Below, piece after piece: positions 1 through 64,000 of a DNA stretch of 64,000 nucleotides. The stretch's first letter is position 1. Every line of letters begins with the position of its first letter. The translations under genes were made by a program, and so were the position numbers. The stretch is from an uncultured Prevotellaceae bacterium (GTDB lineage Bacteria; Bacteroidota; Bacteroidia; Bacteroidales; Muribaculaceae). Location of the stretch: positions 1 through 64,000 of the forward strand of contig CAMVAP010000007.1 in the NCBI GenBank assembly GCA_947165485.1, written 5' to 3'. The notes under the pieces were generated by a model. That model was not told where the DNA came from and made no database searches. It saw only the letters and a list, made by a program, of their open reading frames with translations.

Positions 1-513
1 GGCATCATGTGCCACGTGGGTATCGATGTGGGCACCAACACCACCGCCCCCAAGATTCTCATGGAGCGCCTGGGCATGACCCTGAACGATGCTGCTTTTT
101 CCATCTCGCTGTACTTCATCTTCCGTACCATCGGCTGCTTGACGGGGTCGTTCTTCCTGCGCGTGCTCAAGATGAGAACATTCTTCATCATCAGTGTCAT
201 CATGATGGCCCTGTCGATGTGCGGCATGTTCTTCGGCCACGAGAAGTGGATCCTGTACACCGCTATCGCTCTCGTGGGCTATGGTAACTCCAACATCTTC
301 TCGATGTGTTTTGCAACGGCTCTTGAGTCGATGCCCAAGAAGCAGAACGAGGTATCTGGCCTGATGATCATGGGTCTGTTTGGCGGTACCATTTTCCCGC
401 TGTTCATGGGCTTTGCCAGCGATGCCATGGGTCAGGCTGGCGCTGTGGCTGTAATGGCCATCGGTGTTATCTACCTCTTTACCTACATCAAGCAACTGAA
501 AACTAACAACTAA
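1..513 (+). CDS. MFS sugar permease, C-terminal part (5' end outside window)
   Basis: Open frame from base 1; several hydrophobic TM segments (FFIISVIMMALSMCGMFF, AVAVMAIGVIYLFTYI); lies just upstream of a sugar kinase. Confidence 0.75.
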   Translation, partial: GIMCHVGIDVGTNTTAPKILMERLGMTLNDAAFSISLYFIFRTIGCLTGSFFLRVLKMRTFFIISVIMMALSMCGMFFGHEKWILYTAIALVGYGNSNIFSMCFATALESMPKKQNEVSGLMIMGLFGGTIFPLFMGFASDAMGQAGAVAVMAIGVIYLFTYIKQLKTNN

Positions 514-529
514 GAACTAACAACTAAAT

Positions 530-1420
530 ATGGACAAACGTTATGTAGTGGGTCTGGGCGAGGCCCTGTGGGACGTTCTCCCCGAAGGTAAGAAACTGGG
601 CGGTGCCCCCGCCAACTTCGCCTATCATGCCGGACAATTCCTGGGCAGTGACAATGCCATCGCCATCAGCGCCCTGGGCGAGGATAAGCTGGCCGAAGAG
701 ACCATCGAGGCCCTCGATGAGCATGGCCTCAAGTACCTCATGCCGCGTGTGCCTTATCCCACCGGCACTGTGCAGGTGACCCTCAACGAGGAGGGAATCC
801 CCACCTATGACATCAAGGAGAACGTGGCATGGGACAACATCCCCTTCACGCCCGAGATTGAGGAAATCGCTGCTAATTGCCGCGCCGTGTGCTATGGCTC
901 GCTGGCTCAGCGCAACGTCGTTTCACGTGAGAACATCCAGCGCTTCCTCGACGCAACCCCCAGTGACTGCATGAAGATCTTTGACATCAACCTGCGTCAG
1001 CAGTTCTACAACAAGGAAATCATTCAGCAGTCGATGCGCCGTTGCAACATCCTCAAGATCAATGACGAGGAACTCGTGACCATCGGACGCATGTTTGGCT
1101 ATCCCGGCCTCGACATCGAGAACAAGTGCTGGCTCATCCTGGGCAAGTACGACCTCGACATGCTCGTGCTCACCTGCGGCACCAACGGTTCCTATGTCTT
1201 CACCCGCGGCCAGATGTCCTTCCAGGAGACCCCCAAGGTTGAAGTGGCTGATACCGTTGGCGCCGGTGACTCGTTCACGGGTTCCTTCTGTGCCGCCATC
1301 CTCAACGGTAAGCCTGTTACCGAGGCCCACGAGTTGGCCGTCAAGGTGAGCGCCTATGTCTGCACCCAGAATGGTGCCATGCCCACCTTAACTCCTGAAC
1401 TCCTTGCCTCCGCCCGTTAA
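530..1420 (+). CDS. PfkB-family carbohydrate kinase (fructokinase-like)
   Basis: N-terminal GEALWDVLPEGKKLGGAPANFAYH and C-terminal DTVGAGDSFTGSF, the PfkB signature motifs. Confidence 0.92.
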   Translation: MDKRYVVGLGEALWDVLPEGKKLGGAPANFAYHAGQFLGSDNAIAISALGEDKLAEETIEALDEHGLKYLMPRVPYPTGTVQVTLNEEGIPTYDIKENVAWDNIPFTPEIEEIAANCRAVCYGSLAQRNVVSRENIQRFLDATPSDCMKIFDINLRQQFYNKEIIQQSMRRCNILKINDEELVTIGRMFGYPGLDIENKCWLILGKYDLDMLVLTCGTNGSYVFTRGQMSFQETPKVEVADTVGAGDSFTGSFCAAILNGKPVTEAHELAVKVSAYVCTQNGAMPTLTPELLASAR

Positions 1421-1481
1421 GTAACACCCCGTTGTCTCCTGCCCAAGAAGGGGCAGAACCACAACAGGATAAACATGACTC

Positions 1482-1525
1482 AGTGCCTCCCTAGAGATCC
1501 TTTCTCGGACTCATAGGGAGGCACT
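1482..1525. terminator. Hairpin in pfkB/preA convergent intergenic region, possible bidirectional terminator
   Basis: Perfect 12-bp inverted repeat AGTGCCTCCCTA (1482-1493) / TAGGGAGGCACT (1514-1525). Confidence 0.6.
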
Positions 1526-1810
1526 TGGTTAAATACCTTGTATGTTGTACATAACTATCGCCAATCATCGTCAACAAGTTAAAGATCAAGAGCTTTTTAA
1601 AATCAAAAACTTAGCGTCTATGCGACTTAGCGTGAGTTCTTTACGTGGCCGACGCAACTATCCTGCCGCAGGCCCTAGGCCTACCGCCCATGCTCACCAT
1701 CATGGCCCTGGCCAAGCGCATCTCCAAGATCATCAAGAGCCGGTGATGGCTTTTTGTCGTGGCGCGGGCCTGGGTGTTTGTCGTCCTTTTTCTTAGGGGG
1801 GAGGAGGCTC

Positions 1811-3271
1811 TTAAAGCTTCTTCTTGACACGTCGGGACATGCCGATGGCACCCGCCGGGCACACGAGACGGCACAGGTGGCACCCCACGCACTTGCTGCC
1901 TTGCAGGTGCGGCAGGCGATCTTCGCCAAAGGTGATGGCCTGGTGACCACCGTCCATGCAGGAAATGTAACAGCGCCCGCACCCGATGCATTGCTCGCGG
2001 TCAAAGGTGGGATATACCACTGTGTCGCGATCCAGGTCACTGGGCTTTACAAAATTGGGCAACTGCTCGCCTACCAGGTCGGCCAGGTTGTCGATGCCAC
2101 GCCCTGCCATGTAGTGTTGCAGTCCCAGTGTCAAGTCATCAATGATGCGATAACCATATTGCATCACCGACGTGCACACCTGCAAGTTGCTGCATCCCAA
2201 CTGGATGAACTCGAGCGCATCGCGCCAGGTCTCAATGCCGCCGATGCCACTCAGCTTGATGTTCTTCATCACGGGGTTGGAGGCCATCTCAAGGATGAAA
2301 CGCAATGCAATGGGCTTGACAGCGCGTCCCGACAGACCCGAGACGGTCCATTTGCCCGACACCTCGGAACTCTCATCCATGGTCACGCTCTTGATCGTGT
2401 TGATGGCACTGATGGCGTCGGCTCCGGCAAAGTAAGCGCCCATGGCTGGTTGGCTCATGAAGGTGATATTGGGTGTCATCTTGGGTATCACGGGAATGGA
2501 AACCGTGCGCTTGACATAGGACGTGTAGAACGTCACTAACTCGGGATTCTGACCCACATCACTGCCCATGCCGGCTATACGCATCTGGGGGCACGAGAAA
2601 TTCAGCTCAATGGCATCCACGCCAGCGGCATCGGCCATTTTGGCCAATTCTATCCATTGCTCCTCGGTCGAACCCATGATGGAGGCAACCACAATCTTAT
2701 TGGGATAGTTCTGCTTGAGTCGGCGCAGAATCTCAAAATCAACCTCAGCGGGATTCTCGCTCAACTGCTCCATGTTGCGCAATGCGGTGAAATCTCCTCT
2801 GACGCCTTCGCGATGCACGACATCAAATCGTGGAGATACCTCCTTGATGTCATCCAGGCAGATGGTCTTGTAAAACACACCAGCCCATCCTGCGTCAAAG
2901 GCGCGTGCCACCATCTCATAATTGGTGCACACTGCCGACGAGGCGAGGAAAAATGGATTCTCGCACTCCAGACCACAAAAGTCTATCTTGAGCGATGGGA
3001 GTTGCTCAACACGAGGCGCTGTGGGCAATTGTGACGCGATTTCCCTGATGTGCACAGCGTGGTTGTAGTGGATACATGCTTGCTCGGCTCTCTCCAGATC
3101 ATCACTGTCACAACCGTCAATCCACTGGCTGGCAATTGCTTCGTTGCCAAACCGCACTGCTCTCAATGCGCGTGCTATATCATTCTTGCCACAAGCCTTG
3201 CTGCATGGCGCATCATTGCACAACAAGCAACGCGACACTTCTTCTTGAAAGTTTACTCGATTATTTCCCAT
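1811..3271 (-). CDS. preA: PreA-like dihydropyrimidine dehydrogenase / dihydroorotate dehydrogenase-fold protein with N-terminal Cys-rich domain and C-terminal 2x[4Fe-4S] ferredoxin
   Basis: DHOD-type barrel (LKIDFCGLECENPFFLASSAVCTNYEM, AIELNFSCPQM, ISAINTIKS, SGIGGIETW) and CIGCGRCYISC / CVGCHLCRLVCP motifs. Confidence 0.8.
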   Translation of the reverse strand: MGNNRVNFQEEVSRCLLCNDAPCSKACGKNDIARALRAVRFGNEAIASQWIDGCDSDDLERAEQACIHYNHAVHIREIASQLPTAPRVEQLPSLKIDFCGLECENPFFLASSAVCTNYEMVARAFDAGWAGVFYKTICLDDIKEVSPRFDVVHREGVRGDFTALRNMEQLSENPAEVDFEILRRLKQNYPNKIVVASIMGSTEEQWIELAKMADAAGVDAIELNFSCPQMRIAGMGSDVGQNPELVTFYTSYVKRTVSIPVIPKMTPNITFMSQPAMGAYFAGADAISAINTIKSVTMDESSEVSGKWTVSGLSGRAVKPIALRFILEMASNPVMKNIKLSGIGGIETWRDALEFIQLGCSNLQVCTSVMQYGYRIIDDLTLGLQHYMAGRGIDNLADLVGEQLPNFVKPSDLDRDTVVYPTFDREQCIGCGRCYISCMDGGHQAITFGEDRLPHLQGSKCVGCHLCRLVCPAGAIGMSRRVKKKL

Positions 3272-3516
3272 CTTGGTTTAGTATAAATTTTTTGCAAAGA
3301 TATATAAAAAATCCCAATATTCATTCATGAGCTTGGTAAAATGTAGTGCTTGAAATAGGAAAGTCTTGGTTTTTAAACTGTGATGCGGTGTGCATTTTCT
3401 TGATTATTGCTGCACCGTGTTGACCATCGATAATCATTGCCCCAAAAAGCCGAAAACATGTTTTTTTGTTTTTTTTATTTTAATAGCAAAAATGTTGTGA
3501 TGTGAAGATTAATACA

Positions 3517-3524
3517 TACTTTTG
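3517..3524 (+). promoter_or_regulatory. Bacteroidales -7 box (TACTTTTG) upstream of exonuclease
   Basis: Matches TAnnTTTG; TTG about 19 nt upstream. Confidence 0.45.
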
Positions 3525-3646
3525 TGCCCAAATATGATAGCTATTCAAGCGAATAAGTGTTGCGAATGGCTGTCAGCAAGAGATGAGATAATTATTCTAA
3601 TCATTTAAGTAACAGCCACACTACCACAATTAAAAAACCACATCAA

Positions 3647-4138
3647 ATGACCAATTTTGCAGCAATAGATTTTGAGACTGCCAACAGGGAGCGCAGCTCG
3701 GTATGCTCAGTAGGTGTCGTCATCGTCCGGGATGGAGAAATCGTCGATACCTTCTACTCCCTCATCCAGCCCGAGCCCAACTATTACAACTACTGGTGTA
3801 CTCGGGTGCATGGCCTGTGTCGGGCCGACACCGACGATGCACCTTTGTTCCCCGATGTGTGGGCACAGATTGAGCCCCTGATCGAGGGCCTGCCACTGGT
3901 GGCCCACAACCGCCCCTTTGACGAAGGCTGCCTTCGCGCCGTCTTCCGCACCTATCAGATGGACTACCCCGAGTACGAGTTCTACGACACACTGGCCGCA
4001 TCACGCCGCCTCCAACCCCAATTGCCCAACCACCAACTCCAAACCGTAGCCGCCGCCTGCGGCTTCCAGATGCAGAACCACCACCACGCCCTCGCCGACG
4101 CCGAAGCCTGCGCCTGGATCGCCCGAGAACTACTGTAA
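3647..4138 (+). CDS. DEDDh 3'-5' exonuclease (DNA Pol III epsilon-like)
   Basis: FAAIDFETAN (ExoI), VAHNRPFDEG (ExoII), HHALADAEACAWI (ExoIII). Confidence 0.88.
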   Translation: MTNFAAIDFETANRERSSVCSVGVVIVRDGEIVDTFYSLIQPEPNYYNYWCTRVHGLCRADTDDAPLFPDVWAQIEPLIEGLPLVAHNRPFDEGCLRAVFRTYQMDYPEYEFYDTLAASRRLQPQLPNHQLQTVAAACGFQMQNHHHALADAEACAWIARELL

Positions 4139-4145
4139 AACAACT

Positions 4146-4181
4146 ATTGGTGTCCGCTAAAACTCTTTAGCAGACACCAAT
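4146..4181. repeat. Inverted repeat, terminator or remnant of mobile-element ends
   Basis: ATTGGTGTCCGCTAAA / TTTAGCAGACACCAAT, 16-bp arms, one mismatch, 4-nt loop. Confidence 0.6.
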
Positions 4182-4318
4182 AAATTAAATTTAGTTATTC
4201 ATTTTATAATTTGAATAATTTGGCTTCGTCTAGCTAAAGGTTCCCGCCGCGGGGCGGTTTTACTTGTAGCTTTTGAATTATGACGCAGCCTCATGATTGT
4301 CGCGTCGAGCGGCTGTGA

Positions 4319-7300
4319 CTATTGCTTGATGATTTCCTTAACAACGCGGTAGCCGTCGGTAGTCGTTGCCTCGACAAAATAGACACCTGCCGACACATGA
4401 CTCAGGTTGATTGAGACGACATGATCACCTGCCTGCGACACGCGCTGCACGATGCTGCCGCTGCTTGAGTAAACGGTTACCGTCTGCAACAAGGCATCAG
4501 AGCGCACATTGACCACATCCTGCACCAGGGTCGGTGTGATGGTGATGCTGGCACTGAGCGCTTGCACATCATGAACGCCACTCGACCCAACAGTCAGCAG
4601 CACAGGATCATCGAGGTCACCATAGATGATGTCGCTCACCCAGGACAACTGCTCGTTGAACTTGATAGTCTCGCCGTTGATGACTGTGGCAAAGGTCACC
4701 TTCTGTCCCGTCTCCTCGGCGTTGCCCGCAATGGTGAACAGGTAATAGCCACCCTCGGTCGCATGGGCCACACCTCGGCACTCATCGCCGATAAACGCCC
4801 CCACGGTCAACGTATCTACCCTGACGCCATCGATCATCACATGGGCTACTACATTCATGTTGTCGCTGAACTGATGGTGGTCGATGGGTACAAACGGCGA
4901 GTATCGTGGCGTTCGCATCATTACTGGTGATGCAAACACGTAAGAGTTATCCACCGTGGGATAGCGGAACAGGACGGTATCGGCCTTGTTCGACTTGTAG
5001 TAATAGCCCATGCCGGGAATCATGGCACCCAAGATGCCCTCCCACTTGTAGCCATCATAGAAGGCCACCTGGTCCTTGCTCTTGACGATGTCACCCCGCA
5101 CGGGAGACAGGTCGGCAAAGGCTTCGCCCAAGCCCAGGTTGTAGATTGACAACGAGCCTATCCAGTTCCAGCCCGGATAGATGGTCTGGAACGTCTTCAG
5201 CGTATTGATGCGGTGGCCCTCGATGTTATAGAGGACATCCTGACTCACCTTGACTTTGTAGAGCTTGCCCACGGCAACGGTGTCCAGACCATTGGCTTTC
5301 CAACTGGTGCCGCTGTTCATGGCAAAGCCTTCCTTGCCCTTGATGGTATTGAATACCTTGGCATGACCGAAGACGCTCTCCAGGTCGGACTTGCCTGCAT
5401 CGGGCTCGACATACAGCGAAATCCAGTTCCAGCCCGCCTTGAAGTTCAGCATCTGCTCAATCTGCTCGCTTGCTGTCCACTTGACTGGATGGTCAAAGTT
5501 GCCGATCAGGTCGTTGGGACGGTACATGATGTCCAGCGGCTCGCCGTCCAGCGTGATGGCCACGTCACTCAGCACCACGCCATTCTCGGCATCATAGATG
5601 CGGAAGGTCACGGGTTGCAGCAAGGTGACATCTTCCAGGCCATAGACGGTCATGTTCACAAAGTAGGCATCGCGACTGGTAACCAACATGGGGCTTGCCT
5701 TGCCACGACATTCACCATCGACAAAGGCGCCTATAATCGTGTTGGGGTCGCTGCAAATCTTGTCACCGAAGTAGATTTGACCGGTGAGGTTCATCGAACT
5801 CTCATAGAGGTTGGGATTAACCGTCCAATCAGGCTCATTGCCCAGCACATAGAGTTTGATAAGCAATGGCGTGCTGATGTTGTCTTCGTTCACGGCGTTC
5901 ACATAGAAGAAGTGCGTTCCGATGGGAGCGTCGGCGCCAATAGTGAAGTTGATTAAATGCGTCTCGTTGATGCCGATGATCCCCGAGGGGTTATTGGCCT
6001 TCACCCAAGTGGGCAAGCCAGTGATGGTGTAACGCTGGCTCACACGCCCCTTGTTGCACAAAGCGGCGTTGAAATAGGCCTCAGTCAGTCGGTCTTTATA
6101 CACCTCCACGCCCTCTGATTCGGTCCATTCGAGGGTGTTGTAATCGGCCATGGCGCTCCATGTGATTGTCTCCGAGAGGTTGTCGAGCATGTCACGCACG
6201 TTCTTGACAGTGAAGGTCAGCAAGTTGCCTTGCATTCTGGCAGGAAGTGTTTTGAGCGTGATATAAATCTCGTTTTTTGATGCCGTGAAGTCAAAGTCGA
6301 TATTCTGCTTGAGCGGAGCCGGGCGCAATGCTGGAGCAGTTAGCGCTTGAGTCACACCCGGTCCGTTGGCGTTGGCCATCGGGCCGAAGGCCATGCCTGG
6401 CGCATCGTTGTCAAGGCTGAACTCTTTGATGATATTGCCGCTGTCGTCGAGGCGGCTGTGCTCCATCGGATAGTATAGGATAAGACCCGAAGCCGTGGCG
6501 GTATCCACCTGATTATATCTGTTGGCGATGAGCGATGTGCCGTCGCAAGCTGCGTTCCACATTCTTATCTCATCGATATCTCCCGTGAAGTAGTTGCTCT
6601 CGACTGGAGTCGCCGACGGCGATGGACGTTTCAATATCGTGCCAATGTAGAGGTTGTCGCCAGACGGTTCGGGGATTTCCTGCTCAGCCATAGTTTTCAC
6701 GGCGTTACCATCGACGTAAACGACTGTACCCACTCCACGACGCACATTCAGCGCGAAGTGGTGCCAATCGCCATCGTTGTAGTTGGCTCTCGAGAGCAAT
6801 GTGCGAACACCATTTGTCGTGAGCGACGACAGGGTGTCGGTGTAAACTTGCAGCATGAACGAATTATCTACGTCAAAGCCTACCGACATGCGGTCGGTAA
6901 TCGAGAACAGGGTCGCGTTGGAGTTCTTATCCACCTCACCGCGGAACCACAGCTCGAGCACATAGCTGTCGGTGGGACGAGGCGCAATCGCGCCGATGGG
7001 CAGCCTCAAGCAATGGCTACCGTCGAGATGCGCGGCGAGATTGGAGTTTTCGATATTCCACCTCTCGCTATTCAGATAGAAGTTGCGGGAATGGGCATAG
7101 TCGGTTACGACGGTGCCGTGGCCCTCGTTCATCTTCCAGTATCCCGCCAAGTCGGGCATATAGGGTGCTACCACTTCGTCCTTTTGTTCCAGTAGCGTTT
7201 GCACGGGCGTGTTCTTGTGCCACAGCACGAGCTCGTGCATCATGCCTGTGAAGTCCTTTCCTATTATTAATCGTCCGTTTCCGCTATAGCTGGGCACGGC

Positions 7301-10300
7301 AACGTCCTCTAGGAGCATCGTCTCGTTGGCGTCCTCGGCCATGAGCATCGACAGCCGGTTGTTGTCGGCTATTCCTTTCACGTAGTTGAACGCCAGGAAC
7401 ACCCACTTATCGACAGGCACCACCTCGGTGGACGTGACGACATAGCCGTCGATATCGACCACAGCCTGACCGAGCTCGTTGATCTTCAATTTCAGATATT
7501 TGCCTTCGATGCCGTGCTCAATGAGCGTACCGGCACTCTCTCGCTTGATCCACATCGAGCCCGAGAAACTGGTGTTGGTGATAGGCAGATAGGCATCGGT
7601 ACCGATAGGTGTGCCGTTGAATTGCAGCGACACGTCGTGGCTTACCCGGGCATCGTTGAGCGAGCCGGTGATGAAGAAGTTGCCGTCCTTGGTGAGGTAA
7701 CTCTCGCGGATATCCTCGTTGAAGCGGATAAAAATATTATCAGTCGGGGTCAGCAGCCCGGTGTTGGGATATGCCTGTCCGAGCAATTTCGGGCCGCGTG
7801 CGTCGCGGATCACCGTCTGCTCGTTGGTCGGGTTGGTGTATTCCTTGGGACCGAACAGGCAAATGCTCTCGGCAACCACAATGTAGTTACCATCGATGTC
7901 GGGCAACCTCAGGTTGTAGTTGATGTCGGGCTGGTCAGTGGGCATGAGCGACTGCATGTCGGTCTCGTGCCCCTCGCTCAAATACTTCTCATCGAGGAAC
8001 CACTCGTGAGCGGTAATCCACTGTGCATCGCCGGCAAAACGGTACTTGAGGCGAACACCTTTCAGGCCGGTGAACATGCGGTTGATGTCGCTGATGGTCA
8101 CCTTCACCTGCTCGCCGCTCTCTATGGCTTCTCGGTTGAGGCTGTTTTTGTCAAGCTTGAGCGTGACGTCGGGAGCGGCAGGCACAAAGTGGGCGCTGAA
8201 CGATACTTCGCCAAAGGTCCACACTGCGGGATTGCACGTGCTGGCGATCACCAGTGTGACATTATTGTAGTCGAGTATCGACTGGTCGCTCTGCTTGATG
8301 GTGAGCGTCTTGGTCAAGGGCATGCCATACTGCAGCCACAGCTCGGTGCCGTTGAGAATCGGTTGGCCGTCCATGAAAATCTGCAGTCCATCGGGATTAG
8401 ATTCGGACTTGACGTACAGGAAGACTGGCGACAACTCCTCGTGTACCTCACTCTCGTTGGTGAGAACGAGTTGCACTTGCGCCTCCTGCCCAGCGGGAAT
8501 ATCTACAATGTTGCGCGTGGGCATTGAAATCTTGGGGTTGTCGAGTTTCATCGTTGCGTAGTCGAGCGTCTGTCCCGGACGATAGTACTTGGTCTGGGTC
8601 TCTCCCTCATAGGGGCAGCGCGTCTGTCCACCGCGAGTGCGGAAGATGGGACTCCAGTTGTGCGGCGAATTGAAGATATCGACCGTGTGGGCGTTCCCGC
8701 GCTGGGTGTCGTTGAGTGTGTAGGAGAAGCGCTCCGTTGTCGTCGTCTCATCGATGTCATACTTGGTCTGGTGGTAGCCAACGTTGGTGTTGAAGACCAC
8801 GATGGCTCCCATCTTGTCGAGCAAGTAGCCGTTCCTTCCCTTGTAGGCGATACCGGTGGAGAACTGCTCCACTGAGTTGTGTACCTCCTTGGTGGTTGAA
8901 CCGACGCTATGGGTGAGGGTGACACCGCGCTCAAACGACTCGTTGCCAAGTTTATACTTCGGATCTTCAAAGGCTTTGAGCTTGTCCTCCTCATTGTCGG
9001 CAAGTGTCTTTATCCACGCATTGATGATCTCATTGCACCACATAACGCTGTCGCAACCTTCATATCCCTTCGGGAAACGGGCATAGTAGCTTGGGCCATC
9101 AAAGCCGGATTTGGCCTGTGCGCCCCAGGTGGTGCTGTCGTTGTTCGATGTGCCGAACTTCTTGTCGTTGCTTTCAAGGAAGGTGTAGTAGGTGGGCACG
9201 ATGGGGTTCTCCTCAATCTCACTCATCGAGGTGATGTGTTTGAGCATCGAGTTGCGGGTACGCTTGATGTTGTTGAACAGTGTGGTCTCGATATAATTCT
9301 GTGAGTACTCAAAGTGGGTGTTGAATTTCTCGTCCATCGCGATAGTCTCCCTCATGCTCACGCCCCACGAGCCATCTTCTTGCTTAAAGATGCCCACCTT
9401 GTCGGCGGCTCCGACGATGTAGTTGGTGGAGAAGCCGATGAACACGTCACCATTCCGGCCCACATAGTTCATGCTTGGCGAGGTGGAGATGGACTGAGTG
9501 TTGGTATAGGTGACCGAGGTGTGGTTATCCCATGTCTTGTTGACGTCATACTTCCACAGGACGTCGTTCTCGTGGATGATCTGATTGTAGGTCATCTTAA
9601 AGAATGCAATCGCACCAGTTATTACGTCTATCTCCATCGACAACCGGGTATCGACTCCGGTCTCTGTATTGTTATGCACACCACGTACGGTGTATGTGTA
9701 GTCGGTGGTGACAGAGTCTGTTGCCCAAGTGGCGCTAGACGCGTCGCCTGGTGGGTCGCGCAGCACCATCTGCACATGGTCGGGACCGGCGGTGATGAAG
9801 TTGCTGCCCGTTGTGACTACTCCGGTGATGATACCGTTCAGCCCCTGGTCTTTGCGCCACAATTGGGTGCGCTTGTTTATCACCATCGAGGCGTTCATGT
9901 TACGGGTGAAGGGAGCGGTGAGGCTCGGGATGCCAGCCACCCATTGGTAGGTGGCTTCACCGATAGTGTCGAGCCGTACCTGCTCTCTTTCGAGCTTGAT
10001 GAGGTCGCCTCGTTTGATGGTTTGACCATCGGCGGTGGTATCGACCGCTGCAATGCGTACTGCCGTGCCAAGCTCGTTGTAGAACGAGACAACGGAGTCG
10101 CGCAGCAGGTCGCGGTAGTACACTCCCTGGGTATCGGTGTCGTAGTTGATATATGGCTCGTAGGCGGTCACCTTAAACTTGTAGGTGCGTCCCATCTGGA
10201 AGATGGGGTAGCCGTAGTTGTAGGTCACCTGCTTGGTGTCGTCGTTGTACTCGTAGATGGGAAGCCTAATGTCCTGCCCGGCATCGCGCACGGTGATAGA

Positions 10301-13300
10301 GTCCATGCCGAAAGCCCCCTTCGGTGCCCCCACCTGGTTGATGTCCATCACGGGAGCGCTTCGGTAGGTGAGCAGCAGTTTTTTGTTGCACTTGAATAGT
10401 GGCAACGACTGATGATCGACGGTGTAGATGGTGTCGGGATGCACTGTGTCAAGCGGGTTGCTCAGGTTGATGGCGGGCACGTTCGTAAACATCTCGTCGT
10501 TCTCGAGCTTGTGATTATTCGGGAACTTGATGCTCTCCACCTTGTAGCGTATGGGCGGGATGAGAGCGCTGAACTCGCCAGTAATGGAATCGGTGCAGAT
10601 GTAGATATACTTGGCTTCGTTCACGCTGCCGCTGGCACGGTAGGCTGTGCTGGCCGTGGCGGTGGTAGCCGCTTGTACAGGTGCATTTTCTGTGTTAGGC
10701 AACCACTCGGTGGTTGTGCCCTCGACATGCTGCACGGCATTGATCATGCTTTGCGGATGGTCGAGCGGCGAGAGTTTAATAACAGCCTTGCCGATGGTGT
10801 TCTTGCTTGCTCCATAGCCCAGCGGTTTCTTACCCTCGGTTTCGCCGCCGGTGATGCGGCCTGCCACAGTGGCGAGCGTGTTGTCCATGAAGTCGAGGTG
10901 AGTGTCGGCGAGGAACTCGTAGGTTTCGCCATCGGTGGCGGGATAACGCCCGGCGTTCTCAAAGGTGTGGCCTCTGCGGCGCGCCTCTATGTAGTGGCTG
11001 CCGATGGATACCGAGATTTCATATTTGCCGTTGGCGTCGCTCATAATCAACTTGTCGTTTTTGTTGCATGGAATGCCATCCACATAGAAGCTGACGCTGT
11101 CCACCGGAATGGTCGTGCCGCTATAGCGCACGGTACCGCTCACCTTGAAGCTCGACTTGTCGGTAAAGTCGGCATTGTTGATGGTGAGCGACGTGCCGCC
11201 GATGAATGCCGAGCGGCTGGTGGGAGAGAAGGTATGAACTCCCTTGGTGGGATAGATGCTGTAGCGCGTGCCGCTACCTGTGAACGGAATGCCGCGTATC
11301 TCGTATTCTCCCTTGTCATTGGTCATGCCGTAGGCCGATAGCTGGTCAGTCGTGGGAATAACATCACTCGGACGGGTATTGGTACCCATGCTCACATGGT
11401 TGCCGTTGGGCACGCCATTGCTGCACGAGATGTCGAAGGCATATTCCTCAAGACCCTCGTCAAAGGTGATATAGGACTTCAAACCCTCGGTCTCGCCGCT
11501 GATGAGGCGGTCAACGTCGGCGGTAATCTCATTGGTGGTCAGCACGCGATTCCACAGGCGGATTTCGTCAACAGTACCGGTATAGTCGGGCAACAACACC
11601 CAGTCGTTGCCATCAAGACCATGAGCTATCGTCATCTTCATATTGCGGAAACGGGGGCCATAGTAGTTGTCCCATTGGTTTTTGTCGCACGCGCTTATCT
11701 GATATCGGATCCTGGTTGTTCCCGCGGGAATGGTAAAGTTTGTTGAATAGGTCCGCCATTCTTCATGTGTCGATGTGTCGTTACAAATCGTCTCGGTGGC
11801 GAGCAAGTAATCGTCATTGTCATACATCATCGCGACAACTTTGCACACACGCGCTCCCCAGCGTGACGACACCATGACCGAGGCGTCAACCGGCAAGCCT
11901 GCCATCTCGGGTGAAACAGTCACATCCTTACTTGCCGTGACCTCGAGATAACTGGAGCAGAAAGCGCTGTCGATAATCACCCATCCAGAGTTATCTTCTC
12001 CTATCTTTGACAACTGCCAACCGTCGAACGAGGAGCCGTCGTCGTTGAGCAGATTCGGGTCAATTCCCTTTGACGCATACGTGGGGCGCACGCTCACGCT
12101 CGCGTCGGTAACGGCATGAACGTTGCCGGCGGTGAAGGTGGTGACCTGCTGACCGTCGCACAGTAGCGACACCTGAGAGAACTCTCCAGCGGGAATGCCG
12201 CCGGCTACGGTGTCGTTCATCAAGAGGTCGAATAGGCGCTTGTCATCGTTGTACCTCAAGTCGAGTCGCACAGGTGCGTCGAGCAGGGTCATTGTACGGT
12301 CGGCGCTGTCGGGCCGTAAGTACATCTGCAAGGTGAAAGGCTTGTGATCGTTCACCACATCGCCCAGACGGGTATACTTCAGGGCTTCACCAGACTCAAG
12401 AATGCTGCGGCTGTGGTAAACTTGCCCGCTATTCACGTTGCTCTCGCACGACAGGCTGACGCGAACATCGCCCACAGCGGTTCCGTTGTCAAACTGCACA
12501 CGCCCGGTTATTACTCCCGACGAGCGGCTGAAGCCCACGTCACGCATCGAGTTGCCGATGACGCGACCTCCGCCCTCACAGTCCTCGCCGTAGGCAATCA
12601 CACGATACTCATAGTAGCGGCCTGGCTCGGCGGTCTTGTCGGTATAGCTGTAGAGAGTCTTTGTGTCTTCCTCCTCATAGATTGAAATCCAGTCGTCACT
12701 GCCGATGTAGCGACGCTGCACATTGTAGAGGGTCGCCTTGGTGCCCACCTGACGCGTTTTCCATTTGATGACCACTTCGGTGCCGGCAGTGCCCTTGGTC
12801 GCCTCGATAGAGGTGACGGCGCTCACTCCGAGTACGTGGGCATAGATGGTGTCGCTGTAGAGGTGAACCTTATTGTCGGAAAGGTCCAGTTGCACAAAAT
12901 AGCCATAGAGCGAGCAGGCCGAGGACGGTTTCTCGTCGGTGAACGACGCCTTTCCGGCATTGCGCGCCACGGTCACGTCGAGATAGTTGTGGGTAATAGT
13001 GCCGCCGGGCTCGATGCGGTGTACCTTAAAGTTGAGGTCGTTCTCAGTCTTAGGCACATTGCCGAAGGTCCATTCCACCTTCACGTTGTCGGTGGCACTC
13101 ATGTCCTGCACCAGATGCATCGGAATCACCGGCACGGTGCTTTTGATCACAGTGGCGGTGTTGGCGGGAATGTCCTTCTGTGGATTGCTCGGCACGGTGA
13201 AAGAGGTCCAGGAGTTGCGTTTCTGGAACACCTCGTAGCGGTAGTTCTTGTTCAGTTCGAGGCCGTAGTTGGCATTATCGACAAAGGAGGTTTTGGTGGT

Positions 13301-14392
13301 AGATCCCAGCTCCTCACGATTGCCCAAAGGACGATTGTTCTCGTCAAGCAGTGTGCGATAAATATAATAGTCGCCGTCATTGCTGCTCATGTCGTTGGCA
13401 GTCCACTGCAACGACACGTTGCCCTGCACTTGATTGTAGGACGCCGTTAAGTTGGTAATCGTGCAGTGGAACGACGTGCTGGTGGTGGTATCATCGTTCA
13501 GATTCTGCGAGATGTTGCTGCCGTTGAAGTTGAAATTGGTCTCGGTGTGACGCGTGACACTCACCTTAAAGTCGCCACTGGTGGGCACCGTCAGTTCCTT
13601 AGACCCCGTGCCACGTCCTTCGGCTCTGAAGGAGTCCCTTGAGTAGTTGTTGCCATCCTTGTCGGTAACAATCACGTCATAGACACTGGCAAACTTGAAG
13701 TCGTTCACGTTCTTACCGATTTCCGACGGCAGCCACGAGTTGTCGGCGCTCACCTTTACCTTGTCGGATGCCAGCCAATCAATATCCGGCTTGCGGGCAT
13801 GCGACATGTTGTCAAAGTTGATGTCTTTGAGGTAGCGTGCCGTGATGTAGAACCAGTAGTCATACAAGATGTTGTCTTGATAGAAATAGCTTCGGCTTTC
13901 CACCTGAATGGCTCTCACTTCACGCATTCCGCGCTCATTGGGAGCAAACCGGCAAGTGAAATAAGTACCGTCCCATGAGCAGTCGGCACGACCCCAAGTG
14001 AAGTCGGTTTGAGTCCAATTGCTCCGACATTCTATGATCTTGTGCAATGTGCCGTCATGGAACATTACATAAATGTCTTGCTCCGAACTCTTGTAATCAT
14101 AGCTCTTGCTCTGCTTGCGGTTGTAGCAAAACTTAAACCAGACGGTGGGATCTTCAGTGGATATACCTCCTCCATTCGACGATTCAAAGTATCGGAACTC
14201 ATTCATCTTCTGCTCCTCACTGTCGCCGGTACACCAGCCGTAGCTCTTTCCGTCGCTGATATTGGAAACATACACGTTACACCAGTAGGTGCCGCCGCTT
14301 GGGTCACTATAAGTGCCACTGACAGCACTCGCTGTGATGGCACTCATCAGCGCCACAACAAGCACAATAAGGTAATTAATCTTGGGGATCAT
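4319..14392 (-). CDS. Giant (3357 aa) secreted multidomain protein: Fn3-like, carboxypeptidase-regulatory-like, LamG/ConA-like segments, T9SS type A C-terminal sorting domain
   Basis: One uninterrupted ORF; signal peptide MIPKINYLIVLVVALMSAITASA; LamG-like WHHFALNVRRGVGTVVYVDGNAV...IDEIRMWN; C-terminus ITPTLVQDVVNVRSD...GVYFVEATTTDGYRVVKEIIKQ. Confidence 0.85.
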   Translation of the reverse strand: MIPKINYLIVLVVALMSAITASAVSGTYSDPSGGTYWCNVYVSNISDGKSYGWCTGDSEEQKMNEFRYFESSNGGGISTEDPTVWFKFCYNRKQSKSYDYKSSEQDIYVMFHDGTLHKIIECRSNWTQTDFTWGRADCSWDGTYFTCRFAPNERGMREVRAIQVESRSYFYQDNILYDYWFYITARYLKDINFDNMSHARKPDIDWLASDKVKVSADNSWLPSEIGKNVNDFKFASVYDVIVTDKDGNNYSRDSFRAEGRGTGSKELTVPTSGDFKVSVTRHTETNFNFNGSNISQNLNDDTTTSTSFHCTITNLTASYNQVQGNVSLQWTANDMSSNDGDYYIYRTLLDENNRPLGNREELGSTTKTSFVDNANYGLELNKNYRYEVFQKRNSWTSFTVPSNPQKDIPANTATVIKSTVPVIPMHLVQDMSATDNVKVEWTFGNVPKTENDLNFKVHRIEPGGTITHNYLDVTVARNAGKASFTDEKPSSACSLYGYFVQLDLSDNKVHLYSDTIYAHVLGVSAVTSIEATKGTAGTEVVIKWKTRQVGTKATLYNVQRRYIGSDDWISIYEEEDTKTLYSYTDKTAEPGRYYEYRVIAYGEDCEGGGRVIGNSMRDVGFSRSSGVITGRVQFDNGTAVGDVRVSLSCESNVNSGQVYHSRSILESGEALKYTRLGDVVNDHKPFTLQMYLRPDSADRTMTLLDAPVRLDLRYNDDKRLFDLLMNDTVAGGIPAGEFSQVSLLCDGQQVTTFTAGNVHAVTDASVSVRPTYASKGIDPNLLNDDGSSFDGWQLSKIGEDNSGWVIIDSAFCSSYLEVTASKDVTVSPEMAGLPVDASVMVSSRWGARVCKVVAMMYDNDDYLLATETICNDTSTHEEWRTYSTNFTIPAGTTRIRYQISACDKNQWDNYYGPRFRNMKMTIAHGLDGNDWVLLPDYTGTVDEIRLWNRVLTTNEITADVDRLISGETEGLKSYITFDEGLEEYAFDISCSNGVPNGNHVSMGTNTRPSDVIPTTDQLSAYGMTNDKGEYEIRGIPFTGSGTRYSIYPTKGVHTFSPTSRSAFIGGTSLTINNADFTDKSSFKVSGTVRYSGTTIPVDSVSFYVDGIPCNKNDKLIMSDANGKYEISVSIGSHYIEARRRGHTFENAGRYPATDGETYEFLADTHLDFMDNTLATVAGRITGGETEGKKPLGYGASKNTIGKAVIKLSPLDHPQSMINAVQHVEGTTTEWLPNTENAPVQAATTATASTAYRASGSVNEAKYIYICTDSITGEFSALIPPIRYKVESIKFPNNHKLENDEMFTNVPAINLSNPLDTVHPDTIYTVDHQSLPLFKCNKKLLLTYRSAPVMDINQVGAPKGAFGMDSITVRDAGQDIRLPIYEYNDDTKQVTYNYGYPIFQMGRTYKFKVTAYEPYINYDTDTQGVYYRDLLRDSVVSFYNELGTAVRIAAVDTTADGQTIKRGDLIKLEREQVRLDTIGEATYQWVAGIPSLTAPFTRNMNASMVINKRTQLWRKDQGLNGIITGVVTTGSNFITAGPDHVQMVLRDPPGDASSATWATDSVTTDYTYTVRGVHNNTETGVDTRLSMEIDVITGAIAFFKMTYNQIIHENDVLWKYDVNKTWDNHTSVTYTNTQSISTSPSMNYVGRNGDVFIGFSTNYIVGAADKVGIFKQEDGSWGVSMRETIAMDEKFNTHFEYSQNYIETTLFNNIKRTRNSMLKHITSMSEIEENPIVPTYYTFLESNDKKFGTSNNDSTTWGAQAKSGFDGPSYYARFPKGYEGCDSVMWCNEIINAWIKTLADNEEDKLKAFEDPKYKLGNESFERGVTLTHSVGSTTKEVHNSVEQFSTGIAYKGRNGYLLDKMGAIVVFNTNVGYHQTKYDIDETTTTERFSYTLNDTQRGNAHTVDIFNSPHNWSPIFRTRGGQTRCPYEGETQTKYYRPGQTLDYATMKLDNPKISMPTRNIVDIPAGQEAQVQLVLTNESEVHEELSPVFLYVKSESNPDGLQIFMDGQPILNGTELWLQYGMPLTKTLTIKQSDQSILDYNNVTLVIASTCNPAVWTFGEVSFSAHFVPAAPDVTLKLDKNSLNREAIESGEQVKVTISDINRMFTGLKGVRLKYRFAGDAQWITAHEWFLDEKYLSEGHETDMQSLMPTDQPDINYNLRLPDIDGNYIVVAESICLFGPKEYTNPTNEQTVIRDARGPKLLGQAYPNTGLLTPTDNIFIRFNEDIRESYLTKDGNFFITGSLNDARVSHDVSLQFNGTPIGTDAYLPITNTSFSGSMWIKRESAGTLIEHGIEGKYLKLKINELGQAVVDIDGYVVTSTEVVPVDKWVFLAFNYVKGIADNNRLSMLMAEDANETMLLEDVAVPSYSGNGRLIIGKDFTGMMHELVLWHKNTPVQTLLEQKDEVVAPYMPDLAGYWKMNEGHGTVVTDYAHSRNFYLNSERWNIENSNLAAHLDGSHCLRLPIGAIAPRPTDSYVLELWFRGEVDKNSNATLFSITDRMSVGFDVDNSFMLQVYTDTLSSLTTNGVRTLLSRANYNDGDWHHFALNVRRGVGTVVYVDGNAVKTMAEQEIPEPSGDNLYIGTILKRPSPSATPVESNYFTGDIDEIRMWNAACDGTSLIANRYNQVDTATASGLILYYPMEHSRLDDSGNIIKEFSLDNDAPGMAFGPMANANGPGVTQALTAPALRPAPLKQNIDFDFTASKNEIYITLKTLPARMQGNLLTFTVKNVRDMLDNLSETITWSAMADYNTLEWTESEGVEVYKDRLTEAYFNAALCNKGRVSQRYTITGLPTWVKANNPSGIIGINETHLINFTIGADAPIGTHFFYVNAVNEDNISTPLLIKLYVLGNEPDWTVNPNLYESSMNLTGQIYFGDKICSDPNTIIGAFVDGECRGKASPMLVTSRDAYFVNMTVYGLEDVTLLQPVTFRIYDAENGVVLSDVAITLDGEPLDIMYRPNDLIGNFDHPVKWTASEQIEQMLNFKAGWNWISLYVEPDAGKSDLESVFGHAKVFNTIKGKEGFAMNSGTSWKANGLDTVAVGKLYKVKVSQDVLYNIEGHRINTLKTFQTIYPGWNWIGSLSIYNLGLGEAFADLSPVRGDIVKSKDQVAFYDGYKWEGILGAMIPGMGYYYKSNKADTVLFRYPTVDNSYVFASPVMMRTPRYSPFVPIDHHQFSDNMNVVAHVMIDGVRVDTLTVGAFIGDECRGVAHATEGGYYLFTIAGNAEETGQKVTFATVINGETIKFNEQLSWVSDIIYGDLDDPVLLTVGSSGVHDVQALSASITITPTLVQDVVNVRSDALLQTVTVYSSSGSIVQRVSQAGDHVVSINLSHVSAGVYFVEATTTDGYRVVKEIIKQ

Positions 14393-14673
14393 ATCATCAA
14401 ATTTTCAAGTTACAAATGACATTAAAAGGTGAGGCTTCTCTCTCATCAGTTAGTTTGAGTCTCTAAAATTAGTATAACTTTTCCAGAAATTCATACAAAT
14501 ACCAAAAATAGTTAATAAAAAACCGTAAATTTACCGAAAACGGTAGTGAAAATCACACAAATCAGAATAACTATCCCCTGGAAAATGTTGACAGATATGA
14601 GAGCGATAAACTAAATATCTTACTTCAATTTGTGGAACGGAGGTTCTTTGTTGGAAAGTTCAGCAAAGTTCTG

Positions 14674-14681
14674 TATCTTTG
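14674..14681 (+). promoter_or_regulatory. Bacteroidales promoter upstream of GH2 gene
   Basis: TATCTTTG -7 box with TTTG at 14647-14650 (23-nt spacer). Confidence 0.5.
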
Positions 14682-14863
14682 CAGTGCTTACAAACAGTGA
14701 GCAAGTTAACAATTTGCGAAACTTAGTTTTTTTATTGTTTTTTGGGTGTACTTTAACGGTATTGTTTACATTCTATAGCCTGCGATTTGGTTAAAGTGTG
14801 GCCTAGTGATGAATGGGGGCAACATCGATGACGACTAATGAATGATCTTCAAATTCAAGAAAT

Positions 14864-17317
14864 ATGAAAAATATCAACGGTAACCATGTGGGGATGAGGC
14901 TCGCCATTCTGGGCTGGATGCTTTGTACTGTGCTGTCTGTCTGTGCGCAAAATGTGCGTGAGACCATACGATTGGGCGAGGGCTGGAGATTCTCTCTGGG
15001 TAACGCTGCCGACCCGGCACGGGACTATGGCTGCGGCACTGAGTATTTCAACTATTTGACCAAGGCCAACTCAATACACAACGAGGGCCCTTACTCCATC
15101 AAGTTTAACGACTCTAAATGGCAAGAGGTGCGCATTCCGCACGACTGGGTGACGACCTTGCCCTATGCCCAAGAGGCCAGCCACTCGCATGGCTACAAAA
15201 CTGTGGGTTATCAATATCCCGAAACCAGTGTGGGCTGGTACCGCAAGGTGATCGCCATCCCCGAGTCGGACTTGGGCAAGCACATTGCCTTGCAGTTTGA
15301 CGGCATCTTCCGCAATGCCCGCGTTTGGTTCAACGGCTTCTATATGGGTACCGAACCCAGCGGCTATGCCACGCAGGTGTATGATGTGACCGAATATGTG
15401 AACTATGGCGGTGAGAATCTAGTGTGTGTGCGAGCCGACGCTACGCTCGAAGAAGGCTGGTTCTATGAGGGTGCCGGCATCTATCGTGACGCATGGCTCA
15501 TCAAGTCGGCTGCTGTCAGTGTAGCTCCATTCGGCACCTTTGTCTATGCCGACCTCAAGGCCCCTTACACCACGGCGACCATTCATGTAGATACCGAGGT
15601 GAGCAATCACTCGCTGGAACCACAAACGTGTACCGTAGAACACCGGTTGCTCGATGCGCAAGGCAACGAAGTGGGCAGGACAACCACTGCATCACTTGAC
15701 CTGAAAGGCAAGCAGACCAGCGGTTGCCAGCAAATGCTGACACTTGACCGACCGCATCTGTGGAGCACCACCGACCCCTATCTGTATCAAGTGGAAACGA
15801 CCGTCAAAGTGAACGGACAGGTGACCGATGCCTATATGACAACAACGGGCATCCGTGATGTGGAGTTTGACGCCGACCGGGGATTTCTGCTCAACGGAAA
15901 AGAAATAGAGCTCAAGGGCGTGAACATGCATCAGGACCATGCCGGCGTGGGTGCCGCTATTCCCGAGGCGCTCATGGCGTGGCGCATCAAGCAACTCAAG
16001 AAATTGGGCTGCAATGCCTATCGTGCATCCCACAACCCGATGACACCCGCGCAACTCGACATCTGCGACCGCGAGGGCATACTCGTCATTGACGAGAACC
16101 GACTTGCGGGCATCAATACCGAGCACCTGAGGCTGCTGGAAAACATGATTAAGCGCGACCGCAATCACCCCTCGATTATCCTGTGGAGCGACGGCAACGA
16201 GGAGTGGGGTATAGAGAATACCATTCAAGGCACACGCATTGCCGCCGCCATGCGTGAATATACCCGCCTGCTCGATCCCACCCGCCATTCAACAATCGCC
16301 AATGCCGGAGGGTCTGAAATGATTAAGGGACTCGATGTGGTGGGGTTCAACTATATTGCACAAAACGACGTGGATAACCGTAAGGCTGCCAACCCCACAT
16401 GGAAAATCGTGGGCACCGAGGAAACCACTGGCTGCGGCACACGTGGTGTCTATTTTGACTCTCCCGACCAGCCTGGCCACATGGTCAGCATCAACCGCGG
16501 CACACAGCCCAGCGTGGAGAACGTGATTGAGCGCGGATGGAAATTCTATGACGAGCGGCCCTGGGCGGCAGGTCTCTTCTATTGGACGGGGTTTGACTAC
16601 CGTGGCGAGCCCAATCCGCTGTCTTATCCCGCCCACGACTCGGAATTTGGCATCCTTGACTATTGCGGATTTCCCAAGGACGAGGCCAGCTATCTCAAGG
16701 CATGGTGGACCGACGAGCCCGTGCTGCACATCTTCCCTCACTGGAACCTGCAAGGCCATGAGGGCGAGGAAGTGGAGATCTGGGCCTACAGCAACTGTGA
16801 TGAAGTGGAGCTGACCGTGAACGGCAAGAAACTGGGCCGACAAGCGATGCCCAAGAACGGGCACCTGAAATGGAAAGCCGTCTATCAGCCAGGCCGCATA
16901 GTGGCCATTGGATACAAGAACGGAAAGCGCATCTTGAAACAAACTGTCGAGACCACCAACCCTGCGGCAAAGATTGTGCTGCGGGCAGACCGAGGGCTCA
17001 TCACCGCCGATGGACGCGATGTGGCCATCGTGACCGTTGAGATTCAGGACAATAAGGGACGTATAGTCCCTGATGCCTGCCCCATGCTGACCTGCTCGCT
17101 TGAAGGTGAAGGTCGCATCTTGGGCGTCGGCAACGGAGACCCCTCCTACCTGGGTCCCGACCATCCCGATGAACTGAACTGCCACACATTCCAAATCCCG
17201 GCATTCAACGGCTTGGCCCAGATTCTCATCCAGAGCGGACACGCTCCCGCTGCCCTTCAACTGACCTGCAGCAGCGACGGTCTGAAGTCCGGAAATATAA
17301 ATATTACCGCCGAATAA
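14864..17317 (+). CDS. Glycoside hydrolase family 2 (beta-galactosidase-like)
   Basis: Sugar-binding domain (SVGWYRKVIAIPES...HIALQFDGIFRNARVWFNG), GVNMHQDHAGVG...SHNPMTPAQLDICDREGILVIDE, NHPSIILWSDGNEE; signal peptide. Confidence 0.88.
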   Translation: MKNINGNHVGMRLAILGWMLCTVLSVCAQNVRETIRLGEGWRFSLGNAADPARDYGCGTEYFNYLTKANSIHNEGPYSIKFNDSKWQEVRIPHDWVTTLPYAQEASHSHGYKTVGYQYPETSVGWYRKVIAIPESDLGKHIALQFDGIFRNARVWFNGFYMGTEPSGYATQVYDVTEYVNYGGENLVCVRADATLEEGWFYEGAGIYRDAWLIKSAAVSVAPFGTFVYADLKAPYTTATIHVDTEVSNHSLEPQTCTVEHRLLDAQGNEVGRTTTASLDLKGKQTSGCQQMLTLDRPHLWSTTDPYLYQVETTVKVNGQVTDAYMTTTGIRDVEFDADRGFLLNGKEIELKGVNMHQDHAGVGAAIPEALMAWRIKQLKKLGCNAYRASHNPMTPAQLDICDREGILVIDENRLAGINTEHLRLLENMIKRDRNHPSIILWSDGNEEWGIENTIQGTRIAAAMREYTRLLDPTRHSTIANAGGSEMIKGLDVVGFNYIAQNDVDNRKAANPTWKIVGTEETTGCGTRGVYFDSPDQPGHMVSINRGTQPSVENVIERGWKFYDERPWAAGLFYWTGFDYRGEPNPLSYPAHDSEFGILDYCGFPKDEASYLKAWWTDEPVLHIFPHWNLQGHEGEEVEIWAYSNCDEVELTVNGKKLGRQAMPKNGHLKWKAVYQPGRIVAIGYKNGKRILKQTVETTNPAAKIVLRADRGLITADGRDVAIVTVEIQDNKGRIVPDACPMLTCSLEGEGRILGVGNGDPSYLGPDHPDELNCHTFQIPAFNGLAQILIQSGHAPAALQLTCSSDGLKSGNINITAE

Positions 17318-17464
17318 GCCAGAAGAATCTATAAGGCGACTACGGAATATGGTGAAATAGGCAAACCGATGATGAGAATTGAAAAAACTTTATTGCCTTT
17401 GTGGTTAGCCCCTTGTAAGATACTCCAAAACGCCTACAATATAATTATTAACCAATGAATACTG

Positions 17465-18676
17465 ATGACTATGAGCAAGAAACTGCTTTTCAGACTGTTT
17501 GTCCTGCTGGCGGCAATGATGTGTGCCCTTGGCGCCAATGCTGCCGAAGCCTATGCCTGTGTCAGCTACGACACGTTGACGTTCTACTACGACGACCAGC
17601 GCAACAGCCACTCGACCGCGACCTTTGACGTGAATGCGGGAGACTATTTCCCCGGCTGGTTACAGATGGCCGGAGTTGTGAAATATGTGGTCTTTGACCC
17701 GTCGTTCGCTGTTGCCCGCCCAACGTCCACTCGCTTTTGGTTTGCTGGTATGGATCTTGAATCCATCACAGGCCTGAGTTACCTGAACACCAGCGAGGTC
17801 ATTAATATGGCTTATATGTTTAGTAGCTGTTTTAATTTGACGAGCCTTGACTTGAGCAGTTTCAACACGTCCAAGGTGACCAATATGGAAGGCATGTTCG
17901 ATAACTGCGCCAATTTGATAAATCTTGACTTGAGCAGCTTTAACACGTCCCAGGTGACCAATATGGAATACATGTTCCATGACTGCAGAGCATTGACGAG
18001 TCTTGACTTGAGCAGTTTCAACACGTCCCAGGTGACCAATATGGAATACATGTTCGCCGACTGCTATGTACTGACGAGTCTTGACTTGAGCAGTTTCAAC
18101 ACATCCCAGGTGACCAATATGAGATATATGTTCGATACCTGCTGGAAACTGGCGAGTGTTGATTTGAGCAGTTTCAACACGCCTCAGGTGACCAATATGG
18201 AAGGCATGTTCGCCGCCTGCTGGGCACTGGCGAGTCTTGACTTGAGCAGTTTCAACACGTCCCAGGTGACCAATATGGAAAGCATGTTCGAGGACTGCAC
18301 CAGCCTGCATACCGTCTGCGTGGGCAGTGGTTGGACCACGGCTTCAGTGATCTACTCAGATGCTATGTTCAAGCATTGTGCCAGCCTGGTCGGCGGCAAG
18401 GGTACAACTTATGATGCCAACCATGTGGATGATGAGTATGCCCACATCGACGGCGGCACGAGCAACCCGGGCTACTTCACCGATAAGAACGCTGTACTGC
18501 ATGGCGACGTGAATGGCGACCTTGAAGTGAGCGTCGCTGATGTGAATGCCGTCATCGACATCATCTTGGGCGGAAATGTTAGCACCCCTGCTGCCGACGT
18601 CAACGGTGATGGCGACATCAACATCGCCGACGTCAACGCCATCATCGATATTGTCTTGAACGGAACCCAGAATTAG
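17465..18676 (+). CDS. BspA-like (DUF285) leucine-rich-repeat surface protein with C-terminal dockerin-like repeats
   Basis: 26-aa repeats LDLSSFNTSQVTNMEYMFxDCxxLTS; C-terminal GDVNGDLEVSVADVNAVIDIIL...ADVNGDGDINIADVNAIIDIVLNG. Confidence 0.85.
   Translation: MTMSKKLLFRLFVLLAAMMCALGANAAEAYACVSYDTLTFYYDDQRNSHSTATFDVNAGDYFPGWLQMAGVVKYVVFDPSFAVARPTSTRFWFAGMDLESITGLSYLNTSEVINMAYMFSSCFNLTSLDLSSFNTSKVTNMEGMFDNCANLINLDLSSFNTSQVTNMEYMFHDCRALTSLDLSSFNTSQVTNMEYMFADCYVLTSLDLSSFNTSQVTNMRYMFDTCWKLASVDLSSFNTPQVTNMEGMFAACWALASLDLSSFNTSQVTNMESMFEDCTSLHTVCVGSGWTTASVIYSDAMFKHCASLVGGKGTTYDANHVDDEYAHIDGGTSNPGYFTDKNAVLHGDVNGDLEVSVADVNAVIDIILGGNVSTPAADVNGDGDINIADVNAIIDIVLNGTQN
17846..18313 (+). repeat. 78-bp tandem coding repeats (6 units)
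   Basis: The LDLSS codons start at 17846, 17924, 18002, 18080, 18158 and 18236, exactly 78 nt apart. Confidence 0.9.
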
Positions 18677-18738
18677 ATATAACTGGAGGTCATTTTGACT
18701 CATCCGTTCGAGACTGGAGGTACCGCATCAAAGGCACG

Positions 18739-18774
18739 AAGCGACCGACTGCCCGCGCAGCCGGCCGCTTTTTT
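18739..18774 (+). terminator. Rho-independent terminator after BspA-like gene
   Basis: AAGCGACCG / CGGCCGCTT stem (one mismatch) followed by T-run. Confidence 0.55.
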
Positions 18775-18827
18775 GTTGGATGTATTGAAAATAGGCATGC
18801 CTATGATAGGAATTGAAAAATCTTTAC

Positions 18828-18835
18828 TACCTTTG
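18828..18835 (+). promoter_or_regulatory. Bacteroidales -7 box upstream of LRR_5 gene
   Basis: TACCTTTG; its context GAATTGAAAAATCTTTACTACCTTTGTGG resembles the region at about 17377-17403 upstream of the preceding gene. Confidence 0.4.
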
Positions 18836-18864
18836 TGGGCGATACTTTAAATCAAGGATTATAA

Positions 18865-19128
18865 TATCTAATTATTAATTTCTAAACATTTTCATTAGCG
18901 TCCACTAAAAATTCGCAAATTCTTTTATAAGTGTCTGATATTCATTGCCTTATAGGTGGTTTTAAGGTACGACGATTTGAAATAGAGAAGTCATTAAGAA
19001 TCAAATGATTAAGAAAAAACCATATTGATTTTTAGGCATTTAATAAAAACTATTTCATGTATCACCATTGTTTAAAAGTTTTAGTGGACAGCAATGATAT
19101 TATCTAATTATTGATTTCTAAACATTTT
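18865..19128. mobile_element. MITE-like insertion: 11-bp terminal inverted repeats within a 28-bp direct duplication
   Basis: GTCCACTAAAA (18900-18910) and TTTTAGTGGAC (19079-19089); TATCTAATTATTAATTTCTAAACATTTT (18865-18892) repeated at 19101-19128 with one mismatch; interior has no substantial ORF. Confidence 0.5.
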
Positions 19129-20782
19129 GATTATGAAACAACTATTCCGTTTTTCCATCCTGTTGCTGGCGCTCTTGATGCCCGCACTCGCCTACGCCCA
19201 CGACTTCGAGGTCGATGGTATCTATTACAACATCAACGGCAACGAGGCCGAAGTAACCCATGGGAAAGATATTTACAGTCGCTATCATGGCGCGGTGACT
19301 ATCCCAGCCAGCGTCACCTACAATGGAACCACCTACCCGGTAACTTCTATCGGCCAGCAGGCGTTCTTACGCTGTTCAAGGCTGACCAGTGTCGACATCC
19401 CCAACTCGGTTACTTCTATCGGCGCCTATGCGTTCATGGAGTGCACAGAACTGACCAGCATCGACATCCCCAACTCAGTAACTTCTATCGGTTACGAGGC
19501 GTTCATGAACTGCACTGGTCTGACCAGCATCGACATCCCCAACTCGGTAACGGCTATCAGTTCCTACGCGTTCTATAATACAGCATGGTACGATAACCAG
19601 CCTGACGGATTGGTCTATGCCGGCATGGTCGCTTATAAGTATAAAGGCACGATGTCAAGCGGAACGAATATAACTTTAAAAGAAGGAACATTAGGCATTG
19701 CTAGCTGCGCGTTCGAGGGCTGCGATGGACTGACTAGCATCGTCATTCCCAACTCGGTAACAGAGGTCGGTGTCTTGGCATTCATGGATTGCCCTGCGCT
19801 AACCAGCATCGTGGTAGAAAGTGGCAATCCAAGATATGATTCGCGCAACAACTGCAATGCAATTATAGAAACCGCCTCTAATATGCTAATTGCTGGCTGC
19901 AAAAACACGATGATCCCCAACTCGGTAACTGAGATCGGTTACGGGGCGTTCATGGACTGCACTGGTCTGACCAGCATCGTCATCCCCAACTCAATAACAA
20001 AGATAGGCGAGTTAGCGTTCCAGGGCTGCACTGGTCTGACCAGCGTTGACATCCCCAACTCGGTAACAGAAATCGTTTGCGATGCGTATGGCGACCCTGC
20101 GTTCCTTGGCTGCTGGGGTCTGACCAGCATCGTGGTAGAAAGTGGCAATCCAAGATATGATTCGCGCAACAACTGCAATGCAATTATTGAGAGTGCCTCT
20201 AATACGTTAATTGTTGGCTGCAAGAACACGACTATCCCCAACTCGGTAACTAAGATTGGTCCCTGTGCGTTCTTTGGCTGCGATGGTCTGACCAGCATCG
20301 ATATCCCCAACTCGATAACTTCTATCGGTGACAACGCGTTCCAGTACTGCGCTGGTCTGACCAGCATCGTCATTCCCAACTCGGTAACTGAGATCGGTGA
20401 CTGGGCGTTCGCTGACTGCACTGGGCTGACGGATGTGTATTGCTACATTGCTGACCTCTCGAGCGTATCGACAGGGAATAATCGATTCGAATTGGATAAT
20501 GGTGATTACTCTGGCCGTACGCTGCATGTGCTGAGGGGGACGGCTGATTCCTACCGTGGTAACAGGAACTGGTATCCGTATTTTGAGCGGATAGTGGAAG
20601 ATATATTCATGGGCGACGTGAATGGCGACCTTGAGGTTAACATTGCTGATGTGAATGCCGTCATCGACATCATCCTAAATGGTAGCGAGAATCCCAGCGG
20701 TGACGTGAACGGTGATAGCGAAATCAACATCGCCGACGTCAACGCCCTAATCGACATCATCCTGAACGCCCCAGGGAATTAG
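19127..20782 (+). CDS. LRR_5/BspA-type surface protein with C-terminal dockerin-like repeats
   Basis: Repeats SIDIPNSVTSIGxxAFxxCTGLT; C-terminal GDVNGDLEVNIADVNAVIDIILNG...GDVNGDSEINIADVNALIDIILN; signal peptide. Confidence 0.87.
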   Translation: MIMKQLFRFSILLLALLMPALAYAHDFEVDGIYYNINGNEAEVTHGKDIYSRYHGAVTIPASVTYNGTTYPVTSIGQQAFLRCSRLTSVDIPNSVTSIGAYAFMECTELTSIDIPNSVTSIGYEAFMNCTGLTSIDIPNSVTAISSYAFYNTAWYDNQPDGLVYAGMVAYKYKGTMSSGTNITLKEGTLGIASCAFEGCDGLTSIVIPNSVTEVGVLAFMDCPALTSIVVESGNPRYDSRNNCNAIIETASNMLIAGCKNTMIPNSVTEIGYGAFMDCTGLTSIVIPNSITKIGELAFQGCTGLTSVDIPNSVTEIVCDAYGDPAFLGCWGLTSIVVESGNPRYDSRNNCNAIIESASNTLIVGCKNTTIPNSVTKIGPCAFFGCDGLTSIDIPNSITSIGDNAFQYCAGLTSIVIPNSVTEIGDWAFADCTGLTDVYCYIADLSSVSTGNNRFELDNGDYSGRTLHVLRGTADSYRGNRNWYPYFERIVEDIFMGDVNGDLEVNIADVNAVIDIILNGSENPSGDVNGDSEINIADVNALIDIILNAPGN

Positions 20783-20804
20783 ATCTCCAACAAAGTCTTG
20801 TTAT

Positions 20805-20840
20805 ATCCCTCATGCTCTCCTGGGTGTGAGGGATTTTCTA
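20805..20840 (+). terminator. Terminator after LRR_5 gene
   Basis: ATCCCTCA / TGAGGGAT stem followed by TTTTCT. Confidence 0.6.
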
Positions 20841-21034
20841 TTCGTGGAGCGAAGAACAAGCCGCCGGCACCATAGTTTGTGATGCTGACGGTAGTTTCGG
20901 CAATCATACCTGAAGGGGGACTTGCCCCGTTGCTTTACAGGGTGGAGATTGAACATGAACAGCTTGAACATTTGAACACCGTGAACAATATCAGGGGATT
21001 AGTCAAAAATTGTGCGTTTTTCAATTTTTATCAT

Positions 21035-21042
21035 TACCTTTG
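21035..21042 (+). promoter_or_regulatory. Bacteroidales promoter upstream of aldo/keto reductase
   Basis: TACCTTTG with TTG 22 nt upstream. Confidence 0.5.
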
Positions 21043-21064
21043 CCATCAATAGTCACCCAATGAC

Positions 21065-21931
21065 ATGATATCACCCGCAATGAAAACAATTCAACTGAAC
21101 AATGGTGTGGAGATGCCCGCACTGGGATTTGGCGTATTCAGACTCTCACCCGCCGAATGTGAACGCTGCGTGCTGGACGCCATCGAGACGGGCTACCGCA
21201 GCATCGACACGGCCCAAGACTATAAGAACGAAGAAGGTGTGGGCGCCGCCATCAAGAAGTGCGGCATCCCGCGCGACCAGTTGTTCATCACCACCAAGGT
21301 GTGGATCAGCAACGCCAGCGAACAGCGGGCGGCACTCAGCATCGATGAGTCGCTGCGCAAACTGTGCACCGACTATGTCGACCTGCTGCTGGTGCATGAG
21401 CCCTATGGTGACTGCTACGGCACCTATCGGGCTATGGAAAAAGCCTATCAGGCTGGCAAAGCAAGGGCTATCGGACTGAGTAACTTCTATAACGTGCGTT
21501 TTATCGACATCGCCGAGCACATGGACGTCAAGCCCGCTGTGCTACAGCTCGAGACTCATGTGTTTGCCCAGCAAAAGGCCATGCGTGCGCTCATCAAGGA
21601 CTATGGCACCCGGCTCATGGCCTGGGGACCGCTGGCACAAGGCCGACACAGCTTCTTTGAGAACGAGACGCTCAAGGCCATCGGAGCAAAATATGGCAAA
21701 ACCAACGCCCAAGTGGCCCTCAACTGGTTAGTGTCGCAAGACATCATGCCCGTGCCCAAGACATCGCACAAGGAGCGCATGGCAAGCAATCTGGACATCT
21801 TTGACTTTGAACTCTCCAGCGAGGACATGGAGGCCATTGCCCGCCTGGATCAGGGCAATACGCTCATCAATGACTTCAACAACGACACCGACCTGGCCCA
21901 AAAATTCCTAGGCCTCAAGCCTTGGAATTAG
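21065..21931 (+). CDS. Aldo/keto reductase
   Basis: MPALGFGVFRL, GYRSIDTAQDYKNEEGVGAAIK, LLLVHEPYGD, AIGLSNF, VPKTSHKERMASN. Confidence 0.93.
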   Translation: MISPAMKTIQLNNGVEMPALGFGVFRLSPAECERCVLDAIETGYRSIDTAQDYKNEEGVGAAIKKCGIPRDQLFITTKVWISNASEQRAALSIDESLRKLCTDYVDLLLVHEPYGDCYGTYRAMEKAYQAGKARAIGLSNFYNVRFIDIAEHMDVKPAVLQLETHVFAQQKAMRALIKDYGTRLMAWGPLAQGRHSFFENETLKAIGAKYGKTNAQVALNWLVSQDIMPVPKTSHKERMASNLDIFDFELSSEDMEAIARLDQGNTLINDFNNDTDLAQKFLGLKPWN

Positions 21932-22102
21932 TGGATAAGGCTCCCTGGTCTCCTCAGCAGCGTTTTTCACGTTTCAGTACATGGATAAGGGGATATGGAC
22001 CCGCCAGGAGAGCTTTTTCGATTTTGTATCACATTGGCCATCGGCAATGACCAAAAGTGAAATCATTGGCCCTGACATGTTGACTTTCTCAAGAAAAAGG
22101 TA

Positions 22103-22110
22103 TAACTTTG
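22103..22110 (+). promoter_or_regulatory. Bacteroidales promoter for DUF3791/DUF3990 operon
   Basis: TAACTTTG with TTG 20 nt upstream. Confidence 0.5.
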
Positions 22111-22133
22111 CCACAGAATAATTTGCTTTTAAT

Positions 22134-22352
22134 ATGAATAACGAGGTATTGACATTTGTTACCTACTGCATTGGACAACTCGCTTTACGGCTCCATCTGC
22201 CGCAGCAGGATGTGTACCGACGGTTGAAGAGTTCAGGAATACTCTATGACTACATTGTGCCCTCATACGATGTGCTCCACACTTTTGGGTCTCGATATCT
22301 GATGGACGATCTCACTGACTTCATGAGGGAGAAAGGAGTGCTTGAATCATGA
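22134..22352 (+). CDS. DUF3791-like small protein
   Basis: Small acidic ORF (MNNEVLTFVTYCIGQLALRLHLPQQDVYRRLKSSGILYDYIVPSYDVLHTFGSRYLMDDLTDFM); ATGA overlap with next gene. Confidence 0.6.
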   Translation: MNNEVLTFVTYCIGQLALRLHLPQQDVYRRLKSSGILYDYIVPSYDVLHTFGSRYLMDDLTDFMREKGVLES

Positions 22353-22819
22353 TACTATACCACTCTTCAACTGTTGAGGTCAAAGAGCCAGATACTACGC
22401 ACTCCCGTTTGTATCTCGATTTTGGCAAGGGCTTCTATCTGACCAGCATCCACGAGCAGGCCGTGAGGTATGCAGAGCGCTTCCTTCGCAGGAAAAGAAT
22501 TGCCTGGCTCAATACCTACGAGTTGAAGGACAATCTTGAGGGATGGAAGATCTTGTATCTTGAATCCTATGACAAGCAATGGCTTGACTTTGTTTCCGCT
22601 TGTCGTGCCGGCAACGACACGAGCGATTATGATATGGTTGTCGGTGGCATCGCCGATGACCGTGTGATTTTGACTCTCGACCGCTACTTTCAGGGAGAAC
22701 TCACCCAGGAGCAGGCATTAGGCTTGCTGAAATATGAAAAACCAAATATACAGTATTGCATCCGTTCAGAGCAGATGCTGAAGCAATGCCTCACTTTCAT
22801 CAGCAGTGAACAATTATGA
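22349..22819 (+). CDS. DUF3990-like protein (possible ADP-ribosyltransferase-fold enzyme)
   Basis: N-terminal ILYHSSTVEV...RLYLDFGKGFYLTSIHEQAVRYAERF resembles the LYHGS...GFYLT motif seen in DUF3990/ART-like proteins. Confidence 0.6.
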   Translation: MILYHSSTVEVKEPDTTHSRLYLDFGKGFYLTSIHEQAVRYAERFLRRKRIAWLNTYELKDNLEGWKILYLESYDKQWLDFVSACRAGNDTSDYDMVVGGIADDRVILTLDRYFQGELTQEQALGLLKYEKPNIQYCIRSEQMLKQCLTFISSEQL

Positions 22820-23058
22820 GCGACGAATCAAGACAAATATTGATGAGTGCCAAGAACGCAAGAATCATTACTTGCATCAGCGAGATGTATCATGTTTCGC
22901 TCCAAGAGGCGACCGATATCTTCTACAACTCCGAGACGGCCAACTTGATTGAAGAGGGTGTTGCTGACTTGCACTGCCGCAGCGACAAATATCTTGCCGA
23001 AGAAATTTGGCTGGAATACCAAGAAGCACATAGCGTCACCGAGGAGCACGATGAATAA
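22816..23058 (+). CDS. DUF3791-like small protein (second copy)
   Basis: ATGA overlap with DUF3990-like gene; ITCISEMYHVSLQEATDIFYNSETANLIEEGVADLHCRSDKYLAEEIWLEY. Confidence 0.6.
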   Translation: MSDESRQILMSAKNARIITCISEMYHVSLQEATDIFYNSETANLIEEGVADLHCRSDKYLAEEIWLEYQEAHSVTEEHDE

Positions 23059-23087
23059 GAATGTGCTCATGCATAATTTTTTAGGTT

Positions 23088-26000
23088 ATGATCTCAACTA
23101 TAAATCTCAAATATGTATTAGAAACTATCGGTTTTGTTCGGGAACCCATAGGTGAACAGTTCATGCGCGAATTTGATACATGTATTGTCGTTGTGGACTT
23201 CGAAAACAGGACTATCAGGTATCCTGAAAACAAGGGGCTGAAAGTCAACGACAAGACAACAAGCAACTTTGAGCATCCTGAAAACTTTGTAGTATTGGAA
23301 TGTGTTTGCCGTCTCTTGGAGAAAGGCTATAGACCAGAGCACATCGAATTAGAACCACGCTGGACGTTGGGCCATGATGCTAAGGGCGGAAAAGCAGATA
23401 TCCTTGTAAAAGACGACCAAGGGAAAGCGTTGATAATCATAGAGTGTAAAACTTCTGGCAACGAATTCAATAAAGAGAAGAAAAACACTGAAGAAGACGG
23501 AGGACAACTTTTTAGTTACTGGCAGCAGGAGAACTCAACACGTTGGCTTGCGTTATATTCATCCGACTGGATTGACGATAAACTAAAGCATAAATGCCTT
23601 GTTATCAGTTGTAGTGATGATGCGAACATCGTCAAGATGGCGAAAAAGGATAAAGATGTCAAGATATATAGTAATGCAAGGAATGATAAAGAAAGATTCA
23701 ATGTATGGCAAGAAACATATCAGAAGCAATGGCTTGACGATGTAATCTTCAATGAAGAAAGCCAGGCATATAACATAGGCATTCCGCCATTAAGGAAAGG
23801 AAAACTCAAAGACTTTACGCCCGACGACAAGATTGTCAATCGCTTTGAGGAAATTTTGCGTCACAATAACGTGAGTGATAAAGAAAATGCCTTCAACCGT
23901 CTTGTAGCACTATTTATCTGCAAACTGGTGGATGAGATAAAGAAACAAGACTTCGATGTTGTGGATTTTCAGTATAAACAAGGACAAGACACTTATGAAA
24001 GCCTACAAGACCGTCTTCAGCGTCTTCACCAGCAGGGCATGGAGGAGTTTATGAAGGAAAAAATCTTCTATGTGGAGGCTGATTATGCTGAACGTCTTTT
24101 CAAACAATACACGGGGAGACAGCGTAAAGCCGCCATTGAAGACTTAAACCGCACTATTCGCATATTGAAATTCTACAGCAACAACGATTTCGCTTTCAAG
24201 GATGTTCACAATGAGGAACTTTTCTATCAAAATGGAAAGATTCTTGTGGAGGTGGTTCAGTTGTTCCAACCCTATCGTATTGTTTACCCAAGTAAACATC
24301 AGTTTCTTGGTGACTTGTTTGAACAATTGCTCAACAAAGGATTCAAACAGAATGAGGGACAATTCTTCACGCCAACCCCCATCACTCGTTTCATTTGGGA
24401 TTCACTGCCATTACAAAGCTATATCAATGAGCACGACTTGCCACGAGTTATTGACTATGCCTGTGGTGCTGGTCACTTTTTGACTGAAGGAGTGGAAGCA
24501 ATCAATGCTGTACGTCCAGATGGTGATAACACATGGGTTGAGAAGCATATCTATGGCATAGAGAAGGATTACCGTTTGGCTCGCGTTTCTAAGATTTCGA
24601 TGTTTATGAATGGAGCCGGTAACAGCAACATAATCTTTGGCGACGGCTTGGAGAACTATCCGGAAAAAGGTATTACACCCGAATCTTTTGACATCCTGGT
24701 AGCAAATCCTCCATATGCTGTCAAGGGATTCAAACAGCACCTGAAGTTGAAGAACAACGAATTCTCTATATTAAACAGGGTGAGTGTTGATGGAGATGAG
24801 ATAGAAATGCTGTTTGTGGAGCGCATATCTCAATTGCTTAAACCAAAAGGCATAGCGGCTGTGATATTGCCTTCTTCCATATTGAACGATACATCATCAA
24901 GCGGAATAGCAGCCCGTGAGTGTTTATTGCAAAATTTTTATATACATGCCATTGTGGCTTTTGGCAGTCAAACATTCGGAGCCACAGGCACAAATACTGT
25001 TACTCTTTTTCTTGAGCGTTTTAATGAACCTCCCCGTTTGGCAGAACTCGCACATGACACAGTCAATGGCATCATGTCTGTAGGCGGTGATGACGAGTGG
25101 GAGGATAAGCAAGTGTTAGAGGCTTATTTGGCACATCAAGGAGTTGGCATTGATACTTATTCTAGCTTCACTCAAAAAGCATTAACGAAAGAAGAGATAC
25201 AAGCTGATGCCTATCTAAAAGGTTATGTAGAATCTTTTGCATGGAGCAGCATTAAATACCCACTGCGTAGCAGTGAAGAAGAAAAAGAGCAAATCCGCAA
25301 GGATAAGTTCTACTCTTGGGCATTGAACATAGAGCAAGAAAAGCTCTATTATTTCACTTTGGTGTATCGGCAGCAGACGCTTGTTATCGCTGCTCCTTCT
25401 GAGAATAAAGAGCAGAAAGATTTCTTAGGCTACGAATGGAGTAACCGTAAGGGGGCAGAAGGTATTAAAATCAAAAAGCCAGGAGGGAAACTTTATAGTG
25501 CCGAAGATCGTTTTGCAAGAGGTACACTCGCATGTGCAATTCGTAATTCTTTTGACAATGCGATAACGTCTGTCACAGATGATGTGGAAAGATTCGTGCA
25601 AAGTCATCGGCTAATGAACCTTATTGATTTTAGATTGCCCGACTTTAATTTGATAATCAAGACTACCATCACAAATATAGTTGAGATTACAAGTAAATAT
25701 CCTCTTGTCAGAATCGGGGAAATTGTTGACATTAACCAACAAGAAATGAACCCAACGCAATATCCTGATAAAGTATTTGTATACGTTGATATTGCGTCTG
25801 TTGAAAATGGAACTGGAATAATTTCTTTTGAACAAAAAATTTTAGGAAAGGATGCGCCTTCAAGGGCTCGACGAATTGTCTCCAAAGGGAATACAATTTT
25901 GTCAACTGTAAGACCAAATCTTAAGGCTTTTGCTTTTGCAGAAAAAGACTATGCTGATACCGTATTTTCAACTGGTTTCGCGATACTAATGCCTAAAGAT

Positions 26001-26822
26001 AAAAATGTTATGCATCCAAAACTTCTGTATATCTACTTTATGAACTTGGATGCATTAATGCAACAAATTATTGATAAAATGCCAAAAGGTCAATATCCAA
26101 GCATAAACAAAGCGGATATAGAGTCCTTAATAATCCCTATTCCCCCTATTTCTATACAGAAAACAATTGTTAAAGAATGCGAGGCAATAGATAAAGAATA
26201 CAATTCAAGCCGTATGAGCATTGAGACTTACCGCCAGAAGATTGCGGAGATATTCGACAGGCTAGAAGTCGTCTCCATGAATCGGGGGGGGGTGAGAATC
26301 AGTGAGTTATGTAATTATGTCACAGAAAGAACGACCGATATAGATGTAGCTACATACATCACTACAGACAATATGTTACAGAACTGCGAAGGTATCCGTC
26401 CTTATGAAGGAACAGATAATATAACTTCAGCAATAGCATATAAGAATGGTGATATTCTGCTTTCCAACATACGTCCATACTTGAAGAAGATTTGGAAAGC
26501 TGATTGTGACGGGAGTTGTTCTCCAGACGTACTTGTTTTACGCCCCAACAGAGAAAAGGTAGATGAGAACTTCTTGTTTTATTGTCTTCGTCGTGATGCA
26601 TTCTTTGATTACATCATGAATGAAGCTGGCACCAAAGGACTGAAAATGCCACGAGGCAACAAAGAAGGTATTATAAAATATCGAATTCCATTACCATCTA
26701 TGAATGAACAAAAACGAATTGCAGAGGAAATCTCAGCATGGTATGAGAAAATCGATGAGGCGAGATCAATAATGGATAGTTGTTCTCGGCGTAAGCAAGA
26801 AGTAATAAATCAGTTTTTATAA
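23088..26822 (+). CDS. Single-polypeptide restriction-modification enzyme: HsdR_N-like nuclease, N6-adenine methylase, two HsdS-type target-recognition domains (type IIG/IIB-like)
   Basis: KADILVKDDQGKALIIIECKT (PD-(D/E)XK); VIDYACGAGHFLTEG and LVANPPYAVKGF (MTase motifs); two S-type repeats ending in PIPPISIQKTIVKECEAIDKEY and PLPSMNEQKRIAEEISAWYEKIDEA. Confidence 0.85.
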   Translation: MISTINLKYVLETIGFVREPIGEQFMREFDTCIVVVDFENRTIRYPENKGLKVNDKTTSNFEHPENFVVLECVCRLLEKGYRPEHIELEPRWTLGHDAKGGKADILVKDDQGKALIIIECKTSGNEFNKEKKNTEEDGGQLFSYWQQENSTRWLALYSSDWIDDKLKHKCLVISCSDDANIVKMAKKDKDVKIYSNARNDKERFNVWQETYQKQWLDDVIFNEESQAYNIGIPPLRKGKLKDFTPDDKIVNRFEEILRHNNVSDKENAFNRLVALFICKLVDEIKKQDFDVVDFQYKQGQDTYESLQDRLQRLHQQGMEEFMKEKIFYVEADYAERLFKQYTGRQRKAAIEDLNRTIRILKFYSNNDFAFKDVHNEELFYQNGKILVEVVQLFQPYRIVYPSKHQFLGDLFEQLLNKGFKQNEGQFFTPTPITRFIWDSLPLQSYINEHDLPRVIDYACGAGHFLTEGVEAINAVRPDGDNTWVEKHIYGIEKDYRLARVSKISMFMNGAGNSNIIFGDGLENYPEKGITPESFDILVANPPYAVKGFKQHLKLKNNEFSILNRVSVDGDEIEMLFVERISQLLKPKGIAAVILPSSILNDTSSSGIAARECLLQNFYIHAIVAFGSQTFGATGTNTVTLFLERFNEPPRLAELAHDTVNGIMSVGGDDEWEDKQVLEAYLAHQGVGIDTYSSFTQKALTKEEIQADAYLKGYVESFAWSSIKYPLRSSEEEKEQIRKDKFYSWALNIEQEKLYYFTLVYRQQTLVIAAPSENKEQKDFLGYEWSNRKGAEGIKIKKPGGKLYSAEDRFARGTLACAIRNSFDNAITSVTDDVERFVQSHRLMNLIDFRLPDFNLIIKTTITNIVEITSKYPLVRIGEIVDINQQEMNPTQYPDKVFVYVDIASVENGTGIISFEQKILGKDAPSRARRIVSKGNTILSTVRPNLKAFAFAEKDYADTVFSTGFAILMPKDKNVMHPKLLYIYFMNLDALMQQIIDKMPKGQYPSINKADIESLIIPIPPISIQKTIVKECEAIDKEYNSSRMSIETYRQKIAEIFDRLEVVSMNRGGVRISELCNYVTERTTDIDVATYITTDNMLQNCEGIRPYEGTDNITSAIAYKNGDILLSNIRPYLKKIWKADCDGSCSPDVLVLRPNREKVDENFLFYCLRRDAFFDYIMNEAGTKGLKMPRGNKEGIIKYRIPLPSMNEQKRIAEEISAWYEKIDEARSIMDSCSRRKQEVINQFL
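26284..26292 (+). repeat. G9 homopolymer inside the RM-fusion coding sequence
   Basis: ...ATG AAT CGG GGG GGG GTG AGA...; the in-frame translation MNRGGVRI requires nine Gs. Confidence 0.9.
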
Positions 26823-27020
26823 AACTGGTTTGATTACCGTCTCGATTCAGAATGAATAATTGAGGAATTACAAGACCATTTCATGCAGAAGCGATTCAAC
26901 AACTATCTTGAAACAACTTATACGTAAGCCCTCACGTGGGTAATATCGAGGCATTAAAAGTGCTGGTGTTTTTCCTTGTGGGAGCAACTTAGATATGGAA
27001 CGGCTAGAGAATTATCAAAA

Positions 27021-27048
27021 AAAGCCGGCAAACTGTGCTGCCGGCTTT
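27021..27048. terminator. Terminator downstream of RM gene
   Basis: AAAGCCGGCA / TGCCGGCTTT perfect 10-bp stem. Confidence 0.7.
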
Positions 27049-27164
27049 CTTGGTTATAGAATCAATATTAGATTATATTACTGTCCGGTAAAAAATCAAC
27101 AAGGTTGCATAAGCACTTCGGGATCAAAGCTGTTATGATGTTTTTGTTTGAAGGGGCTTGCTTT

Positions 27165-27475
27165 GTCAGGCGAGCAGGTCGAAGGCCTGCGCAAGGCCGA
27201 TGGCCTTGAATTGAGGCAACCCCAGGGCGCACTGGCCGAAGGTCAGTGAGGCCTGGGGAGAGACGCTCATGTCGATATGGGCCCTGAAGGGGGCCACTCA
27301 CTACGACAAGCGCACCATAGTCAAATTGCCTGATTCTGACGTTATTGGCCCTCTTCGAGGCCCGCTCCTATTATGGTCTGCTTTCCCTAGGCCACACTGA
27401 CCTTCGGCCAGTGCGCCCTAGGGTTAAGAATAGTCAAGGCCGCTGGCCTTGTGCAGGCCTTCAGCCTGCTAGACT
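27165..27475. repeat. Large imperfect palindrome of nested hairpins, copy A
   Basis: Arms GCAGGTCGAAGGCCTGCGCAAGGCCGATGGCCTTG...CCCCAGGGCGCACTGGCCGAAGGTCAGTGAGGCCTGGGG are mirrored in reverse complement at 27384-27470; related sequence at 50114-50399. Confidence 0.85.
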
Positions 27476-27498
27476 TTCCCCAGACACCAATGATTAAA

Positions 27499-28656
27499 TT
27501 ACTTTATTTTCTTGATGTCGTTGACAAAGAGGATTTTCTTTTCCTTGACCATTTGCTTGAAATCGTCGGCGGTGGCGATGCCAGGCGCTGCGCCAAAGTG
27601 CTCACGCTTGAAGTTGCGCCACGGCAGGAAATAGCAGGGATGGTGTTTTTCCATGATGGGCAGCAACACGCGGCTCCACCAGGTGGCATTGGGCGAATTC
27701 TTGTAGCCGCACTCGGTGAATGCCAGTAGCAGGCCATGTTCCCTAGCATAGGCATCCAGGAAGTCCATGTCGGCATTACATTGCTTGACAAAATCTTCTT
27801 CGGTGCCCCACTGATAGGCGTCAAGGCCTAACAAGTCAACACGCTCGTCACCAGGCCAGCGGTTATAGAATTCCTGCGGATTGACACCCAAGTTGGGCGA
27901 GCAACTCCACACGATGGACGCGGACAGGCTCTTGTTGATATAATCTTGAGTGAGGTTCCACAAGCGCAGGAAATCCTCGTCGCTGCAATTGCCCTTGCCC
28001 CACCAGAACCATCCGCCGTTGTACTCATGCCAGGGACGGAAGATCACAGGAACAGGCTTGCCGTCCTTGTCGGTGAGCGAGAGGATAAATGCCTCCACAC
28101 GCTGGAGCCACGTCATGAACTTGTTGTGGCCCTTGCCGCCGGGCAGAATCTCCTTTACTGTGCTCCGGGGATCGAGGACCAGACCGAGCTGACCGGTTTT
28201 CTCAAGATAAGGCTTTGCTGCCTCAAACGACTTGATGTCGCTCTCGATCCAAGCGGTGGTGCCCAACATGGGATTGCGCGGATGCCATGACAGCGTCACG
28301 ATACCGCCACGCTCATATTGCTTGATGATCTCTTCACGAATCCAGTTGAACGGTACCGAATCCAGGTTCTTGTCGTCGCCCATCTCGATGCCGCCCAAGT
28401 CAAAGCCCATCACGCCAGGGTAGTCGCCAACAAGGTCATAGGTGTCGGAACGGCCCTGTTCCCACTCCCACGTGATGCCATAGAATGGGTCGTCCTGATG
28501 GCCGTACATGATGCCGCGTTTTTGCAGCTTGGTGAGGCGCTCAATCAACTTTTGCGCCGGGGTTTTCTCAACTTTGGGTGCACGGGCTCCAGCCTGTGAT
28601 GCGCACAGGGCAAACAGCAGGGCGATGAGCAATAGTCTCGTTTTCATCATTTTCAT
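27499..28656 (-). CDS. GH26 beta-mannanase/mannobiohydrolase-like
   Basis: GIMYGHQDD, VIFRPWHEYNGGWFWWG, LLAFTECGY; signal peptide. Confidence 0.9.
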   Translation of the reverse strand: MKMMKTRLLLIALLFALCASQAGARAPKVEKTPAQKLIERLTKLQKRGIMYGHQDDPFYGITWEWEQGRSDTYDLVGDYPGVMGFDLGGIEMGDDKNLDSVPFNWIREEIIKQYERGGIVTLSWHPRNPMLGTTAWIESDIKSFEAAKPYLEKTGQLGLVLDPRSTVKEILPGGKGHNKFMTWLQRVEAFILSLTDKDGKPVPVIFRPWHEYNGGWFWWGKGNCSDEDFLRLWNLTQDYINKSLSASIVWSCSPNLGVNPQEFYNRWPGDERVDLLGLDAYQWGTEEDFVKQCNADMDFLDAYAREHGLLLAFTECGYKNSPNATWWSRVLLPIMEKHHPCYFLPWRNFKREHFGAAPGIATADDFKQMVKEKKILFVNDIKKIK

Positions 28657-28702
28657 TTTTATTTTGGCAATGATATAGATGTTGGCCCATTGGTGGTATT
28701 AA

Positions 28703-28779
28703 CCGCCCTGTCGGGCGGGAAATTAAGCAAATTAATTTTAAAATTTAATTTTCTTTTAATTTCCCGTGCGTTAGCACGG
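28703..28779. repeat. Three nested/adjacent palindromes in 5' region of GH26 gene
   Basis: CCGCCC-TGTC-GGGCGG; CGGGAAATTAA...TTAATTTCCCG; CCGTGC-GTTA-GCACGG. Confidence 0.75.
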
Positions 28780-28906
28780 TTTGATGTAGAGACGTTTCAA
28801 CGCAGGGTCAACTGCTATATCGTTTCCTTTATTTTTATTGTTATTATATTTTTGGTTTTTAGTCCTGAGTCCTGAGTTAACTCCTAACTTCTAACTCCTA
28901 AAGCCT

Positions 28907-31093
28907 TTATCTGAGCTCGAAGATGCGGCTGGCGTAGTCGCTGGCCAGGGGCACTTCAAGACCGATGTCCATCAGGAAGCGGCCCGTGAAGGTCTTGCCG
29001 TTGAGCTCGCATGGCTTCTGACCCACCTTGATGTTGCGCTCGGTGATGGTGTAACTGCGATCGGGATCAAGACCTGCAAGCTGGATGCGCGGCAGTGGCT
29101 GGTCAACGTAGTTGTCAACCTTATAGACGAACCACACGGCATGGTCCATAGCATCGTTGCTGAACATGATGGACGAGACGCCCTTGCGGTTGTAGGGCGA
29201 AATCAGGCGATAGAGGTTGCCGGTCTGCACGACGGGGCGCAGCAACTTGTAGTCGGCAAACGCCTGTGTGCACTGGTCGTGTTCCTCCTGGCTCATGTGC
29301 CGCGGTTGCAGCTCCATGCCCAGACGTCCGCTCATGGCCACGTCGCAGCGGAACTTGATGGGGATGACACGACCACCCGTGTTCCAATAAGGCGAACCGC
29401 CGATGTGCTGAGCCATCGCGTTGGCAGGGAAGAAGTAGGAGGTACCATACTGGATATAGACGCGCTGCAGGGCATCGTTGTTGTCGCTCACCCAGAACTC
29501 GTCGAAGTAGGGCAGCAGGCCATAGTTGGCGCGGCCACCGCCCGAGGCGCAGTCTTGCATGACCAGGTCGGGATACTTGGCGCGGATGCGCTTGAGCACG
29601 TTGATGAGTCCTCGGTGCCACAGGATGGAGATGTTGTTCTGCTTGTCCTTGGGCAGGTACAGCGAGCCGTAGTTCTGGATGGAGGCATTGGCATCCCACT
29701 TGATGTAAGCGATGTCAGGATTCTGCGTCATCAGGTTGTCAACGATGCCGAAGACGAAGTCCTGCACCTTGGGGTTGGTAAGGTCGAGCACAACCTGTGT
29801 GCCGCCACGGCCTTGTTTGAGTTCGCGGCCCTTGGTCTGGAGCATCCAGTCGGGGTGTTTCTCGTAGAGCTCACTCACGGTGTTGCACATCTCGGGTTCA
29901 ATCCAGATGCCAAACTTGATGCCACGCTGACGGGCCGCCTGGGTGAGCGTGCTGATGCCGCCGGGCAGTTTGCGCTTGTCAACCACCCAGTCGCCCAGCG
30001 ACGATGAGTCGTTGTTGCGGGGATACTTGTCGCCAAACCAACCATCGTCCATCACGAACAGTTCGCCGCCAAACTTGGCAATGTCGTCCATCATGTTGAT
30101 CATGGTTTCCTCCTTGATGTCAAACACGACGCCTTCCCACGAGTTGAGAAGGATGTCGCCCGTCTTCATGCCGCGGTGGAACATGCCCTCGGTGCGTGCC
30201 CAGCGATGGATGGTGCGGCTGGCACCTCCCAGACCTTCCTCAGAGTAGGCAAGAGCCAGATGCGGCGTTTCAAAGAGCTCGTTGGGTTCGAGTACATATT
30301 CTGACGACATGGGGTCGATACCGGCGTAGAACTGGTGCTGGCGATGGCCAGTGGTGTTGATGCGCAGTTCGTAGTTGCCGCTCCAGCACAGGATGGCTGC
30401 AATGACGCGACCCGTCGTCTCCTGCGGTTCACCGTCGAGCGAAATCATCAGCTCGGGAGCATCCAGGTGCGAGTTGCGGGCACCGTCGGTATTGCGGATG
30501 GTCTTCAGACCTTGGGTAAGCGGTTCGGTTGTGGGTTCGGCCTCGGCTGCCCAGTTGCCGTGCAGGTGGCTGATCCACACGTCGCCCTGGCGCAGTGTCA
30601 AGTGGCCGGAATCGAAGCGCTTGAGTGTGATGGCACGTTTCTCCTTGTGAGAGATCTCGGCCCAAGTCTCAATCACGTCCACGTTTTTGTAGGCTTTATA
30701 GAACACTTTCACGGTGACGGGCAGCAGTTTGTCGGTCATCGTGAAAATGTGAAGTTGCGAGCGGTCGTCGCTGCTCGTCTCGTAGTTGGTGACCTTGAGT
30801 TCAAGGTTCAGGTCGCCATCGGCATGTTGCACTTGAATAGCTGGCAGGTGGATGGCGTCCATAGTGCCGAACGCGGGCAATGCCGAGAAGTTAAGGTCGG
30901 CACCAGCGTCACGCAGCTGCTGCATTGTGGCGCTCTTGTTGCCGTAGTAGCCCATGCGCAGGTCGCCACCCTCATAGGCGTGCAGCACCAGTTGGGTATT
31001 GGGCGTCTGCACAGCGACGTCACCCTGCCAAGCACTCATCGTGCCTGAACCAAGCAACATCATCGCTGCAAGGATAAGAGAGAATCTTTTCAT
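28907..31093 (-). CDS. GH36 alpha-galactosidase
   Basis: ELFVMDDGWFGDKYPRNNDSSSLGDWVVDKRKLPGGI, IAYIKWDANASI, QDCASGGGRANYGLLPYFDEFWVSDN; start chosen at MKRFSLILAAMM. Confidence 0.94.
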   Translation of the reverse strand: MKRFSLILAAMMLLGSGTMSAWQGDVAVQTPNTQLVLHAYEGGDLRMGYYGNKSATMQQLRDAGADLNFSALPAFGTMDAIHLPAIQVQHADGDLNLELKVTNYETSSDDRSQLHIFTMTDKLLPVTVKVFYKAYKNVDVIETWAEISHKEKRAITLKRFDSGHLTLRQGDVWISHLHGNWAAEAEPTTEPLTQGLKTIRNTDGARNSHLDAPELMISLDGEPQETTGRVIAAILCWSGNYELRINTTGHRQHQFYAGIDPMSSEYVLEPNELFETPHLALAYSEEGLGGASRTIHRWARTEGMFHRGMKTGDILLNSWEGVVFDIKEETMINMMDDIAKFGGELFVMDDGWFGDKYPRNNDSSSLGDWVVDKRKLPGGISTLTQAARQRGIKFGIWIEPEMCNTVSELYEKHPDWMLQTKGRELKQGRGGTQVVLDLTNPKVQDFVFGIVDNLMTQNPDIAYIKWDANASIQNYGSLYLPKDKQNNISILWHRGLINVLKRIRAKYPDLVMQDCASGGGRANYGLLPYFDEFWVSDNNDALQRVYIQYGTSYFFPANAMAQHIGGSPYWNTGGRVIPIKFRCDVAMSGRLGMELQPRHMSQEEHDQCTQAFADYKLLRPVVQTGNLYRLISPYNRKGVSSIMFSNDAMDHAVWFVYKVDNYVDQPLPRIQLAGLDPDRSYTITERNIKVGQKPCELNGKTFTGRFLMDIGLEVPLASDYASRIFELR

Positions 31094-31145
31094 CGTTTTG
31101 AGATATATATTATGGTTAATGTTGTTCAACTATTCAATCAAGAGA

Positions 31146-33629
31146 TTATCCCATGATGACCTCGACAATGTGCTTGCCGGATTGTGCGGGCACGACAGCG
31201 CCCTCGACGGGCATCCCATCAACAGTCATCTTGGCAACGCCCTTGCTCACGCCCTTGGGGTTGCTCACATGGATTTCATATTCCCCACCGCGGAAGCGCC
31301 TGGTCACCGTGTAGTTGTGCGCTGTCTGGGGCAGACACGGGTCGATGAGCAGACCATCATAGTGCGGCTTGATGCCAAGAATGAATTCCGACACGGTGTA
31401 CCACATCCACGCTGCGGTGCCAGTGAGCCATGAGTTCTTGCCCTCACCGGGACGATAAGCGTCCTTGCCTGCCACCATTTGGCAGTTGACATAGGGCTCG
31501 ACCTTGTGCAGCGTCTGGCGGTCCTCCTCGACGTAGCTGGGCAGAATCTTCTTGTAGTGGTTCCAAGCGTCATCGCCACGGGCAGCCACCGTCTCGCCAA
31601 TGATGACCCAGGGATTGTTGTGGCAGAAGATGCCCGCATTCTCCTTGTAGCCTTCGGGATAGGAACTGATTTCACCCATCTCGACATGATAGGTGGTGAA
31701 GGCAGGATTGTTGAGCACAATGCCGTGTTCGCATTCCAGGCGCTGTTTTACCGAGTCGAGCGAACGTTCCACGAGTCCTTCTTCCAGGCCGATGCCCGCC
31801 ATGGTGCACCAGCCCTGTGACTCGATAAAGATTTTGCCTTCCTCGCACTCGTCGCTGCCGATTTTGTTGCCATAGAAGTCATAAGCACGCAGATACCATT
31901 CACCGTCCCAGCCATGGGCTTTAACGGCATTGATCATCTCATCGACATGTCGTTGGGCACGGTCGGCCTCGGCGGCAAAATCGATATCTTTGAGATTTTG
32001 CATTGTCTTGATGTGGTCAGGCAGAATCTTGCAGAGTTCGACGTAGTCTTTGCCTGTCACGACAAACAGACCCGCAATCATCACCGACTCGGCTTGTGAG
32101 CCCTCGGTCTTGTTCTCGGTGGTCTGGAAACTCTCGTTGGGGTCCCAGGAGAAGCAGTTCAGATTCAGGCAGTCGTTCCAGTCGGCGCGACCGATGAGGG
32201 GCAGACTGTGCGGTCCCAGGTTATTGACCACGTGGTTGAATGACACTTGCAGGTGTTCAAACAGCGTGACCTCGGTGCCCGGCTGGTTGTCAAAGGGGAC
32301 CATTTCGTCGAGTATCGAGAAGTCTCCCGTTTCTTTGATATAGGCCACGGTGCCAAAGATGAGCCAGCAGGGGTCATCATTGAAGCCGCCACCGATGTCG
32401 TTGTTGCCGCGCTTGGTCAATGGCTGATACTGATGATAGCAGCCGCCGTCGGGGAACTGCGTCGAGGCGATGTCGATGATGCGCTCACGGGCACGCTCGG
32501 GGATGAGGTGTACAAAGCCCACGAGGTCCTGGTTACTGTCGCGGAATCCCATGCCGCGCCCGATGCCGCTCTCAAAGAAAGAGGCCGAGCGTGACATGCA
32601 GAAGGTCACCATGCACTGATATTGGTTCCAAATGTTGACCATGCGGTCGAGTTTATCGTTCCCGGAGTTTACCGTGTAGATGTTGAGCAGGTTGTCCCAA
32701 TAGTTGCACAGTTCGGCAAAAGCGGCATCCACCTTTTCGCTGGTGTTGAAACGTTCCATCATAGCCTTGGCCTGCGTCTTGTTGATGACCTGCGGAGCGA
32801 TGAATTTCTCCTCTTGCTTGTTCTCGACATAGCCCAACAGGAAGATGTAGTCACGGCTTTCGCTGGGCTGCAGTTCCACCTCGATATAGTGCGAAGCGAT
32901 GGGGCTCCAGCCGTGGGCATGGCTGTTGAACGGACGCCCTTGAATGACGGCATCAGGATTGGCAAACTCATTATAGAGGCCGACGAACGTCTCACGGTCG
33001 GTGTCAAAGCCTTGGATAGGAACGTTCACACCGTAGAATGCGTAGTGATTGCGGCGCTCGCGGTATTCGGTCTTGTGGTAGATAACCGAACCCTCGATTT
33101 CTACCTCACCGGTCGAGAAGTTGCGCTGGAAGTTCTCCATGTCGGTCGCTGCATTCCACAGGCACCACTCGGCAAAGGAGAACAACTTGAGGCGCTTCAC
33201 CTCATTGCTGTTGTTGGTGAGCGTGAGCTTCTGCACCTCGGCCCATGTGTGCAGGGGCACAAAGAACAGCACCGATGCCTCGACACCGTTCTTGCTCCCC
33301 GTGATGCGGGTGTAGTTCATGCCATGACGGCACTCATAGTTGTCGAGCGGCGTCTTGCAGGGCTTCCATCCAGGATTCCACACGGTGCCGCCATCGTTGA
33401 TGTAGAAGTAGCGCCCACCGTTATCCATAGGCACGCCGTTGTAGCGGTAGCGCGTCAAGCGGCGGAACTTGGCATCCTTGTAGAAGGAATAGCCGCCTGC
33501 CGTGTTGGAAATCAGTGAGAAGAAATCCTCGTTGCCCAGGTAGTTGATCCAGGGCCACGGCGTCTGCGGGTCGGTGATGACATATTCGCGGTGTTGGTCG
33601 TCAAAGTGACCGTATCTCTTGTTATCCAT
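31146..33629 (-). CDS. GH94 cellobiose phosphorylase-like
   Basis: [33 protein letters not shown]...[46 protein letters not shown]. Confidence 0.9.
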
Positions 33630-33638
33630 ATCTTATGA

Positions 33639-34874
33639 TTATTGTTTGAAATTGCGTTCCATGATTTCAAGACACATGCGCGAGTTGTGATATGGGCATT
33701 TCCAGAAACCCGCCTTGTCGTCGCGGCGGTTGATGTTGCCCTGGGCATCGCGACTCCAGAACCACTCGCCGCCCTCGCGGTCGATGAGGTTGTCCTTGAT
33801 GTATTGCCAGCAGTGCAGCGCCTTGTGCAGCGCGCTCTCGTCGCCGAAGTGCTGATACAGGTTAATAAAACCTACTACAGTCTCGGCCTGTACCCACCAG
33901 TGGCGGTCGTCATCGACATAGCCGGTGTCAAGATTGGCCTCGTGTATCATCGACCCGTCGGCATTCAGGCCTTTCTCGCTGGCTCGTGCCACGAGTTTCA
34001 CGATGGGTTCCACCTTGTCAAGCACAGCCTGGTCGCCAAGCACTAGTGCCGCCTCGTGCAGGAGCCATGAGCACTCGATGTCGTGTCCGTAACTCTCGAG
34101 AGCACCCGCCTCGCGGGTCCAGTCCATAGCGAAGAACAGGTCCAGATGGTGCGTCTCGGGATTCAGAATCTTGTCGGTGAAAATATCGATGAGGTTGCGC
34201 AGGGCTTTCTCGACACGCTCCACAACGTCACGAGAGACCGAATTGGCCTCCCATTCCATGAGGCAGCGGTACAGGTTGGTGTAGGGCTCGATGATGTGCA
34301 GATGCGTGTTCTGCGACTTGGGGAAGTTGGCATCGAGTTCCGACAGGCGCATGTCGGCAATCTCGTTCCACTGGCGCGTTTGAGCCTCAATATAGCCGTT
34401 GTTCACCTTGTCTAACGAATGTTGCTCGATGCAGTCAAACAACTTGATGGCATCATCCAGCGCCTGCTGGTCGCCGGTGGCTCGGGCATATTCGCTCAGG
34501 CCATAGATCATGAACCCGATGGCGTAGAACTGTTTCTTGGTGTCTTTGGGATTGCCCAGATAGTCCACCGACCAGTAAGTGCCGCCAAACTGGTTGTCGT
34601 AGAAATACTCGATAATGTAGTCCTTGATGAGTGTTGCCGCCATCAGGTACTCGGGATTGCCCAGCACGCGGTAGGCAGCCGAGAAGGCCCACAGGATGCG
34701 GGCCGAGAGGATGCCACCTTTGTCGGCCTCCTTGACGAGCAAGCCATTACCGGTCATTTGACCGTAGAATCCGCCGTGCTCATCGTCTATCATATTGGAT
34801 AGCCAAAAGTCCAGGATGTTGTTTTCCAGCACCTCCTGAACTTCGGCTTTCAGCGTCTTGATATCGTCGTTCAT
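33639..34874 (-). CDS. Cellobiose 2-epimerase / AGE-family epimerase
   Basis: DEHGGFYGQMTGNG, ARILWAFSAAYR, HLHIIEPYTNLYR, GHDIECSWLLHEAA; start chosen at MNDDIKTL, next to upstream stop. Confidence 0.9.
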   Translation of the reverse strand: MNDDIKTLKAEVQEVLENNILDFWLSNMIDDEHGGFYGQMTGNGLLVKEADKGGILSARILWAFSAAYRVLGNPEYLMAATLIKDYIIEYFYDNQFGGTYWSVDYLGNPKDTKKQFYAIGFMIYGLSEYARATGDQQALDDAIKLFDCIEQHSLDKVNNGYIEAQTRQWNEIADMRLSELDANFPKSQNTHLHIIEPYTNLYRCLMEWEANSVSRDVVERVEKALRNLIDIFTDKILNPETHHLDLFFAMDWTREAGALESYGHDIECSWLLHEAALVLGDQAVLDKVEPIVKLVARASEKGLNADGSMIHEANLDTGYVDDDRHWWVQAETVVGFINLYQHFGDESALHKALHCWQYIKDNLIDREGGEWFWSRDAQGNINRRDDKAGFWKCPYHNSRMCLEIMERNFKQ

Positions 34875-34875
34875 C

Positions 34876-36219
34876 TTATTTCTTGATGGGATACAGATGG
34901 AGTAGGTAAAGCATGATGACAATAATGGCAGCAGGGAAGAGCGAGAACAGTGCCCAAACCATGTTGCGGACTGATTCCTCGTCGGTGATGGTTACCACCG
35001 TCTGACCTGTGGCAGGGTCTGTACCCGAGATGAAACCGGCAATGCCCAACAGCAGTGCAACCAGCGAACCCGAGATGGCCGTGCCAAACTTCTGTGCCAT
35101 CGTACCCGACGAGAAGATGAGGCCCGTCGATGAGGTGCCGTTCATCTCGGTGGCATAATCGGCCACGTCGGCATACATCGACCACAGCAGCGGGGAATAG
35201 AATCCCACGCCAACCGAAGTGAGGATGACGATGCCCACCAGTACCCAAATGTACTTGGGATCCATCGGCACAAAGAAGAAGGCGATGGAGGTCACCATGC
35301 AGATGATGGCTGCAACGGCAAAGGCTTTGCGCTTTGAGCCCATCCACTGGGTGAACTTGGGTGACAGACCTCCAAAGATCATGCAGGTCACCTCGCCAAA
35401 GGTCATGAACACCGTGTAGTTGATGATCAGGCCGCTCACGGTCACATCACCGTGCAGGCAGTATTCCATCAGGTAACCGGCCACGGCATAGCGGAAGCCG
35501 TTGAAGAAGTTGGTGCAGATGCCGATGAGTGTCAGGTATATCCAGGGCTTGTTCTTGAGCAGGTCGGCAAAAGGCTTGAAGGAGAACTTCTCGGCACGAA
35601 TGGGTTTCAGACGCTCCTTGGTCAGCAGACCGCAGGCCAGTGTCATGATAGTGGCCACAAATCCCAGACCAGCGCCCAGCACGGCATATTGATGTGCCTC
35701 GGTGCCGCCAACCATCTTCTGCAGATAGGGGAACGAGAGCAGGGTGATAAAGCCCATGGCATAGGCACCTACCATGCGGAACGACGAGAACTGGTTCTTC
35801 TCGTTGTCATCATCGGTCATCACGCCCAGCAGCGAGCCGTAAGGCACGTTGACGGCAGTGTAAACGGCCATCATGAGCAGATAGAGCGTGTAGGCATAGA
35901 TGCGCTTGCCCACGGGGCCAAAGTCGGGAGTATAGAGCAGCAGGGCGAATACCAGGCCCAAGGGGATGGCACCGAATATGAGCCAGGGGCGATAGGTGCC
36001 CCAGCGCGACTGTGTGCGGTCGGCCAGACTGCCCATCAAGGGGTCGGTGACGACGTCAAACATGCGGGCGATGAGCATCAGCGTTGCCGTGTCGGCAACC
36101 GTGAGGCCAAAGACGTTGGTGAAAAACAACGGGAATGCGATTGACATTACTTTCCAGGTAATGCCTCCGGCAGCCGCATCACCCAGGGCGTAGCCGATTT
36201 TTTCTTTTAAACTTGCCAT
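34876..36219 (-). CDS. GPH-family (MelB-like) sugar:cation symporter
   Basis: KIGYALGDAAAGGITWKVMS, MFDVVTDPLMGSLADRTQSRWGTYRPW; about 12 TM segments. Confidence 0.92.
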   Translation of the reverse strand: MASLKEKIGYALGDAAAGGITWKVMSIAFPLFFTNVFGLTVADTATLMLIARMFDVVTDPLMGSLADRTQSRWGTYRPWLIFGAIPLGLVFALLLYTPDFGPVGKRIYAYTLYLLMMAVYTAVNVPYGSLLGVMTDDDNEKNQFSSFRMVGAYAMGFITLLSFPYLQKMVGGTEAHQYAVLGAGLGFVATIMTLACGLLTKERLKPIRAEKFSFKPFADLLKNKPWIYLTLIGICTNFFNGFRYAVAGYLMEYCLHGDVTVSGLIINYTVFMTFGEVTCMIFGGLSPKFTQWMGSKRKAFAVAAIICMVTSIAFFFVPMDPKYIWVLVGIVILTSVGVGFYSPLLWSMYADVADYATEMNGTSSTGLIFSSGTMAQKFGTAISGSLVALLLGIAGFISGTDPATGQTVVTITDEESVRNMVWALFSLFPAAIIVIMLYLLHLYPIKK

Positions 36220-36293
36220 TTTATTAATAATTAGCAGTGAGAGGAGTCGGGAAATGTTTTCAGTCCGTCACCTCGTTGATGATTCGTTATTAT

Positions 36294-37466
36294 TTATTCT
36301 TTATGGGTTGATCGGTTCTTCTCGATGAGTCGCTTGATGGTCTCCACGCTGGCCGTGGTGGTCAGCCCGTCCTGTGGCGTGTTCATGCAGTAGTCCACCA
36401 GGCGGTCGATGGTCGAGGTGGCTACATGCAGGCGGGTGTCGCTTGAGGCGTAGTAGATGAAGACGCGTCCGTCCTCGTCGGCAATCCAGCCGTTAGAGAA
36501 GACCACATTCATCACGTCACCGATATACTCACCTCCCTCGGGAACGAGGAAATAGCCGCCAGGTTGTGCGATAACGCGCGTGGGATCGTCGAGTGCTGTC
36601 ATGTACATATATAATACATAACGCAGTCCCGAGGCGCAGCCGCGCACGCCGTGGGCAAGATGCAGCCAGCCTTGCGGTGTCTTGATAGGGTGGGGACCCT
36701 CGCCATTTTTCACTTCCATGATGGTGTGATAGTGGCGCGCGTTGATGATTTTCTCATCAACGATTTCGGCATGGGTGATATCATCCACCAGAGCCCAGCC
36801 GATGCCACCGCCGCTGCCTGCGTCGATGAAGCCGTCTTGGGGACGGGTATAGAAGGCATACTTGCCGTTTACAAACTCGGGGTGAAGCACCACGTTGCGC
36901 TGCTGGCTCTTGCTCTTGAGGTCGGGCAGGCGTTCCCAGTTCTTGAGGTCACGGGTGCGGGCAATGCCGGCAGTAGCCGTGGCAGCGCTCAGGTCTCCTG
37001 GGCAAGTGTCATCGGGACGCTCGGCGCAAAAGACGCCGTAGATCCAACCGTCTTCATGGGCCGTGAGGCGCATGTCGTAGATATTGGTGGCGGGAACCGC
37101 ATCATCGGGCATCGTGATAGGCTCGGGCCAGAATCGGAAGTTGTCCACGCCGTTTGGACTCTCGGCCACAGCGAAGAACGACTTGCGGTCGGCACCTTCA
37201 ACCCTCACGACAAGGACATATTTGCCCTGCCATTTGATGGCGCCTGCATTGAGCGTCGCGTTCATCATGATGCGTTGCATCAAGTAGGGGTTGTCCTGCT
37301 CGTTGAAGTCATAGCGCCACTCCAGCGGAGTATGCTCGGCGGTGATGATGGGATTCTTGTATTTCTCGTAGATGCCGTTGCCCCAAGCGAGGGGTTCATT
37401 CTTGCGGCTTAGCAACTCCTCGTGGTGCTTGCGCAAAGCGGTGATTTTATTTTTGAATCCACTCAT
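36294..37466 (-). CDS. GH130 beta-1,4-mannosylglucose phosphorylase-like
   Basis: NGIYEKYKNPIITAEHTPLEWRYDFN, FNAG-equivalent NATLNAGAIKWQGKYVLVVRVEG, IYDMRLTAHEDGWIYGVFCAERPD, YTRPQDGFIDAGSGGGIGW. Confidence 0.92.
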   Translation of the reverse strand: MSGFKNKITALRKHHEELLSRKNEPLAWGNGIYEKYKNPIITAEHTPLEWRYDFNEQDNPYLMQRIMMNATLNAGAIKWQGKYVLVVRVEGADRKSFFAVAESPNGVDNFRFWPEPITMPDDAVPATNIYDMRLTAHEDGWIYGVFCAERPDDTCPGDLSAATATAGIARTRDLKNWERLPDLKSKSQQRNVVLHPEFVNGKYAFYTRPQDGFIDAGSGGGIGWALVDDITHAEIVDEKIINARHYHTIMEVKNGEGPHPIKTPQGWLHLAHGVRGCASGLRYVLYMYMTALDDPTRVIAQPGGYFLVPEGGEYIGDVMNVVFSNGWIADEDGRVFIYYASSDTRLHVATSTIDRLVDYCMNTPQDGLTTTASVETIKRLIEKNRSTHKE

Positions 37467-37564
37467 TTGATATTATTGTAGTAGTTATATTGTTGTATTT
37501 TAGTTAACTGAATGTTCTAGCATTCTTGAAGGCTCTAGCGTTTACATGACCTGGCCATTGGCTT

Positions 37565-38854
37565 TTACTTGCTTCTCAATTGGTCCATGAGCCACTGGAG
37601 CCATTCGTCCCATTGTTCCTGGTACCAGAAGTGGGCCGTCTGTTGATAGACACTCAACTTCTTGGGGGCGGTTACCACGTTGTAGGTCGCATAGGCGGTC
37701 GTGGGAGGCACCACATCGTCGTTGTAGCCAAACGAGAACCAACCCGGGCAGGTGATGCGGCGGGCGAAGTTCACGCCATCGTAATAACGCGAGGTCTCAA
37801 TCTTGTCCTGACTGGCCCTACGCTGCTCGGGCGACATCCAGTAGAAATAATGGGGCCAACCGCAAGCCACGCCCTGGAGCGATGCCGTGTGGTCGCACAG
37901 GGCCGAGTGCACAGCACCGTAGCAGCTCACGCGCTTGTCGAGTCCAGCCGTTGTCAGCGACAGGAAACCGCCCTGGCTGCTGCCTGTCACGCCCAGGTTC
38001 TTGCCGTCCCAGTCGGTGTATTGCTCAATGTAGTCGATGGCACGCACGCAACCCACGATCACGCGCTTGTAATAACTCTTGTCACGGTCGTCCATGCCAT
38101 ATTCCCAATAGCAGTTGAGAGCACCATTAGCCAGGTTGTCATAGACGCTCTGCGGCAGGTTCACGTCGATGCCGTGGATGCCAATCTCGAGTGTGATGAA
38201 TCCTTGTGAAGCTGTATAGACGTCGCCTTGATAAGGGCGTACACCGGCACCGGGCACTCGCAGCAGGGCTGGGTATTTGCCGGGTTTGACAGGCTCACAC
38301 AGGATGCCATAGGTGCGGCTTCCCCAACGCACGTTGTGGAACGAGACTTGATAGACGTTCACGTCTTGTGTGCAGCGCTCGGGCAACAACGTCTTGGTGG
38401 GCTCTAGTTTGGTCCAGCGGGCCTCCTCGATAGCTTTTGACCAAAATTGGTCAAAATCTTTCGGCTCAACTGTTGTGGGCATCAGTTTCTCGGGAGAGTA
38501 GGCTGCGGTGCACCATGCCGAGTAATCCTTGCCACCCACGTGAGCGGTGACTTTCAGGCGATAAAAGCCCGGAGTCGTCATCTGGCCCGTGTAACTCATA
38601 GTCCCCTTTTTCAAGGTGGTTGATTTCTTCACGTCTGGATACATTTCGGGGCCGGCTTCATAGTCGATGTCAACGTTGTCGAGCAATGTGCCCGAGCGGC
38701 GCACCTCGACATTGAACTTGCATTTCTCGCCCACTTGATAGTTCCAGTCTTGATGATCTGGCTCCACGGTAACCACGATGTTGTTACCAATAATCTGCGC
38801 CTCAAGCGGCAGTACCACTAGGAGCAGCAATAAGCACAATAGTTGACGTTTCAT
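37565..38854 (-). CDS. CE7-type acetyl (xylan/mannan) esterase
   Basis: AXE1-type fold motifs LLRVPGAGVRPYQGD, GVTGSSQGGFLSLTTAGLD, YNDDVVPPTTAYATYN; signal peptide. Confidence 0.88.
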   Translation of the reverse strand: MKRQLLCLLLLLVVLPLEAQIIGNNIVVTVEPDHQDWNYQVGEKCKFNVEVRRSGTLLDNVDIDYEAGPEMYPDVKKSTTLKKGTMSYTGQMTTPGFYRLKVTAHVGGKDYSAWCTAAYSPEKLMPTTVEPKDFDQFWSKAIEEARWTKLEPTKTLLPERCTQDVNVYQVSFHNVRWGSRTYGILCEPVKPGKYPALLRVPGAGVRPYQGDVYTASQGFITLEIGIHGIDVNLPQSVYDNLANGALNCYWEYGMDDRDKSYYKRVIVGCVRAIDYIEQYTDWDGKNLGVTGSSQGGFLSLTTAGLDKRVSCYGAVHSALCDHTASLQGVACGWPHYFYWMSPEQRRASQDKIETSRYYDGVNFARRITCPGWFSFGYNDDVVPPTTAYATYNVVTAPKKLSVYQQTAHFWYQEQWDEWLQWLMDQLRSK

Positions 38855-39347
38855 TAGAAGAATGTTATTAGGTTATTTAATGTGGCAAAATTAATTGTAT
38901 TTCCTAAATTGGAATGCTACTATTTTTACCAACTCTTGTACTTTTTTAATATTTTTGGGCCTTTAAATTAATCAAAGGTGGGTAAATTATCAAGAAAAGC
39001 ACGATTTTGTTATATTTTTGATTGAAAATCGATATATGGGTAGTCAGTATATGCTGGCGTGACATCTCGCGTCTCATGACATGGTCTATTTGTTTAAAGT
39101 ACCAGACTATAGTAGCGTTCAGTAAAGCTAGTCACCATTGTAATTAATTGGTTTTTCGGTACTTATGTTAATCTTGAACCCTCAAGACCCTTTAGCTGTA
39201 TTAGCTTTATTGTGAAATTCCAGCTATAGGGTGTTCAGCTTCTTGGTTTTAGCGACATGCCGTTATTTAGCAATGGTTTTCAGTCAAAATGTCAAGAAAG
39301 TGTCAATATGGAGCAAAAAATAGTTTATGATGTTGGATGATTCACAT

Positions 39348-39355
39348 TAACTTTG
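39348..39355 (+). promoter_or_regulatory. Possible -7 box of susC operon
   Basis: TAACTTTG; no clear -33 element seen. Confidence 0.35.
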
Positions 39356-39461
39356 CAACGATTTTATTTTATAAAATTGTGTTAGTAAGAATACGTTCTT
39401 CGGACAGCAACAATATTAACTCAAATCAATATACAATTTCATTAATATCTAACCAAGACCT

Positions 39462-42400
39462 ATGAATTTTAATTACTGTAAAAAATCTATGATTGCGGCC
39501 ATTTGCTCGCTAACTATGCTGAGCGTGGCGCCGCAAGCGTTTGCAGCCAGCAGCGGGGGTGTCAACTCGCCTCAGCAGTCGGCACAGCAGACCAAGAGGA
39601 TTACGGGTGTGGTGAGCGATGCCACGGGTCCGGTTATCGGGGCCACAATTGCCGTGAAGGGTACGTCCAACGGCACCAGCACCGACTTTGACGGACGGTT
39701 CTCGCTCAACGTTAGCCCGGGTCAGACACTGGTAGTGACTTCAGTGGGCTATCTCGCTAAGGAAGTGAAGGTTGGCCAGGAGAACAACTACGAAATTTTT
39801 ATTGAGGAAGACCACCAGCTTCTTGATGAAGTCGTCGTGGTGGGTTATGGTACGATGAAGAAGAGCGACATCAGCGGTTCCAGTGTATCACTGGGCGAAA
39901 AGGCTGTGAAGGGCTCTATCATCACTTCGCTGGACCAGTCGCTGCAAGGCCGTGCAGCTGGTGTTACCGCTGTTCAGACCAGTGGTGCTCCTGGTTCAAG
40001 TTCTTCAATCCGCGTGCGTGGTACCGCAACGATCAACGCCAACGCTGAACCTCTCTATGTCATCGATGGTGTGATTGTTCAAGGCGGTGGCTCGTCGGGT
40101 GCCGACTTCGGACTGGGCGACGCGCTGGGTAACGGTTCGGTTTCGACCATCTCTCCGCTGTCAACCATCGATCCCGCCGACATCGTTTCGATGGAAATCT
40201 TGAAGGACGCCTCGGCAACCGCCATCTATGGTGCGCAGGGTGCTAACGGTGTTGTACTGATTACCACCAAGCATGGTAAGGCCGGTGAGGCTAAGTTCTC
40301 ATACAATGGTATGCTGGCCGTGAACCGCCAGGCCAAGCGCCTTGACATGATGAACCTGCGTGAGTTTGCCACGTTCTACAACAACCTGGTACAACAGGGT
40401 GAGACACAGGCCAACGCTTACTACAGCGATCCCATGATGCTGGGTAAGGGTACCAACTGGCAAGATGCAGTCTTCCAGACCGCATTCCAGCACAGCCACC
40501 AGATCAGTGCTCAGGGCGGTACCGATAAGATTCAGTACTACGTCTCGGGTTCTTACATGAGCCAGGAAGGTACTATCATCGGTTCTAAGTTCGACCGTTT
40601 CTCGGTTCGTACCAACCTTGACTCTCAACTCAACAGCTGGTTGAAGTTGGGTTTGAACGCCACGTTCTCTAATACCAACGATAACCTGAAGCTCGCCGAC
40701 AGTGACGAGGGTATCATCAACTACTCGTTGACCACCATCCCCTCAATTCCTATCTATAATGTTGACGGCAGCTACAGCAGCATCTCCCAGGAAGGCTACA
40801 CCAACCCCAACCCTGTTGCGCTGGCTATGCTGGACAAGATCCTGCTCAACCGTAAGAAATTGACCGGTAACATCTTCTTTGAGGTTAATCCCAATTTCTT
40901 GAAAGACATCGTTTGGCACGCCGAGCTTGGTTACGACATCTCGTCGTCTAAGGGTGAACAGTGGGAACCCACCGTTAACCTGGGTACCTGGAGCCGTACC
41001 ACCAACAGCAGTTCGGTTCAGAAGAACTCAAGCACCTTCTGGCAGTTGAAGAACTATTTGACCTATAGCAAGGTCTTTGCCGACCGTCACAACCTGACCG
41101 CCATGCTCGGTCAAGAGTGCTGGGAGTCGAAATATGACTACTCGAGTGTAGCCAACACCCTGCTGCCCTCTGACGAGGTTCACAATCCCAAGCTGGGTCA
41201 GGGCTCGCCCCAAATCAACTACGGCTTTGGCAGCTCGTCGATGGCTTCGTTCTTCACCCGTTGGACCTACAGCTACGATAACCGTTACAATGCAACCTAC
41301 ACCTACCGCTATGACGGTAGCTCCAACTTCGGCCCCTCTAACCGCTGGGCAGGTTTCCACTCGCTCGCCGGTTCGTGGCGATTTACCAACGAGAAGTTCA
41401 TGGAGAACGTGAATTGGCTCACCAACGGTAAGCTGCGTCTGGGTTGGGGTCAGACTGGTAACTCCAACATCGGTGGTTACCTGTGGGGTACCACTATCGC
41501 TATGATCAAGTCTTCGCTGGGCACGGCCTACAAGCCTCAGAACCTCCCCAACGAGAGTGTGAAGTGGGAGAAGCAGGAGCAGTTCAATGTCGGTCTCGAC
41601 CTGGGCTTCCTGTACGACCGCATCAGCCTCGTTGTTGACTGGTATCGCAAGGAGTCGAAGGACATGCTGATGAACCTGCAGTTGCCCTCTTACATGGGCA
41701 CTTCGGGTAACGCGTCTTCGGCCTTGACGGCACCCATGGGCAACTATGGCCACATCCGCAACACTGGTCTCGAGATCACCTTGAGCACTCACCCCATCGT
41801 TGGCGCGTTTGAATGGGATTCAGAGGCACAGATTTCGTTCAACAAGAACAAACTGATCGCTCTTGACGGTACCGATAATGCCCAGATCGTGGGCTACGGT
41901 CAGTGGACCGACGTGGTCAGCGTGAGCAACGTGGGCGAGAGCCTGTTCAACTTCTACGGCTATAAGACCGACGGTGTTTACACCTCGCTCGAGGATATCC
42001 AGACCTCGCCCAAGGCCGAGAAGTATCCCGCTAACGGCGTGTTCTCAAAGAATACCACCGTGTGGGTCGGCGATGTGAAGTATAAGGACATGAACGGTGA
42101 CGGTGTCATCGACGAGAACGACCGCACCAACATCGGTTCGCCGCTGCCCAAGTTCACCTTCGGTTGGACCAATACCTTCCGTTACAAGAACTTCGACCTG
42201 AGCATCTTTATCAACGGCTCTTATGGCAACAAGGTGTTCAACTACATGAAGATGAAACTCACCCACATGAACTCGACTTGGACCAACCAGCTTGTTGACG
42301 TGCTCGACTGCACCACGCTGGCTCCCATCGATCCTAATAAGGATTACTCGGCAGGCGTTGACCGTGGCGATGGCCAGCTCGTTTGGAACTGGTATGATGA

Positions 42401-42746
42401 CATCACCAACGTGCGCATCGACAAGCAAGGCAAGCTGCCTCGCGCCTCGATTATGGACCCCAACGACAATGATCGCATCAGCGACCGTTACATCGAGGAC
42501 GGAAGCTACATCCGTCTCAAGAACATCACGCTGGGTTACACGTTCCCCAAGCGCCTCGTAGGCAAGCTCGGTCTTGAGACACTGCGTCTGCAGGTGAACA
42601 TCCAGAACCTGCTCACGATAACTGGTTATGACGGCTACGATCCCGAAATCGGTGCTAGCACGGCATCTAACCATGTGATGGGTCTTGACAACGGACGCTA
42701 TCCGTCGCCCACGACCTATAGCTTTGGTGTTAATGTTACTTTCTGA
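39462..42746 (+). CDS. susC: SusC-like TonB-dependent outer-membrane transporter
   Basis: Carboxypeptidase-regulatory domain ITGVVSDATGPVIGATIAVKGTSNGTSTDFDGRFSL, VVVVGYGTMKKSDISGS, PLYVIDGVIV, DPADIVSMEILKDASATAIYGAQGANGVVLITTK. Confidence 0.97.
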   Translation: MNFNYCKKSMIAAICSLTMLSVAPQAFAASSGGVNSPQQSAQQTKRITGVVSDATGPVIGATIAVKGTSNGTSTDFDGRFSLNVSPGQTLVVTSVGYLAKEVKVGQENNYEIFIEEDHQLLDEVVVVGYGTMKKSDISGSSVSLGEKAVKGSIITSLDQSLQGRAAGVTAVQTSGAPGSSSSIRVRGTATINANAEPLYVIDGVIVQGGGSSGADFGLGDALGNGSVSTISPLSTIDPADIVSMEILKDASATAIYGAQGANGVVLITTKHGKAGEAKFSYNGMLAVNRQAKRLDMMNLREFATFYNNLVQQGETQANAYYSDPMMLGKGTNWQDAVFQTAFQHSHQISAQGGTDKIQYYVSGSYMSQEGTIIGSKFDRFSVRTNLDSQLNSWLKLGLNATFSNTNDNLKLADSDEGIINYSLTTIPSIPIYNVDGSYSSISQEGYTNPNPVALAMLDKILLNRKKLTGNIFFEVNPNFLKDIVWHAELGYDISSSKGEQWEPTVNLGTWSRTTNSSSVQKNSSTFWQLKNYLTYSKVFADRHNLTAMLGQECWESKYDYSSVANTLLPSDEVHNPKLGQGSPQINYGFGSSSMASFFTRWTYSYDNRYNATYTYRYDGSSNFGPSNRWAGFHSLAGSWRFTNEKFMENVNWLTNGKLRLGWGQTGNSNIGGYLWGTTIAMIKSSLGTAYKPQNLPNESVKWEKQEQFNVGLDLGFLYDRISLVVDWYRKESKDMLMNLQLPSYMGTSGNASSALTAPMGNYGHIRNTGLEITLSTHPIVGAFEWDSEAQISFNKNKLIALDGTDNAQIVGYGQWTDVVSVSNVGESLFNFYGYKTDGVYTSLEDIQTSPKAEKYPANGVFSKNTTVWVGDVKYKDMNGDGVIDENDRTNIGSPLPKFTFGWTNTFRYKNFDLSIFINGSYGNKVFNYMKMKLTHMNSTWTNQLVDVLDCTTLAPIDPNKDYSAGVDRGDGQLVWNWYDDITNVRIDKQGKLPRASIMDPNDNDRISDRYIEDGSYIRLKNITLGYTFPKRLVGKLGLETLRLQVNIQNLLTITGYDGYDPEIGASTASNHVMGLDNGRYPSPTTYSFGVNVTF

Positions 42747-42788
42747 CATTCATGGTTAACGGTTTAAATATTCTAACTATTTAAAGAT

Positions 42789-44576
42789 ATGAAACTATTC
42801 AAGATTAAATATATCATTGCTCTGGCATTCGTTGCGCTGACCATGACTTCATGCGAGGACTTCCTCGATCGACCCAATGAGGACAGCTACAACGCAGGGA
42901 ACTACTACAAGACCGACGAGCAGTGCATTGCAGGCGTCAACTACCTGTACAATTCTCCCTGGTATGACTACCAGCGTGGTTTCTTTAAAGTGGGTGAGGG
43001 ACTTTCGGGCAACCTCTACATGAGCAATTCGCCTTACTGTGAGTTCACCCTGAACGGTACCGACCAGGACTTGGTGAACATGGCTTACTCGCTGTGGGCT
43101 GTTATTGGTCACTCAAGCACCGTCTATAACTACATTAACAACAGCAACGGTCCTTCACAGGCTGTTAAGGATCAGACGATGGGTGAATGCCTCGTCTGGA
43201 AGGCAATGGCCTATTTCTATCTGGTTCGCTCATTTGGTGAGGTGCCCATCGTGCACAACAACACCGAGGAACTCGAAGGTGCCTATAATACTAAGGAGAA
43301 GGTTTGGCGTTCTGACGTCTATGAGTACATCATCATGACGCTTGAGAAAGCCCGTGAACTCCTTGCTGGTATCAAGACGCCCACCAACGGTCGTGTTGAC
43401 TATTATTCAGCAACCGGTCTGCTGGCCAAGGTTTACTGGATGAAGGCTGGTATCAGCGGCACCATCAATGGTGACGACATGGCCATGGCTGCCCAGTATG
43501 CCAAGGAAGTGATTGACAACAGTGGCCGCACGCTCATGGAGAACTATGAGGACATCTTCCGCGGTCACAACAACAATTGTGCCGAGAGCCTTATCGCTTG
43601 GCGTTGGACTGCCGACGGCAACGTTTGGACCGCTCAGAACTCACTCGAGAGTGACCTGGGTCTGACCGGCTTCGAGGGCTACAGTGCCACTTGGGGCGAC
43701 TGGACCTCTCCTTCGGTTGACCTGCAGGAAGCCTTTGGCATCAAGCTGCTGGAGAACAGCCCCGACATGTGGCTCAACAACGTTGACAGCCGTCTGAAGG
43801 CTACCATGATGCTGCCCGGTTACACCTATTCCTACTTCTGGCGTGATCATGAAATCGACAGCACTACCCATGAGATGGGCTTCGATTATCTGAAGTTTAT
43901 GTTCGACACCAAGTATAACAAGTCGGCTGGTGGCCAGCTCAACTCGGGTACCGGAGCCAACTGTGTGAAGCACCTGTATGGCAACACTGCCGACCACGTT
44001 GCTGAGTTCGGACATTCTGATGCCCGCATGGCCAGCTCGCTATCGACCCACCTGCTGCGTCTTGCCGACATATATCTGATTTATGCCGAGGCCAAGATGG
44101 GTACTGCCAAATCGACTACCGACGGTAGCGCCATCGACGCATTCTATGCAGTGCACCACCGCGCAGTCAGGAACGCTCAGCGTCCCAGTGTCATCACCTT
44201 TGACGACATCTGGAAAGAGCGTCGCTTGGAACTCGCCTTCGAGGGTGACCGTTGGTTTGACTACGTGCGCGTGTCTTACTTCGATCCCGACTTCTGCGTT
44301 GCCGAACTCAGGGCTCAAAAGCGCAGCACGTTCTATGGCCTGAGCGACATCTACAAGACCTATGCCGAGACCGGTATCTGGTCGATCACCGAGTCGGCTG
44401 GCTATAACGATGCCCAGTCTGCTCCCAATCCCGAGGCTATGATGAAGACCAGCCCCGACGGCAGCAAGCGTTACTTCTTCATGCCCTTCCCGCAGGAAGA
44501 CGTTGTGTTCAACCCCAACCTGGGCAGCAATGTTGACGGTGTCCATGTTGACGTGAGAGCAACTTACAGTTATTGA
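42789..44576 (+). CDS. susD: SusD-like glycan-binding lipoprotein
   Basis: Lipobox LTMTSCEDFLDRPNEDSYNAGNYYKTDEQ; C-terminal IWKERRLELAFEGDRWFDYVR. Confidence 0.96.
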   Translation: MKLFKIKYIIALAFVALTMTSCEDFLDRPNEDSYNAGNYYKTDEQCIAGVNYLYNSPWYDYQRGFFKVGEGLSGNLYMSNSPYCEFTLNGTDQDLVNMAYSLWAVIGHSSTVYNYINNSNGPSQAVKDQTMGECLVWKAMAYFYLVRSFGEVPIVHNNTEELEGAYNTKEKVWRSDVYEYIIMTLEKARELLAGIKTPTNGRVDYYSATGLLAKVYWMKAGISGTINGDDMAMAAQYAKEVIDNSGRTLMENYEDIFRGHNNNCAESLIAWRWTADGNVWTAQNSLESDLGLTGFEGYSATWGDWTSPSVDLQEAFGIKLLENSPDMWLNNVDSRLKATMMLPGYTYSYFWRDHEIDSTTHEMGFDYLKFMFDTKYNKSAGGQLNSGTGANCVKHLYGNTADHVAEFGHSDARMASSLSTHLLRLADIYLIYAEAKMGTAKSTTDGSAIDAFYAVHHRAVRNAQRPSVITFDDIWKERRLELAFEGDRWFDYVRVSYFDPDFCVAELRAQKRSTFYGLSDIYKTYAETGIWSITESAGYNDAQSAPNPEAMMKTSPDGSKRYFFMPFPQEDVVFNPNLGSNVDGVHVDVRATYSY

Positions 44577-44616
44577 TACTTTAGTTTGACACCTATTCTA
44601 TTAAAGATTAAAGAAA

Positions 44617-45996
44617 ATGAAAAAATTCAGATATAATTTCATCGTCATGGCACTTGCCGTTATGGCATTGGGTTTGTTCTCATGTGCCGACGAGCCTGAC
44701 AAGTATGAGGTGGCAAGCGGATTACCTTCGGTAAGCTATGTGCGCTGTCTGAGCACCGAGATTCAAGGCTCTAACGATGACCCCGACATGCACTACACCA
44801 TTGGTGAATTGGTGACCGAGGCCTCTCCTCAAAGCATCATTTGCCTGGTGGGTAAGAACCTGCGTAGTGTCTATGAGATCTACTTTAACGACAAGAAGGG
44901 TATTCTCAATTCGAGCTATATCACCGACAACACCCTCATCGTGCAGATCCCCCGCTCGGTACCCGAAACAGTTACCGACAAGATTTACATGATTACCAAG
45001 GACAAGGATACTGTGACCTATGACTTCCACGTTGTTATCTCAGCTCCGCAAATCATCAGCATGGGCAATGAGTATGCTCCTGTAGGCTCAACCCAGACGC
45101 TGACTGGTAACTACTTCATCGACGATCCCGGCACTCCGCTGGCCATCAACTTCACTGGTGCCGACGGTTCTATGATTCCTGCCGAAATCACCAACATCTC
45201 CTCCGATTACACCCAGGTAACCTTCACGGTTCCCGCCGGTGCTGTCGAGGGTCCCATCTATGTGACTTCGGTTTACGGAACTACCAAGACGAGCTTCTAT
45301 TACAAGGATTCGCGCGGCATGCTGTTCGACTTTGACACCAACGCCCTGGACAACCACGGCTGGAACGGTCACAGCAGCACGATCGACGATACCGCATTGA
45401 GCGGCAAGTTCATCCAGCTGGGTGACGGCAGCTCGGTACTGAACCACAAGACCTGGGACGAGCAGCACTTCTCGTTTGTTTACTGGCCCGGCAGCTGGAA
45501 CTCACCCGAGAACTATCAGGATGGTGAGATGGGTGTTCGTCTGACCGATCTGGCCGACTTCAGCGACTGGAGCAACATGGCTCTCAAGTTTGAGATGTGC
45601 ATTCCCAGCGAGTATCCCTGGAAAAACGCTGCTATGCAGATTTGCTTTGCTGGCGTTGACAAGGTGACCTTCGGCAATGCAGGTGTCGACATCTACGGCA
45701 AGACCGTGGCTGGTGCTAACAACACCTACATGACCAACAATGCCAATCCTCGTGCCCTGTACCGTCCCTGGTCAACCAGCCCGACGGGCAGCTACGACAC
45801 CGGTGGCGAGTGGGTAACCGTTACTCTGCCCATCGCAGCCAACTTCGTTTATGGTTGGGACGGCTCGGTATCTAGCGGATCGCTTTCTGCCGAGAGCTTC
45901 ACCAGCTTGTGGATCTTCGTCTCAAGCTGTGGTGTTGAAGGTGTAGAGTGCACCCCCATCATCAAGATTGACAACATCCGTGTGGTTCCTAATTAA
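44617..45996 (+). CDS. Surface glycan-binding lipoprotein (IPT/TIG-like)
   Basis: Lipobox MALGLFSCADEPD; TIG-like repeats; third gene of SusCD operon. Confidence 0.75.
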   Translation: MKKFRYNFIVMALAVMALGLFSCADEPDKYEVASGLPSVSYVRCLSTEIQGSNDDPDMHYTIGELVTEASPQSIICLVGKNLRSVYEIYFNDKKGILNSSYITDNTLIVQIPRSVPETVTDKIYMITKDKDTVTYDFHVVISAPQIISMGNEYAPVGSTQTLTGNYFIDDPGTPLAINFTGADGSMIPAEITNISSDYTQVTFTVPAGAVEGPIYVTSVYGTTKTSFYYKDSRGMLFDFDTNALDNHGWNGHSSTIDDTALSGKFIQLGDGSSVLNHKTWDEQHFSFVYWPGSWNSPENYQDGEMGVRLTDLADFSDWSNMALKFEMCIPSEYPWKNAAMQICFAGVDKVTFGNAGVDIYGKTVAGANNTYMTNNANPRALYRPWSTSPTGSYDTGGEWVTVTLPIAANFVYGWDGSVSSGSLSAESFTSLWIFVSSCGVEGVECTPIIKIDNIRVVPN

Positions 45997-46014
45997 TTAT
46001 AATGTAAGAAGAAT

Positions 46015-47877
46015 ATGAAAAAGTTCAGAAATATTTTCATCCTGTTTGTGGTAGCACTCGTTGGGGTTTCGCTCACAAGCTGTAATGATGAGGACCTGAT
46101 CACCGACCCCTATAGCAAGTCGGGTGTGAACCTGCTGGCCTATGGACCGTCGCCCATCCTGCGCAATACTGAAATCCGCCTCACGGGTACCAACATGCAG
46201 AAGGTGGACAAAGTCATCTTCCCGGGTAATGCCATCGTTGAGCGCTCGGCTTTCAACCGCTGCGACAATGAGAACATCTATTGCAACGTGCCCGACGAGA
46301 CCGTTCCTGGCCAAATCAGGTTGGTGGCCGGTAACGATACGATCGTTTCGATTGGTACGCTCGTGTTTAAAGAGCCCATCGAGGTGACCAATGTGACTCC
46401 CGTCAAGGGACTGAATGCTGGCGACATCATCTCAATCACGGGTGACTATGTTTACAACATTGCTGAGGTGATCTTCACCAGGAGCGCATCAGTGATCGCC
46501 GAGGACTTTGAATATGTTTCGCGTCGCGAGATCCGCGTTCGCGTGCCTCTGGCAGCCGAGTCCGGTACCATCACCATGAATGACGGTGCTGATTGGGAGT
46601 ACACCTTCGAGACTCCGCTCGAGATCGTTTCGGCCAGCTATCTGAGCCTTGAGCCTGCCGCAGCCGACTTTGGCGAGCAGATTGCTATCCACGGTACCAA
46701 CCTGCACACGGTAGAGCAAGTGCTGTTCGCTGGTGGTGTAGCCGCCGAATTTACTGTCTCGGAAGACAACAGGACGATTATCGCCACTGTTCCTGCCGAG
46801 TGTAAGTCGGGTGCTATCTCGCTGCTGCTCTACTCGGGCAATGCACTGCAGACCGATGAGTTCAAGGTTCCCACTGTTGCCATCACCGGCGCATCACAGA
46901 ACAAGGACCTGGTTGCCGGCGACGTTGTCACCCTGTATGGTGAGAACTTCGACCGCATCATCGAGGTTACCTTGCCTGGTGGCACTGCTCCCTTGAATGC
47001 CAATGAGTACTCCATCGCCGACAACAAACTGACCTTTACCGTTCCCGACTATCTGGTTGATGGTGATGTAGTGGTTAAGCAGAACTCCAACATCACGGCT
47101 ACCTATCCCCTCGAGATCCGTAAACTCGCCGGCGTTATCTGGCAGGGTAATCAGGAATTGAGTGGCTGGAACAGCTGGGGCGTATTCAACTGGAGCGGCG
47201 ACCTGTGGACCAAGTTCCAGGAGGCCATCACCGGCCCTGGTCAGATGACCGTTCACTTTGTAGCTACCAACAGCAGTCCCGTCTTCAACTTCCGCATGGG
47301 TGACTGGAGCACTCCGCTCAGTGGCTTGGCTAGCATGTATGGTGACGATGGCAACATCAGGCCCGCTGCCGGTGTTACCGACCTCGTGTTTGACCTCACT
47401 GCCGAGGAAGCTGCTAAGATGTTTGGCGACGGTGGCCAGGGTATGGTCATCTGGGGTGACGGCATCAAGTTGCAGTACGTGAAGTTCATCGGTGCCGGCG
47501 CTGAACAGGTTATCTGGGAAGGCCGTGAGGACACCAGCGGCTGGGGCAACAACATCACCATCGGATCCGACACGTCGCCCGAGCTGGCTGCTTACAGTCC
47601 CCAGGAAGGCAGTGTGGTTCGCTTCTATGGCGAGGTGAGCGCTGGCTGGCAGGCCAAGATTGTTGAGGGCCACTGGGGTCCCACCTATCTGGCTGTTGCC
47701 GAGACTGCCGAGGGCGAGTTTGCAGCCTATGACTTTGCTGGCAACGGCAACTGCATCAAGATGACGCTCACTCAGGCTATGCTCGATGCAGCCTACACCC
47801 AGCAATGGTGGGGCGGCACGTTCATCGTCCAGGGTCAGAACTTCATCTTGACCAAGGTGACCGTAGCTCCCATGTAA
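46015..47877 (+). CDS. Surface glycan-binding lipoprotein with multiple IPT/TIG repeats
   Basis: Lipobox VSLTSCNDED; repeated VTPVKGLNAGDIISITGDYVYNIAEVIF-type units. Confidence 0.78.
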   Translation: MKKFRNIFILFVVALVGVSLTSCNDEDLITDPYSKSGVNLLAYGPSPILRNTEIRLTGTNMQKVDKVIFPGNAIVERSAFNRCDNENIYCNVPDETVPGQIRLVAGNDTIVSIGTLVFKEPIEVTNVTPVKGLNAGDIISITGDYVYNIAEVIFTRSASVIAEDFEYVSRREIRVRVPLAAESGTITMNDGADWEYTFETPLEIVSASYLSLEPAAADFGEQIAIHGTNLHTVEQVLFAGGVAAEFTVSEDNRTIIATVPAECKSGAISLLLYSGNALQTDEFKVPTVAITGASQNKDLVAGDVVTLYGENFDRIIEVTLPGGTAPLNANEYSIADNKLTFTVPDYLVDGDVVVKQNSNITATYPLEIRKLAGVIWQGNQELSGWNSWGVFNWSGDLWTKFQEAITGPGQMTVHFVATNSSPVFNFRMGDWSTPLSGLASMYGDDGNIRPAAGVTDLVFDLTAEEAAKMFGDGGQGMVIWGDGIKLQYVKFIGAGAEQVIWEGREDTSGWGNNITIGSDTSPELAAYSPQEGSVVRFYGEVSAGWQAKIVEGHWGPTYLAVAETAEGEFAAYDFAGNGNCIKMTLTQAMLDAAYTQQWWGGTFIVQGQNFILTKVTVAPM

Positions 47878-47900
47878 TCCTGTTGATACACAACCTCTAC

Positions 47901-47939
47901 ATTATTCCCGCCGCTCCGTCTGATGGCGGCGGGAATAAT
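47901..47939 (+). terminator. Strong hairpin/terminator inside mannan locus
   Basis: Perfect 14-bp stem ATTATTCCCGCCGC / GCGGCGGGAATAAT followed by TTTTT. Confidence 0.8.
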
Positions 47940-47955
47940 TTTTATTAACACACTA

Positions 47956-48588
47956 ATGATGAAATCTCAATTTAACTGTTGGCGAGCCCTCCCCTTGTCT
48001 GCCGTCGTGTCGTTAGCCTTGATGCTGACTTCATGTCATTATTACAAGGAGGAAAAGGATAACACTCATCAGGAGGAAGACCTCATTGCCAATATCGAGG
48101 GTTATGGCATCGACACCATCGCTGTGGAGCCCGGCGACACGCTGTGCTCGGCACGCGTTGATGATGTGTTGCGTCATTATCCCGAGTTCTACCATGCCGC
48201 CAAGAAGGCCAAGAAGGCCTATGACGAATGGCAGAAAATGGAGGCTGAAGCCCGTGTGGGCACCAAGACACAAGTCATGAGTGTCGACGCTATCTTGAAT
48301 GATGCACTATATGGCTCTGAAGATGTCACCGAGATTGGCGAGTGGCCTGACATGGCTCCCATCGACAGTGCTTATTTCAAACTCATCGGTCAGAGCGGCC
48401 TAAAGCGCCAGTCGGCGATAGGCCATGCCCGCCGGGCGTGGATATCCTACCAGGACCGCTTGCGGCAGATGGCGCAGACGGTGCCCGAGCAATGCCGTGC
48501 CCGCTACATCGCATCGATCACTGCCCGAGTAAAACAATTTTGCACAACATTACAAGGTAAAGACAATGAAAAGAAATCATCTCGTTAA
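47956..48588 (+). CDS. Uncharacterised lipoprotein in mannan locus
   Basis: Lipobox LMLTSCHYYKEE; no recognised domain; start placed at MMKSQFNCW because the longer ORF start lies within the terminator region. Confidence 0.7.
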   Translation: MMKSQFNCWRALPLSAVVSLALMLTSCHYYKEEKDNTHQEEDLIANIEGYGIDTIAVEPGDTLCSARVDDVLRHYPEFYHAAKKAKKAYDEWQKMEAEARVGTKTQVMSVDAILNDALYGSEDVTEIGEWPDMAPIDSAYFKLIGQSGLKRQSAIGHARRAWISYQDRLRQMAQTVPEQCRARYIASITARVKQFCTTLQGKDNEKKSSR

Positions 48589-50008
48589 TCTTGCGTTACT
48601 CGTCCTCATGCTATTGCCTGCGGTATTCACTTTCTCCTCGTGTAGTAGTGAAGACCCGGATGACCCCACGCCCAGCGTGACCGTGGTCTTGCGCGGGCAG
48701 ACCATTGCCGAGGGTGCCGAGGTGGATCCTGAAACCACCACTGTGCTCACGCTGACCTATAACACGACGGTCAAGGTCGTTTCCTCGACGGGTATCACGC
48801 TCAACGGCACCGCTGTTGCTGCCAAGAGCAATTCTCAGACAACGATGGCGGTAGATATCCCGTTATCGCTCGTTGCTGGCACTAACTACACTGTCAAGGT
48901 GGCCAAGGGCGCTATCGTTTCGACTACCGACGCTTCGGCATCGGTTCCAGAGTTTACCTTGAACTTCAAGACCAAGCAGGCTACCGTGATTCCTCCTGCC
49001 CAGGACCAGGAACCAGTGTTTGCTACTACCGAACCTGCCAAGAAACTGCTGGCTTACCTGTGGTCTCAGTATGGCAGCAAGACCATCTCAAGCGTCATGG
49101 CCGAGGTGAACTGGAATCATCGTTTGGCCGACTATGTGAAGGGTGTGACCGGTAAATATCCGGCCATGAACTGCTATGACTTCATCCAAATCTATGTTCC
49201 CGAGAACAACTGGATCAACTACAACGACATAACGCCTGTCAAGGAGTGGTCCGACGCTGGTGGTATCGTCCAGCTCATGTGGCACTTCAACGTGCCGCTC
49301 ACCGAGAGCACCGTGCCCGGTAGCGATGGCTCAGGCGTAACCTGCACGCCCAGTCAGACCACTTTCAAGGCTTCCAATGCCTTGACTAGCGGCACTTGGG
49401 AAAACCAGTGGTTCTATGGCCAGATGGACAAGGTGGTCAGCGTCTTGCTCAAGTTGCAGGATGCAGGCATCGCTGCCATGTGGCGTCCCTTCCACGAGGG
49501 CGCAGGCAATGCCTGTGCCAAGCAACAGGCCTCTTGGACCAAGGCCTGGTTCTGGTGGGGATATGACGGCGCCGATACCTACAAGAAGTTGTGGGTTGCC
49601 ATGTTTGACTACTTCAAGCAGAAGGGCGTGAAAAACCTCATCTGGGTATGGACCACTCAGAATTACAACGGCAACAGCTCCACCTACAACCAGGACACCG
49701 ATTGGTATCCCGGCAACGAATATGTGGATATCATTGCCCGCGACCTGTACGCCTACAACGCCGCGCAGAACAAGCAGGAGTTTGATGAAATTCAGGCTAC
49801 CTATAGCGGCAAGATGGTGATCTTGGGCGAGTGTGGCGTTGACGGTAGCAATAGCTTTGCCAACATTTCCGACATCTGGGGTGCTGGAGCCAAGTGGGGT
49901 TCGTTCATGGTGTGGTATGGCAGCAACTTCTGCAGCGATACTTGGTGGAAAAACGCCATGAGCAATGCCTATGTCATTACCCGTGACCAACTGCCCGACC
50001 TCAAGTAA
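48566..50008 (+). CDS. GH26 beta-mannanase lipoprotein with N-terminal Ig-like domain
   Basis: Lipobox FTFSSCSSED; KTISSVMAEVNW, AAMWRPFHEGAGNA...WFWWGYDG, MVILGECGVDG. Confidence 0.88.
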   Translation: MKRNHLVNLALLVLMLLPAVFTFSSCSSEDPDDPTPSVTVVLRGQTIAEGAEVDPETTTVLTLTYNTTVKVVSSTGITLNGTAVAAKSNSQTTMAVDIPLSLVAGTNYTVKVAKGAIVSTTDASASVPEFTLNFKTKQATVIPPAQDQEPVFATTEPAKKLLAYLWSQYGSKTISSVMAEVNWNHRLADYVKGVTGKYPAMNCYDFIQIYVPENNWINYNDITPVKEWSDAGGIVQLMWHFNVPLTESTVPGSDGSGVTCTPSQTTFKASNALTSGTWENQWFYGQMDKVVSVLLKLQDAGIAAMWRPFHEGAGNACAKQQASWTKAWFWWGYDGADTYKKLWVAMFDYFKQKGVKNLIWVWTTQNYNGNSSTYNQDTDWYPGNEYVDIIARDLYAYNAAQNKQEFDEIQATYSGKMVILGECGVDGSNSFANISDIWGAGAKWGSFMVWYGSNFCSDTWWKNAMSNAYVITRDQLPDLK

Positions 50009-50029
50009 TTATTTAAAACAAAGGAAACG

Positions 50030-50068
50030 AAAAAGGCTGAACCTCGGATGGCGGGATTCAGCCTTTTT
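50030..50068 (+). terminator. Rho-independent terminator after GH26 gene
   Basis: AAAAAGGCTGAA / TTCAGCCTTTTT perfect 12-bp stem. Confidence 0.85.
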
Positions 50069-50113
50069 CCCCTGTTTTCCGCATTGGGGCACGCCGTTGT
50101 GTTGCTCTAGAGA

Positions 50114-50399
50114 AGCAGGTCGAAGGCCTGCACAAGGCCAGCGGCCTTGACTTGAGGTAACACCACGGCGCGAGGGCTGTAGGTCCTCGTGGCGTGGTGG
50201 CTCGAATGCTACTCACGATGGGCCCTGAAGGGGGCCACTAACTGCGACATTTCCTAAGCCTGTGGTGTGTGGCCCTCTACGAGGCCCGTTCTCTCTAGCT
50301 TCCCTTTCCCCATGCCACACAGACCTATCGGCCTGTGCGCCATGGGGTTGCCATAATTCAAGGCCCACGGCCTTGTCAAGGTCTTTCGACCTTTTCTGC
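50114..50399. repeat. Nested-hairpin palindromic repeat, copy B
   Basis: Starts GCAGGTCGAAGGCCTGCACAAGGCCAGCGGCCTTGACTTGAGG as in copy A; shares GGGCCCTGAAGGGGGCCACT core. Confidence 0.85.
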
Positions 50400-50508
50400 C
50401 AGATAAAAACAGCACGGGACACGCCATTTTGCAAAATCCGATGCGCTAATTCCGTGAAGATCAGTCGCAATCTCTTATATCAAAATACTAGTGCGGAAAA
50501 CAGGAGCA

Positions 50509-50545
50509 GGGAGGATACCATCGGGCACCCTCCCTGTTTTTTTGT
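50509..50545. terminator. Terminator-like hairpin downstream of GH5 gene
   Basis: CAGGGAGG / CCTCCCTG followed by T7. Confidence 0.6.
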
Positions 50546-50565
50546 AACTGCTGTTAGGCAAGAGT

Positions 50566-52044
50566 TTATTTATACACGTTGACAATCGAGTCGGCAACTT
50601 GTTCCATCGTCCACTTGAAGGTGGCCTCGCTGCGGTCGGCTCCGTCAACGAGCAGCATCCAGTGGAACGAGGCGGCACCGTACTTCTTGCACAGGCGGCT
50701 CATGTCGCCAGATTGCTTGCCAGCCTCGGCCTTTTGTGCAGGGGTGCTGTTCTGGTTGATGGTAATTTCGCCGGCGCCGTTGGTGCCATACTCGCCGATG
50801 ATGACGGGATATCCCTTGGAGATGAAGTAGGTTTCCAAATCCTTGAACATGCTCTTGAGGTACTCGCGGCATTCGCTGGTCCAGGTCATGTTGTAAACGT
50901 GCAACCAATCCCAGGGGTCATAGGAGTGAACCTCGACGGCGATGTGGCTCTGGTTGCCGCATGGGTCGGTGGGGATGGTGAGACCGTTCAACACGGCGGT
51001 ACCATGGGCGGCAGCATAGGTCGAAACAATCAGGTTCCTGTAGGTGTTGTTGCCACCAGTGGCACGCACTGTCTCGACAAACTTAGCGGCATGCTGGTTC
51101 ACGTACTCGAGATCGGACAGATTGCTTGGCTGGTTCCACTGCTGGGCAGTGTTGAGCATCTCGTTATAGCCTTCAAACAGCAGGTGATGGTCGTAGTTCT
51201 TGAAACGGGTGGCAATCTGTGTCCACAGCTTGGCATAGCGGTCGAGTTGTAGCGTCGGGCTGGCGACAACCCATGCCGCATTGTGGGCACCGGTGTCGTG
51301 GTGCACATTGAGGATGCAATACATGCCCTGGTTGATGACATAGTCCACAACCTCCTGCACGCGGTTCATCCATGCCTCGTCAACGTTGCCCTGCTCATCC
51401 ATGTGCTGGAACCAGGTCACGGGAACGCGGATGCCCTTGAAACCTTTCTCCTTGAAAGCCTGCATCAGGTGGGCATCGGTGATGGGCTGACCCCATGCGG
51501 TCTCATATTTGTAGGGCTCCTGATGGTTACCAATCCAGTCACCGTAGCTGTCGAGCGTATTGCCCAAGTTCCAGCCGGGGGCCATGTTGATAACAGCCTG
51601 AGCAGCCGACTCGTGGCCGTCGGGGGCATTGGGGTTGGGCAACTCGGTCTTCTTGGTGGTAAAGTTCAGTGTATAGGCTGGTGCTGCCACGCCGTCGGTG
51701 TTCTTGATGACTCCGGCGGGGATGGTGATGGTCACGGCCTGGCCTTCTTCGGCACAGGTGGCGGTGAACATCAGGGAGGCGCTCATGGTGCGCACGTTGC
51801 TGATGGTGGCTCCAGTAGCCTCAATCTTGCTGATGTCGCTGGCCGTCATGGTGATCGTCTTGTCGTAGGTGATGGTCACGCCGATGGCACCTGGTTCTAC
51901 TGTCGTTGAGCCTTTCTCGGGCGATGTGCTGACCACGGCAGGAGCTGTCAGCTTGGGTTTGTCGGGTTCGTCGTTGCCGCTGCAGGCCGTGAAACCGAGG
52001 GTCAATGCGGCCATCAGGATGAATGATAAAAATTTGATGTTCAT
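50566..52044 (-). CDS. GH5 endo-glycanase lipoprotein (GH5_4-like) with N-terminal Ig-like domain
   Basis: GWNLGNTLDSYGDW, GFKGIRVPVTWFQHMD, LLFEGYNEML, PVIIGEYGTNG; lipobox GFTACSGNDEPD. Confidence 0.87.
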   Translation of the reverse strand: MNIKFLSFILMAALTLGFTACSGNDEPDKPKLTAPAVVSTSPEKGSTTVEPGAIGVTITYDKTITMTASDISKIEATGATISNVRTMSASLMFTATCAEEGQAVTITIPAGVIKNTDGVAAPAYTLNFTTKKTELPNPNAPDGHESAAQAVINMAPGWNLGNTLDSYGDWIGNHQEPYKYETAWGQPITDAHLMQAFKEKGFKGIRVPVTWFQHMDEQGNVDEAWMNRVQEVVDYVINQGMYCILNVHHDTGAHNAAWVVASPTLQLDRYAKLWTQIATRFKNYDHHLLFEGYNEMLNTAQQWNQPSNLSDLEYVNQHAAKFVETVRATGGNNTYRNLIVSTYAAAHGTAVLNGLTIPTDPCGNQSHIAVEVHSYDPWDWLHVYNMTWTSECREYLKSMFKDLETYFISKGYPVIIGEYGTNGAGEITINQNSTPAQKAEAGKQSGDMSRLCKKYGAASFHWMLLVDGADRSEATFKWTMEQVADSIVNVYK

Positions 52045-52142
52045 AATGATATATAGTTGTTTTAGTTGTTAGTTGTTAGTTTTTAGTTTTTATGCGTTAG
52101 GTTTTCGGACGCGGATGCCAACTAGAAACTAGGGACTAGAAA

Positions 52143-53579
52143 CTATTTGTCGGTACGGAAAGGAACAACGGGCAGACCGCGCATGTTCTTGAGGTTCCCA
52201 ATTTGGAATGACTTGAAGCAGTAGCGCACTGCCACTGGTTCGGGCACCTCGCTCGACGATACCATGATTGACTTGTGGCTCTCGTTGAGCGTGGCCTGGG
52301 CGGTCTTGAACACGCCGTCGGCCCCTGCTATCTCAAATCCCTCGATGTCCTGCCAGGGCGAGAGCCCATCGTCGGCATGCTTGAAGAATACCTCGACTTG
52401 GTTGCCTTCGATTTGCATGTGGTCATACTCGGGTGACTCGCAAGCGATGTTCTTGTAGCCATAGGTGCGGTTCAGGGCCATATAGGCCAGGCGGTTGCCC
52501 ACCTCTCGCTTCTGTGCAGGATGTATCTGGTTGATCTCGTAGGGCTTGACCAGGTCGTTGGTCGAGACGATGCCGCAGTTCTCGATAAGTTGTGCGGCAT
52601 GGTGCTGGGCTTCACGCAGCAGCGCTGAACTCAGCCACTCGCCATAGCCGCCATAAGGTGCGATTTCCACCAGATAGAACGGCAGTTGCTGGGCTGTGCC
52701 GCCAAAGTCCTTGCGCCACGTGTCAACCATGTCTTTCAAGCGCTGGGCATAGGTCCCTTCTTTGCCTACATTGGATTCACCCTGATACCAGATAAAGCCG
52801 CGGATGGTGTAATGGCGCAAGGGGTGCAACATGCCGTTATACATGATGACGGGGGTGTAGTAGTTCCACCAGTTGCCGTCCCAGCCTTCTTTTTGCTCCT
52901 TGGCGATATCGATGTCGTCATAGGTCTTGACGATTTCCTGGGGAATCCAGCCTTCGACCTTTGAACCGCCCCAGGCACAGGCAATCACGCCCACGGGGAT
53001 GTCGAGCACGCGTTGCAGCATCTGGCCGAAGAAGAAGCCTGTTGCGCTCATCCATGGCGCGGTGTCGGGCGTGGGCACGAGCCATGTGCCGGGCACCTCC
53101 TCGACGGGCTTGGTCTGTCCGTTTTGCTTGATTTGCGCGACGCGCAGCCAGCGGTTCTCACGTGCGGTGGCGATGACCTCGTTGGAATTCTCGACAGGAC
53201 AGTTCCAAAATCCGTTCAGGGGCATCTCCATGTTGGATTGTCCCGAGGCCAACCACACCTCGCCGATGAGCACCCGCTCCAGCACCGTTTGTTGTATGCC
53301 GTTCTCGCTGAGCGCGATGCGGTGCTCTTGCTTGGCTGCAGCGGGTGTGGGCAGCATCAGTGACCAGTTGCCGTTCTTGTCGGCTTGGGTTGTCACCGGC
53401 TGGCCCAGCCAGTCGGCATCGGCGCTCACAGTGGCATTAGCATTGGCCTTGCCCCACAAGCGGGCTTGGGTGCGTTGTTGCAGCACCATGTCGTTGCCGA
53501 TGATTTCTGGCAGTTGGATGGCAGCTTGTGCTGTGCACCACAGTGCAAGAAGCAATAGTAAACTTAAGTTTCTCTTCAT
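52143..53579 (-). CDS. SASA/DUF303-type carbohydrate acetylesterase
   Basis: LASGQSNMEMPL, IACAWGGSKVEGWIP, GFIWYQGESNVG, INQIHPAQKREVGNRLA; start chosen at MKRNLSLLLLLALWCTAQAA. Confidence 0.88.
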   Translation of the reverse strand: MKRNLSLLLLLALWCTAQAAIQLPEIIGNDMVLQQRTQARLWGKANANATVSADADWLGQPVTTQADKNGNWSLMLPTPAAAKQEHRIALSENGIQQTVLERVLIGEVWLASGQSNMEMPLNGFWNCPVENSNEVIATARENRWLRVAQIKQNGQTKPVEEVPGTWLVPTPDTAPWMSATGFFFGQMLQRVLDIPVGVIACAWGGSKVEGWIPQEIVKTYDDIDIAKEQKEGWDGNWWNYYTPVIMYNGMLHPLRHYTIRGFIWYQGESNVGKEGTYAQRLKDMVDTWRKDFGGTAQQLPFYLVEIAPYGGYGEWLSSALLREAQHHAAQLIENCGIVSTNDLVKPYEINQIHPAQKREVGNRLAYMALNRTYGYKNIACESPEYDHMQIEGNQVEVFFKHADDGLSPWQDIEGFEIAGADGVFKTAQATLNESHKSIMVSSSEVPEPVAVRYCFKSFQIGNLKNMRGLPVVPFRTDK

Positions 53580-53611
53580 TGTGTTGATTATTTGATTTCT
53601 TGTTATATATA

Positions 53612-54508
53612 CTAGATGATGATTTTGGTCTTGCGGTATTTCTTGCGGAACTCCGACGGACTGCAGCCCTTGCCTTTCTTGAACTGGCGGTTGAAGTTGC
53701 TCAATGTATTGAAACCACAGCTGTAACTGATCTCGGCAATGGTGCTCGTGGTATCGACAAGCATCCGGGTCGCATAGCCCAAGCGCACGTCGATGATGTA
53801 CTCGTTGAGCGTCTTGCCTGTGCGCAGTTTGAAGAATCGCGAGAATGCACTCGGCGTCATGCCGGCCATGTCGCACAACTGCGTGAGGCGAAGCGGCTCC
53901 ATGTAGTGCGCATCGATGTAGTTTTTCACCTTGAGCACACGGCGCGAGTCGCTGGTCACCGGTACCTGGGCAAAGGCCGACGACGAGAGTTCGGTGGCTT
54001 CGCCCTTGGACAGTTCATACAGGATGTCGAGCAGTTCCAGCACGGCCACAAAGCCCTCTTTAATGCTCGACAGATTGGTGAGTTGGCGATACACCCGCAT
54101 GATGGATGACATGGGGAAGGCCAGACCCTTGCGTGCCCGCACCAGCATCTTGTAGATGGGGTCAAACGGGTTGGTCAGGAATGCACTGCTCTTGTGGTCA
54201 AAATCAAGGCGGAACTGAATCGTGATTTCGTGAATGTCGGTTGCAGGGCGTCCGTTCTGCTCCCAGGCGTGTTCCAACTCGGGACTGGTGATGAGCACGA
54301 GGTCATAGGGGCCTATCACCTCGTTGCTGTCGCCCACCACGCGCAGGCAGCCTGCCGCATTTTCCACAAAGTTCAGCTCCACAATGTTCATCATGTCATG
54401 ACAGTGGATGGGATAGTTGAACTCGCTCTTATAGCGGTCGGCGACATACATGAAGTCTCTGTCGCCCAGCGGCATGATTTCGTGCAGAACTATTGAATCA
54501 GATTTCAT
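53612..54508 (-). CDS. AraC-family transcriptional regulator
   Basis: C-terminal HTH: LTQLCDMAGMTPSAFSRFFKLRTGKTLNEYIIDVRLGYATRMLVDTTSTIAEISYSCGFNTLSNFNRQFKKGKGCSPSEFRK. Confidence 0.95.
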   Translation of the reverse strand: MKSDSIVLHEIMPLGDRDFMYVADRYKSEFNYPIHCHDMMNIVELNFVENAAGCLRVVGDSNEVIGPYDLVLITSPELEHAWEQNGRPATDIHEITIQFRLDFDHKSSAFLTNPFDPIYKMLVRARKGLAFPMSSIMRVYRQLTNLSSIKEGFVAVLELLDILYELSKGEATELSSSAFAQVPVTSDSRRVLKVKNYIDAHYMEPLRLTQLCDMAGMTPSAFSRFFKLRTGKTLNEYIIDVRLGYATRMLVDTTSTIAEISYSCGFNTLSNFNRQFKKGKGCSPSEFRKKYRKTKIII

Positions 54509-54537
54509 TTTCTAGTCCTTTCTATTCAATAATCTGG

Positions 54538-56100
54538 TTAATACTCTTGATAGCCATAGTCAGTGAAGTCGGCATAGAATCCTCTGGAACCTTGTGCGTA
54601 CAAGGCCAGGACTACGCCCGTGAATCCTCCGGCCATCTCGGTACTCAACAGGGTGCAACTTTGAGTGCCCAGCTCGTACCAAGTCGAGCCGCCATCGGTC
54701 GAGCATTCATATCGGTAGGTGAGGCCGTCGCTGGTAATCCGCAGCCGTGCGCTCGCTGCATCGGCCTTATACGTCTTGATCTCACACATGGTCTTGAGGC
54801 GGCATTCCAGCTTCACAATCAGTTCATTGTTCTGGCGGCTGCATGACAGCGAATGCCATCCGTCGTGAATCTGATAAACGATCAGTCCGGCCTCGTCGCC
54901 TGGGATGCTATTGCTCGGCTCAACATCCACCTGCACTACGATGCGTTCGCTTGTCTGGCGCATGCCGATGAAGGTGGGATGGTCGGTCTTGGCAACGGGT
55001 TGCCCGGCGTGCAGGCGCAGGCGGCCATCAGTGCGTTCATAGTTGGCCTCGATGGGGCTCTGCATGTGCATCCACATGGGGCGCTCGGGCCAGGCCATGA
55101 GGTCATCGTGGGTGACGGTGCGCAGCTTGCGCACGGGCGCGCCGCCCAAGTTGGCCTGCATCAGCGTGTCGATGGGTTCACCGCCGTTCACAACGGGCCA
55201 GCCGCCCTCGGGCCATTGTACGGAAGCCAGATAGGTCTCACGCCCCAGGTGGTGATAACTGCCGCCATAGTTGCGGTAGGCCAGAAAGGCTACCCACCAC
55301 GAGCCGTCGGGGGCCTGCACAAAGTCACCGTGTCCCGTGCCCTGCACCTGCATGGCTTGGCCCTTCTGGCTGCAATTGGTCATGATGGGATTAGCGGGAT
55401 TGGAGATGTAGGGACCCTCGATGTTCTTGCTGCGGGCTATCGTGAGCGAGTGGGCCAGTTCTGTGCCGCCCTCCGAGATGAGCAGATAGTAGTAGCCGTC
55501 TTTTTTGTAGATGTGCGGCGCCTCGGGATAACGGCCTCCGTCACCGCACCACAGGGCAACGCTCTCGGTGAGCTGTTCGCCCGTTTTGTCATCGATCTCG
55601 CACAGCCAGATTTTGTCGCCGGGGTTGCTCACCATGTAGCAATGCCCGTTTTCCCAGTACAGCGACGGGTCAATGCCCTGTTGCTTGAGCCAGATGGGCT
55701 CGCTCCATGGGCCGCGAGGGTCGGTGGCCGTGACCATGAAGTTGCCGCCGTTGCCCACGTTGGTCGTGATCATGTAGAAGGTGCCCTCGTGATAGCGGAT
55801 GGTGGTGGCATAGATGCCCAGCCACGACGAGGCTTGGTGGAGCGGTAGCTGTGATTCGCGGGTAAGCACGTTGCCGATTTGCTCCCAGTTCACGAGGTCG
55901 GTGCTGTGATAGATGGGCACGCCGGGGAAGTACTGGAATGTGGAATTGACGACATAGTAGTCGTTACCCACACGGCAAATCGACGGGTCGGGGTTGAAAC
56001 CTGGTATGACGGGATTCAGAAAGGCGCCTGACGGTTGTGCCGTGAGCTGCAAGGCTATGATGACACTTGCCGCAAGACAGAGCAATCGTTGCAATTTCAT
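54538..56100 (-). CDS. GH43 beta-xylosidase/arabinofuranosidase-like
   Basis: NPVIPGFNPDPSICRVGNDYYVVNSTFQYFPGVPIYHSTDLVNW, RYPEAPHIYKKDGYYYLLISEGG, GTGHGDFVQAPDGSWW. Confidence 0.93.
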   Translation of the reverse strand: MKLQRLLCLAASVIIALQLTAQPSGAFLNPVIPGFNPDPSICRVGNDYYVVNSTFQYFPGVPIYHSTDLVNWEQIGNVLTRESQLPLHQASSWLGIYATTIRYHEGTFYMITTNVGNGGNFMVTATDPRGPWSEPIWLKQQGIDPSLYWENGHCYMVSNPGDKIWLCEIDDKTGEQLTESVALWCGDGGRYPEAPHIYKKDGYYYLLISEGGTELAHSLTIARSKNIEGPYISNPANPIMTNCSQKGQAMQVQGTGHGDFVQAPDGSWWVAFLAYRNYGGSYHHLGRETYLASVQWPEGGWPVVNGGEPIDTLMQANLGGAPVRKLRTVTHDDLMAWPERPMWMHMQSPIEANYERTDGRLRLHAGQPVAKTDHPTFIGMRQTSERIVVQVDVEPSNSIPGDEAGLIVYQIHDGWHSLSCSRQNNELIVKLECRLKTMCEIKTYKADAASARLRITSDGLTYRYECSTDGGSTWYELGTQSCTLLSTEMAGGFTGVVLALYAQGSRGFYADFTDYGYQEY

Positions 56101-56118
56101 TTGGCGTTTGATGTGGAA

Positions 56119-58320
56119 TCAATAGTTAAATTCAATATAGCAGCCCTCGTCGCTGGAGTTGGTGCTCATGTAGGCACGGAAGGTGCCGGGCTCAACGGTC
56201 CAGCCATGGATGGCTTCGCTATAGTATTTCAGATCATCGACCGTGATGGTGAATTCGGCTGTCTGGGTCTCGCCGGGGGCAAGGTTGAGTTTGACGAAGT
56301 TCTTGAGTTCCTTGCGCGGGCGGTCAACGCTGCATTCCATGTCACCGATGTAGAGCTGGACAATTTCCTTGCCTGACACCTTGCCCGTGTTGGTCACGGG
56401 AACGCTCACCGTGATGGGGGCGTCGTTGGTGATGATGGGCGAGGAGAGCCTAGGTTTGCCATACTTGAAGGTGGTGTAGCTCAAGCCGTAGCCAAAGGGG
56501 AACTGCGGCTCAACCTTGCGGGTGTCGAAGTGACGGTAGCCGATGTAGATGTCCTCGCTGTAGTAAACCTGGTTGTTCTCGCCGGGATAGGCCTTCTTGC
56601 CATATTCATAGTAGGGATAGTCTTCCAGTGCCTTGGCAAAGGTGAAGGGTAATTTGCCGCTGGGGTTGACCGTGCCGCTAAGCACGCCGGCCAGCGCGTC
56701 GCCGCCCATCGACCCCAGATACCAGCAGTGCAGCAGGCCCTTGATGTTGTTGAGCCAAGGCATCGCATAGGGGTTGCCGCCAAAGGTGATGACAATCATA
56801 TTCTTCTGGATTTTGGCCAGGCCCTTGATGAGCTCGTTCTGTTCAAATGACAGGTCATAGCCCAAGCGGTCACCGTTCTCGCAGTCCTCCTTGTGGTTCT
56901 TGTTCAGTCCGCCGATGTAGATGATGAGGCCGGCCTCTTTGGCCTTGCGCAGGGCCTCTTCTCTCAAGCGCACGCGCTCCGAGGGGTTGACTTCGTCCAC
57001 CTGGTCATACATGGCACGGCCCGAGAGATAACCCTGGGCATAATCCACCTTGTCGCCATAGAGTTTCTTGATGGCTTCGAGCGGGCTGATGTCGCGCAGG
57101 GTCTTGAGCTCCGATGAGCCTCCGCCCTGGGTGAGGCTACGGGTGGCGTTCTCGCCCACGACAAGAATCTTCTTGTAACGCTCGGGGGCAATGGGCAGGA
57201 TGTTCTTCTCGTTGCGCAGCAGGGTGATGCCTTCCTCGCCGATGGCTTGGCAGGCCTCGTAGTGGTCCTCGCTGCACTGCTTGCCGATGGCCTTATCGGG
57301 GTTCATGCAGGTGCGGAACATGGTGCGCAGCACGCGACGGACCTTGTCGTCGAGATAGGACACGTCGAGTTTGCCTTCCTTGATGAGCGTCTCCATTGGG
57401 CGGGCCATATAGTAGTCGTCGTAGGTATATTCCGATTCTTTGATCTTGCCGTCGGTAAAGGAGCCCATCTCGATATCGAGACCTCCAGTGGCGGCTTGCC
57501 AGGTGTCGGTCGTGCCGCCCCAGTCGCTGATGACGGCTCCGTCAAATCCCCACTGGCGTTTCAAGATGCCGTTGAGCAGCGAGTCGTGGTTGCAGCAGTG
57601 GATGCCTTGCCACAGGTTGTAGCTGCCCATGACGCTCCACACGTGGGCTTCCTCGACGGCCTTCTTGAAGGCGGGCAGATAAATCTCGTTGATGGCACGC
57701 TCGCTGGCGTTGACATTGACGGTAAAGCGGTCCTCCTCTTGATTGTTCAGGAAGAAGTGCTTGATGCAGCATGCCACGCCGTTGGCCTGGACTGCCTTGA
57801 TGTAGGGCACAGCCATCTCGCCGGCCAGATAGGGGTCTTCGCCCATGTATTCAAAGGCGCGGCCATTGAGCGGCAGGCGGGCCATGTTCACGCCAGGACC
57901 CAGCAGGATGTCCTTGCCGCGGAAGGCAAACTCCTCGCTCAAGGCGTTGCCGTAGAGTGCTGCCAAGTCACGGTTCCATGTCGCTGCCAGGCAGGTGAGC
58001 GACGGGAAGGCCACGATGCTGTCGTTGGTCCACTTGGCAGGTGACCAGGTGTTCCATTCCAGCTCCTCGCGCACACCGTGAGGACCGTCGTCCATGTTGA
58101 GTTGACGGATGCCGAGGCGGGGCACACCGGCGCTGGTGAACTTGCTCTGGGCGTGAATCACTTGGATTTTCTCATGCAGTGTCATGCGCGACAGCGCATC
58201 CTCAACGCGTTGTTCGATGGGCGCATTGTTATCCAAGTAGATCGGCTTCGTTTTTTGTGCCGATACGGTGGTCGTTGCCAGCAGCAGGGCGATGGCAATG
58301 GTCGAAATGAATCTTTTCAT
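56119..58320 (-). CDS. GH3 beta-glucosidase/beta-xylosidase-like
   Basis: LDNNAPIEQRVEDALSRMTLHEKI, CIKHFFLNNQE, GFDGAVISDWGGT; signal peptide. Confidence 0.93.
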   Translation of the reverse strand: MKRFISTIAIALLLATTTVSAQKTKPIYLDNNAPIEQRVEDALSRMTLHEKIQVIHAQSKFTSAGVPRLGIRQLNMDDGPHGVREELEWNTWSPAKWTNDSIVAFPSLTCLAATWNRDLAALYGNALSEEFAFRGKDILLGPGVNMARLPLNGRAFEYMGEDPYLAGEMAVPYIKAVQANGVACCIKHFFLNNQEEDRFTVNVNASERAINEIYLPAFKKAVEEAHVWSVMGSYNLWQGIHCCNHDSLLNGILKRQWGFDGAVISDWGGTTDTWQAATGGLDIEMGSFTDGKIKESEYTYDDYYMARPMETLIKEGKLDVSYLDDKVRRVLRTMFRTCMNPDKAIGKQCSEDHYEACQAIGEEGITLLRNEKNILPIAPERYKKILVVGENATRSLTQGGGSSELKTLRDISPLEAIKKLYGDKVDYAQGYLSGRAMYDQVDEVNPSERVRLREEALRKAKEAGLIIYIGGLNKNHKEDCENGDRLGYDLSFEQNELIKGLAKIQKNMIVITFGGNPYAMPWLNNIKGLLHCWYLGSMGGDALAGVLSGTVNPSGKLPFTFAKALEDYPYYEYGKKAYPGENNQVYYSEDIYIGYRHFDTRKVEPQFPFGYGLSYTTFKYGKPRLSSPIITNDAPITVSVPVTNTGKVSGKEIVQLYIGDMECSVDRPRKELKNFVKLNLAPGETQTAEFTITVDDLKYYSEAIHGWTVEPGTFRAYMSTNSSDEGCYIEFNY

Positions 58321-58370
58321 TATCTCTTGTTTGGGCTATTGGTTATCGCCTTTTGTTATTTACTCACACA

Positions 58371-61316
58371 TTATAATTTGACGGTCACTTGCTTGCCGTT
58401 GTACTCTACCATCTGCCCTGCGGGATGCTCGAGGTCGAGCTCGCGGGGATGGTCGCGCGTGATGACAACGACGTTGAAGCGGCGCTGCTTGAGCATTCCA
58501 TTGAACGACCCCTTGCGGGCACCAATGGTGAGTGTGCGCGTGGCTTCGTCATAGTTGAAGTCGATGGTGGCATATTTGCCTTTCTCATAGTTGTAGTTGG
58601 TGCCCTCGTCCTCGTAGAGCTGGAACTGGCCGTCGGCTCCGGTGTAGATATACAGGTTGATGAGCTCGGCGGGTTTCTCGTCGCTCCACTGTATCTCGGG
58701 ACCAAAGGGGATGATGCTGCCTTCACGCACATAGACGGGCATGCGGCCATAAGGGGCATCGACGATGAGCTTCTGGCCACCGTTGATATATTCGCCGCTG
58801 TACAGGTTATACCAGTCGCACTGCTTGGGAAAATATACCTGGCGGTTGCGGGCCTTGTAGGTGGCGACGGGGCAGGCCATAAAGGCGGGACCGAACATCC
58901 ACTGGTCGGGGATGTCGAGCACGTTCTTGTCGTCGGCAAAGTCCATCACCAGGGCGCGCATGAGTGTGTAGTCCTTGAAGTGTGCCCAACCGGCCATCGA
59001 GTAGAGGTAGGGCATCATGCGGTAGCGCAGCTTGTGGTAATAGACGATGCTCTCATAGGCGGGATGACCCTCGGGGGCGATGCTCCACACCTCGCGCAGG
59101 GGCCACTGGCCGTGGGCACGGTACAAGGGGATGAAACAACCGAATTGGTTCCAGCGGGTTTGCAGCTCGCGCCATTCGGTTAGGTCGCTGTTCTCGTGGC
59201 CCGTTTGGTCAAACTCTTGCTGAGCGGCCACATAACGGTTCTCGACGCAGAAGCCGCCCTGGTCCATACCCCAGAAAGGGATGCCCGACATTGAGAAGTT
59301 GAGGCCTGCGGTCATTTGGGCCCTCATGTCTTCCCAGCGGGTGCCGATGTCGCCGCTCCAGGTGGCTGTTGAGTAGCGTTGCTCGCCTGCAAAGCCACTG
59401 CGGGTGAGCAGGAATACGCGCTTGTTGTTGCCCGTGGCACGCTGGCCGGTATAGATGGCGTCGGCGTTGACGATAGAGTAGGCGTTGAAATATTCGGTCG
59501 ATGAGCCCAGGGCCGTGGGGCCGGACAGGGCTTTGCGGTACCACATGGGGGTGCAGTCGCGTATGTTGGGCTCGCTGGCATCCATCCACCAGGCATCGAT
59601 GGTATAGTTGTATTTCTTGTAAAGGTTGTCGTCCATCTGTTTCCAGAACAGCTTGCGGGCTCCTGCGTCATAGGCATCATAGAACGATCCGCGGAATCCC
59701 AGCCAGTCGTGGATGTCGTCAACGATGGCCTGCTTGTAAATCCAGCCTTTGGCATCAAGCGCCTTGTAATTATCGACGGTCTCATAGAACTTGGGCCACA
59801 CGCTGATCATGAACCGACCGCCCATGGCGTGTACCGAGTCGAGCATGGCCTGCGGGTTGGGGTAGCGCGAGGCCTCAAAGGTGTGGTCGCCCCAGTTCTC
59901 CAGTTTCCAGTAATTCCAGTCCTGCACAATGTTGTCGATGGGAATGCGGCGATTGCGGAACTCGGCAAGCGTCTGCTCGATGTCTTGCGAACTCTTGTAG
60001 CGCTCACGGCTCTGCCAGAAACCCAGCACCCACTTGGGATACAGCGAGGCCTTGCCCGTGAGGGTGCGGTAGCCCGAGATGATCTCGTCAAAGTTCTTGC
60101 CGGCGATGAAGTAGTAGTCCATGTCGCGGCTCATCTCGCTCCACACGGTGAGTTGCCCGCGTTCGGCAGTGCTGCGGGGTGCCGACACGCGCAGTCCGCA
60201 ATAGGACACGTCACCGTCGGGTTGCCACTCGATGCGCAACTGCGTCTTTTTGCCAGTAGGCACCTGGGCGGTGAATTTCCATGCGTTGGGGTTCCATGCC
60301 GTGCGCCAGCGCTCGGGAACCACTTCCTCGCCGCCAATGTACACCTTGATGTAGCCGGCATAGTAGAGGATGAACTGGCGCAGCGTCTCGCTCACGCGTC
60401 CCTTGGGTTCGATGAAGCCTTCATAGACCACCGTCGCACCGTTCAGGACAAAGCCCTTCGGCAGGTTCTTGATACCGCCGGGCTCGGTCAACTTGCCCAG
60501 TTCCGATCCTGCGGGCATGTCAAACTCAAAATAGAGGGAGTCCTCGCCGCGCACCAGGCGTTGGCCGTGCTTGTCGGTATAAGTGCCCGTCAGGCTGCCT
60601 TTCTTGCCGTGCTTGTCATAGAGGTTGAAGGCTCGGTTGAGTTGCAGGTAGTCCTCGGGGTTGCCGTAGCGGCAATAGCTATAGCTGTCCCACAGGATGC
60701 CGTAGCCGTTGGTGCTCAGCACCATGGGCACGCTCACCTTGGTATTGTACTGGAACAGGTCTTCGTTCTTGCCCTTCATGTTGAGCTCGCCCGACTGGTG
60801 CTGTCCCAGACCATAGAGCGCCTCATCTTGGTTCTCAAACTTGAGCGTCCAGGTCAAGCCCTTGCTCTGTTCGGCGGTCAGGGTGCCAACGCCGATTTCG
60901 CGCTCAGGCACTTTGAATGGCTTGAACGACTTACCGCCCACGGCCTCAGTCGCCAGAACCTTGCCACCCTCGTCGGTAAACTTGATGCGGCCATCGGCCT
61001 TGTTGACGGTAGCTGTCACGTTCTTGGCCTTGACGCAATAGCTGTCGCCATTGTCAGTGACCGTGAACTTGGGCTTGGCCGTCTGCGGCACAATCATCAG
61101 GCTGGCTGGCTTGGCCGGCAGCTGTGCCTCGCAGGTGGCCTGCACGCGCACGATGTTGTCATTCACCACTTGCAGGCGCACCACGCGGGGGGCACCTGCC
61201 TGAGCATTCTCGATGTCGATAGTCACGAAGTTGCCTTCGGTCTTGACAGCAGCCTGTGCCACAGTAGCAAGCAGCACAAATGCCGTCATCATAAACAGTT
61301 GTATGGCTCTTCTCAT
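58371..61316 (-). CDS. GH31 alpha-xylosidase-like with PA14-like insert
   Basis: VPMVLSTNGYGILWDSYSYCRYG, IVQDWNYW, YTIDAWWMDASEPN, FLLTRSGFAGEQRYSTATWSGDIG; start chosen at MRRAIQLFMM. Confidence 0.92.
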   Translation of the reverse strand: MRRAIQLFMMTAFVLLATVAQAAVKTEGNFVTIDIENAQAGAPRVVRLQVVNDNIVRVQATCEAQLPAKPASLMIVPQTAKPKFTVTDNGDSYCVKAKNVTATVNKADGRIKFTDEGGKVLATEAVGGKSFKPFKVPEREIGVGTLTAEQSKGLTWTLKFENQDEALYGLGQHQSGELNMKGKNEDLFQYNTKVSVPMVLSTNGYGILWDSYSYCRYGNPEDYLQLNRAFNLYDKHGKKGSLTGTYTDKHGQRLVRGEDSLYFEFDMPAGSELGKLTEPGGIKNLPKGFVLNGATVVYEGFIEPKGRVSETLRQFILYYAGYIKVYIGGEEVVPERWRTAWNPNAWKFTAQVPTGKKTQLRIEWQPDGDVSYCGLRVSAPRSTAERGQLTVWSEMSRDMDYYFIAGKNFDEIISGYRTLTGKASLYPKWVLGFWQSRERYKSSQDIEQTLAEFRNRRIPIDNIVQDWNYWKLENWGDHTFEASRYPNPQAMLDSVHAMGGRFMISVWPKFYETVDNYKALDAKGWIYKQAIVDDIHDWLGFRGSFYDAYDAGARKLFWKQMDDNLYKKYNYTIDAWWMDASEPNIRDCTPMWYRKALSGPTALGSSTEYFNAYSIVNADAIYTGQRATGNNKRVFLLTRSGFAGEQRYSTATWSGDIGTRWEDMRAQMTAGLNFSMSGIPFWGMDQGGFCVENRYVAAQQEFDQTGHENSDLTEWRELQTRWNQFGCFIPLYRAHGQWPLREVWSIAPEGHPAYESIVYYHKLRYRMMPYLYSMAGWAHFKDYTLMRALVMDFADDKNVLDIPDQWMFGPAFMACPVATYKARNRQVYFPKQCDWYNLYSGEYINGGQKLIVDAPYGRMPVYVREGSIIPFGPEIQWSDEKPAELINLYIYTGADGQFQLYEDEGTNYNYEKGKYATIDFNYDEATRTLTIGARKGSFNGMLKQRRFNVVVITRDHPRELDLEHPAGQMVEYNGKQVTVKL

Positions 61317-61495
61317 TTTGGTTACACGATAATCGGACAAATTTACCATAAAATTCCGAAAAATCCCGCATCTCAGAAGTTATTTATCTTTAATTTGGCC
61401 AAATCCCAGCCTAACACAAGCAGCATCGTGGCCAGAGTACAGTGCGGCACTGCCGTATGCCGAACGACACCTACGGTGGTGTGGGATGAAAAAAC

Positions 61496-61543
61496 AGGCG
61501 CAGGACAAATACCAGCGCCTCATCAACAATAAATCACCGAAAG
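61496..61543 (+). repeat. 48-bp direct repeat, copy 1 (encodes tail QAQDKYQRLINNKSPK)
   Basis: CAGGCGCAGGACAAATACCAGCGCCTCATCAACAATAAATCACCGAAA; copy 2 at 63659-63706. Confidence 0.85.
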
Positions 61544-61569
61544 AGAAACGCAAATAGAGAAATAGTTTG

Positions 61570-61577
61570 TACTTTTG
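61570..61577 (+). promoter_or_regulatory. -7 box of DUF1016 gene
   Basis: TACTTTTG. Confidence 0.4.
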
Positions 61578-61605
61578 TGCAGTAAACAATGAAAACGATA
61601 GCGTG

Positions 61606-62727
61606 ATGACGGATATTATTGAGCCGAGCTCTTCAATGCTCATGCCAGAGGGTTATGATTCTTGGCGCAAAGCGATTGAGGTTAAAATTGAGACCGCAAA
61701 GCTGAATGCGGCCTTGCATGTTAATTCTGACATGTTGTCCCTTTATTGGTCCATTGGCAAAGATATTTTGAGCAAGCAGGAAGAACAGGGATGGGGCAAG
61801 CAGGTGATAGGACAGTTGTCCCGTGATTTGTCGGTGCGATTTCCTGACGATAGGGGCTATTCTGAGCGCAATTTGGGGTACATGAAACAGTTTGCTAAAG
61901 AGTATCCTGATTTCCCAATTTTGCAAGTCCCACTTACAAAAATTCAAAAAAGTCCAATTTTGCAAGTTGCACTTGCAAAATTACCAAAAGATGACAAATT
62001 TGTCCAGATTCCCCTAACTCAAATATCCTGGTATCACCATATCTCACTGATACCCAAAATTAAAGAGATTGAGAACCGTGCCTTTTATATAATGGCGACT
62101 GCTCATGAAGGTTGGAGCCGTGACACGATGCTCACTCAGATAGCGAACGGATATATTGAGGCTAAGGGCCGTACCATCAATAATTTTGAATTAACCCTGC
62201 CGTCGCCTCAATCCGATTTGGCCAAATATACCTTCAAGGACCCGTATAACTTCAGTTTCCTCGGCACTGTCGCTTTGCAAAATGAATTAGATATAGAGAA
62301 AGGACTTGCATCGAGGGTTGTGGAGTTTTTGCTTGAGATGGGAAAAGGTTTTGCGTTTATTGGTCGTCAATATCATTTGTCAGTAGACGATAGCGATTAC
62401 TACATTGACATCTTAATGTACCACCTGCAACTTCATTGCTATGTGGTTGTTGAGTTGAAAGCAGTGGAGTTCAAGCCCGAATTTGTAAGCAAACTGAACT
62501 TCTACATTTCTGCCGTTGATGAGCAGGTTAAATCGCCCGAAGACAAACCCACAATCGGCTTGTTGCTGTGCCGTTCCAAGAGTGACACCAAGGCGCGTTT
62601 CGCCCTGCGTGGCTTCACGCAGCCTTTGGGCATTGCTGAATATGAAACCCAGAAACTGTTTGCCGAGGTGGCTTCATCTCTGCCGCAGATCGAGGATATC
62701 GAGAAAGCAGTTGAGAATCAACAATAA
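61606..62727 (+). CDS. DUF1016 / YhcG-family PD-(D/E)XK nuclease
   Basis: LYWSIGKDILSKQEEQGWGKQVIGQLSRDLSVRFPDDRGYSERNLGYMKQFAKEYP and C-terminal FIGRQYHLSVDDSDYYIDILMYHLQLHCYVVVELKAVEFKPEF; start chosen at MTDIIEP downstream of the promoter box. Confidence 0.92.
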   Translation: MTDIIEPSSSMLMPEGYDSWRKAIEVKIETAKLNAALHVNSDMLSLYWSIGKDILSKQEEQGWGKQVIGQLSRDLSVRFPDDRGYSERNLGYMKQFAKEYPDFPILQVPLTKIQKSPILQVALAKLPKDDKFVQIPLTQISWYHHISLIPKIKEIENRAFYIMATAHEGWSRDTMLTQIANGYIEAKGRTINNFELTLPSPQSDLAKYTFKDPYNFSFLGTVALQNELDIEKGLASRVVEFLLEMGKGFAFIGRQYHLSVDDSDYYIDILMYHLQLHCYVVVELKAVEFKPEFVSKLNFYISAVDEQVKSPEDKPTIGLLLCRSKSDTKARFALRGFTQPLGIAEYETQKLFAEVASSLPQIEDIEKAVENQQ

Positions 62728-62805
62728 ATCACCGAAATCTACAAGAAAGAAATGCTAAAACTTAATTTTTAAGTTAATTAATTTGGAGGATTCAAGTAGT
62801 GGTCT

Positions 62806-62813
62806 TATTTTTG
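62806..62813 (+). promoter_or_regulatory. HigBA-like promoter
   Basis: TATTTTTG -7 box with TTTG at 62782-62785 (20-nt spacer). Confidence 0.6.
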
Positions 62814-62838
62814 CAGCAAGATAACTTAAAAGTTAAGA

Positions 62839-63328
62839 ATGAAACAGTTCTATCAAATTGATTTGGTTGAGGAATATCCTAATGTGAATTTCTACAGCAT
62901 TCGCTTAGAGGATAAGGAACTGACTGAACTGGAAAGGTTCTTCGAGAAAATTCCCGATTGGATGTGAATATGACGATGAAATTGATGTCATCGTAGCTTG
63001 GCTTGACAAGATAGCCGAGTCAGGTGCGCTAGAACGCCACTTCCGTCCAGAAGGTCGTTATGGTGATGGTGTGGGCGTGATTCCGATTGATGTTGGTAAC
63101 AAAGTACGGTTGTACTGCTTGAGACTTTCGGACAAGATTCTTGTGTTTGGTAATGGTGGACTGAAAGATGCCTCCACTTGGGAAGAAAGCGAGGAACTTG
63201 CACCATACGTTAAACTACTTATTGACACGAGCCGATTCATTTCTTCGCGGATTAAGAACGGCACAATCGTTTTGGTGGATAAAGAGATTATTGGTGATTT
63301 AAACTTTAGTAGAGATGAAACGGAGTAG
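62839..63328 (+). pseudogene. HigB/RelE-like toxin, frameshifted
   Basis: MKQFYQIDLVEEYPNVNFYSIRLEDKELTELERFFEKIPDW then stop; adjacent frame continues CEYDDEIDVIVAWLDKIAESGALERHFRPEGRYGDGVGVIPIDVGNKVRLYCLRLSDKILVFGNGGLKD; interval is 490 nt, one nt out of frame. Confidence 0.7.
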
Positions 63329-63596
63329 AATAATAGACGAACGTCGCAAGCATGTTAGTGCCGAGACAAGAGAGCGAGTCGCTCTTTCGTTCCAAATTGT
63401 TGACAGGATTCATGAAATTCTTGTCGCTCGTGGCCTTCGACAAAAAGATCTAGCTATGATGTTGGGTAAGAGTGAAGCCGAAATCAGTAAGTGGATGCGT
63501 GGCACTCACAACTTCACTATTGACACAGTTGTGTCTATAGAAGAAGCCCTGCATGCACCTGTGCTTCAGGTTTGCCATGATTCTGCGACTGCTTGA
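63315..63596 (+). CDS. HigA-like XRE-family antitoxin
   Basis: HTH: EILVARGLRQKDLAMMLGKSEAEISKWMRGTHNFTIDTVVSIEEAL; overlaps toxin 3' end. Confidence 0.85.
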   Translation: MKRSRIIDERRKHVSAETRERVALSFQIVDRIHEILVARGLRQKDLAMMLGKSEAEISKWMRGTHNFTIDTVVSIEEALHAPVLQVCHDSATA

Positions 63597-63598
63597 TC

Positions 63599-63721
63599 GA
63601 GCGATTGGACAAGCCATTAGTGACGATAAACACCGTCACTGGCGAGGATGGCATCAAGCAGGCGCAGGACAAATACCAGCGCCTCATGAGCAATAAATCA
63701 CCGAAAAATAAAAGAAAATAG
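63599..63721 (+). pseudogene. C-terminal gene remnant containing the 48-bp repeat, copy 2
   Basis: Frame IERLDKPLVTINTVTGEDGIKQAQDKYQRLMSNKSPKNKRK* with no start; tail matches 61496-61558. Confidence 0.55.
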
Positions 63722-63868
63722 TAGGCCTATGAAAACTATACCCGGCAGTTTGGTTTTACCCAGGGACTGTCGGGACTTAACACTGCAAAAGTAATGATTT
63801 ACTTCTGATTGACAAAATTTTTCAAGAAAAAAAGAAGAATAATCCGCCCTTTTCCCCATTTTTGGGAG

Positions 63869-64000
63869 CTACACGCTCAAAATTTGGCCACATACATGAT
63901 CAATGTGGTCTAATCCATATAGCAGTGAGGCAGAATCAATTCCCATCCATTGAAAGAGCCTCATGATACGTTTGTAGCAATCCTTAACACTGCTGACATC
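63869..64000 (-). CDS. C-terminal fragment of a gene entering from outside the window, possibly a transposase
   Basis: Frame DVSSVKDCYKRIMRLFQWMGIDSASLLYGLDHIDHVCGQILSV* open to window edge. Confidence 0.35.
   Translation of the reverse strand, partial: DVSSVKDCYKRIMRLFQWMGIDSASLLYGLDHIDHVCGQILSV

Follow-up and report, generated by a model that had tools for sequence, protein, structure and literature searches.

Covarying hairpin arms shared by gene-free repeats and a Y1 transposase gene: probable non-autonomous mobile elements in a Bacteroidota genome

The window, i.e., the whole 64-kb stretch of DNA analysed here, contains two copies of one hairpin-arm family, designated A (27076-27492) and B (core 50114-50399). 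Each copy is composed of two inverted arms of about 125 nt, and each arm carries four hairpins in the order hp1, hp2, hp3 and hp4. The reading that we favour, with a probability of roughly 0.6, is that A and B are non-autonomous mobile elements whose hairpin core comes from a Y1 transposase unit similar to a REPtron or TIRtron, and that this core also rides in MITEs. Sequence comparison confirms the hairpins as real and conserved by paired mutations. The main surprise is the emergence of a candidate hairpin partner for transposases of TnpA subclass 1.2, together with the finding that a single hairpin core sits within three different kinds of transposon end.

Copy A is a whole element of 417 bp, bordered by target duplications ATTAGATTA on the left (27067-27075) and ATTAAATTA on the right (27493-27501), which agree in 8 of 9 bases. 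Its left arm (27174-27295, forward strand; matched by model R1) comprises hp1 at 27174-27190, hp2 at 27192-27208, hp3 at 27220-27258 and hp4 at 27279-27295, and its inverted right arm (27347-27469, reverse strand; model R1 match C7:27336-27471:-) comprises hp4' at 27347-27363, hp3' at 27385-27423, hp2' at 27435-27451 and hp1' at 27453-27469. The left arm of copy B (50115-50236, forward strand) is defined by pairing and covariation and by a model R1 match at C7:50113-50247, and includes hp1 (50115-50131), hp2 (50133-50149), hp3 (50161-50199) and hp4 (50220-50236). The inverted right arm (50271-50393, reverse strand; row L001:1690-1822:- of alignment A1, described below) includes hp4' (50271-50287), hp3' (50308-50347), hp2' (50359-50375) and hp1' (50378-50393). 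The whole of element B probably extends over 50071-50504, between 13-bp perfect inverted repeats CCTGTTTTCCGCA and TGCGGAAAACAGG; the ends of its B-type relatives show the same motif, with direct duplications outside. Both copies lack a tnpA gene, and both fold far more stably than dinucleotide shuffles (z of -10.1 for the copy B region and -15.7 for the copy A region). Elsewhere in the window, tandem arrays whose units are 78 bp and 69 bp long occupy positions 17760-18376 and 19332-20430, apparently inside coding sequence.

An earlier note on this DNA had compared four long hairpins, all of which we located (27220-27258, 27385-27423, 50161-50199 and 50308-50347). They are real, but all four represent hp3, only one of the four hairpins of each arm. 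The motif GGCNG(N)AGGTC, which the note had described as a conserved loop, is mostly stem (GGCC/GGTC or GGCC/GGCC). The "loop" GGCCGAAGGTC consists mostly of stem, and the actual loops are 3-4 nt in length (GAA, GTA, GATA and so on).

The family is widespread within the genus. A BLAST search with copy B produced 90 matches in its own draft genome; among 25 genomes of the genus, 15 had matches, and the 16 genomes taken from other families of the order had none. A covariance model detected arms in 83 of the 101 congeneric genomes scanned, the copy counts being lower bounds with 33 candidates scored per genome. The close relatives are MAGs labelled rumen Muribaculaceae, "Prevotellaceae" or Bacteroidales. 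A search of the open-licence literature on Bacteroidetes yielded no description of such a hairpin-arm family.

The proposal of a nonautonomous REP-like element, put forward in the earlier note with the advice to look for a transposase beside full-length copies, gained support: homologues of the repeat carry a Y1 transposase gene flanked by these arms. In its own genome, an ORF for a 148-aa HUH/Y1 transposase lies between the arms at C16 and C3, and a third such ORF, having lost its extreme 5' end, at C81, giving three tnpA copies of this type. At C21, C38 and C40 only parts of the tnpA region are left, as in partly deleted intermediates. The protein contains the Pfam Y1_Tnp domain and scores 58.3 bits against NCBIfam NF033573 (IS200/IS605 TnpA; cut-off 55), versus 30.2 bits against the RAYT model NF047646, far under its cut-off of 80. 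A TnpA profile matched the ISDra2 and IS608 TnpA structures in the PDB, entries 2fyx and 2xm3 being those of ISDra2 TnpA; a phmmer search of the PDB with the single TnpA sequence gave no match. The motif YIKNQRMHH corresponds to the Y---Q--HH signature with HUH, and the HIH, Y114, Q118, H121 and H122 residues are invariant across 16 TnpA sequences. Judged by motif, length and host phylum rather than by a tree, the protein fits subclass 1.2, on the IS200 side of the family. The gene appears to be maintained: dN/dS is about 0.05 (56 unsaturated pairs), indicating strong purifying selection, and 16 of 17 tnpA genes carry a TAnnTTTG box, the Bacteroidetes -7 consensus, within 60 nt upstream (0.6 expected). 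Members of TnpA-Y1 subclass 1.2 are described as generally without terminal secondary structure and of low copy number (PMC6006769). Two further Y1 transposase genes of the same genome (L031 on C32, L035 on C5) are flanked by other hairpin arrays, that on C32 (CCCCTGCCTATGACCTGGTCG) resembling a second family of repeats.

Homologous arms flank tnpA in the own genome and in 15 close relatives. Among 14 orthologues at 82-93% identity, the order hp1-hp4, tnpA, hp4'-hp1' is kept, one of them (L115) having most of its downstream arm missing. An orthologue at 70% identity retains the same order in largely different sequence, and those at 54% and 44% show a version of the arm order recognisable by eye. 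Further afield, the flanks of 34 tnpA loci at ≤72% identity, scored by span-limited folding with shuffles, gave a mean z of -2.82 versus -0.55 for nearby controls (Wilcoxon p 7e-7), and those of eight cyanobacterial loci -2.74 versus -0.89, the controls being unmatched for intergenic position or terminators, both of which may contribute to the difference. By predicted folding, the distant tnpA flanks are structured, a result that says nothing on the homology of the hairpins. TnpA and arm distances were not significantly correlated in a Mantel test (r 0.24, p 0.14, n 10).

Hairpin copies occur in three end types, A, T and B. Copy A is one of six copies in its genome of exactly 417 bp with A ends and 9-bp target duplications, four of which are perfect. 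T ends are accompanied by 8-bp duplications, by eye perfect at C3, C16 and L120 and matching in 7 of 8 bases at C38; at C21 none was found by eye. Duplications border three B-type relatives: exact ones of 12 and 21 bp, and one of about 73 bp that contains a few differences and an exact stretch of 28 bp, compared with shuffled maxima of 10-11. For copy B in the window, no target duplication of its own was found, its longest flanking repeat being 7 bp, within chance. Very short T-type elements, consisting only of TIR-hp1-hp2-hp1'-TIR, were also observed (L065 on C2, L067 on C12).

IS200/IS605 elements make no larger target duplications (PMC2817692). Because such duplications are not known from Y1 enzymes, the sequence pattern suggests that the copies were probably moved by other transposases, presumably DDE enzymes acting in trans. 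The A ends (CA......T with a 9-bp duplication) agree with IS4Sa, and the B ends (C.....YT with long variable duplications) with IS1634/IS1549, each a fit of about three letters; variable duplications of 8-514 bp have been reported for the IS1634 family (PMC2266710). The searches made turned up no DDE gene bounded by A, B or T ends. A search with PF01609 (DDE_Tnp_1) in the own draft, which is 92% complete, recovered a single gene, rejected as a partner on account of its different ends. The A-end pattern in 101 congeners led to other hairpin-containing elements, and inspection by eye recognised no transposase among their longest ORFs. In L097, L099 and L108, from other species, A-end-like sequences (TGTCCGGTAAA) border other hairpin elements of about 325-545 bp. 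The hairpins themselves may also attract insertions: one IS-like end, TGAACTGCGCCCCAAAAGTTGGAC, adjoins an hp3 stem (CCACGCCACACGAG) at an identical position in two different copies, L012 (C54 end) and L010 (C72 end; see also L202 and L203), as if an IS targeted this hairpin. IS elements that target REPs are known (PMC1525189).

Short, gene-free, with inverted ends, a target duplication and several copies, copy A has the attributes of a MITE. It could be argued that the copies are plain MITEs moved by DDE enzymes alone, the core serving as passive filler or as a transcription shield and TnpA residing in one such element without any role in the spread. Such an account would explain the 8- and 9-bp duplications and inverted terminal sequences, neither of them a known product of Y1 enzymes, and also the arms of genomes in which no TnpA match reached 1e-10 (e.g., G002, G052 and G104). 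It does not, however, predict that every close tnpA orthologue examined would have the same flanking hairpin order, that the flanks of distant orthologues would be structured too, or that tnpA would be under such strong purifying selection, and filler has no need of covarying local stems. We regard it as the most serious rival, albeit an unlikely one.

Copy B is located between two convergent genes and also between two terminator-like hairpins. It is absent from the orthologous gap in the 16 congeners in which both neighbours were found; in G019 it is present in the same gap, among other inserted repeats, and in G021 the gap holds an arm fragment. The gap orthologous to window positions 50009-50565, between two glycosidase-like genes, contains different repeats in nearly every species (L204-L225), much as expected of a place where insertions are tolerated. 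Where both neighbours of an A or B copy were called, they are convergent in the majority of cases. This placement and the stable folds might indicate a function selected in the host, whereby the arms serve as bidirectional terminators, mRNA 3' stabilisers or nucleoid-protein sites, and covary for that reason. Such a role is improbable. Copy B is missing from the orthologous gap of the 16 congeners noted above, and that gap already has terminators; the arms are without a T run, and those around tnpA covary equally. Tolerance of insertions also predicts convergent-gene placement.

For the analysis of covariation, arms were gathered by a sequence profile without structure, complementary outer hp3 stems being required in the seed set alone, and near-duplicates above about 96.5% identity were removed, leaving 67 distinct arms (alignment A1). 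Under the four-hairpin structure, 96.2% of the pair cells are paired, even though the alignment is off by one column wherever the hp1 loop has 4 nt, an error that works against the structure. Changes on both sides of the stem occur in 26 of 37 pairs, versus 11.9±1.5 in shuffles (0/500), and two-sided cells number 236 versus 70. When partners were slid, pairing fell to 27-51%, a control that matters because shuffles leave relatedness in place. As a single example, the G019 copy in the same gap has an hp3 inner stem of CAAG/CTTG compared with CGAG/CTCG in the window, a compensatory pair. The two-sided stem changes reported in the earlier note are far beyond chance, and the covariation is present in the wider collection of arms, where its absence had been named as the contrary outcome.

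In 20 arm pairs (19 true single elements, the one labelled L003 combining the L003 left arm with the L103 right arm), local pairing reaches 96.9%, compared with 79.9% for arm-arm complementarity, which argues for selection on local hairpins rather than on one giant cruciform. Together with the covariation, this supports the selection on folding that the note had proposed and disfavours its cruciform by left-right arm pairing: single-strand folding predicts long-range pairing of the arms, yet evolution keeps the local stems better. On the inward strand, G.T cells exceed A.C cells (173 versus 22), which suggests that the strand read inwards in each arm is the folding one.

A trans-acting structured ncRNA transcribed from the element would likewise have stable folds and covariation, but we consider it very improbable: no Rfam family matched (three sub-threshold matches all fell outside the arms), the folded strand is not the same in both arms, and the inverted symmetry, the target duplications and the transposase gene between the arms of homologues fit a mobile element. 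That the pairs reflect chance or gene conversion is scarcely credible, for although many copies in the genome are near-identical and rows non-independent, near-duplicates were removed, two-sided changes far exceed those of both controls, and the arms of one element differ while each keeps its own pairs.

The favoured derivation from a Y1 unit can be formulated as follows. The core would be an inverted pair of arms, each with four local DNA hairpins, homologous to the arms that flank the 148-aa tnpA. TnpA would recognise these arms as single-stranded hairpins on the inward strand, by analogy with the recognition of REPs by TnpA-REP, and such recognition would account for the covariation of the stems. 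Many of the present copies would owe their spread to DDE transposases supplied in trans and acting on core-containing ends, type A with 9-bp, type T with 8-bp and type B with long variable duplications, and the elements would survive where insertions are tolerated, in gaps that often separate convergent genes. More tentatively, TnpA of subclass 1.2 may, throughout Bacteroidota and Cyanobacteria, have recognition arms of its own composed of multiple hairpins, the core having been captured repeatedly in this genus by unrelated DDE-type ends to form composite elements movable by two chemistries. Candidate DNA partners would be supplied in this manner for a HUH transposase class described as having none, and the many genomic copies and their covariation point to the exact hairpins. 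The apparent combination of a single-strand transposase unit with double-strand (DDE) ends bears on the origin and spread of REP-like repeats.

Among known systems, TnpA-Y1 subclass 1.2 shares the Y---Q--HH motif, the short protein and the occurrence in Bacteroidota and Cyanobacteria (PMC6006769), whereas here multi-hairpin arms are found on both flanks, with many gene-free copies. The resemblance to IS200/IS605 elements (IS608, ISDra2) lies in the TnpA family and fold, by sequence profile, and in hairpins near the gene. Those elements, however, are without terminal inverted repeats or target duplications (PMC2817692), while the present arms are mutually inverted, with four hairpins each, and the ends are inverted with 8-bp and 9-bp duplications. 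MITEs of IS4Sa-like and IS1634-like IS elements are similar in end consensus and duplication pattern (PMC2266710), but here the interior is a common hairpin core and a matching transposase was not found.

Like the REP/BIME/REPIN repeats with their RAYT REPtrons, the family includes a Y1 transposase gene with inverted palindromic repeats on either side, with gene-free copies scattered intergenically and palindromes kept by complementary mutations (PMC2817692, PMC3116915). Unlike RAYTs, with their Y---NP motif, the TnpA is on the IS200 side with Y---Q (PMC6006769); the arms are four-hairpin structures of about 125 nt with transposon-like ends and target duplications, and in the consensus of the 67 arms no GT[AG]G head occurs 5' of hp1, hp2 or hp3. 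In TIRtrons, similarly, the tyrosine transposase (TIRYT) gene lies between long inverted repeats, some of them partly self-complementary and members of repeat families (PMC3733652). TIRYTs belong mostly to subclass 2.1 (PMC6006769), in contrast to the subclass 1.2 Y motif observed here, and target duplications, present here, are not known to form part of the TIRtron description (PMC3733652). The element is neither IS200/IS605 proper nor, judging from its head motif and class of transposase, a REP; in anatomy, its sequence organisation works as that of a REPtron or TIRtron.
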